34,858 nt of DNA from Bacillota bacterium (lineage in GTDB: Bacteria; Bacillota; UBA4882; UBA10575). Below are positions 1-34,858 of this stretch, one piece after another. The translations under genes and the position numbers were made by a program. Every line of letters starts with the position of its first letter. Within the stretch, counting starts at the first letter, position 1. The DNA lies in NCBI GenBank assembly GCA_012839115.1, contig DUNX01000013.1, positions 1 to 34,858 on the forward strand, written 5' to 3'. The notes beneath the pieces were generated by a model. That model was not told the origin of the DNA. It saw only the letters and a list, made by a program, of their open reading frames with translations, and did no database searches.

Positions 1-1
1 A

Positions 2-397
2 GAACGGCTGCTTCAGGAGTTGCGTTACCAGGAAAGGTCCTGTTACATCTGCCGGAAAATCCATACGGTGATGGAAGAACACATAAAAGTCCTGCTCTAC
101 CTTTGGGAGAAGGAAAGAGAGTTTGCCGCGGTTTTTGCGGAAAAGAAAGGCTTCTGCCAGAAACACTTCAGGCAACTCCTGGAGAGGGCAGCCCAACACC
201 TCTCTTCCAGGCAGCGACGGGTTTTTATTACCCAGGTCACCGAGAAACAACTGGCGAACCTTGAACGGATCCAGAACGAAGTCCACCGTTTTACAGAAAA
301 AATGTCCTACCACAATGAGGACCTGCCCTGGGATAACGCCCGGGATGCTTTGATCCGGGGCATAAAAAAGCTGGCCGGCATTTGCCGGTTGGAATAG
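2..397 (+). CDS. DUF6062-like protein, 5' end outside the window
   Basis: The reading frame is open from base 2, so the true start lies upstream; a TTG at 20 is only an internal candidate. What remains is a helical, charged protein with a CxxC pair (CYIC) near its start and a GFCxKH motif about 35 residues later. This arrangement (CxxC, then GFC..H, then a leucine-rich helix) resembles DUF6062-family proteins, whose function is unknown. The four Cys/His residues could bind a metal; that is inference. It ends with TAG at 395-397. The next gene is on the opposite strand and converges on it. Confidence 0.6.
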   Translation, partial: ERLLQELRYQERSCYICRKIHTVMEEHIKVLLYLWEKEREFAAVFAEKKGFCQKHFRQLLERAAQHLSSRQRRVFITQVTEKQLANLERIQNEVHRFTEKMSYHNEDLPWDNARDALIRGIKKLAGICRLE

Positions 398-481
398 GAG
401 GCTTCTCCTGTTATTAAGCAAGGAATAAAACTCATGGACCAGAATTTGAAAAACAGCAAGAGAACAAGTCAAGAGAGAGAC

Positions 482-513
482 AAAAAAAGAATCGCCCCTC
501 CCCAGGTAGGGGC
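482..513 (-). terminator. Intrinsic terminator-like hairpin for the acidic lipoprotein gene
   Basis: Read on the minus strand, a perfect 6-bp stem (GCCCCT at 494-499 with AGGGGC at 508-513) with an 8-base loop is followed after 5 bases by a run of seven T. It lies about 75 bases past the lipoprotein stop. The gap between stem and T-run makes it weaker than a classic terminator. Confidence 0.5.
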
Positions 514-587
514 CTCCTTTCCCGGGGAAGAGCGGAAAAAACTCCAGCCGACTCCGGATTTTGATGATTCATTAAACAAAAACAGAT

Positions 588-1247
588 TTAGCTCTCAGGA
601 GCGTTCTTTAGTATTTCCGCTATAAGTTCCGCCAAAAATTGAAGGGGATCAACTGGCTCCGCCACCACGGAATCTGCGACCTTGACGGCGGTCATCCCGG
701 AGGTATCATCGTCATCGTCTTCATCAGGAGAAGAGATATTTATCGTTTTGCCGGTAATTACATAAGTCCACACCGTGACTTCTTCGCTTTCCTCGCCTTC
801 GTCTTCTGCACCTGCTTCGGCTTCTTCGTCTTCTTCCTCTTCCTCGTCATAGGTGATGGAAATAGTATTTCCGTCAACCGTATATTTTCCTTCGTCCATT
901 AGGAAAACCCAGGTTTTTTCCCCGTAGCTAATCTCACCGAAAAATTTTATTGTCCCATCCTTCAGTTGAAGGTAATGTTGTAATGTAACCATAACGTCAG
1001 GAGTGTCAGGCTCTTCATCTTCATCATCATTGTCAATTCCATATTCTTCATCTTCATCTTCATCTTCTCCAAAAAGATCACTTAAAGCTACTTCTTTGGG
1101 AAAGGATGTTTTCTCTCCACCTTCAACCATCTCAGTAATACGCCAGGTACCTTCGAGGGTAGTATCTGATTCTTTTTTGCTACAACCGGCAACCAAAAGC
1201 ATGGCTATAACCAAAACCAACAAAATGGTCAGTACTTTTTTCTGCAT
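588..1247 (-). CDS. Acidic lipoprotein with a lipocalin-like core
   Basis: A 219-residue exported lipoprotein. The start at 1247 is chosen because AAAGGAG lies 8 bases upstream; the longer frame to 1268 has no such site. Residues 1-21 form a signal peptide ending LLVAGC, with C22 as the lipidation site. The core (LEGTWRITEM near 31-40, short beta strands at 97-104, 111-117, 121-134 and 159-172) resembles small lipocalin-like barrel proteins. Three acidic runs interrupt it, at about 59-82, 134-157 and 174-181, and consist almost entirely of Asp and Glu. They sit where loops would be, so they may bind calcium or other cations; this is inference. No specific function is recognised. It has its own promoter at 1353-1381. 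Confidence 0.8.
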   Translation of the reverse strand: MQKKVLTILLVLVIAMLLVAGCSKKESDTTLEGTWRITEMVEGGEKTSFPKEVALSDLFGEDEDEDEEYGIDNDDEDEEPDTPDVMVTLQHYLQLKDGTIKFFGEISYGEKTWVFLMDEGKYTVDGNTISITYDEEEEEDEEAEAGAEDEGEESEEVTVWTYVITGKTINISSPDEDDDDDTSGMTAVKVADSVVAEPVDPLQFLAELIAEILKNAPES

Positions 1248-1352
1248 TTTCAAAACTCCTTTTCTCAAATTTTTGGTTTTTTGCCACTCTAAAGTTTTGG
1301 GAAAGCCGTTTTTATCCCCCCTTTTTGCATTTTTCTATGTTAATTAAACATA

Positions 1353-1381
1353 ATTATACCAAATATTCACGAGAATGTAAA
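1353..1381 (-). promoter_or_regulatory. Sigma-A-type promoter of the acidic lipoprotein gene
   Basis: On the minus strand, TTTACA (1376-1381) and TATAAT (1353-1358) are separated by exactly 17 bases. The leader to the lipoprotein start is about 100 bases. This is one of the best promoter matches in the window. Confidence 0.7.
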
Positions 1382-1509
1382 CTCCTCTATACAAAAATTC
1401 CAATTTTGGTAATAGCCCCTATTTTACATGCTGTTGCACATGAAAAGAGGTTCGCGGGTGATTTGGATTAACACATTTTCCTCTCTATACTGGATAAAAG
1501 TACTTGCCA

Positions 1510-1538
1510 TTGATTTTGCCCCTGTGATGCTGTAAAAT
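1510..1538 (+). promoter_or_regulatory. Candidate promoter of the hisI-hisG genes
   Basis: TTGATT (1510-1515), a 17-base spacer and TAAAAT (1533-1538) lie about 57 bases ahead of hisI. I see no T-box or attenuator in the leader. The rest of the 1248-1594 gap holds only this promoter and the divergent one. Confidence 0.5.
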
Positions 1539-1594
1539 AGGGAAAAGGATCTGGCGGTTTCAATTGGAATTTATCTGTTGGGAGCGTGAAGGCA

Positions 1595-2008
1595 TTGTCG
1601 GAAACCATTTCAAAATCGATTGATGAGTTTATCAACAGTCTGAAGTATGACGGTTCCGGGTTGATCCCTGCGGTGGTCCAGGATGTTAATACTAAGGAAG
1701 TGTTGATGGTCGCCTATATGAGCCCGGAATCACTTAAGACGACTATTACCAGCGGGAAAGCTACGTATTTCAGCCGCAGCCGGCAGAAATTATGGGTGAA
1801 GGGGGAGACCTCCGGCCACTTCCAACATGTCCGGAGGATCCTCTTTGATTGTGACCGGGATACGCTTCTCCTCGAGGTTGAACAGGAGGGCGTTGCCTGT
1901 CATAAAGGTTATCATTCCTGTTTCTTCCGGGAAACCAGGATTGGGACGGACGGCAGGATTGAAGAGGTTTATTGCTTGGAGCGCGAAGACGCGCAAAAAC
2001 CGGAGTAG
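1595..2008 (+). CDS. hisI: Phosphoribosyl-AMP cyclohydrolase
   Basis: HisI opens the purine ring of phosphoribosyl-AMP, the third step of histidine synthesis. Family motifs are visible: [26 protein letters not shown], the metal-binding DCDRD, and the Cys-rich end [11 protein letters not shown]. It is a stand-alone cyclohydrolase with no HisE domain fused behind it. The frame opens with GTG at 1586, but GGGAG at 1580-1584 is too close to serve that codon and is well placed (10 bases) for the TTG at 1595, so I start there. hisG follows 14 bases later. The remaining his genes are not in this window. Confidence 0.93.
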
Positions 2009-2022
2009 AGGGGGGAATCTTC

Positions 2023-2913
2023 TTGTTGAAACTAGCGTTGCCCACCGGTAGCCTGCAAAAACCGACATTGGAGATGTTCGCTGCGGCGGAACTAACGGTT
2101 ACTACCCCGAATTCCCGTTGTTACGAGGCTTTTATCGAAGATCCCCGGGTTTCTTGTGTCCGCTGGCTGCGTCCACAGGAGATCCCCATATACGTTGCGG
2201 ACGGTCTTTTTGATCTGGGAATAGCGGGTTACGACTGGGTCCTGGAACGCGGGTGCCGGGATAAGGTGCAGATCATAACAAAGCTGCCGTACAGCAGAGG
2301 AAGCAACCGGCCGGTCCGGCTCGTGGTCGCAGTTTCTGAAGATGCGAAAGAGATCAAGACCGCTGCTGATATCAAACCCGGCAGTAAAATAACGACCGAG
2401 TATGTACAGATAGCAAAGGAATACTTTGCGAAACTGGGGATTCCGGTGAAGGTCGAGTTTTCCTTTGGGACAACCGAAGCGAAAGTACCGGAGATCGCCG
2501 ATGCAGCTGTGGAATTGACGGAAAGTGGGTCGAGCCTCCGCGCCAACAGATTGAAGATCGTGGATACCATCATCGAATCCAGCACGGTGTTGATTGTCAA
2601 CCCGGATACATGGGAAAACAAGGAGAAACGGCAATGTGTCAACGACCTGGTTACCCTGTTGCTCGGGGCGTTGGATGCCCGGGGCCGGGTGTTGATGAAG
2701 ATGAATGTCGCCAAGGCCAATTTGGACAAGGTTTTACAGGTTTTGCCCGCAATGAAGGCGCCCACCGTTTCGCAACTGGTGGGGGGAGAAAACGAATTCC
2801 TGGCGGTGGAGACGGTGGTTGATAAAAGCGGGATCAATCTATTGATTCCCAGGTTGAAAAAGGCGGGAGCCGAGGATATTATCGAACTGCCAATCTCGAA
2901 GATCATTAAGTAG
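2023..2913 (+). CDS. hisG: ATP phosphoribosyltransferase, long form
   Basis: HisG joins ATP and PRPP in the first committed step of histidine synthesis. The sequence begins LKLALPTGSLQ and carries the periplasmic-binding-protein-like catalytic fold, with a PRPP-site region around ELTESGSSLRANRLK and substrate contacts such as GIAGYDW. After about residue 210 it continues with a C-terminal domain ending in KAGAEDIIELPISKII, typical of the HisG_C (ACT-like) regulatory domain. This is therefore the long, self-regulated form that needs no HisZ. The start is TTG at 2023 (or 2026), after a GGGGGG Shine-Dalgarno stretch ending near 2015. Upstream in-frame codons overlap hisI and were rejected. Confidence 0.93.
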   Translation: MLKLALPTGSLQKPTLEMFAAAELTVTTPNSRCYEAFIEDPRVSCVRWLRPQEIPIYVADGLFDLGIAGYDWVLERGCRDKVQIITKLPYSRGSNRPVRLVVAVSEDAKEIKTAADIKPGSKITTEYVQIAKEYFAKLGIPVKVEFSFGTTEAKVPEIADAAVELTESGSSLRANRLKIVDTIIESSTVLIVNPDTWENKEKRQCVNDLVTLLLGALDARGRVLMKMNVAKANLDKVLQVLPAMKAPTVSQLVGGENEFLAVETVVDKSGINLLIPRLKKAGAEDIIELPISKIIK

Positions 2914-2947
2914 CCGCCAGGCACAACGACCGGAAAGGAGAAGCATC

Positions 2948-4549
2948 ATGTCTGGTTTGAACGGGCAGGCACGGGCAAAAATCGCGGAAGACTTGGGGAT
3001 TTCTCCGGAACTGGTCCGGCAGATGGAAGAAGAAGGGATCGATCTGGCCCGTACCGCGGAAATACTTGCCAAGTATAATAAGGGTGATTATGATCATACG
3101 GAACCGGTTTTAGTGTGCGGCCTCCCGGAAGTGGATGGTGAGCAGGTCCTTGATCTAACCGGTGCGATCACCCTCCGGTTGGGATTGGCGGAGGCAAAAC
3201 GGAACATCGGCCGCCTCGGCCTGGAGGTGGATATCACCGGCATCGGCCGGGTGGAGGGGGAAGAGATTGTTTTTGACCGCTCTGCCCTGACTCGCCTCGG
3301 TGTGGAACTTTATCCTGTAACCGCCTATGGGGTTTTGAACGGGGGCTCCGCCAGCAGTTACGCGGATCGGAAAAAAAACCAGGATTTCAATGGGGACCTC
3401 TTCGCCATCTACGAGTCGGAATTTGCGGTGATGGCGGAGATCTGTAAAGGAAAGGCCAAAGGGATCACCCCGGCCTTTCTTAACCCCAACGGCCAACCGG
3501 GGCCGAGCTTTATGGAACTGAAAATGCGAGCGCTTTTGCTTGAAGCCCTCCGCTACCAGCGGTTGACCGCACGAAAGACCGTGGCTTTTCCTGTGCTCTT
3601 CCAGATGACCAGCGTCTATAATAACTCCCAGATCCAGCAGGCGCTGCAAAGTTATAAAGAAAGCCCCGTATTAAAAGAGTTGATCGCTGCCACCGGGGTC
3701 GATGTGACGGAAGCAAAAACAGGAATCCAGCCCATGCTGGCGGCCTTTTCACCGGGGACGGATAAACCCAAAACCCTCTTTACCCGTGCTTTTGGCCGGG
3801 AGGACAGTTTTTTACCGATGCCCGGCGGCCATGGACAAAACTTTTCCGTCTTGCGCGATATCTACCGGGAACTACTGTCTATGGGGATAAAATACATCTC
3901 CCTAGGGAATGTGGACAACTTAGGATATACGCTGGATCCTGTCCCGTTGGCAATTACCGCCCTTCTAAACCGCCCGGGCGGGTTTGAGTTTTGTTTCAAG
4001 ACTGCGGTTGACGTCAAAGGCGGCATTCTGGTTATTGATCAACATAACCGTTTGAACTGTGCCGAGATCGGGCCCGCCATCTCCAAGGAGGAGGTATTGC
4101 GCGCGGAGGAGACCGGGAAGAAGATCCTCTTCAACTGTGCCATCGGCCTCTTCAGCCTGGATTACCTCGTAAGTAACCTGGACTGGATTATTGACCGGTT
4201 ACCGATGCGTTTCTCCGAGCAAAACAAGGACGCCGGCTGTTATTCCCAGGCCGAACAGATAACATGGGAGATTATTGCCTTGATGGAAAACCCCCTAATC
4301 TTCGGTGTTGACAAATACCACCGTTTTCTCGCCGCCAAATTGCTGGTGGAATCCATGATGACCAGCGGTATAGGTTTGAATGATCCCCGTTACCCGGTGG
4401 ACGCCGACCCGGAGAAGGATCTGAAGGCGGTTGCTGTTAACCTGTACAAAGGATTGACCAAAAAACTCAAGACAGTTTACGGGATGGAACTGGAAGGTGA
4501 CGTTTGGCGTCCCAAAACCCTTGGCGAAGTGGAGGAGACCCTGGGGTAA
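2948..4549 (+). CDS. UDPGP-family nucleotidyltransferase (probable UTP-glucose-1-phosphate uridylyltransferase)
   Basis: A 533-residue protein with a nucleotidyltransferase core like the UDPGP family (eukaryotic-type UDP-glucose or UDP-HexNAc pyrophosphorylases). The nucleotide-binding loop is VLNGGSASSYADRKK at about 129-143, a variant of the family GG-x-GT-x(4)-K loop. Further on come PGGHGQNF and a metal/sugar segment SLGNVDNLGYTLDP. It would make a UDP-sugar from UTP and a sugar 1-phosphate in the cytoplasm; glucose is the usual family substrate but cannot be proved here. About 100 extra residues precede the loop. The ATG start has AAAGGAG 8 bases upstream. It follows hisG by 34 bases and may be co-transcribed with it. 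Confidence 0.8.
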   Translation: MSGLNGQARAKIAEDLGISPELVRQMEEEGIDLARTAEILAKYNKGDYDHTEPVLVCGLPEVDGEQVLDLTGAITLRLGLAEAKRNIGRLGLEVDITGIGRVEGEEIVFDRSALTRLGVELYPVTAYGVLNGGSASSYADRKKNQDFNGDLFAIYESEFAVMAEICKGKAKGITPAFLNPNGQPGPSFMELKMRALLLEALRYQRLTARKTVAFPVLFQMTSVYNNSQIQQALQSYKESPVLKELIAATGVDVTEAKTGIQPMLAAFSPGTDKPKTLFTRAFGREDSFLPMPGGHGQNFSVLRDIYRELLSMGIKYISLGNVDNLGYTLDPVPLAITALLNRPGGFEFCFKTAVDVKGGILVIDQHNRLNCAEIGPAISKEEVLRAEETGKKILFNCAIGLFSLDYLVSNLDWIIDRLPMRFSEQNKDAGCYSQAEQITWEIIALMENPLIFGVDKYHRFLAAKLLVESMMTSGIGLNDPRYPVDADPEKDLKAVAVNLYKGLTKKLKTVYGMELEGDVWRPKTLGEVEETLG

Positions 4550-4575
4550 AATTTTCTGGGGAGGCGGGACAAGAG

Positions 4576-4758
4576 ATGGCTGCGATAATAATTGGGAACT
4601 TGATTGGCGCCGGAGCTTATGCCGGCCTGTGGTATCTGATCGTCCTGCGGGGACAAAAGAAAACAAAAAAAGAGAAGTTTAAGGAGCTTGCCCTTAATAC
4701 CCTGCTCTTTTTGGTCCTCTATAATGCCATACCATATCTGGTCGCTTTTATTCATTAA
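4576..4758 (+). CDS. Small membrane protein, 60 residues
   Basis: A short protein with two hydrophobic segments: about residues 3-24 (rich in Ile, Gly, Ala, Tyr and Leu) and 40-58, separated by a very basic loop (RGQKKTKKEKFK). The ATG at 4576 has GGGGAGG about 11 bases upstream and follows the uridylyltransferase stop by 26 bases; a longer frame overlapping that gene was rejected. No family is recognised. The two-helix hairpin with a positive loop suggests both ends lie outside the cytoplasm. Confidence 0.6.
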   Translation: MAAIIIGNLIGAGAYAGLWYLIVLRGQKKTKKEKFKELALNTLLFLVLYNAIPYLVAFIH

Positions 4759-4838
4759 AAGCTAGAAATGAACCAGAAATTTACTGTATAAAAAAATGGT
4801 CCGGGGGTAAGGTACAGGCAGAATAGGAGGAAAATACC

Positions 4839-6884
4839 GTGGAAAGAAGCAACCGTTTGCTTCACGAAAAAAGTCCCTATCTGCTTCAACATGCCTACAA
4901 CCCGGTTGACTGGTACCCATGGGGTGAAGAAGCCTTTCAGCGGGCGGTGGCAGAACAGAAATTAATCTTCCTCTCCAGCGGTTACTCCACTTGCCACTGG
5001 TGTCATGTTATGGCCAGAGAATCCTTTACCGATCCTGAAATTGCCGCTTTTCTCAATGAACACTTCATCAGTGTTAAAATAGACCGGGAGGAGCGTCCCG
5101 ATGTTGACGGGGTATATATGGAGTTCTGCCGTCTTTTTACCGGTACCGGTGGCTGGCCGTTGAGTGTCTTTCTTACCCCCGACAAAACCCCGGTATTTGC
5201 CGGCTCCTATTTTCCACCGTATCGCCGTAATGGGTATCCCGGGTTCTTGGAAGTTCTTTCGACCCTGAATGAACTTTGGCAGAAAGACCCGGAAAATTTG
5301 AAGACCAGAGGTAGAGAAGTTCTGGAGGCTTTTCACGCTTACGAACGCGATCGGGAAGAAAGCGAAGAGGGGATTACCCTTGACCCCGGCTTATTGCGCC
5401 GGGGCGTGCGGCAATTGGCTGCTGATTACGATGAGAAGTGGGGAGGGTTCGGTACCGCCCCCAAATTCCCTATGCCCCAGACCCTCCTCTTTTTATTCCG
5501 TTGGTACCGGCGGAGCAGGGAAGAAGAAAGCCGGCACATGGCAGAGCATACCCTTGATGAAATGGCCGCCGGCGGTATATTTGACCATGTCGGGGGAGGC
5601 TTTCATCGCTATGCGACCGATACCCGCTGGCGGTGGCCGCACTTTGAAAAGATGTTATACGATCAGGCCCTCCTTTGCCTGGCTTACACCGAGGCTTTTC
5701 AGATAACCGGTAAGGCCCTCTACCGGCGTGTGGCAGAGAAGACTTTTGCCTATATCATCCGGGAACTCCGGGCGCCGGAAGGGGGCTTCTACACAGCCCA
5801 GGATGCGGAAAGCGAGGGGAAAGAGGGCAAGTACTACCTATGGACCAGGGAAGAGATCCTGGATGCCCTCGGCAAAGAGACCGGTGAGGAATTTTGTACC
5901 CGGTATAATATAACGAAAGACGGGAATTATCATCCCCATACAGAGGGCGGAGAAGGCCAGGGGACAGCCGGGCTCAATATCCTGTACCGTCAGAAAGAAG
6001 CAGGAGAGATGGAAAAAGCCCTGGAAGCCCTTTTTGAGCGGCGAAAATCACGGATACCCCCGATGATCGACAGCAAGATCCTGACAGCCTGGAACGGGTT
6101 GACCATTGCCGCCCTGACCCGGGCGGCCAGGGTTTTCCGGCGCAACGATTATCTACAGGCTGCGGAAGAAGCGGCTGATTTTTTATTGAGAGAACTCTTT
6201 ACCGGTAAACGTCTTCTTCGCCGGTACCGGCAAGGGGAGACGGCGATTGAAGGTTTTCTTGATGATTATGCCTTTTTTGCCTGGGGACTGCTGGAGCTTT
6301 ATCAGGCAACCCTCTTACCGGTCTACGGGGAAAAAGCCGCAGAATTGACAAGGATCCTGTTGGAATTGTTCTCCGGCGAGGACGGTGGGTTGTACTACAC
6401 CGCCGGTGACGAGGATTTACCCTTCCGGCAGAAAGGGATGGAAGAAGGGGCATTGCCTTCAGGCGCGTCGGTGGCCGCCGGGAACCTCCTGGCCCTGGGA
6501 TTGATGCGTGGTGACAACAACTGGCGGGAACGGGGATTGGCGGTGATTAAGTCCGCAAGACCCCTGCTGTATTACCCTTCAGCCTATCCCTACTTGCTCT
6601 CCATGGCTGACCGGGCAATAGGGCCGGAGATGACGCTGGTTTTGACCGGTCCCTACCGTGAGATCCTATCCTTCCGCCGGGTGGTGGATGAATTTTACCT
6701 TCCCGACCTCTTCATGGTCCACCGGCCGCCGGGGGAAGAGGGGGAGGCGGTGGCCGCTTCCTGGCCGTTGGCAAAGGAGTACCCGGCTGGGAAGACACCC
6801 CGCGCTTATCTCTGCCTGAACCGCACCTGTCAACCGCCGCTGGACAACAGCAGCCAACTCAGGGAGACCCTGCGGGGGATCTAA
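4839..6884 (+). CDS. Thioredoxin-domain protein of the DUF255/YyaL (SSP411-like) family
   Basis: A 681-residue protein with an N-terminal thioredoxin-like domain carrying TCHWCHVM (C52 and C55) after the hallmark opening [21 protein letters not shown]. The rest is an (alpha/alpha)6-type barrel similar to N-acylglucosamine 2-epimerases or cellobiose epimerases, with [14 protein letters not shown] and [10 protein letters not shown] motifs typical of the family. It is full length. Its biological role is poorly known; redox or sugar-related roles have been suggested for relatives. The start is GTG at 4839, with TAGGAGG 5-11 bases upstream. It stands alone, 80 bases after the small membrane protein and 450 bases before apgM. 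Confidence 0.9.
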
Positions 6885-7018
6885 AAAATGGGCGCAAAAA
6901 TGAGTTACGTTCAGTTTTTGAACTCTCCTTCTTTCCCCGTGCCGTAGGGATAAAAGAGGAGATTTTTTATGCCGATGGTGAGGTAACGGAGGCGTCAATC
7001 CTCAAGGAAGGAGTTCCT

Positions 7019-7111
7019 ATGACCTGTAACTGCTGTCACGGGGTACCGTCAACAGCGCGAACTCTCTGTTCACCACAGAATTCCTGTGTCAATGATAAAG
7101 GGGCCGCATGA
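7019..7111 (+). CDS. Possible Cys-rich small peptide, 30 residues
   Basis: ATG at 7019 follows AAGGAAGGAG by 5 bases, a strong ribosome site for a gap with no other gene. The frame encodes 30 residues and ends with TGA at 7109-7111. Five cysteines fall at positions 3, 5, 6, 17 and 23 (start MTCNCCHGVP). It has no clear signal peptide or charged tail and matches no family I know. It could be a metal-binding peptide, a modified-peptide precursor, a leader peptide or chance; no modification enzyme lies nearby. Confidence 0.3.
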   Translation: MTCNCCHGVPSTARTLCSPQNSCVNDKGAA

Positions 7112-7193
7112 AGGCACCGGGAAAGTGATGGTAAAGGCGGCCGGCTGCCCGGTGCAACTACGGGGAAAAAATCGACTTGTCACAGGTAGGAAC

Positions 7194-7223
7194 TTGACAG
7201 TCCAGATAGAAATAATCCATTAT
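7194..7223 (+). promoter_or_regulatory. Candidate promoter of apgM
   Basis: A perfect -35 box TTGACA (7194-7199) is followed after 18 bases by CATTAT (7218-7223), a 4-of-6 match to the -10 box. The leader would be about 105 bases. Confidence 0.45.
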
Positions 7224-7250
7224 GTCTGAATGCTAATAATCCATTACGTC
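7211..7250 (+). repeat. Imperfect 16-bp direct repeat over the apgM promoter
   Basis: AATAATCCATTATGTC (7211-7226) recurs as AATAATCCATTACGTC (7235-7250) with one mismatch at a 24-base period. The second copy continues into CCAATGG and forms a CCATT/AATGG inverted repeat. The first copy overlaps the -10 box, so this may be an operator. Confidence 0.5.
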
Positions 7251-7334
7251 CAATGGTAATCCAGCAAATGATGTATTAATAATTTATCACTCGTAATGAT
7301 ATTGATTTACCCGTTGATGAAAAGGGGATGAAAG

Positions 7335-8546
7335 ATGAAGTATTTAGTTCTGCTAGGCGACGGGATGGCGGATTATCCCCTCCAGGAACTGGGAGGAAAG
7401 ACACCGCTTCAGGTTGCGAAAAAACCCAATATGGACCGGCTGGCCAAAGAAGGCGTCCTGGGGCTGGTGCGAACGGTTCCGCCGGGATTACCTCCCGGCA
7501 GTGACGTGGCAAACCTGGCCGTCTTTGGTTATGATCCGCAACGCTACTATACGGGCCGTTCGCCACTGGAAGCGGCAGGTATGGGGGTTGAACTTGGCGA
7601 AGAAGATGTAACCTTCCGTTGCAATCTGGTAACCCTCTCCGCGGAAGCGAAGTATGAAGAGAAGAAGATGGTTGATTACAGCGCCGGCGAAATCGGTACG
7701 GACGAAGCCACGCTTCTAATTAAGGATTTGGCTACGGAATTCAACTCGCCAGCAAAGACCTTTTATCCAGGGGTAAGTTACCGGCATCTATTGGTTTGGC
7801 GGAACGGGCCGCTCCGTGCGGAACTGACCCCGCCCCATGACATTTCGGACCGGGTCATCGGCCCTTACCTCCCGCAGGGGAAGGGCGCCGGTGAGTTACT
7901 TTTTTTACTGAAGGAGAGCCAGAGGATCCTTTCTAAACACCCGGTCAATCAGCAGAGGGTCGCCCGGAACCTTGCCCCGGCCAACTCCATCTGGTTATGG
8001 GGACAGGGAACCAAACCACAACTACCCGGGTTTTATGAGAAATACCGGCTGCGGGGGGCGGTAATATCCGCCGTCGACCTGGCAAAAGGGCTGGGCGCCT
8101 GTGCCGGCCTGGAGGTTATCGATGTTGCCGGGGCTACCGGCAACATCAATACCAATTTTGCGGGCAAGGCGGAAGCGGCTTTATCGGCCTTCCGCACGGG
8201 TGCCGATTTTGTCTATCTTCATATTGAGGCCGCGGATGAAGCCGGGCACCATGGCGAACTGGGAACGAAGATTGAGGCGATTGAGCGGATCGACCAAGAA
8301 GCTTTGGGGAGAATTCTCCGGGAATTGCCGGCCATCTCCCCAGAATACAAGATCTTGCTCCTGCCCGATCACCCAACACCGCTCTCGGTTAAGACGCACG
8401 TGGCGGACCCGGTACCGTTTGCGATTTACAGTTCAAATAATAAACAACCCGGCAGTTCATCCCCGTTTGACGAAGAAAGCGCCGCCCGTACCGGCCTTTT
8501 CATTGAGCCCGGCCACTCTTTGATGGACCGCTTTCTTCTCGGCTGA
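7335..8546 (+). CDS. apgM: Cofactor-independent phosphoglycerate mutase, archaeal/bacterial type
   Basis: Interconverts 3- and 2-phosphoglycerate in glycolysis. The 403 residues carry the alkaline-phosphatase-superfamily metal site of the ApgM branch: LGDGMAD at 7-13, the phospho-acceptor serine in PPGSDVANLAVFGYDP (S56), then HIEAADEAGHHGE, LPDHPTP and KTHVADPVPF with the metal-binding Asp and His residues. The length suits the ~400-residue ApgM form rather than the ~510-residue GpmI form. ATG at 7335 has AAAGGGGATGAAAG just upstream. It converges with the DUF4342 gene; a 7-bp hairpin (8549-8572) lies right after its stop but has no T-run. Confidence 0.95.
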   Translation: MKYLVLLGDGMADYPLQELGGKTPLQVAKKPNMDRLAKEGVLGLVRTVPPGLPPGSDVANLAVFGYDPQRYYTGRSPLEAAGMGVELGEEDVTFRCNLVTLSAEAKYEEKKMVDYSAGEIGTDEATLLIKDLATEFNSPAKTFYPGVSYRHLLVWRNGPLRAELTPPHDISDRVIGPYLPQGKGAGELLFLLKESQRILSKHPVNQQRVARNLAPANSIWLWGQGTKPQLPGFYEKYRLRGAVISAVDLAKGLGACAGLEVIDVAGATGNINTNFAGKAEAALSAFRTGADFVYLHIEAADEAGHHGELGTKIEAIERIDQEALGRILRELPAISPEYKILLLPDHPTPLSVKTHVADPVPFAIYSSNNKQPGSSSPFDEESAARTGLFIEPGHSLMDRFLLG

Positions 8547-8548
8547 GA

Positions 8549-8572
8549 GGCAAAGGCTGGACAGGCTTTGCC
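8549..8572 (+). other. Hairpin after apgM without a T-run
   Basis: A perfect 7-bp stem, GGCAAAG (8549-8555) with CTTTGCC (8566-8572), with a 10-base loop, begins 2 bases after the apgM stop. No T-run follows, so it is more likely a 3'-end stabiliser or a Rho-assisted stop than an intrinsic terminator. Confidence 0.4.
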
Positions 8573-8615
8573 GATTGTAATGGAAGTTTCTCGCTGAAAA
8601 ACACCATGAGCAACG

Positions 8616-8658
8616 AAAAAACAGGTCCTTCTCTCAGTGCAATCTTTCTCGGGACCTG
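8616..8658 (-). terminator. Intrinsic terminator of the DUF4342 gene
   Basis: On the minus strand, CAGGTCC (8652-8658) pairs perfectly with GGACCTG (8622-8628), and six T follow directly (8616-8621). The loop is 23 bases. It lies just past the DUF4342 stop. Confidence 0.75.
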
Positions 8659-8665
8659 CTGGAGG

Positions 8666-8920
8666 TTATTCTTCCACTTTTTCTACGACAATGGTGAGCT
8701 TGGCGGCTAAGGCGGCGATGGCGCCAACCGCGGCCCAGACGGGCAACAAGAAGGCGCCGATAACGCCAATCGTCAGGGGGATTTCAATCAAGGTCTTTCT
8801 TTCTTCGTTTTTTATGATAATCCGCCGGATATTGCCTTCATGAACCATTTTTTTCAGAAAAGCGACGACTTCCTCGCCCTTGAGAGTAAACTCTTCACGA
8901 CGGATCTCTTTCTCTTCCAT
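8666..8920 (-). CDS. DUF4342-family protein
   Basis: An 84-residue protein. The first ~50 residues form a charged helical part (with a UBA-like helix region, EEVVAFLKKMVHEGNIRRI), followed by IIIKNEERKTLIEIPLTIGV and a hydrophobic stretch near 52-76 that could span the membrane. This layout and the phrase TLIEIPLTIGVIGA match DUF4342, whose function is unknown. The start at 8920 is set by AAAGGAG 8 bases upstream; the longer frame to 8998 adds a segment without a ribosome site. It has a clear terminator and is transcribed away from recQ. Confidence 0.85.
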   Translation of the reverse strand: MEEKEIRREEFTLKGEEVVAFLKKMVHEGNIRRIIIKNEERKTLIEIPLTIGVIGAFLLPVWAAVGAIAALAAKLTIVVEKVEE

Positions 8921-9196
8921 GTTTATGACTCCTTTCTGCTTTTCTGTGCAGGTGTCGCGCGTGCGCGGGATGAGCACAGATTTATTGCACGCGCGCATAA
9001 CACAGGCACACCATCATCTATATTTTACCACAAGATCTCCTTTTCAGTCTCAGAAGATCAAGAATCCTATATTTTGGCGAACAGACCACCGGGAGCTTCA
9101 TTGAAAGACCGGGCTTTTGTTCTTTCTTTGAGGGGCAGGGAAATAGCGGGAAATACAAGAAGTAGATCCGTGAACGGACCGGGAGGGAGAAAAAGA
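8921..9196. other. Divergent gap between the DUF4342 gene and recQ
   Basis: This 276-base gap separates two divergent genes. It contains a perfect 8-bp inverted repeat in a CG-rich setting, GCGCGTGC (8957-8964) and GCACGCGC (8987-8994), spanning 38 bases. Two TATATT -10-like boxes precede recQ, but neither has a convincing -35 partner. Confidence 0.5.
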
Positions 9197-10996
9197 ATGC
9201 CAGAGGCTGCGGAGATTTTAAGAAAATACTACGGATACAACAAGTTTAAACCCGGACAGGAAGAGATTATTGCGAGTATTTTGGGGAAAAATGATACCCT
9301 GGCCATAATGCCGACCGGGGCGGGGAAATCCGTCTGTTACCAGGTTCCGGCGCTTTTGCTGTCTGGCTTAACTGTGGTGATCTCACCTTTGATTTCCTTA
9401 ATGAAAGACCAAGTTGATGCTCTGACGACTCTGGAGATCCCGGCTTCCTTCCTCAATAGTTCATTGCGGAGAAAAGAACAACGAATAAGGGTTGAAAAAG
9501 CCGCCCGTGGCGAATACAAACTGCTTTATGTGGCCCCGGAAAGGCTGGAAAATGAAGATTTTTTTCGTTTGCTCCAGACGTTACAGGTTTCTTTAGTCGC
9601 TGTGGACGAGGCGCATTGTGTTTCCCAATGGGGACATGATTTCCGCCCCAGTTACCGCCAGATTGGACCGTATATCGACGCCCTTCCGGAACGGCCGGTA
9701 GTAACGGCTTTTACAGCCACAGCCACCCCGGCCGTAAAAACGGATATCATAAACCTCCTGGGCCTAAGAAATCCTTCAGTCTTCATTACCGGCTTTGACC
9801 GTCCCAACCTGTCTTTTACCGTAATCCGCACGGCAAATAAACGCGATTACCTCACTCGTTATCTGGAAAACAACCAGGAAGAGCCGGGGATTATTTATGC
9901 GGCCACCAGAAAGGAAGTGGACAACCTTTATGACTTTTGCCGGCAAAAAGGGTATGCTGCTGGTAGATACCACGCGGGTCTCTCTGATGAAGAAAGAAAC
10001 GAAGCACAAGAGGGTTTTCTCTTTGACGATATCCGGGTGATGGTGGCCACCAACGCTTTTGGCCTGGGTATTGACAAATCCAACGTCCGTTATGTTATCC
10101 ACTACAACATGCCGAAAAACTTGGAATCTTACTATCAAGAGGCCGGACGGGCCGGACGTGACGGCGAGCCAAGCGAGGGTATATTGCTTTTTTCCCCCCA
10201 GGATATCATCCTTCAAAAATACCTAATTGACCAGACGGTCTATTCCCCTGCGCGAAAAGGGAAGGAACTCCAGAAGTTGCAAGCCATCATCGATTATGTG
10301 TATACTTCCCGGTGCCTGCGGGGTTATTTACTGCAGTATTTTGGTGAAACCGGTTTCCCGGAAACCTGCGGGAACTGCAGTAACTGCAATGCCCATGGCG
10401 ACCTGGTTGATATTACCGTTGAGGCGCAGAAGATCTTCTCCTGCATTCTGCGGATGGGGGAACGGTTCGGCGTTACCTTGGTGGCGGAAGTATTGAAAGG
10501 CTCCGGTACCCAGCGTATTCGCAAGCTGGGTTTCCAGCACCTGCCTACTTATGGGGTGATGGGCGAGCGTTCGTTAAAAGAGATCAAGGACCTGATTAAC
10601 CAGTTGATTGCTGATGATTATTTGGCGACGGTTGGCGGAAAATACCCGGTGGTGAAGATCCGCCCACGGGCAAAAGCGGTCTTGAAGAATCAAGAACAGG
10701 TGATGCACAGGGAACTTCCGGTTAAAAAAGAAAAAACCCCGGCCAGTACCGGTCTTTTTGAAGAACTCCGCCGCCTGCGCCGGGAGATCGCCGGGCGGGA
10801 ACAGATCCGGCCGTATATTGTCTTTGCCGACAGCACCCTGCGGGAGATGTGTGAACTCCTTCCCACCAGCAAAGAGGAGATGCTGGCAGTGAAAGGGGTA
10901 GGGGAGGTTAAATTTGCAAAATACGGGCGGGAGTTTTTGGAGCTGATAAAAGAGTTTTGTGAAAATGATAGGAAAACCGGAAAAAACACCTGCTGA
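9197..10996 (+). CDS. recQ: ATP-dependent DNA helicase RecQ
   Basis: A 3'-5' DNA helicase for recombination and repair. Its 599 residues show every RecQ part in order: the opening Q-motif region (YYGYNKFKPGQ), Walker A MPTGAGKS (38-45), DEAH (137-140) followed by CVSQWGHDFRPSY, the second helicase lobe with YHAGLSDEER and NAFGLGIDK, QEAGRAGRDGEPS, the RQC zinc cysteines (C373, C391, C394, C397), a winged-helix region, and a C-terminal HRDC domain (about 525-590, with ELLPTSKEEMLAVKGVGEVK). ATG at 9197 follows GGGAGGGAG; the open frame extends upstream to 8840 through non-coding DNA, and that extension was rejected. Confidence 0.95.
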   Translation: MPEAAEILRKYYGYNKFKPGQEEIIASILGKNDTLAIMPTGAGKSVCYQVPALLLSGLTVVISPLISLMKDQVDALTTLEIPASFLNSSLRRKEQRIRVEKAARGEYKLLYVAPERLENEDFFRLLQTLQVSLVAVDEAHCVSQWGHDFRPSYRQIGPYIDALPERPVVTAFTATATPAVKTDIINLLGLRNPSVFITGFDRPNLSFTVIRTANKRDYLTRYLENNQEEPGIIYAATRKEVDNLYDFCRQKGYAAGRYHAGLSDEERNEAQEGFLFDDIRVMVATNAFGLGIDKSNVRYVIHYNMPKNLESYYQEAGRAGRDGEPSEGILLFSPQDIILQKYLIDQTVYSPARKGKELQKLQAIIDYVYTSRCLRGYLLQYFGETGFPETCGNCSNCNAHGDLVDITVEAQKIFSCILRMGERFGVTLVAEVLKGSGTQRIRKLGFQHLPTYGVMGERSLKEIKDLINQLIADDYLATVGGKYPVVKIRPRAKAVLKNQEQVMHRELPVKKEKTPASTGLFEELRRLRREIAGREQIRPYIVFADSTLREMCELLPTSKEEMLAVKGVGEVKFAKYGREFLELIKEFCENDRKTGKNTC

Positions 10997-11035
10997 GAGC
11001 TGGACTACAATAATAATAACAACGGAGGTGAAATT

Positions 11036-11587
11036 GTGAGCCTGGTGATCCTGGACGCGTTTGGTGAGGAGAATTTAATAGAAAAAGCCCTTGAGAACCT
11101 GTTGCAAAAAACAGGTAAAGAATTTTTTTATTTCAAATTAAAAAACATGAAGATCTTGGCCTGCCGCTCCTGCGGTGCCTGTGAAATAAAATCGCCGGGA
11201 AAATGTGTATTTCATGATGATATGCCGGAAATAATGAGGGCGATTGCTCCCGGCAGCTTGATTCTCATGTTGACACCGGTTAGGTTCGGGGGGTATTCTT
11301 CACAGTTAAAAAAGGTTCTCGACAAACTAATGATTCTTGTTCTCCCTTTATATACTGTGAAAGACGGTCACCTTTTACACTCACCGCGTTATGGTAAAAA
11401 ATCGCTGCTGGTAATCGGCCTAACCGGCCAAAACCTGCCGGGTGAAGAGGAGAACTTCCGGTTGCTGGCGGCCAGAAACGCACTGAACATGCAGTTTACC
11501 CATAAAACCTTGTTATTTACATCCGCGGACCCAATGGAAAAAATAGAGCGGGAAATCGATAAGGCTCTTTGTGAGGTGAAACCATGA
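11036..11587 (+). CDS. Flavodoxin-fold oxidoreductase with a Cys cluster
   Basis: A 183-residue NADPH-dependent FMN reductase-like protein. C43, C46, C49 and C57 (CRSCGAC then KC) form the compact cluster seen in iron-sulfur flavoproteins, so it may hold a 4Fe-4S cluster beside FMN. The region LMLTPVRFGGYSSQLKKVLDK is the usual flavin-contact segment (TPVYwg..s..lK.fiDR). The N-terminus is short and lacks the NGSPR phosphate loop found in the next gene. The GTG start has GGAGGTGAAA just upstream. It overlaps the next gene by 4 bases. Substrate unknown. Confidence 0.8.
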   Translation: MSLVILDAFGEENLIEKALENLLQKTGKEFFYFKLKNMKILACRSCGACEIKSPGKCVFHDDMPEIMRAIAPGSLILMLTPVRFGGYSSQLKKVLDKLMILVLPLYTVKDGHLLHSPRYGKKSLLVIGLTGQNLPGEEENFRLLAARNALNMQFTHKTLLFTSADPMEKIEREIDKALCEVKP

Positions 11588-12276
11588 TGAACAAGAAGAA
11601 GCGGCTTCTTTTGTTGAATGGGAGTCCTCGTAAAGCCAAGACTTCTTATGTTTTTGCCCGGACGATGAAGGAACTTGCTGAAAAAAAAGGGCACAAGGCC
11701 GAAATCATTCACATTATCGAGTATTTCGATGAAGAGAAGCATTTTGAGGCCTTAAAACAGGTTATTTTGCCACAGGATATCTTAGGCTTAGTAACACCTT
11801 TATATGTTGATACCCTTCCCTATCCCGTAATTTGGTTTTTAGAGAGAATAGCCTGTGATCTTACGGGCGAACTGAAAGGGAAAGAATTTTTCGCCGTCGC
11901 ACAATGTGGTTTTCCGGATACAGATCTTCTCCACCCGCTACTGGAGTCTTGCGGGTATTTTGCGAAAGCACTGGAAATGAAGTGGCTGGGCGGTTTAGGA
12001 TACGGGGGAGGTGCGTTAATCGACGGGACCCCCCTGGAAAAACTGGGACGCAAGGGAAAAAAGATCACTTCGGCTTTTGCTTTTGCCCTGGACGATATTG
12101 TGGAAGGAAAGAGTATTTCGCCCCGCGTGCAAGATCAATTGACTGTAAAAATTCCCAAAATACTTTACCGGGCTTTAGCGGCGTTTTTAAATTACCGGAA
12201 GAAAAGGGAAGCCTATTCTCATGGGGTTTCTGTTGCGGATCTTACCAGAAAAACATATCTGGAAAACAAAGTGTGA
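11584..12276 (+). CDS. NADPH-dependent FMN reductase-like flavoprotein
   Basis: A 230-residue protein that opens with the flavodoxin-fold FMN phosphate loop LLNGSPRKAKTSY, continues with TPLYVDTLPYPVIWFLERI (the usual FMN ring-binding turn), and ends in a basic amphipathic helix region. It lacks the Cys cluster of its upstream neighbour. The ATG at 11584 (or 11587) overlaps the previous stop, which points to translational coupling. It may transfer electrons between NAD(P)H and an unknown acceptor; no partner can be named. Confidence 0.8.
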   Translation: MMNKKKRLLLLNGSPRKAKTSYVFARTMKELAEKKGHKAEIIHIIEYFDEEKHFEALKQVILPQDILGLVTPLYVDTLPYPVIWFLERIACDLTGELKGKEFFAVAQCGFPDTDLLHPLLESCGYFAKALEMKWLGGLGYGGGALIDGTPLEKLGRKGKKITSAFAFALDDIVEGKSISPRVQDQLTVKIPKILYRALAAFLNYRKKREAYSHGVSVADLTRKTYLENKV

Positions 12277-12290
12277 GGGGGTTGAGACTG

Positions 12291-12770
12291 GTGAAGATAT
12301 TAATTGTTTTTGCAAGTAAATATGGTTTTACCCAAAAAGCCGCAGAAAAACTCAGGGGCGAGCTTTCTGCAGGCAAGCATGGAGTAACCCTTATCAATCT
12401 GGAGGAAGAACTGCCGGCCGGCTTAGAAACTTTCGATGCGGTTGTTATCGGCGGTTCCATTTATGCCGGTTTGATCCGCCCGGAAGTGAGGAAATTTTGC
12501 CGGGAAAACCTGGCGGCCTTGACCGGCAAGAGGCTGGGGCTTTTTGTCTGTTGCGGGCTGGAAAACAAAGCGGAGGAACAGATTAAAGCGGTTTTTCCCC
12601 GGGAGCTTCTCGACCGGGCGACGGCTACAGGGTATTTTGGCTACGCAGTAAATTATGAAAAAATGAGTTTCATTGACCGGATAATCATGCGTTTGGTTAG
12701 CGGGCAAAAAGAGAACCAGTTTTGTCTTCGGGAGGAAAATATTAAAAAATTCGCATCCATGCTTGCCTAA
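12291..12770 (+). CDS. Flavodoxin domain protein (HemG-like)
   Basis: A 159-residue flavodoxin. ILIVFASKYGFTQKAAEKL is the FMN phosphate loop (T/S-x-T-G-x-T variant SKYGFT), followed by FDAVVIGGSIYAGLIRPEVRKF and GLFVCCGL. This pattern matches the flavodoxin branch that includes menaquinone-dependent protoporphyrinogen oxidase HemG, but no haem genes are near, so that role is not claimed. GTG at 12291 is used, with GAGGGGG 10 bases upstream; the frame extends far into the previous gene and was trimmed. It is the third flavodoxin-fold gene in a row. Confidence 0.8.
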   Translation: MKILIVFASKYGFTQKAAEKLRGELSAGKHGVTLINLEEELPAGLETFDAVVIGGSIYAGLIRPEVRKFCRENLAALTGKRLGLFVCCGLENKAEEQIKAVFPRELLDRATATGYFGYAVNYEKMSFIDRIIMRLVSGQKENQFCLREENIKKFASMLA

Positions 12771-12775
12771 GGAAA

Positions 12776-12804
12776 CCGGGACGTTTCCCCCGGGGATATT
12801 TTTT
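12776..12804 (+). terminator. Weak terminator-like hairpin after the flavoprotein genes
   Basis: CCGGG (12776-12780) can pair with CCCGG (12789-12793), and six T follow at 12799-12804 after a short gap. A competing GGAAAC/GTTTCC stem overlaps it. It lies 6 bases past the stop, a sensible place for a terminator, but the stem is short. Confidence 0.35.
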
Positions 12805-12814
12805 CCACAGACTA

Positions 12815-12843
12815 TTGACATTTTTCCTGCACAGTGCTAGTAT
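12815..12843 (+). promoter_or_regulatory. Promoter of the serine hydrolase gene
   Basis: A perfect TTGACA (12815-12820), a 17-base spacer and TAGTAT (12838-12843) lie about 50 bases ahead of the gene. This separates it from the flavoprotein genes. Confidence 0.65.
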
Positions 12844-12893
12844 TAAATAATATTTTTATGTCCGGGAAAGATTGTCAGGAGGTGTATTGTGTC

Positions 12894-14039
12894 ATGAAAA
12901 AGAATGGCGGAATAAAAGTGATTGCACGGGAAACCGGTGTTACTCCGGAAAGCGCCGGGTACTTAAGCTCAACAATTCAGGAACTGGACGATCATCTACA
13001 AAAGTTGATAGTAGAGGATAAGCTGCAATGCGCCGGTTATCTGCTGGCGCGGCACGGTAAAACCTTTGCCCTCCGGTCAATGGGTCCGCTCCGCTATGAT
13101 GAGGACCGGCCTTTCTTACCGGACTCAATCCGGAGAATTGCTTCCATCACCAAAGTTTTTGTGGCCGTTTCCATTATGCAACTGGTGGAAAGAGGGTTGT
13201 TGCGTTTGGACCAAGCGGTGGCGGAGATTATTCCGGAATTCAACAAACCCGGTCTCAACGCCATTACTATTTTTCACCTGCTGACCCATACCTCCGGTTT
13301 GCGGCCTGATCCCGGGGCTTTTTTCGAACCGTACCCGGAAGACTATTCCTGGTTCAGAAGGAAAAACTGGATCAAATCAGCCCTCAGCGGGCCACAGGCT
13401 GTGGAGCCGGGGAAGGAATGGCGGTATTCTTCCACCTGTTTTACGATCCTCGGGGAGATTGTCACCCGGGTGTCAGGGACTCATTTTGAAACATATGTTA
13501 TTGAAAATATTACCCGCCCTTTACAGATGACCGAGACCTTTTTTGATGTCCCGGATGACCTGGAAGAGAGGGTTTGCTTTGCCAATAAATGGGAGTACAA
13601 ATGGTACCAGCGGAATAAGACTGAAACCCGGCCAAAATGGGCGGCGCCGCGGGCCGGCGGCGGTCTCTTTTCGACCATGGAAAACCTGGCCCGCCTTGGG
13701 CAAATGCTGCTGAACAAAGGTACTCTGGACGGGAAAAGGGTGCTGGCCAGGAAGACGGTGGAGAGCATGACCAGAAACCACTTGCACGGGGTTAAGAATT
13801 ATTGCTGGGGTGCGGGCGGCACGGAGATGGAGTATGGGCTTGGTTTTAATGTCTACTCGAACAACACTTTTCTTTCTCCCGGCTCTTTCTCCCATGAGGG
13901 CGCCGGGCTTTGCGGCCTCTATGTGGATCCCGTGGAGGAATTGGTCTTTGTCTATATTTGCCCGTTGAATGAGAAGTATGGCTGGCTGCCGGAGGCCGTA
14001 ATTAACCTGCGTAACATCGCTTGGTCCGGGTTGATTTAA
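12894..14039 (+). CDS. Serine hydrolase of the beta-lactamase / class C penicillin-binding family
   Basis: A 381-residue cytoplasmic-looking protein (no signal peptide). The catalytic SxxK motif is SITK (S84 to K87) in RRIASITKVFVAVSIMQL; the second motif is YSS (178-180) in EWRYSSTCF, and SHEGAGLCG near the end supplies the HxG third motif. Relatives include esterases, D-aminopeptidases and peptidases; the substrate cannot be told. ATG at 12894 has AGGAGG 11 bases upstream; a longer frame from 12834 starts inside the promoter and was rejected. Confidence 0.88.
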   Translation: MKKNGGIKVIARETGVTPESAGYLSSTIQELDDHLQKLIVEDKLQCAGYLLARHGKTFALRSMGPLRYDEDRPFLPDSIRRIASITKVFVAVSIMQLVERGLLRLDQAVAEIIPEFNKPGLNAITIFHLLTHTSGLRPDPGAFFEPYPEDYSWFRRKNWIKSALSGPQAVEPGKEWRYSSTCFTILGEIVTRVSGTHFETYVIENITRPLQMTETFFDVPDDLEERVCFANKWEYKWYQRNKTETRPKWAAPRAGGGLFSTMENLARLGQMLLNKGTLDGKRVLARKTVESMTRNHLHGVKNYCWGAGGTEMEYGLGFNVYSNNTFLSPGSFSHEGAGLCGLYVDPVEELVFVYICPLNEKYGWLPEAVINLRNIAWSGLI

Positions 14040-14077
14040 GGATTAAAGATCTAAGGATAAGGATTTAAAGGATACAG

Positions 14078-14911
14078 ATGGCAATGGGAAAAATGGCATC
14101 GAGATTTTTTAACGGTCGTCTCCTTACCTCTGTTGCTGCAGCTACTTACAAGGAATGGGCCGCCTATAGAAGCCATATCCTGGTTTCGCTTTTTGTCGGG
14201 CCCGTCTATTTTCTGGTGCAGTATTTCATTTGGAGCGCACTGTTTCACAACACAACGACGATCAATGGTTTTACCCTCCAGGAAATGCTGGTTTATTACG
14301 GCGTGACCACCCTTATCAACTACTGCATCATGGATTTTGCCGACTGGAACCTGCAGATGCTGATCCGGACCGGGCGTTTTATCACGTTTTTGCTGCGCCC
14401 GGTCTCCCACCGGTTCTTTGCCCTCGCCCAAAAAGTCGGCCACCGTTTCCTCGGCTTTTGGCTGGAGTTTATCCCGGTTTATCTTATCTTTCTGTTCGTT
14501 TTTCGCCTGCCCCTGGTCCCGGCAGACCTCTTTTGGAGTGTGCTCTCGCTTATTTTTGGTTTTTTAATGATGTTCCTTGTTAATTATTCCATCGGGATTA
14601 CTGGGTTCTGGTTGATCCGGACCGACGGGCTCCGGAGCTTTTTTTTGATCTTCAGGGATGTTTTTGCCGGGGTCTTTATTCCCCTGGTTTTTTTCCCCGG
14701 TTGGCTACAGAAGGTTCTCTTTTTTCTTCCTTTTCAATACATCTCCTATGTCCCGGTCCGGGTCTTTTCCGGCAATTATGAACTGGGCGGTGTTACCCTG
14801 GCCATCCCGGTTATTGTCGCTATTCAAGGGGTCTATGTTTTCTTAATGGGTCTAGTCTCCGAGTTTCTTTGGCGGCTGGGGATAAAAAGGTTCACAGGGG
14901 TGGGAGTGTGA
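14078..14911 (+). CDS. ABC-2 type permease, first of a pair
   Basis: A 277-residue membrane protein with about six hydrophobic helices, in the ABC-2 family resembling PF06182 permeases (ASRFF...YKEWAAYRSHILVSLFVGP, then FVNYSIGITGFWLIRTDGLRSFF). In such systems two different permeases and one ATPase form an exporter. The start ATG at 14078 follows AAAGGATACAG. It overlaps the next gene by 4 bases (GTGA), so the genes are translationally coupled. The substrate is unknown; relatives export drugs, antibiotics or lipids. Confidence 0.85.
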   Translation: MAMGKMASRFFNGRLLTSVAAATYKEWAAYRSHILVSLFVGPVYFLVQYFIWSALFHNTTTINGFTLQEMLVYYGVTTLINYCIMDFADWNLQMLIRTGRFITFLLRPVSHRFFALAQKVGHRFLGFWLEFIPVYLIFLFVFRLPLVPADLFWSVLSLIFGFLMMFLVNYSIGITGFWLIRTDGLRSFFLIFRDVFAGVFIPLVFFPGWLQKVLFFLPFQYISYVPVRVFSGNYELGGVTLAIPVIVAIQGVYVFLMGLVSEFLWRLGIKRFTGVGV

Positions 14912-15699
14912 AACGCGTTCTTGATATCTTACGCCTTTACAGCACAGGAATACGGATCGGACTGGCGGAAAACCTGGCTTATCGTGGTAATTTTCTCATC
15001 CGCTTCTTTGTCATGTTCCTTTCCGACCTGTTATTTCCCCTGGTCGCTTTGTTGGTCTACCGGTCCGGTGCGGCTTTCCCCGGGTGGACCCTGGAGGAAG
15101 TCCTGCTGATCCAAGGAATTTTTATGATGGCAAAGGGTTTCGCTTACCTGTTCTTTTTCGGGCTGGTCTGGAATATCGGGGAAATGGTGCGGGATGGCCT
15201 TTTCGATCTGATGTTGATTAAGCCCTGTTCCGTAATCCACCTGGCGGCCGCCACCAGCTTTAGCCTGGAAAACAGCGGCAGCCTCTTGGGGGGGAGCGGC
15301 ATCTTTATTTATGCCGTAAGCAAAATCCCCAAACCGGGGCTTTGGGAATGGGCAGCCTTTTTCCTCCTTTTCTTACTCTCGCTTTCGGTCCTTTTCTCCT
15401 TCAGCCTGCTTATGTCCGGTACGCTCTTTAAGTGGGTCGGCAACAGCAGGATTTATGAGATTTTCAATACCATAACCCAGTTCGGGCTTTTTCCCAAGAC
15501 CATTTATTCACGGGCTTTTCAAAATATTCTCACCTACCTTATACCCATTGCGATGATCGCTTTTTTCCCCGCTGCCGTGCTGAAGGGGGATAAACCGGAA
15601 GGCCTGTTCCTTTCGGCCGGGATCTGCCTGGTCTTTCTCTTCGCCGCCAGGTTGTTCTGGCATGCCATGCTAAAAAGCTATTCCAGCGCCGGAGGTTGA
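14908..15699 (+). CDS. ABC-2 type permease, second of a pair
   Basis: A 263-residue membrane protein with about six hydrophobic segments, again like PF06182: an N-terminal RIGLAENLAYRGNFLIRFFV segment, then SLFFGLVWNIGEMVRDGLFD-like loops, and FNTITQFGLFPKTIYSRA in the middle. GTG at 14908 is chosen because it overlaps the upstream stop and follows GGTGGGA; the frame opens 39 bases earlier but inside the previous gene. It probably forms a heterodimer with the product of 14078-14911. Confidence 0.85.
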   Translation: MKRVLDILRLYSTGIRIGLAENLAYRGNFLIRFFVMFLSDLLFPLVALLVYRSGAAFPGWTLEEVLLIQGIFMMAKGFAYLFFFGLVWNIGEMVRDGLFDLMLIKPCSVIHLAAATSFSLENSGSLLGGSGIFIYAVSKIPKPGLWEWAAFFLLFLLSLSVLFSFSLLMSGTLFKWVGNSRIYEIFNTITQFGLFPKTIYSRAFQNILTYLIPIAMIAFFPAAVLKGDKPEGLFLSAGICLVFLFAARLFWHAMLKSYSSAGG

Positions 15700-15706
15700 T
15701 TGCTAT

Positions 15707-16672
15707 ATGTTAATCGAGGTTGCAGAGTTAAAGAAGACCTACATCCATTATGAACGGGGCGGGTCCTTTTTCGAAGCGGTGAAAAGTATCTTCCTTCGGA
15801 AAGCCATGCCCATCGAAGCCCTCAAAGGGATCTCCTTTACAATTGAACCCGGTGAGTTGGTAGGGTTTCTCGGTCCCAACGGCGCCGGGAAATCAACCAC
15901 AATTAAAATCCTCACCGGCGTCCTGTATCCTTCCTCCGGAAGGGTAAAAGTTGCCGGTTACGTACCCTGGCGCGACCGGGTAAAATATGTGGCCGGGATC
16001 GGGGCGGTTTTTGGGCAGAAATCCCAGTTGATATGGGATATTCCTCCGGTGGATGCCTTTCTCATGAATAAAGCCATCTACCGGATTTCTGATAAGGAAT
16101 ACCGCACTACTCTGAATATGCTGGTCTCCCTTTTGGAGGTGGAGCGGCATATCAAAACCCCCACCCGTCAACTTTCCCTTGGCGAAAGAATGCGCTGTGA
16201 GTTCATCATGGCCATGCTTCACAGGCCGCAGATTGTTTTTTTGGACGAACCCACCATCGGCCTTGACGTGGTGGCGAAAGAGAAGATCAGGAGTTTTATT
16301 AAAAAAATGAACGAGCAGGGTGTGACCTTTATCCTGACCACCCATGACCTTGATGACGTTGAGCGTTTGGCGAGGAGAGTCATCCTCATCAACCGCGGGG
16401 AACTCATCTTTGACGATACCATCGGGGCCCTCCGGGGTTACCTGGGAAAGAAGAAATTCGTTACGGTCCGCACAGCGAAACCACTGGTTACAGTGGCTTT
16501 TTCCGGGATGAGGGTCTTGAATCCTTTGTCCGAGTACCAAATGGAAATGGAGTTGGATATGGAAGCCGTGGAACTCAATGCCTTCATTCGCTATCTTGAT
16601 GAAGAATACGGGATCAAGGATTTGATCATTGAAGAACCGCCCATTGAAAATATCCTGAAATCCTTGTATTAA
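15707..16672 (+). CDS. ABC transporter ATP-binding protein
   Basis: A 321-residue ATPase for the two permeases upstream. It shows Walker A GPNGAGKS (56-63), a Q-loop region with FGQKSQL (102-108), signature LSLGE (156-160), Walker B IVFLDE (176-181) and H-loop TTHD (H213). The N-terminal insert (YERGGSFFEAVKSIFLRK) before the core and the PIEALKGISF phrase are typical of ATPases paired with PF06182 permeases. About 80 residues follow the core domain. It starts 7 bases after the second permease. Two terminators follow. Confidence 0.93.
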   Translation: MLIEVAELKKTYIHYERGGSFFEAVKSIFLRKAMPIEALKGISFTIEPGELVGFLGPNGAGKSTTIKILTGVLYPSSGRVKVAGYVPWRDRVKYVAGIGAVFGQKSQLIWDIPPVDAFLMNKAIYRISDKEYRTTLNMLVSLLEVERHIKTPTRQLSLGERMRCEFIMAMLHRPQIVFLDEPTIGLDVVAKEKIRSFIKKMNEQGVTFILTTHDLDDVERLARRVILINRGELIFDDTIGALRGYLGKKKFVTVRTAKPLVTVAFSGMRVLNPLSEYQMEMELDMEAVELNAFIRYLDEEYGIKDLIIEEPPIENILKSLY

Positions 16673-16691
16673 AGGGAGGGGAGAAGGAGGC

Positions 16692-16728
16692 AAGAAAAAA
16701 CCAGGTGGTTTAATCACCCGGTTTTTTT
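16692..16728. terminator. Bidirectional intrinsic terminator between the ABC ATPase and the zinc-ribbon gene
   Basis: AACCAGGTG (16699-16707) pairs with CACCCGGTT (16715-16723) with one internal mismatch. Seven T follow on the plus strand (16722-16728) and six T on the minus strand (16695-16700). It can stop both the ABC operon and the opposing zinc-ribbon gene. Confidence 0.75.
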
Positions 16729-16884
16729 GGAAAGGATAAACCTGAATCTGGTCACCCGGTTCAGGTGGAAAGGATCTTAACGACCCTATTTGGTTAGAAA
16801 GCATCAAACCTTAACCAGGTGATCGGTCATCTGGTTCAGTTAGCAAAGGATGAAACCGGGTGCTTTAGATCACCCGGTTTTTTT
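16699..16884. repeat. Series of degenerate hairpins with a GGAAAGGAT-like link
   Basis: Four hairpins follow one another: 16699-16723; 16740-16766 (ACCTGAA/TTCAGGT, perfect 7 bp); 16813-16836 (AACCAGGTGA/TCATCTGGTT, one wobble); and 16853-16880 (AAACCGGGTG/CACCCGGTTT, perfect 10 bp). Variants of GGAAAGGAT occur at 16729, 16767, 16796 and 16843. All stems share an AACC-GGTG theme, so they look like decayed copies of one unit. Confidence 0.65.
16853..16884 (+). terminator. Second intrinsic terminator after the ABC operon
   Basis: A perfect 10-bp stem, AAACCGGGTG (16853-16862) with CACCCGGTTT (16871-16880), and an 8-base loop are followed by a T-run to 16884. The stop codon of the opposing zinc-ribbon gene lies in the loop (16865-16867). 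Confidence 0.75.
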
Positions 16885-17161
16885 GGGCATAACAGTCCCG
16901 GCAGTACACCGGCCGCTCGCCGGTAGGCCGGAAAGGAACCTGCGTTTCCGCTCCACATGCTGCACAGGTAACCGGGAACATCTCCCTTTGCGCCCCGTAA
17001 CTTCTACCGCTGTTCCGCTGACGTTTTCTGGCCGCCCGGCAGGAAGCGCAGCGCCCAGGTTCGTTAACAAAGCCTTTTTCAGCATAGAACTCTTGTTCAG
17101 AGGCGGTAAAAGTAAACTCCTCTCCACAGTCCCGGCAGGTTAGAATTTTGTCCTGGTACAC
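16865..17161 (-). CDS. Double zinc-ribbon protein (zf-trcl plus CxxC-x17-CxxC)
   Basis: A 98-residue protein with two zinc sites. The first is C9/C12 with C38/C41, in the context DCGEEFTFTASEQEFY and GFVNEPGRCASCR, which matches the zf-trcl-type zinc-ribbon domain. The second is C66/C69 with C87/C90, separated by exactly 17 residues, the CxxC-x17-CxxC domain. These small proteins are common in Bacillota and other phyla; their role is unknown, perhaps nucleic acid binding. GTG at 17161 has GGAGGG 7 bases upstream. A good promoter lies about 130 bases away. Confidence 0.88.
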   Translation of the reverse strand: MYQDKILTCRDCGEEFTFTASEQEFYAEKGFVNEPGRCASCRAARKRQRNSGRSYGAQREMFPVTCAACGAETQVPFRPTGERPVYCRDCYAQKNRVI

Positions 17162-17537
17162 AAATAAACCCTCCTCAAAATAATTCGCTCAGCATGGTCA
17201 GGATACCGGTCTTATTTCTCCCTGGCCATGACGTTATTTTGAAAGAGGGACAAATAAGGGCTCACTTAACCGAATACTTAAGCGTCTCTAGTATAACACC
17301 TTGCCCAAGAGATGTAAAGAGAAATTTTGCCGCAGCAAGGACGTGCTTCCCACGGAAAAACTGCTTATATAGGGGAGAAAAGCTGCAAAAGGGCAACATT
17401 TTTCTCCCGGCGGCAGGAATAAAACCTGTGAAACAAGAAATAAAAACTAATTATAGCAGGTTTTTTATTGCCGGGAAGCAAGATCTAGATATCGTCGCCT
17501 TTACCAGGCCAAAACAACAGACTAGGAGGGGAGATAA
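17162..17537. other. 376-base gap between the zinc-ribbon gene and the aldo/keto reductase
   Basis: The left part is the ~120-base leader and promoter of the zinc-ribbon gene. The right part is AT-rich near 17430-17470, with no convincing plus-strand promoter. A 144-codon frame crossing the gap overlaps the reductase start and has no ribosome site, so it is not called. Confidence 0.5.
17290..17318 (-). promoter_or_regulatory. Sigma-A-type promoter of the zinc-ribbon gene
   Basis: On the minus strand, TTTACA (17313-17318) and TATACT (17290-17295) are separated by exactly 17 bases. The transcript would carry a leader of about 120 bases. Confidence 0.65.
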
Positions 17538-18719
17538 ATGCAATACCGGCAGTTTGGTAAATTGGCGTTTAAAGTATCCGCCCTTGGTTTTGGCACCATG
17601 CGTCTTCCGGTCAAAGGAGGCAAAATAAACGAGACCGAGGCAACCGCAATGTTGCATTATGCGATCGACCACGGCTTGAATTATGTGGATACCGCCTACC
17701 CCTATCATGGGGGAGAAAGTGAAGCCTTTCTCGGCCGGGCGCTTACCGGCGCCTACCGGGATAAAGTGAAACTAGCAACAAAACTGCCCGGTTGGAAGGT
17801 GAAGGAGAAAAAGGATTTCGACCGGTTGCTCAACGAGCAACTACGCCGGTTACAGCGGGATTCGGTTGATTTTTACCTCTTACATGCACTCGGTAAGAAA
17901 AGCTGGGATAAGCTCTATGGCCTTGGTGTACTGGAATGGGCGGAAAAAGCCATGGAAGACGGGCGTTTTTGCTACTTCGGTTTTTCGTTCCATGACGAGT
18001 TTCCGGCTTTCAAAGAGATTGTCGATGCCTATAACTGGGATCTTTGTTTGATTCAATATAATTATATGGACGTGGAAAATCAGGCCGGGAAGAAAGGCTT
18101 GCAATATGCGGCTGCCAAGGGGCTGGCCGTCGCCATCATGGAGCCTTTGATGGGGGGGAGACTGGTGACACCGCCTGCGGTGGTCCAGGAGATTTGGGAC
18201 CAAGCGGAGCAAAAACGATCACCAGTGGAGTGGGCCCTGCAGTGGCTATGGGATCAGCCGGAGGTATCCGTCGTTCTCAGCGGGATGAACAGTATGGAAC
18301 AGGTAAAGGAGAATATTGCCCTGGCCGGAAAGGCCCGCGTCAATAGTCTTTCCCCCGGTGAACATGGGTTATATGGGAAAGTGCGGGACAAATACGAAGA
18401 ACTCACCGTCATCCCTTGCACCAGATGCGGGTATTGCATGCCCTGCCCGCAAGGGGTTGATATCCCGGGTAACCTTAGTATTTACAATGAAGGCTACGTC
18501 TACGGCAGGCCCGAGTTCGCCCGCAGGCACTATGAATGGTGGAAAAACTCCTGGCAGGATCCGGACGGAGGCTTGGACCATGATATCCGCGCCGTTAAAT
18601 GCATCCAGTGTGGAGCCTGTGAGAAAAAGTGCCCGCAGTCGATCCAGATCAGCCGTTGGATGCCGGGAATCCACAAAGCGCTGGCAGAAAACGGGCCCTA
18701 CATTACAAAGCTGGAGTGA
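17538..18719 (+). CDS. Aldo/keto reductase with a C-terminal iron-sulfur domain
   Basis: A 393-residue oxidoreductase. Residues 1-280 form the aldo/keto reductase barrel with the catalytic set D51, Y56 (or Y54), K82 and H116 in VDTAYPYHGGESE, ATKLPGW and FYLLHALGK. The C-terminal 100 residues hold two cysteine clusters, C294/C297/C300/C303 and C355/C358/C361/C365, the second followed by Pro as in ferredoxins. This architecture is widespread in anaerobes; electrons may pass between NADPH and ferredoxin-like partners. Substrate unknown. ATG at 17538 follows AGGAGGGGAG. The GH16 gene begins 47 bases after it. Confidence 0.93.
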   Translation: MQYRQFGKLAFKVSALGFGTMRLPVKGGKINETEATAMLHYAIDHGLNYVDTAYPYHGGESEAFLGRALTGAYRDKVKLATKLPGWKVKEKKDFDRLLNEQLRRLQRDSVDFYLLHALGKKSWDKLYGLGVLEWAEKAMEDGRFCYFGFSFHDEFPAFKEIVDAYNWDLCLIQYNYMDVENQAGKKGLQYAAAKGLAVAIMEPLMGGRLVTPPAVVQEIWDQAEQKRSPVEWALQWLWDQPEVSVVLSGMNSMEQVKENIALAGKARVNSLSPGEHGLYGKVRDKYEELTVIPCTRCGYCMPCPQGVDIPGNLSIYNEGYVYGRPEFARRHYEWWKNSWQDPDGGLDHDIRAVKCIQCGACEKKCPQSIQISRWMPGIHKALAENGPYITKLE

Positions 18720-18766
18720 GGTATGGTAAAGAACCTGTCTTCGCGGGCGGAAGGGAGAAAACCTGT

Positions 18767-20251
18767 ATGACTGTAATAACGAAAGCCCGGAGGTATATGC
18801 TCTTACTCTTCTTTTTTATTCTGATAGCTACCGGGAACGGCCTCTCTTCCTCACTGGAACCCGGGTGGGTTCTGGTCTGGGCCGATGAATTTGACGGGGC
18901 GGGATTGCCTACCCCCGCCTGGTGGACCTTTGAGACCGAAGGAAACCAGTGGGGTTGGGGAAACAACGAAGCCCAGTTTTACACGGACAGCCGCTTGGCA
19001 AACGCCCGCGTAGAGGATGGCCGGCTTATTATTACCGCCCGGGCGGAACCGATGGGCGACAAGGAATATACTTCCGCCCGGATCAACACCCGGAAAATAG
19101 GGGGCTGGCGCTACGGGCGTTTTGAGGCCCGGATGCGACTTCCTTCCGGACGCGGGATCTGGCCTGCCTTCTGGATGCTTCCGGTGGATAATTTCTATGG
19201 TGGTTGGCCTTCCGGCGGCGAAATCGATATCATGGAGTTTTTCGGTTTTATGCCCGATAACATCTACTGCACTATCCATACCTCCGCCTACAATCACCGC
19301 CGGGGAACGCAAAAAGGAAGCCACCTTAAAGTCAGAAATCTTCATGACGAATATCACCTCTATGCAGTGGAGTGGTTTCCTGACCGCCTTAATTTCTACG
19401 TGGATGACGAGAAAGTATTTTCTTACGAAAAAACCGAAGATCACCCGGCGGTCTGGCCTTTTGACCAGCATTTTTATGCCATCCTCAACTGCGCCGTGGG
19501 CGGCGACTGGTGTTACCGGATGGGCGGCATCGGCGATACCTCCTTCCCGCAGAACCTTGAGGTGGATTATGTCCGGGTCTACCAGTGGAACGACGGTAAC
19601 CCCCACACCCTGCTGGTTACCACTACTGAAGGCGGTCGTGTCTCCTACGAGAAAAAGGCGGCTTACGCGCCCGGGGAAGAAGTCCGCCTGCGGGCGGAGG
19701 CTGATCCGGGATATAAATTTCTTTACTGGTCGGGCGGACTCTCCACCGTACACGAGAAAGAAACGACAATGATGATGTTTCACGACACCGCTGTAAAAGC
19801 TCATTTTGTCCCAGAGGCGGAAATGTTGAAAAACGGCGATTTTGAACTGGAGCTTCTGGCCTGGAACCGTTGGGTGGATGCGGAGGCCGCCGCAGCGGAA
19901 TTCTCTACTGACCAGGGCGCGCTCCGGGTCGATGTGAACCGTCCCGGAAAACACGACTGGCAGGTGCAGGTGACACAGGCGGTACCGCTGGCGAAAGGAA
20001 AAACCTATACCGTGTCTTTTGCTGCCTGGGCCCGGCGGCGCCGGCAAATTACTGTCCGGATCAACCAAAACCATCCGCCGTATGCGGCTTATGCTTATCA
20101 GGCTTTTACCATTGACAAGGAGAAAAAAATCTATAACTTCACCGTAACTATAGATAAAGACGATGCCGACTCGCGGCTGGAATTTGATTTCGGAGAGGGT
20201 AGGGGCCCGGTATGGCTTGATAACGTTAGTATGAGAAAAGAAACGGAATGA
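18767..20251 (+). CDS. Secreted GH16 beta-glucanase (laminarinase-like) with a CBM
   Basis: A 494-residue extracellular enzyme. Residues 1-27 look like a signal peptide. The GH16 domain runs from about 33 to 275 with the catalytic motif GEIDIMEFFG: nucleophile E152, helper D154 and acid/base E157. The sequence WGNNEAQFYT and the RINTRKIGGWRYGRFEARM segment fit laminarinases (endo-beta-1,3-glucanases). A short beta-rich repeat follows (about 281-348, GGRVSYEKKAAYAPGEEVRL), then a carbohydrate-binding module like CBM4/9 (about 354-492, beginning LKNGDFELELLAWNRW). There is no sorting signal, so it is probably released. ATG at 18767 has AGGGAG upstream; the frame to 18629 overlaps the reductase gene. 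Confidence 0.93.
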   Translation: MTVITKARRYMLLLFFFILIATGNGLSSSLEPGWVLVWADEFDGAGLPTPAWWTFETEGNQWGWGNNEAQFYTDSRLANARVEDGRLIITARAEPMGDKEYTSARINTRKIGGWRYGRFEARMRLPSGRGIWPAFWMLPVDNFYGGWPSGGEIDIMEFFGFMPDNIYCTIHTSAYNHRRGTQKGSHLKVRNLHDEYHLYAVEWFPDRLNFYVDDEKVFSYEKTEDHPAVWPFDQHFYAILNCAVGGDWCYRMGGIGDTSFPQNLEVDYVRVYQWNDGNPHTLLVTTTEGGRVSYEKKAAYAPGEEVRLRAEADPGYKFLYWSGGLSTVHEKETTMMMFHDTAVKAHFVPEAEMLKNGDFELELLAWNRWVDAEAAAAEFSTDQGALRVDVNRPGKHDWQVQVTQAVPLAKGKTYTVSFAAWARRRRQITVRINQNHPPYAAYAYQAFTIDKEKKIYNFTVTIDKDDADSRLEFDFGEGRGPVWLDNVSMRKETE

Positions 20252-20475
20252 ATCCATTACCGTAATCAGTGAAAAATAAGGACACACAGGGAATAAAAAA
20301 GTACGTACGAAAGAACCAAGCCCGATACCGCCTCCGGGGGAGAATTGAACGGCAGTCTTGTAACAGGCAGGAAAAGAAGAGTAAACTGTTTTGTAAGAGG
20401 CTACCGCGCGCGCGCGCATACTGCCGAAACTGTGTTAAAATAGAGTATAAAAGGTGTTGGAGGTCATGACCGGTA
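20252..20475 (+). other. Gap with a CGCGCGCGCGC tract before the AEC permease
   Basis: The gap is 224 bases. An alternating CG tract sits at 20405-20415, about 20 bases before a TAAAAT/TATAAA-rich stretch that could contain a -10 box. No gene or terminator is evident. Confidence 0.4.
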
Positions 20476-21414
20476 ATGACAGCAGCTTTGGCCGTAGATA
20501 ACAGTGTTATCGTAAACCAGGTAACAATATTGTTCCTCCTGATGATGATCGGTTTTTATACGGCCAAACGTAGAATCCTGACCCCAACAATGCTGAAGGG
20601 TTTTTCCTCTTTCCTCCTCAACGTCTCATTACCCTCTATGATTATTACCGCGTTTCATATGGAATTTTCCAGGGATATGCTGCGTGATGGAGGGCTGGTC
20701 TTTTTGGTCAGCACAGCCCTCCATCTCTTTACCTTGCTGGGGAGTCGCTTCTTATTCCGGCGCTACTCACCGGAGAAGGAAAAGATCTTACGGATGGTTA
20801 TGATCTTTTCCAATTGCGGGTTTATGGGGTTTCCGATCCTTGACAGTATCTATGGAAAAACCAGTGTTTTTTTTGGTTCCATTTATGTGGTGGTTTTCAA
20901 TGTTTTCCTCTGGACAGCCGGGGTCACCCTTTTTACCGGGGCTAAAGATATTCGTGCCATAAAAACAGCCTTAAAAAACCCGGGAATTCTCGCGGTAGGA
21001 GTAGGGCTGCCGATCTTTCTTTTTTCCCCGCCCATTCCGGCTCCGGTCTATGAAACTCTTGATATGGTCGGTTCAATGACCACCCCGCTGGCCATGGTTA
21101 TTGTCGGTTCACTCCTGGCAGACCTCAAGCTAAAAGAGGTTTTTGCCGAACCGTCCATCTACTATGCCACCCTGCTTCGCCTGATTATCCTGCCATTGCT
21201 CACCATGGGAGTAATGCGCCTTCTCGGATTCGGCGGACTGGTTTTGCAGGTTATGGTCATAATAATGGCGATGCCTGCAGCGACTACCACAGTGATTCTT
21301 GCGGAGAAGTACGGCGCTAATGCGGAATATGCCTCGCGTATCGTATTTATTTCCACGATCCTCTCGATGATTACCATACCGGCAATGATCTTAATGGTGC
21401 AAGCTTTGGCTTAG
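20476..21414 (+). CDS. AEC-family (auxin efflux carrier-like) permease
   Basis: A 312-residue inner-membrane protein with about ten hydrophobic helices, arranged as two five-helix halves as in the AEC family. Typical phrases are VSLPSMIITAF in the first half, MIFSNCGFMGFPIL around residue 110-123 and PAATTTVILAEKYGA near the end. AEC members carry malate, other organic acids or amino acids; the substrate is not visible. ATG at 20476 is used. GGAGG sits 12 bases upstream, and an out-of-frame ATG at 20466 is too close to it. Confidence 0.88.
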   Translation: MTAALAVDNSVIVNQVTILFLLMMIGFYTAKRRILTPTMLKGFSSFLLNVSLPSMIITAFHMEFSRDMLRDGGLVFLVSTALHLFTLLGSRFLFRRYSPEKEKILRMVMIFSNCGFMGFPILDSIYGKTSVFFGSIYVVVFNVFLWTAGVTLFTGAKDIRAIKTALKNPGILAVGVGLPIFLFSPPIPAPVYETLDMVGSMTTPLAMVIVGSLLADLKLKEVFAEPSIYYATLLRLIILPLLTMGVMRLLGFGGLVLQVMVIIMAMPAATTTVILAEKYGANAEYASRIVFISTILSMITIPAMILMVQALA

Positions 21415-21807
21415 CTTAATAGCGCTTAGTAGCTTAGTTTTTTAACCTACTACCTAACTAATTAGGTCAAGCTAACTAAATTACCGCCTTTAAGTACTGC
21501 CGTTTTTCCAGGGTACGCTGCCAGATTAAGGCGCCAAATTGATTGAAGGTGTAGTTGTGTTTTTTGCATAATTTTTTTTCGCAAGTAAAGGTCAGATTTA
21601 GTCGGTAAATGTTTATAAAACTTATTGTATAAAAATGTGTTTTATTTTGCATTTTCAACGCAATCTAAAACTACTTGGTACCAATCAACTGCGTATAAAG
21701 TATGGGTAGCAGCCAACCGGCACCGTAATCAGTAGAGACAAATTGGTAGGGAGAAAAAGGAGAAAGCGGTGGGGAATGGATACCAGCCTATAGCCTTGCA
21801 AAGAACT

Positions 21808-21845
21808 AAAAAGAGGAATTTAGTCTGTTGTGTGAAGAAATTCCT
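21808..21845 (-). terminator. Probable intrinsic terminator of purC
   Basis: On the minus strand, AGGAATTT (21838-21845) pairs perfectly with AAATTCCT (21814-21821), 8 bp with a 16-base loop, and CTTTTT follows. It lies about 90 bases past the purC stop. Confidence 0.55.
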
Positions 21846-21875
21846 GGCAAGTAATTGGGGGATAGGCAGCCGTGG

Positions 21876-21914
21876 AGCGGGGCCGGCGGGAGAATACGTG
21901 AATACGGCCCCGCT
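21876..21914 (-). other. GC-rich hairpin in the purC 3' region
   Basis: A perfect 9-bp inverted repeat, AGCGGGGCC (21876-21884) and GGCCCCGCT (21906-21914), with a 21-base loop starts 20 bases after the purC stop. No T-run flanks it on either strand. It may protect the transcript end ahead of the terminator. Confidence 0.55.
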
Positions 21915-21934
21915 GTGGGGTTGGACAGAATAGG

Positions 21935-22621
21935 TCAAGCGTCAAGGATCAGTTTTTCCAGTGTCAACGGTTCAATAAACTTCCCGTCTTTGTAGGCTCG
22001 CATGTTGCCGCCGGAGATCTCATCGATTAAGGCAATTTGCTTCTCTTCTCCGATCCGGCCAAATTCAAACTTAATATCATACAACTCAATTCCTTTTTCG
22101 GCCAAAACACCCTTAACGATCCCGGCGATTTGCCGGGTAAGGCTTTTTAAGGTCCGGTACTCGTCTTCAGAAAGAATGCCCAACATCAACAGGGCGTCTT
22201 TATTGATCGGCGGGTCCTGGCGGGCATCATCTTTAAGGGTGATCTCAACGTAACCGTCAAGAGGTTGGCCTTCCTGTGCGTACATCCCATACCGGCGGAG
22301 AAAACTGCCCGTCGCCCGGTAGCGGCAGATTACTTCAACGCCATTCCCGAATAAAACCGCCGGCTTAACGGTCATGGTCGCCTTTTCCAGGTCGGCGCCA
22401 ACATAATGGGTGGGAATTCCTTTATCGCGCAGGAGTTCAAAAAAGTATTTGCTGAGCCGGAGTCCGGCCCGTCCGGCGCCGGCTATTTTTAACCCCACCG
22501 TATTGGCGCCCGGGTCAAATTTACCGTTGACCCCGGTCATATCATCCTTAAACTGCAACAGGTAATCGCCGTTTTCCAGGGCATAAATGTCCTTGGTTTT
22601 TCCGGTATAAAGAAGTTTCAT
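21935..22621 (-). CDS. purC: Phosphoribosylaminoimidazole-succinocarboxamide synthase
   Basis: PurC joins CAIR and aspartate with ATP to make SAICAR in purine synthesis. The 228 residues show GKTKDIY near the N-terminus, then KDDMTGVNG, the RATGSFLRR substrate loop, and the C-terminal pair YDIKFEFG and DEISGGNMR, all typical of bacterial PurC. It is full length and stands alone; the other pur genes are not in this window. ATG at 22621 has GGGAG 9-13 bases upstream. Its promoter is at 22686-22714; the leader shows no purine-riboswitch core that I recognise. Confidence 0.95.
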   Translation of the reverse strand: MKLLYTGKTKDIYALENGDYLLQFKDDMTGVNGKFDPGANTVGLKIAGAGRAGLRLSKYFFELLRDKGIPTHYVGADLEKATMTVKPAVLFGNGVEVICRYRATGSFLRRYGMYAQEGQPLDGYVEITLKDDARQDPPINKDALLMLGILSEDEYRTLKSLTRQIAGIVKGVLAEKGIELYDIKFEFGRIGEEKQIALIDEISGGNMRAYKDGKFIEPLTLEKLILDA

Positions 22622-22972
22622 CCGTCAGCATCTCCCTTTTGGCTGTGAGTTTTGCGCCGGGTGTTGGCGCGAACCCGATGAGAATAGTATAAATAAATTT
22701 TTCCCTAAAGACAAGAGGAATGTTGAGTGGTATGCGTTTTCTTTCTTTGCACACATCAACTACAAAGCAGTATTTTTGCAAAATCAGCATGCCGGACTTA
22801 AGAGCATATAGCAATAACCATAAATGTTAGTAATTTTCAGAGAATAGATAGGTATAAATAGGAGTTTCCGGAAAAATGTCGAAATTAAACAAAAACAGAC
22901 GGCTACTTAATTATGGAAATGTTTTCTGACCAGTCCCACCAGGGTTCAATAATGGAGAAGGAGTGGAAAATT
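22622..22972. other. Divergent gap between purC and the CsgG-like gene
   Basis: The gap is 351 bases. It holds the purC promoter and leader on the left. On the right is an AT-rich stretch with TATAAA near 22852, a plausible -10 box for the CsgG-like operon but with no good -35. A 20-codon in-frame extension of the CsgG-like gene (from 22913) was rejected. Confidence 0.45.
22686..22714 (-). promoter_or_regulatory. Promoter of purC
   Basis: On the minus strand, TTGTCT (22709-22714), a 17-base spacer and TATACT (22686-22691). The leader to the ATG is about 60 bases and contains a GCGCC/GGCGC inverted repeat. Confidence 0.6.
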
Positions 22973-24262
22973 GTGCGGAAAACTGTTTTTGTCTTGATCA
23001 TATGTGGTCTGCTTCTCTTCCAGGCAGAGGCGGTTTTTGCCCGGGAACGTGTTAGTGTCTTAGGGTTTAGCGGTGCGGTTCAAGAGGAATACATACAGAC
23101 TGCTATCAATAAACTCACTGCCCTTCTTATGAAAATTGACCGTTTCGAAGTAGTGGAACGGGTGGAGATTGACCGTATTTTGGAGGAACAATACCTTCAA
23201 CTAACTGGCCTGGTCGCGGAGGACCAAGCAGTCGAAGTCGGCAAGATCCTCGGCGTAAACTTGGCGTTTATTGGCAGTATTAACCGGCTGGCGGCATCCT
23301 GGGATCTTGAGAGCAAAAAATTCAGGGCGGTAGCCGGAATAACTATTAAGGTTATTCATGTTGAAAGCGGGAAGATCCTCCAAATCATGGAAGAAGAGGG
23401 GAGCGGGAGCGACCGGAATTACCGGAATTCATTGCATAAAGCTGTTGAATCATCCTTTGGATCGAGTTTGGCTTATAAAATCCGGGAGATGTTTACCATC
23501 TATAGTGAAGTCTTTAAAGTTGATAACGGGACCATTTATTTCCTTGATGGCTCGCGAGAAGGGGTAAAAAAAGGTATGCGTTATTATATCCTGCGCCCGG
23601 AAGAATTGGAGTTGTATGATTGGGAAATGGGGCAGGAATTTGCCTTTAAAAAACGTTTGGGAATGATAGAGGTCGTCGATGTGCTTGAGAATCTCTCAAA
23701 AGCAAAAATTATCTGGGTTAAGGAGACGGTAAAACCCGGCGATATTCTTGAAGAGATCGTCCGGACCAGAAGGGCTTATTTAAAAGTGGCGCCGCGGGTT
23801 ACCGGTTATGAATTTGTAGGCGAGAGTAAGAAAGGGACCATCACAAACTGGGAGTTTTCTTTTGGCAGTGAACTCCCGTTTCACAGCGGTGTGGAGGTGG
23901 TCTTTGGCGGCGCTCTTTTCGAAGAAATCGGTAAATTTGATTTAGGCATAGGATACAACCGGGAAATAAAAATAACGCCCGGAAAACTATACCTTACTTG
24001 CACTTTTGATGCAGGGTTTTCCGTAGCATCTCAAGCAGAGGCCTGGTCTTACGGGTTCTTCATTGAAGGTGGTGGCGGGCTTAAGTATTATTTCAATTAT
24101 GGCAACGGTATACGGTTGGAACTGGGCGCTACCGGACAATACGGGCCTGTCTTCAAGCAATGGTTTGACGAAAATGACCTGGATGTAACAGATCATATGC
24201 CCCACAGTCATCTTGGTTTTTCCAGATTCGGGGTATGGTTGGGGCTGGTTGTTCCATTGTAA
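22973..24262 (+). CDS. CsgG-like exported protein with a beta-rich C-terminal region
   Basis: A 429-residue exported protein. Residues 1-23 are a signal peptide ending VFA. Residues 26-173 match the CsgG-type domain: RVSVLGFSG, FEVVERVEIDRILEEQ (58-73), LTGLVAEDQAVEVGKILGV and AFIGSIN. A small beta domain follows (about 178-260). Residues 265-429 are rich in alternating polar/hydrophobic strands, glycines and aromatics (GFFIEGGGGLKYYF, LELGATGQYG), as in outer-membrane beta-barrels, although the last residue is Leu rather than Phe. There is no lipobox, unlike CsgG itself. GTG at 22973 has AGGAG 9 bases upstream. It heads a four-gene cluster. Confidence 0.75.
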   Translation: MRKTVFVLIICGLLLFQAEAVFARERVSVLGFSGAVQEEYIQTAINKLTALLMKIDRFEVVERVEIDRILEEQYLQLTGLVAEDQAVEVGKILGVNLAFIGSINRLAASWDLESKKFRAVAGITIKVIHVESGKILQIMEEEGSGSDRNYRNSLHKAVESSFGSSLAYKIREMFTIYSEVFKVDNGTIYFLDGSREGVKKGMRYYILRPEELELYDWEMGQEFAFKKRLGMIEVVDVLENLSKAKIIWVKETVKPGDILEEIVRTRRAYLKVAPRVTGYEFVGESKKGTITNWEFSFGSELPFHSGVEVVFGGALFEEIGKFDLGIGYNREIKITPGKLYLTCTFDAGFSVASQAEAWSYGFFIEGGGGLKYYFNYGNGIRLELGATGQYGPVFKQWFDENDLDVTDHMPHSHLGFSRFGVWLGLVVPL

Positions 24263-24306
24263 TACGCTAAGACAAATTTTATCACAACCGGAATGAGGGT
24301 GGAAAA

Positions 24307-25467
24307 TTGGAGAGAAATATTAAAAAGACTGTATTTGTTGTTTTTACTATCCTTCTTTTCCTTCTTCAGCTACCGGTTTTGGCCGTAGAGGAAGAAGTAG
24401 TGATTGAGGTGGAAGGGTTTGCCGTGGTGAAAGAGGGAAACCTTGCCCGCGCCCGTGAGTTGGCGGTTAGCGACGGCCTCCGTTCAGCAGTTGAACAAGT
24501 GGTGGGACTACTGGTTGACAGCAGAACCCGGGTGCGCAACTACGAACTGATTGAAGACTCGATTTTAATCCGTTCCACGGGTTATGTTACCGGTTATGAA
24601 ATCCTCTCCACCCGGTTGGTAGGGGGGACCCTTGGGGTACAACTCCGGGTACGGGTCCGCCGGGAGGAACTGGTCCGTGATCTTGACCATCTTCAGCTAA
24701 TCTTATCCCGGGCCAATGATCCCCGGATTATGGTGGTTATTCCTGAGAAACATCTCCGGCGGTCTGTACCTGACCCGGCGGCGGAAACGGAGATTATTCG
24801 CCGTCTGGTGGACGCCGGATTTCGCCTTGTCGATCAGACACAAGTGGCAAAGGTACGCGAGAGTGAGATGTTGCGGCTGGCCGTAGCCGGTGACGAAGAA
24901 GCCCGGCGTCGCCTGGCCGCCGAATATGACGCAGAGATCCTAGTGACCGGTGAGGCCTTCAGCGAATTTGTCGGTAATTTTCGCGGTTTAATCTCCTGCC
25001 GGGCCCGGGTGGAGGTCCGTGTGCTCAGGGCTGATACCGGTGAAATTTTAACCGCCTACGCTGTTCATGAGAGCGGCGTTGATATCAGCGAAGCCGCTGC
25101 CGGGAAAAAAGCCTTGACCAAAGCCGGAAGCAGTATCGCCGATTACCTGGTGGAGGCAATTCCATCGCAACTTGTTGAGAGTCGCCGCAGTATCCAGATT
25201 TTCGTCAGTAACCTTACCTTCTCCGACCTGTTGGTTCTTGAGCGTAATCTAAAAGAAACCCCGATGGTCGAGAATGTTTTTATCCGGGATTTTACCAGCG
25301 GCAACGCACGGTTGGATGTGGAAACGCCGCTCCTGCCTGTTCAGTTGGGTGAAGAGATGACTTGTTGGCCGGAATTGCCCCTCGAAGTTACCGGTATTTC
25401 CGGAGCTAAGATTGAATTTGAGAAAAAAAACTTTGCCGGGGAAGATATTAAGGAGGTAGCAGAATGA
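24307..25467 (+). CDS. FlgT-like exported protein
   Basis: A 386-residue exported protein with a signal peptide (1-26, ending VLA). Residues 30-125 resemble the N-terminal domain of FlgT/LPP20-type proteins: NLARARELAVSDGLRSAVEQVVG, NYELIEDSILIRSTGYVTGYE, then a beta hairpin. Residues 138-260 resemble a TolB/CsgG-like alpha/beta domain (MVVIPEKHL, then YDAEILVTGEAF). The rest is an unassigned C-terminal domain. FlgT helps build the flagellar outer-membrane ring in Vibrio, but no flagellar gene is near, so another envelope role is as likely. TTG at 24307 follows GAGGGTGG, and the GTGGAAAATTG start context resembles that of the upstream gene. Confidence 0.7.
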   Translation: MERNIKKTVFVVFTILLFLLQLPVLAVEEEVVIEVEGFAVVKEGNLARARELAVSDGLRSAVEQVVGLLVDSRTRVRNYELIEDSILIRSTGYVTGYEILSTRLVGGTLGVQLRVRVRREELVRDLDHLQLILSRANDPRIMVVIPEKHLRRSVPDPAAETEIIRRLVDAGFRLVDQTQVAKVRESEMLRLAVAGDEEARRRLAAEYDAEILVTGEAFSEFVGNFRGLISCRARVEVRVLRADTGEILTAYAVHESGVDISEAAAGKKALTKAGSSIADYLVEAIPSQLVESRRSIQIFVSNLTFSDLLVLERNLKETPMVENVFIRDFTSGNARLDVETPLLPVQLGEEMTCWPELPLEVTGISGAKIEFEKKNFAGEDIKEVAE

Positions 25468-26336
25468 TGAGAAAGAAAAAGAACCGGATCCATTTGGCGC
25501 TATTTTGTAGTCTTTTCCTTCTTTTTACCGCCAGCGTCATCAGCAGTACCGCGGTAATTGAAGAAGTTGGCGTTGGAGAGATCCATTGGGAAACTGGTGT
25601 TATCCGGGTAGTGGGTTACGGTGCGGCGCCAAAAGGGATCCCTGGCGCCATCGGCAGATTGCTGGCACAGAGGGCTGCTAAAGCCGATGCCTACCGCAAT
25701 GCCCTGGAAGTAATTGAAGGGGTTAGGGTCCGTAGTGAAACATTGGTTGAAAACTTCACGGTGGTCAGCGATGAAATCCGCTTGAGTATGCAAGGGTTCA
25801 TCAAGGGAGGCCACTTTGAGCAGGTTAGTTTCGACATGGAGAACACCTGTGAAATTATACTGGTGCTTCCTTTAGGAGGACAAAAAGGACTCAGTTCATT
25901 GCTCCTCAATACCGTGCAGCAACTGCCATCCCTGGGAACGGCTCCACCGGTGGAAATTTTGCCAGGACCTGTCGAAACCGCCAGGAAAAAGTATACAGGG
26001 ATTGTTATTGATACCAGAGGACTTGATGTAAAACCTGCTCTTTACCCCCAAGTCTTTGATGCCAAAGGTTACCTTTTATACGGTCCAACCATGGTCAGTG
26101 TGGACCGGACTGATTTTTCAACCATGGTGGCGTATTCGCGCTCTCTTGAGAAAGGGCTGGCTATGCCGCGGGTGGCGGGAAATCCATTGTTGATTAAGGC
26201 GGTCGACACTGTTAAGAGTAGCGACGGTGAGGCCACTGACATTGTTCTGAACAGCGAAGCAGCCGCTCTTTTCCGTCAGGCTACTGCTGAAAACGACCTG
26301 CTGGCCAAGGCGGCTGTGGTTTTCATTATCGACTGA
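25464..26336 (+). CDS. LPP20-like exported protein
   Basis: A 290-residue protein with an N-terminal signal or anchor segment (residues 9-30, no lipobox). Residues 36-140 match the LPP20-type pattern: IHWETGVIRVVGYGAAP, then AQRAAKADAYRNALEVIEGVRV and a short LVLPLGG strand. Residues 175-290 match a second domain often found behind it: YTGIVIDTRGLDVKPALYPQVFDAKG, then PLLIKAVDT and VVFIID. Function unknown; relatives occur mainly in bacteria with an outer membrane. The ATG overlaps the upstream stop (ATGA) and has AAGGAGG 8 bases before it, so translation is coupled. Confidence 0.75.
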   Translation: MMRKKKNRIHLALFCSLFLLFTASVISSTAVIEEVGVGEIHWETGVIRVVGYGAAPKGIPGAIGRLLAQRAAKADAYRNALEVIEGVRVRSETLVENFTVVSDEIRLSMQGFIKGGHFEQVSFDMENTCEIILVLPLGGQKGLSSLLLNTVQQLPSLGTAPPVEILPGPVETARKKYTGIVIDTRGLDVKPALYPQVFDAKGYLLYGPTMVSVDRTDFSTMVAYSRSLEKGLAMPRVAGNPLLIKAVDTVKSSDGEATDIVLNSEAAALFRQATAENDLLAKAAVVFIID

Positions 26337-26356
26337 TGAAAATTAATTATAGGGTA

Positions 26357-26368
26357 TCGCGCGCGCGA
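26357..26368. other. TCGCGCGCGCGA palindrome
   Basis: A 12-base palindrome of alternating C and G between the LPP20-like and TPR genes. It is one of three CG-alternating sites in the window, all in gaps between genes. Confidence 0.5.
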
Positions 26369-26418
26369 ATCATTTTACCTCTAATAAACGTAATAAACGA
26401 AAAGGAGTGAGGGGGACG

Positions 26419-27501
26419 ATGAGAAAAATAAAATTCCCGGTGGCTTTATTGTTGATCTTTTTTCTTTTGACCGCATCAATCCCTGTTGCGGCAGGGGAAA
26501 GAGGGTTTTCATCCGCAGGGGCTTCCGGGGATCGCAGTAGAGAAACCATCACTACTGTTGCTGTGGTGACCGTGGTGGTGGCTGTGGGTCTCCTTATCCG
26601 CTCTGCGGCCCGGAACAGCAAAGCAAAGGGGTTTTACAGGCAGGGAGAAGATTACGCTGCTCAAGGCCGGTGGGATCTGGCGGCCGATGCTTTTGCCGAA
26701 GCGGCAAAGATCAACCCCAAATACAGGGACGTTAAGAGTAAATTGGCCTATGCCAGGGAGCAAGCGGAAAAGATGTTGATCGCCTTGGGTGACGAGGCCA
26801 GGGAAAAAGAAAAACTGGAAGATGCTTTGCACTATTACCAAAAAGCCCTGAAATACCAGCCTGATTCTGTGTTGGCCCGTGCCCGGCTGGAGGATTTAGG
26901 CCGTCAGATGGTGGCCGTCTATTACCGGCGGGGACAGGTATATGAGACACAGAACAGGTGGGAGGAGGCGCTCCGTGAATATGAGCAGGCCTACCATATT
27001 GATCCCTACTATGAAGACCTTAGCGATCGCTATCTGCGGGCTAAAGTAAAAGTGGAAGGGGAACAAAGGCTTTTGGGTGTTTTGTATTTCCTGAACTACA
27101 GCGACTACCCCGGGCTAGAAGCCTTCCTTCTCCAAGCGGTCCATGCCGAATTGGCCGCTGCAGGCGCCCACCGTTACGTTGTGATTGACTACAGGCGGGT
27201 GCAAAGCATTATTGGCGAACAAGCGGAAGCCCTTGGCGAGCGGTTTGACGACAGTCTGGCCATGGATATGGGTCGCTTGTTGGGAGCCGATGCCGTACTG
27301 ACCGGGGAGATCCGGGCTGTATCGCAGCAGGGGAGGAGAATCCGGATCCAGGTGGCAGCGAAGATTCTTGCGGTCCCCGGAGCAAAAGTCCTGAAGGAAG
27401 TAGAGCTCAGCCACACTTTCTCCAGGAAAATGACGATGGACGACCTTCCGGAGGTCATGCCCGAAGTTGCGCAGGAGTTGGCAAAAAAAATCCTCCAGTG
27501 A
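26419..27501 (+). CDS. TPR protein with a C-terminal CsgG/TolB-like domain
   Basis: A 360-residue envelope protein. Residues 1-26 are a signal-like segment ending VAA, and a second hydrophobic helix lies at about 43-61, so it is probably held in the inner membrane. Three TPR-like repeats follow (GFYRQGEDYAAQGRWDLAADAFAEA from 71, EDALHYYQKALKYQPDS from 134, and YRRGQVYETQNRWEEALREYEQAYHIDP from 169). Residues 215-360 form a CsgG/TolB-like alpha/beta domain (YVVIDYRRVQSIIGEQ, GRLLGADAVLTGEI). ATG at 26419 has AAAGGAG 11 bases upstream. Its last codons contain the terminator of the opposing gene. Confidence 0.75.
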   Translation: MRKIKFPVALLLIFFLLTASIPVAAGERGFSSAGASGDRSRETITTVAVVTVVVAVGLLIRSAARNSKAKGFYRQGEDYAAQGRWDLAADAFAEAAKINPKYRDVKSKLAYAREQAEKMLIALGDEAREKEKLEDALHYYQKALKYQPDSVLARARLEDLGRQMVAVYYRRGQVYETQNRWEEALREYEQAYHIDPYYEDLSDRYLRAKVKVEGEQRLLGVLYFLNYSDYPGLEAFLLQAVHAELAAAGAHRYVVIDYRRVQSIIGEQAEALGERFDDSLAMDMGRLLGADAVLTGEIRAVSQQGRRIRIQVAAKILAVPGAKVLKEVELSHTFSRKMTMDDLPEVMPEVAQELAKKILQ

Positions 27502-27511
27502 TTGAGGAGGA
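27483..27511 (-). terminator. Intrinsic terminator of the EF-hand lipoprotein gene, inside the TPR gene end
   Basis: On the minus strand, TCCTCC (27506-27511) pairs with GGAGGA (27491-27496) around a 9-base loop, followed by eight T (27483-27490). It overlaps the final codons and stop of the plus-strand TPR gene and lies about 160 bases past the lipoprotein stop. Confidence 0.7.
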
Positions 27512-27618
27512 ATTTGCCGGACCTGAAAAATTTGAAACCTGCAAGCAGGTTAAATCTGCTGGCAGGTGGGGTTTATTACAGGCTCCGGTGACCAGGCTGT
27601 ATATACAAGGAAGCACGC

Positions 27619-27648
27619 GGCCCGCACGCCTCGTCGCTGTGCCGGGCC
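27619..27648. other. GC-rich hairpin between convergent genes
   Basis: GGCCCGCAC (27619-27627) pairs with GTGCCGGGCC (27639-27648) with one bulged base. No T-run follows on either side. A second short palindrome, AACCTGCAAGCAGGTT, lies at 27536-27551. Confidence 0.5.
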
Positions 27649-27668
27649 GGGCTTACCTTTACTCTAAC

Positions 27669-28577
27669 CTATGCCTCTTCAATACTTAAAAGATACTGAT
27701 CGTCACCAGTTTCCTCTAATTCAATAATATACCTTGTGGCTTTCTTGCCCTTTCCTACTTTAAACTTCTTATTAATCGGGAAAAACATTGCCTTCTTTTT
27801 GTATTCAATCCGGACCATATCTTCGTCGGAGAATCTCCCGTCCAGATTCCAATCAACCACGCTTATAGGTACAGTCTTTTTCCTATCCAGTTTCTGCTCG
27901 CCGTAGAGATAGGTACGGTTGCCTATTTTAGCTGTGATGAACATATCGATCCGTTCATCTTCTACTTCAAGACCTGTGGCAACGCCCCTATCATCTTTTA
28001 CAGTTCTTACTACTACTGGAATACACTCGATTAAATAATCAATCTCCAGGATATACTCATTGTTCGAATACGGATCAAGAAAAGAGGCCAGACCGTAACC
28101 GCTGTGTTTCGTTCCGTCGTCGGTCCTGCTTCTCATGTTAACACGGTCCCGTCCGACACGGATCTTTTCTTCAAGTGCATTGATCCTGACTTCTTCCCCT
28201 TGTGAGTCATACACCTTTAAGTAGCTGAAGTTTTCCGGTGGAAGCTCGGCGAAATCAACCTGCAGTGTATAAGGTTCTTCACTAAGGAGAATCTCTTTGG
28301 TGAAGCTCAGCTTCGGGTATAACTCAAATGGATAGACATAATAACTGGTAAAGGCTCTTTTAACCGCACTGCTGAACTCCTCAGATATTGATTCCAAAAT
28401 AGAGTCGGTTCCCTTTTTCGGCCTTGGCTTATACGCATAGACTTCAAGGTAGGGAAGACCGTCGTCTTTTAGGGTCAATTTAACTTGTCCAGAGAGATCG
28501 TATGAACTCAAATCGGCACAGCCCGCTGTTCCCAGCAGGAAAAGAATGATTAACCCCAAACAAATCTTCTGCCGCAC
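27669..28577 (-). CDS. Lipoprotein with an EF-hand-like loop
   Basis: A 302-residue lipoprotein. The signal peptide ends LLGTAGC with C20 as the lipidation site; Thr at -3 is unusual but tolerated. The body is beta-rich and of no family I recognise. Near the C-terminus, DWNLDGRFSDED (242-253) has the calcium-ligand pattern of an EF-hand or dockerin loop (D242, N244, D246, D253), so calcium binding is plausible. GTG at 28577 has TTAGGAGG 8 bases upstream. It has its own promoter and converges on the four-gene envelope cluster. Confidence 0.82.
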   Translation of the reverse strand: MRQKICLGLIILFLLGTAGCADLSSYDLSGQVKLTLKDDGLPYLEVYAYKPRPKKGTDSILESISEEFSSAVKRAFTSYYVYPFELYPKLSFTKEILLSEEPYTLQVDFAELPPENFSYLKVYDSQGEEVRINALEEKIRVGRDRVNMRSRTDDGTKHSGYGLASFLDPYSNNEYILEIDYLIECIPVVVRTVKDDRGVATGLEVEDERIDMFITAKIGNRTYLYGEQKLDRKKTVPISVVDWNLDGRFSDEDMVRIEYKKKAMFFPINKKFKVGKGKKATRYIIELEETGDDQYLLSIEEA

Positions 28578-28637
28578 AAAACCAACCTCCTAATCAAAAA
28601 TATCAGGGAATACAAAATTCTTGAGAATGTTATCATT

Positions 28638-28666
28638 ATTATATAACTTTTTTCCCGGCCATTCAA
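28638..28666 (-). promoter_or_regulatory. Promoter of the EF-hand lipoprotein gene
   Basis: On the minus strand, TTGAAT (28661-28666), a 17-base spacer and a perfect TATAAT (28638-28643). The leader is about 55 bases. Confidence 0.65.
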
Positions 28667-28733
28667 TCAGTAAAGAATTTGCAGAAACTTTTTCACTGTT
28701 GACACGTATAGACAGTTGGGAGGGGTTGATTCG

Positions 28734-29900
28734 ATGAAGAATGGCAAATCGCTTTTTATCAATCTTATTCTCTGTATTCTTCTCTTATTCTTTATAACAC
28801 CTACAGTTGCGCCGGCAAAAAATAGCGTACCGGCTGAAAACGGAGAAACCAACCCTGAAAAAATGCGGGTGAACCTCTTGGAAAAGGCATTGGAACCGCA
28901 CGATCCGTTAACAGCGGCCAAAGCATGGGCGGAAGCAGTAAAAACCAGAAATGGAGCCTGGCAATACGCGCTCCTGTCCCCGGAGTTAAAGGAGGAGTAC
29001 TACGACCGGTTTACAGAGATGAACTGGACCACCGGGACGTCAAGCCCGTGGATTGAGAAGTATAAAGTAACCGAGAGATACAGGGTTGGTGAGGAATTTC
29101 GCCGGTTTGCGGTGGAATTCACCTATACCGATTCAACCAAAACAACTTTTACTACGAAAGAATATATAACTGTCCGCAAACACGAAGATGCCTGGCTGGT
29201 AGCGCAGATCGAGAAGATTGAGGCAGCGGGAGAAATCACGAAACTGCCTGGCGGGGCCGGCGTATCGGAAAAGAAAATCTTCATCGAAGATACGGGTGCG
29301 CAGAATAGCGCCAGTAAAGGCTATGACAAGGCAAATGTGCTCATCGGTAACGAAACCAAGATCTATAAAGGTTATACTGACCAGGAGCTTACTGTGGATG
29401 ATCTACAGAAAGGGGAGAGGGTGGAAATTGTTTTTACCGATGATCCCAGGCTTATGATCTATCCTGTTACCGCCAAAGCAGAAACCATCCGCCGGATGGA
29501 ACCGGGAGATTCAGCACTGGTCTATGAAAACAGGCAGTACAAGTTTGCCCTGTCTTTACCAGAGACTTGGCAGGGTTTCCAGGTGGTGACTGAGGAATGG
29601 GAAGGTCTTGGCAGAAACGGCAAGACAGTGGAGACCGGTCCGGTTATTAAGTTCCGGCATCCGGAGTGGACGGACGGCAACCCGCGACAGGATATCCCGA
29701 TCATGGTCTTTACCATTGCCCAATGGAAAAAAATGCAGCAGGAGAAGTTTCATGTCGGCGCTGCGCCGGTGGGACCAAGGGAACTCGGGCGGAACGCTCA
29801 ATATGTCTTTTCCCTCCCGGCCCGTTATAACTTTGCTTTTCCCACCGGCTATGAGGAAGTGGAGGAGATTATAGAAAACGACCCCCTCACACCGCTCTGA
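28734..29900 (+). CDS. Secreted three-part protein with a PsbP/DUF1795-like C-terminus
   Basis: A 388-residue exported protein with a signal peptide at about 1-28. Residues 55-165 resemble an NTF2-like fold (DPLTAAKAWAEAVKTRNGAWQYALLSPE, then a strand-rich part ending DAWLVAQIEK). Residues 178-255 look like a small OB-like beta domain (VLIGNETKIYKGY, LQKGERVEIVF). Residues 265-388 resemble PsbP/DUF1795-type domains (QYKFALSLPETWQGFQVV at the start). These are fold-level guesses from pattern only. ATG at 28734 has GGGAGGGG 8 bases upstream; a TTG at 28716 would have no ribosome site. A TTGACA lies at 28699-28704 but has no -10 partner. Confidence 0.75.
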   Translation: MKNGKSLFINLILCILLLFFITPTVAPAKNSVPAENGETNPEKMRVNLLEKALEPHDPLTAAKAWAEAVKTRNGAWQYALLSPELKEEYYDRFTEMNWTTGTSSPWIEKYKVTERYRVGEEFRRFAVEFTYTDSTKTTFTTKEYITVRKHEDAWLVAQIEKIEAAGEITKLPGGAGVSEKKIFIEDTGAQNSASKGYDKANVLIGNETKIYKGYTDQELTVDDLQKGERVEIVFTDDPRLMIYPVTAKAETIRRMEPGDSALVYENRQYKFALSLPETWQGFQVVTEEWEGLGRNGKTVETGPVIKFRHPEWTDGNPRQDIPIMVFTIAQWKKMQQEKFHVGAAPVGPRELGRNAQYVFSLPARYNFAFPTGYEEVEEIIENDPLTPL

Positions 29901-30148
29901 TAGCTGTTTTCTTTAGACACTAGATAGCATTTGCTGCCTCCTGTTAACAGTTCAGGAACCTGTTCCAAAGAAGGTCGGCCGGTCTTGAACCAGGGAGGTG
30001 TCTTTCTCTTCACACAAACGGTTTGGATGCCCCGCCGGATACACCCGGCAATATTCATTTTATGATAAAATAATCTATATCGTGACAAAGGAGTCATTGG
30101 GTTACGGGCGGCTGTAAACCTTGGAACAAAAACTGAAAGGAGAAAATT

Positions 30149-30913
30149 ATGAAAAAGGTCAGATATCACGAGATGCTTCCCTATGAAATCCTCGAAAGGC
30201 GAAGCCGTTTTCCTGCCGCCTTCATCGGCCTCGGCGGCCTGGAGTGGCACGGCGAACACCTGGCCGTAGGGAACGATGCGTTGAAAGCGGAGAAACTCTG
30301 CGAGTTGGCGGCGGAACGGTCGGGCGGATTTGCCTTTCCAACCCTTTGGTATGGCGAACCGAGAACCACCGGCCTCCTTGAGGTTACCCATGATCAGGAC
30401 GGTCAAATAAAAGCGCGAATGGGATTTGAGAAAAAACACTACACAGAAGAGTATGATGGTTTCCGGCGGATTCCCGAAGAACAGGTGCAGTTTTACAGGG
30501 AGTTGATCTTTCATGTGCTTGTCCAAATGCATACCTTAAAGATGCGGGCAGTATGCTTGCTCTGTGGGCACTATCCTTTACTTACATGGATTTCCGAAGT
30601 CATAGAGGAGTTCAACTCTGCCTATGCTGATACACAAGTATTTGCTGGAACCGAATTTCACTATGTAGGGGAGACGGATGCGGTTGGTGGAGACCACGCG
30701 GCAAAATGGGAAACATCTTACCTGTGGTATCTGCGTCCGGATTGTGTGGACATGAGTGTTTACTTACATGAAGAAAAACCTATCCTTGGTATTCTTGGGG
30801 AGAACCCCCGCCAATCAGCCTCAATTGAACTGGGGCGGAAGGCTACAGAACTGATTGTCGACGGAATGGTGGCCAAAGCAAGAGAATTGTTGAAGAAGAA
30901 AGAAGGGCTATGA
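30149..30913 (+). CDS. Creatininase-family amidohydrolase
   Basis: A 254-residue metal-dependent amidohydrolase. The family metal ligands can be traced: E32, H34 and D43 in GGLEWHGEHLAVGND, H141 in CGHYPLL, and E188 in GGDHAAKWETS. The spacing E-x-H-x8-D fits the family, though the usual GSxEQHGPHLP text is altered and the GHGGN or GHYEN motif reads GHYPL. Members include creatininase, formamide hydrolases and peptide-maturation enzymes such as MftE; the substrate here is unknown. ATG at 30149 has GAAAGGAG 8 bases upstream. A terminator-like hairpin follows it. Confidence 0.85.
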   Translation: MKKVRYHEMLPYEILERRSRFPAAFIGLGGLEWHGEHLAVGNDALKAEKLCELAAERSGGFAFPTLWYGEPRTTGLLEVTHDQDGQIKARMGFEKKHYTEEYDGFRRIPEEQVQFYRELIFHVLVQMHTLKMRAVCLLCGHYPLLTWISEVIEEFNSAYADTQVFAGTEFHYVGETDAVGGDHAAKWETSYLWYLRPDCVDMSVYLHEEKPILGILGENPRQSASIELGRKATELIVDGMVAKARELLKKKEGL

Positions 30914-31271
30914 GTCGATTATCCAACCACAAGTTAAAGGGTGAAGATATCGCTGCTAAGGGCAAACCGGTAGATACGTATACCATTAAGAGGATACATG
31001 TCAACATAGTTTAAAATTTGAACAACATAAGAACAGAGATATTTGCATAACCCTTTATGGTCAATCTATAAGGGGTTATAATTTTCTCCTTCCCGTAACG
31101 CATATTTGCTGTCTACAGCGGCTATTTTTCATCCGGAACCGTCACGTCAGATATGGAGAATACTCATAAGGAGGATTTTGGAAAATAATCGAGAAAATAA
31201 AACTGGTATTTTTCTATTTGATATTCTACGATAGATAATTTTCATAATTAAGATATAAAGGAGAAACGCCC
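30914..31271 (+). other. 358-base gap before the histidine kinase
   Basis: Apart from the terminator at 31047-31086, I see AT-rich DNA with no convincing promoter. An 18-codon TTG frame after AAGGAGG at 31169 has too short a spacing to be called. Confidence 0.4.
31047..31086 (+). terminator. Terminator-like hairpin after the creatininase-family gene
   Basis: ATAACCCTTTAT (31047-31058) pairs with ATAAGGGGTTAT (31068-31079), 12 bp with one G-T type pair and a 9-base loop, followed by AATTTTC. The T-run is short. Confidence 0.55.
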
Positions 31272-33932
31272 ATGGAGAAGAAAAATGGTCCCATAAACCA
31301 AAAAGAAAAGAAAAGTAGCGATAATTGGATTTATTTAGATTTTTGTTTAGGTAGACAGGCACTCCCCCTTGGTACCCATACTTGTTTAGTTTACCGGAAC
31401 CAAAAAAGAAAGAACCGTATAATCCTGCAATTTATTGCCGACGGCTTGCAAAAAGGGGAACAGGTGGTGTGTATTACAGATTCCTTGACCAAAGAAGCAA
31501 TTCTTGACTGGCTAAAGAAGAAAGAGATTCATATTTCCGCTGCGGATCTGGAAAGAAAACTAGTGGTACAATCTACTAAGAGTATGTATTACCCAAATGG
31601 GTATTTTTCACCGGAAGAAACGATGGAGAAGTGGCGCCGCTTGACTATGGAAAGCCCTGTCGAAGGCCTGCGGGTTACAGGGGAAGTAAATTGGCTCTCC
31701 AGTGACCTGCCGGGTGCGGAAAGATTTATTGAGTATGAGTTCATGGCCGACGAGTTCTTTAAAAACAATTTTACGACTGTTGTCTGTCAATTTGATGTTA
31801 ACTCCCTACACGGCGCTACCTTGATGGAGATTATACATATGCACCCTATGTTGATCGTCAACGGCCAGATCATGCACAATCCTTTTTATTATTCGTCTGC
31901 TCGTAAACAACGGGCTTTTCCTTTTAGGGGGAGAAGAAAAATGCTGCGACAGACTAAACAGCAAGCAGGCACCCTTCTTTTGGCTGTAACCGGCATTTTG
32001 GAAACCCTTCCCACGCTTCAGAGGAAGGCGGAATTTACTGAAGGACTTTTACATTCCGTGTTGGAGATTAAAAAAAGCCACTTGTGCCTGCCGGGATATA
32101 GGAGTCAATCTTTTATCTCTAAAGAATGCCAAGAATGCAAGGCGCAGAGAAAGGCAGAGGATTATCTGGCATATTCCTGTCCATTGATTGATAGACCAAA
32201 TTTTGCAACTTATGCCATTAAAACAGCGGATTTTTGCTTTGGCTATCTCGTGCTTTCCGAAAAAGAAGTATACAACAACTCGTTACTCATGGCTCTAGTA
32301 TTCAACTACATAAACCTACTGGCCATATCGTTGGAAAACTCTATTCGTAGAAACCAGTTACAGCAAAACGAAAAACGGATTAAAGCGATTATGGAAGGAA
32401 CCGATGAAGGGCTCTGGGAATATGACTTTTCTACCGGGAGGTTAGAGTTCGACGATAATTGGCAGCGAATTTTGGAATATAAGCCAGGAGAGATCGAATA
32501 TAACTTAAGATGGTTGGAGGAAAATATCCACCCGGACCATTATTCCCACTTGGGCCAGGCTTTAGATGATTATTTGCAGAAAAAGACAAAATATTGCGAT
32601 GTAGAATATAAAATCAAAACCAAAAGCGGGAAGTGGAAATGGGTCTGGAGCCGCGGGATCGCTTTGACTTACGATGAAAATAATAAGCCGCTCAAGCTAA
32701 CCGGTACCAACAGGGATATAACCCTATACCGGCAAACAAGGGAAGCCCTGGAGGCATCGGTAAAACAGCTTGCCCTGGAAAAGGAGCGGGCAAATTTACT
32801 GAAGATGCAGAAATTGGAGTCTTTAGGTATTCTCGCCGGCGGGATCGCCCATGATTTTAATAATCTGTTGTCGGTGATTCTTTCCAATTTGCAACTTGCC
32901 GAATACAAACTGGCAAAAGGGCAGGATGCAACGAAGGATCTGAAAACCGTGGAAAAGGGCACCTTAAGGGCGGCCAAATTAACCAAACAGTTGCTGGCTT
33001 TCTCTAAAGGCGGCGCACCGGTGAAGCAAACAGTTGTTCTCCACGAAATAATTAAGGAAACTGCAGAATTTGCTCTTAAGGGCACCCCAATCAAAATTGA
33101 GTATTTTTTACCGCCCGACTTATGGTCAGTAGAGATCGATACGGGGCAAATATGTCAAGTTCTCCATAATTTGCTGCTCAATGCTTACCAAGCCATGCCT
33201 GGAGGTGGTGTGGTTAAGATCTCCGCCCATAATGAAATTCTTCCGCCGGGAAATGGGATGATGCTTAAGCCGGGTAATTATGTTAAAGTAATGGTTAAAG
33301 ATCAGGGCATAGGTATTCCTGAAGAAAACTTGGGGAAGATTTTTGATCCTTATTTTACCACAAAAAAGCAGGGTAGTGGTTTGGGCCTGGCGTCAAGCTA
33401 TTATATTATAAAGAACCATGGCGGTTATATCGGAGTTTCTTCACAGGTAGGCCACGGGTCAGTATTTTACATATACCTTCCGTCCTCGCAGAAAAAATTC
33501 GAACCGAAAGCCGGAACAACAAAGCTCCGAACTGAAGAAAAAGGGAGAAGAATCCTCCTGATGGATGATGAACCCTTGCTCCGGAATTCAGTGAAGGAGT
33601 TCTTGGAAGCCTGCGGGCACCAAGTCCAAGAGGCGGCAGAAGGAAAGGAAGCGGTTACTTTATATAAAAAGAGCCGGGAAATGAATGCGCCTTTTGATGT
33701 AGTAATCATGGATCTTACCATCCCAGGCGGCATGGGAGGAAAAGAAGCCGCCGGGCAGATCCTGTCAATGGACCCAAAAGCCAAAATAATCGTCTCCAGC
33801 GGTTATTCCAATGACCCGGTCCTTGCCGAGCATGTAGAGTATGGTTTTTGCGATGTTATAACCAAGCCCTTTTCCCTGGAAGAACTGCACGAAAAAATCG
33901 TGCGTGTTCTATCCCAGGAAAAAAGCTGGTAA
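31272..33932 (+). CDS. Soluble hybrid histidine kinase with a MEDS sensor domain
   Basis: An 886-residue cytoplasmic sensor with no membrane segment. Residues 28-207 match the MEDS (DcmR-type sensory) domain: LGTHTCLVYRNQ, ADGLQKGEQVVCITD, and IIHMHPMLIVNGQ. Residues 235-355 look GAF-like, with Cys residues at 272, 286, 289 and 303 that could bind a metal or cofactor. A PAS/PAC unit covers 368-488. The kinase has the phospho-acceptor H527 (GGIAHDFNNLL), N637 in HNLLLNAYQAMPGG, then DQGIGIP and GSGLGLA. A receiver domain follows (760-882) with D814 as the acceptor. ATG at 31272 follows AAAGGAGAAA. No output regulator is adjacent. Confidence 0.92.
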   Translation: MEKKNGPINQKEKKSSDNWIYLDFCLGRQALPLGTHTCLVYRNQKRKNRIILQFIADGLQKGEQVVCITDSLTKEAILDWLKKKEIHISAADLERKLVVQSTKSMYYPNGYFSPEETMEKWRRLTMESPVEGLRVTGEVNWLSSDLPGAERFIEYEFMADEFFKNNFTTVVCQFDVNSLHGATLMEIIHMHPMLIVNGQIMHNPFYYSSARKQRAFPFRGRRKMLRQTKQQAGTLLLAVTGILETLPTLQRKAEFTEGLLHSVLEIKKSHLCLPGYRSQSFISKECQECKAQRKAEDYLAYSCPLIDRPNFATYAIKTADFCFGYLVLSEKEVYNNSLLMALVFNYINLLAISLENSIRRNQLQQNEKRIKAIMEGTDEGLWEYDFSTGRLEFDDNWQRILEYKPGEIEYNLRWLEENIHPDHYSHLGQALDDYLQKKTKYCDVEYKIKTKSGKWKWVWSRGIALTYDENNKPLKLTGTNRDITLYRQTREALEASVKQLALEKERANLLKMQKLESLGILAGGIAHDFNNLLSVILSNLQLAEYKLAKGQDATKDLKTVEKGTLRAAKLTKQLLAFSKGGAPVKQTVVLHEIIKETAEFALKGTPIKIEYFLPPDLWSVEIDTGQICQVLHNLLLNAYQAMPGGGVVKISAHNEILPPGNGMMLKPGNYVKVMVKDQGIGIPEENLGKIFDPYFTTKKQGSGLGLASSYYIIKNHGGYIGVSSQVGHGSVFYIYLPSSQKKFEPKAGTTKLRTEEKGRRILLMDDEPLLRNSVKEFLEACGHQVQEAAEGKEAVTLYKKSREMNAPFDVVIMDLTIPGGMGGKEAAGQILSMDPKAKIIVSSGYSNDPVLAEHVEYGFCDVITKPFSLEELHEKIVRVLSQEKSW

Positions 33933-33953
33933 GAATAGAAGAGGTGAACAAAA

Positions 33954-34640
33954 GTGTACCAACTGCGCAGTAAAGAAGAGCATCTGGTCCGTTCTTATCT
34001 CAGCCTCCGTAAAGCCATTGGAGCCATTGGTATCGGGTTACCGTTTACGCTGGCTGTTGGCGGGTTACTCCTGGGCATTGAATTACAGGAGTCAATCAGT
34101 GCCTATTACCATACGGACATGCGGGATCTGTTTGTCGGAAGCCTGTGTGCAATTGCCGTATTTTTATGGTCCTACCGCGGCTTCGAACGTAGAGACGATA
34201 TCGCCGGTAATCTAGCCTGTATCTTTGCTCTGGGAGTGGCGTTGTTTCCTACTGCTCCCGGCCTGGAAACCCCAGGATTTCCAGTTATTTTAGGACGGTT
34301 ACATGCGGTCTCTACAGCCGCTTTCTTTCTAACCCTGGTTTATTTTTGTCTTTTCCTTTTTCGCCTTAGTGACAAAGAAACGCCTACCAACGAGAAGTTT
34401 ATCCGCAATTTAATCTATCTGTTTTGCGGGTACGCGATGATTGCCTGCCTTATCCTCATTGGTATTGTCAATATCCCGGCAATTGCTCCGTTGGTGAGGG
34501 GTTGCAAGCCCGTTTTCTGGCTGGAGGCCTGCGCCATATTGTTCTTTGGCGTTTCCTGGTTCGTTAAGGGCGAGGCGATTTTGAAAGATCGGACTTCACC
34601 ACTGACAACCCGGTTGGTTTCCGCACGTATTCCCATGTAG
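33954..34640 (+). CDS. DUF998-like membrane protein
   Basis: A 228-residue membrane protein with about six hydrophobic helices. SISAYYHTDMRDLFVGSLCAIAVFLWSYRGFERRDD is the recognisable part and resembles DUF998-like proteins, in which YYHT..RD.FVG is conserved. Function unknown. GTG at 33954 has GAGGTGA 9 bases upstream. It starts 21 bases after the hybrid kinase stop and is probably co-transcribed with it, so it could belong to the same response. Confidence 0.72.
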   Translation: MYQLRSKEEHLVRSYLSLRKAIGAIGIGLPFTLAVGGLLLGIELQESISAYYHTDMRDLFVGSLCAIAVFLWSYRGFERRDDIAGNLACIFALGVALFPTAPGLETPGFPVILGRLHAVSTAAFFLTLVYFCLFLFRLSDKETPTNEKFIRNLIYLFCGYAMIACLILIGIVNIPAIAPLVRGCKPVFWLEACAILFFGVSWFVKGEAILKDRTSPLTTRLVSARIPM

Positions 34641-34723
34641 ATGTAGAAAAAATATCCGTACATACCGGGAAGGAAATAGATATCACCCTGTAGTATTAAT
34701 AAGCATACCTTAACTGAAAGGGA

Positions 34724-34858
34724 ATGGAGCCCATTAAGAACGAAAAAACTATTTTATGGTCATTAGCGCTCTTTTTTGCCTGGGTACTCTCCTTCCCTCT
34801 GCACGGGCCGGTACTTTTTGCCGCCGCCGCTGAACGTCATCTTTACCCCGAGCAGTTG
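34724..34858 (+). CDS. Start of a membrane protein, cut by the window edge
   Basis: An open frame of 45 codons runs off the window. It begins MEPIKNEKTILWSLALFF and continues with a hydrophobic helix of about 20 residues and then a polar stretch (AAERHLYPEQL). It could be a transporter or other membrane protein; too little remains to name it. AAAGGG lies only 2-3 bases ahead of the ATG, unusually close, but an in-frame stop at 34714-34716 rules out an earlier start. Confidence 0.5.
   Translation, partial: MEPIKNEKTILWSLALFFAWVLSFPLHGPVLFAAAAERHLYPEQL

Follow-up and report, generated by a model that had tools for sequence, protein, structure and literature searches.

A conserved gene cluster with FlgT- and FlgP-type domains as a candidate flagellum-independent outer-membrane ring of diderm Bacillota

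Four consecutive plus-strand genes at positions 22973–27501 of the window (here, the whole stretch of DNA analysed, 34,858 nucleotides from a bacterium of the phylum Bacillota) encode exported, non-lipidated proteins built from related domains. From sequence comparisons and structural models, we judge it an even prospect that the cluster specifies a flagellum-independent periplasmic ring or brace, pinned to the outer membrane of diderm Bacillota and made of the same parts as FlgO, FlgP and FlgT of Vibrio. In a survey of 398 genomes of the phylum, which covered gene 3 (genes 1, 2 and 4 were traced via the gene 3 loci), gene 3 was found in 37 of 102 Omp85-positive but in 0 of 296 Omp85-negative genomes (P = 4e-25), showing that it is not equally frequent in monoderms. 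The original prediction had proposed an envelope complex of outer-membrane bacteria assembled from CsgG-, FlgT- and LPP20-type parts, and this distribution and the domain matches described below agree with it.

Gene 1 (22973–24262, 429 aa) begins with GTG and has an in-frame ATG at 22952, gene 2 (24307–25467, 386 aa) begins with TTG, gene 3 (25464–26336, 290 aa) begins with ATG, and gene 4 (26407–27501, 364 aa) has an alternative ATG at 26419. The ATGA overlap of genes 2 and 3 at 25464, from which coupled starts had been proposed, is real and directly visible in the sequence, and the remaining intergenic gaps measure 45 nt (genes 1 and 2) and about 70–80 nt (genes 3 and 4). As expected from the first description of the four reading frames, a hydrophobic export segment stands at the N-terminus of each protein; no convincing lipobox was found in any of the four or in the relatives of gene 3. 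An 11-base start context, GTGGAAAATTG, is indeed common to genes 1 and 2 in the window; however, it is not kept in two congeners, so that it means little and was dropped as a signal. The genes at 27669 and 28716 were left out of the cluster, since family profile searches gave no meaningful match for either and the cluster loci examined hold no relative of them outside the window's genus.

Comparison with a congener gave dN/dS values of 0.14–0.23 for the cluster genes, indicating purifying selection, and these values together with the wide synteny argue that the cluster is not a chance arrangement. Genes 2, 3 and 4 travel together: they are contiguous in all 12 genomes of the family that have gene 2, and every one of the nine families looked at has one or more members in which genes 2 and 3 are direct neighbours. 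Gene 2 and gene 3 distances are correlated (r = 0.91, 17 loci). The full set is nevertheless not obligatory, since gene 3 occurs alone in several genomes of family f33. In the literature on Veillonella with CsgG and on diderm LPP20 with CsgG, no such cluster was found.

The gene 1 product comprises a signal peptide, a CsgG/FlgT_M-like domain (∼aa 24–175), an FlgT_C-like domain (∼aa 178–262) and a predicted outer-membrane barrel of eight strands (aa 267–428, positions 23771–24256, plus strand). Its proposed likeness to CsgG was upheld by a Pfam CsgG match (PF03783) above the cut-off (E = 7.7e-8, 32.3 bits against 20.8), and the FlgT_C cut-off is exceeded only in a homologue (L120, 31.1 against 27). 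In the AlphaFold2 model (mean pLDDT 78.5; mostly >85 in the barrel block), the barrel strands span residues 267–280, 287–301, 305–316, 319–335, 339–354, 357–373, 381–390 and 418–428. Foldseek placed FlgT (3w1e, 5e-10) at the top, with PelC, NspA, LpoB and CsgG among the matches that followed, and the barrel by itself resembled NspA (1p4t) with a TM-score of 0.75 by target length. As modelled, the membrane part of gene 1 is a self-contained eight-stranded barrel like those of NspA and OmpA, that is, an anchor and not a CsgG-type pore, which argues against the outer-membrane pore that had been considered possible for this cluster.

For gene 2, the signal peptide is followed by an FlgT_N-type SHS2 domain (∼aa 29–118), a CsgG/FlgT_M-like middle domain and a small C-terminal alpha/beta domain. 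The protein had been called FlgT-like, and FlgT is its top structural match (8z5n, 1.6e-11; 3w1e, 2.5e-11; CsgG comes next), but the Pfam FlgT_N match itself falls 1.6 bits below the cut-off (E = 5.7e-6, 27.2 bits against 28.8); a relative in UBA4881 exceeds it with 36.4 bits. The gene 2 profile also detects Campylobacter jejuni FlgP (9hmf, 3.6e-6), and the hairpin region of the gene 2 model is of low confidence. FlgT is thus the best PDB match of the gene 1 and gene 2 models alike, with global TM-scores of 0.2–0.3 that reflect domain-wise matching, and on these models both proteins appear most like FlgT. A match of gene 2 (aa 29–216, 1.3e-11) to the Leptospira lipoprotein LipL46 (NF033164, an NCBIfam equivalog) was rejected as an assignment, considering that the score of 43.9 bits lies far below the cut-off of 400 bits; unlike LipL46, gene 2 has no lipobox.

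Behind its signal peptide, gene 3 carries an FlgP-type SHS2 domain (∼aa 47–140), including the ring-hairpin insert by which rings form in Campylobacter, and a C-terminal domain (∼aa 165–290) like the central part of Tp0624. The gene 3 family profile (A9) aligned without gaps across the ring-hairpin insert to PDB 9hmf, which we take to be the Campylobacter FlgP basal disk (E = 3.4e-18), and it also matched FlgP in 8z5n (1.5e-9) and chain residues 109–263 of Tp0624 (5jir, 5.9e-12). Within the FlgP-type family, ring formation accompanies the SHS2 ring insert (PMC12222027). Judged by these profile matches, gene 3 is closest to ring-forming FlgP with a Tp0624-type domain added. The protein had been described as LPP20-like, which holds at the level of the FlgP-type SHS2 match but not for Pfam, where gene 3 has no match of its own, LPP20 included, and where a UBA4881 relative scores below the LPP20 cut-off (24.6 against 25.9); the second domain is an addition to that description.

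The gene 4 product has an N-terminal export segment, a second hydrophobic segment at aa 45–69, TPR repeats and a CsgG/LpoB-like C-terminal domain, and the two hydrophobic segments are kept in 14 of 14 relatives. It was correctly recognized as a TPR–CsgG-like protein: Pfam TPR_2 matches with 2.2e-18, and the C-terminal domain of a relative (L114) matches CsgG with 1e-16, the C-terminal matches of gene 4 itself being weak (LptE 0.0031, LpoB 0.0057). In sister genera, the cluster additionally contains an FlgO/CsgG–TPR–barrel protein, which is absent from the window's genus, and a TPR–SpoIID protein, so the four genes here represent one version of a bigger complement to which both of these belong.

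Compared to the Vibrio H-ring (FlgO, PF17680; FlgP, LPP20 family; FlgT, PF16548/16539/16538; PDB 3w1e and 8z5n), the cluster shares the FlgT_N, CsgG-like middle and FlgT_C-like domains, the FlgP-type SHS2 domain with its ring insert in gene 3 and, among cluster relatives, the FlgO domain. It differs in that the FlgT domains are split over two genes (gene 2 has the N and the CsgG-like middle domain, gene 1 a middle and an FlgT_C-like domain), in having its own eight-stranded barrel and a TPR protein and no lipoboxes, and in being kept outside the flagellar operon and in genomes that lack flagella. The likeness to the Campylobacter FlgP basal disk (9hmf; PMC12222027) lies in the SHS2 domain of gene 3; gene 3 differs from FlgP in its additional Tp0624-type domain and in having no lipobox. 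The C-terminal domain of gene 3 resembles the central part of Treponema pallidum Tp0624 (PDB 5jir), and in both proteins this domain is preceded by a further alpha/beta domain, but gene 3 lacks the OmpA-like domain; the D1–D2 unit of Tp0624 had been found only inside its three-domain architecture (PMC5104382).

Since the parts are those of a flagellar structure, the cluster could encode an H-ring or basal-disk equivalent apart from the main flagellar genes, with FlgP represented by gene 3, FlgT by genes 1 and 2, and FlgO-like components by genes 4 and 5. In favor of this reading, each of the three kinds of Vibrio H-ring protein has homologues here, and the absence of flagellar genes that had been remarked on holds within the window but not for the genome, which elsewhere encodes FlgI, FlgH, FlgG and a flagellin, for a flagellum that has both L and P rings. 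FlgI is present in 34 of the 37 genomes with gene 3, and in one lineage (G183) genes 3 and 2 lie a few genes from flgM–flgN–flgK–flgL–fliW. Against it, gene 3 and FlgI show no significant association among diderm genomes (34 with and 3 without FlgI, against 53 and 13; Fisher P = 0.16), and most lineages have no flagellar genes near the cluster. Three near-complete genomes hold gene 3 without FlgI. One of them (G277) retains the gene 1–2–3 trio and lacks FlgG, FlgF, FlgI, FlgH, FlgK, FlgL and FliW in 2.0 of its 2.23 Mb plus a whole-genome search for FlgI; in the other two, gene 3 is under strong constraint (dN/dS 0.08). Gene 2–gene 3 pairs are also present in flagella-less bacteria of other phyla, and FliG is absent from eight non-Bacillota holders. 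The orthologues kept without a flagellum support the proposal that the complex stands alone in this respect, even though the host is flagellated, and we regard the flagellar reading as rather unlikely, although a role tied to the flagellum is conceivable in hosts that have one.

Alternatively, the cluster might be a platform for localized peptidoglycan cutting or synthesis, in which a SpoIID-type enzyme or a synthase is brought in by the CsgG/LpoB-like and TPR parts, with the rings maintaining an opening in the wall. The TPR–SpoIID gene adjoins the cluster in the window's family, is found in the cluster of another family, and stays beside gene 3 despite the loss of genes 2, 4 and 5 (G010 and, at locus L059, G012); LpoB also appears among both the profile and the structural matches. 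However, the window's genus has its TPR–SpoIID copy away from the cluster (L086), no PBP gene is linked, and LpoB-like folds are not specific to synthase activators, being common to many envelope proteins that activate no synthase, so that we find this quite improbable. A CsgG-type export pore for a fiber or polysaccharide, curli- or Pel-like, would be in keeping with the CsgG match of gene 1, the PelC and CsgG structural matches and the middle-domain fold of genes 1 and 2, which belongs to the CsgG/PelC/LpoB/GNA1162 superfamily. CsgG itself is lipidated and its barrel is shared among subunits, whereas the cluster proteins have no lipidation signal and the membrane part is a separate barrel within gene 1. 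Neither curli nor Pel partners were seen (for curli, the scan covered window proteins), and no conserved substrate gene adjoins the cluster; such a pore is not supported, and we consider it highly unlikely.

In a flagellum-independent ring or brace, the products of genes 3 and 2 may polymerize into a ring or sheet beneath the outer membrane, to which the gene 1 product would pin it via its barrel, while the gene 4 product would tie it to the inner membrane or recruit partners. In sister genera, the FlgO/CsgG–TPR–barrel protein might replace or join the gene 1 product, and the TPR–SpoIID protein could trim or open peptidoglycan at the site. Such a structure would probably connect the outer membrane, wall and inner membrane or keep them spaced, rather than serve in polymer export.

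FlgO/FlgP/FlgT-type ring proteins are known chiefly as accessories of flagella, and the outer-membrane links of diderm Bacillota are still being worked out. We tentatively suggest, at somewhat less than even confidence, that diderm Bacillota and some other phyla possess a non-flagellar outer-membrane ring machine of this type, from which flagellar rings were recruited (or the reverse) and which survives loss of the flagellum. With the match in gene 3, the second domain of Tp0624 is found across a large family that includes Bacillota. If our reading is true, a conserved cluster in bacteria with an outer membrane but no flagella would point to an older function of FlgO/FlgP/FlgT-type parts in the envelope, and diderm Bacillota would gain a new candidate trans-envelope structure.

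The interval 22973–27501 is occupied by four ORFs on the plus strand, gene 1 (22973–24262), gene 2 (24307–25467), gene 3 (25464–26336) and gene 4 (26407–27501), whose starts agree with ribosome-binding sites. Genes 2 and 3 share an ATGA overlap at 25464, and the remaining intergenic gaps measure 45 nt and ∼70–80 nt. All four proteins begin with an export-type hydrophobic segment; no convincing lipobox was seen. Comparison with one congener indicated purifying selection on all four genes (dN/dS 0.14–0.23). The original prediction of a four-gene cluster of exported proteins is confirmed. The repeated GTGGAAAATTG start context, by contrast, is not conserved in congeners. Convergent with the cluster lies a gene for a putative lipoprotein (27669–28577, LGTAGC lipobox); it is conserved among members of the window's genus (dN/dS 0.18), and its product gave no family match.

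Gene 3 by itself had no match in Pfam. Its family profile matched PDB entry 9hmf (labeled ‘Lipoprotein, putative’), which we take to be C. jejuni FlgP, at 3e-18 with the hairpin insert aligned gap-free, and other FlgP chains at ∼1e-9; the C-terminal half of the profile matched Tp0624 at 6e-12. Ring formation in the FlgP-type family is reported to track with the hairpin insert (PMC12222027). Eight genomes (G089, G136, G169, G198, G246, G270, G357 and G378) match the Tp0624-type C-terminal domain without the rest of gene 3, so the distribution of this domain extends beyond the treponemal protein from which it was described.

Gene 1 matched Pfam CsgG (7.7e-8), and in its AlphaFold2 model (mean pLDDT 78.5) a CsgG-like domain is followed by a small beta domain and then by eight strands at the C terminus, mostly of high confidence. 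Structure comparison returned FlgT (5e-10), PelC, GNA1162, NspA, LpoB and CsgG as top PDB matches, and relatives pass the FlgT_C cut-off. Gene 2 scored slightly below the FlgT_N cut-off, its top structural matches being FlgT (1.6e-11) and then CsgG. Gene 4 carries TPR repeats followed by a CsgG/LpoB-like end. All 14 relatives compared share its second hydrophobic segment (26539–26613, plus strand, aa 45–69); if the signal peptide is cleaved, this membrane segment would leave the TPR/CsgG part on the cytoplasmic side, a poor fit with a periplasmic scaffold.

Among 398 genomes of the phylum, gene 3 was found in 37, spanning 13 families and all within the 102 Omp85-positive genomes, and in 0 of the 296 without this outer-membrane marker (P=4e-25, which overstates independence because the genomes are related). 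In nine of these 37 genomes the match is confined to the Tp0624-type domain or to a fragment; the other 28, with fuller matches, are likewise Omp85-positive without exception.

The window genome is a 2.35-Mb bin, 97% complete, and its named relatives are Bacillota MAGs, Hydrogenispora sp. among them. Genes 2-3-4 are contiguous in all 12 family genomes that have gene 2 (13 loci), with gene 1 adjoining them in three genomes of the window genus and in two further genera. Cluster-bearing genera other than that of the window also have a ∼880-aa FlgO/CsgG-TPR protein (gene 5), whose C terminus appears barrel-like by eye from the alignment, and a convergent TPR-SpoIID gene (gene 6). Two genomes, G010 and G012 (locus L059), have lost genes 2, 4 and 5, yet gene 3 still lies beside the TPR-SpoIID gene. 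In G209, from another family, the order is TPR-SpoIID, unknown protein, DUF5723 protein, gene 4, gene 2, gene 3; the inserts (L114:11016–14349) are the apparently outer-membrane DUF5723 protein and a 694-aa lipoprotein-like protein. Each of the nine families examined includes one or more members with genes 2 and 3 adjacent, although gene 3 is solitary in several genomes of family f33 and one of f5. Distances for the two genes correlate (r=0.91, 17 loci), a value that vertical descent alone could yield. G009 holds the gene 2-3-4-5-6 block in two copies on separate contigs (L034, L035). An apparent asnS lies a few kb from a gene 3-gene 2(-gene 1) block at L125, L127, L064–L066 and L069, in Bacillota family f53 and in bacteria outside that group, reflecting either an old linkage or transfer. 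A Bacteroidales MAG (L070:1853–7830) has an LPP20-like/FlgT_N-like pair followed by a DUF4384 protein and an apparent caspase-like protein.

The original prediction saw no flagellar gene nearby, which holds locally but not genome-wide, since the window genome encodes FlgI, FlgH, FlgG and a flagellin. In a single lineage, G183, genes 3-2 lie near the end of a flagellar operon; the gene 2 homologue there (L128:8662–10065) has its FlgT_N-type domain fused to an apparent PQQ-type beta-propeller repeat region. Among diderm genomes, gene 3 showed no association with FlgI (34/3 versus 53/13, P=0.16), which is absent from three near-complete holders. One of these, G277, is assembled as a single contig and has a gene 1-2-3 trio; a search of 2.0 of its 2.23 Mb recovered control genes but none of FlgG, FlgF, FlgI, FlgH, FlgK, FlgL and FliW. 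The other two, mutually close relatives, retain gene 3 under selection (dN/dS 0.08) and group in the tree with flagellated members of their family. FliG is missing from eight non-Bacillota holders (one Smithella, three Bacteroidota, four other bacteria), seven of which have the gene 2-3 pair, Smithella having gene 3 only. These results support independence of the cluster from flagella; a flagellum-linked function where the host is flagellated is rather unlikely, and a CsgG-type pore is very unlikely.

We favor instead a ring or brace of the cell envelope, in which SHS2 rings formed by genes 3 and 2 would lie below the outer membrane, pinned by the predicted gene 1 barrel, and gene 4 would connect the ring to the inner membrane; in sister genera, the TPR-SpoIID protein may trim peptidoglycan. 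This is a real, conserved envelope cluster, uncharacterised in the open PMC papers searched; it belongs to the FlgO/FlgP/FlgT-CsgG kind and is an apparently new variant within it.
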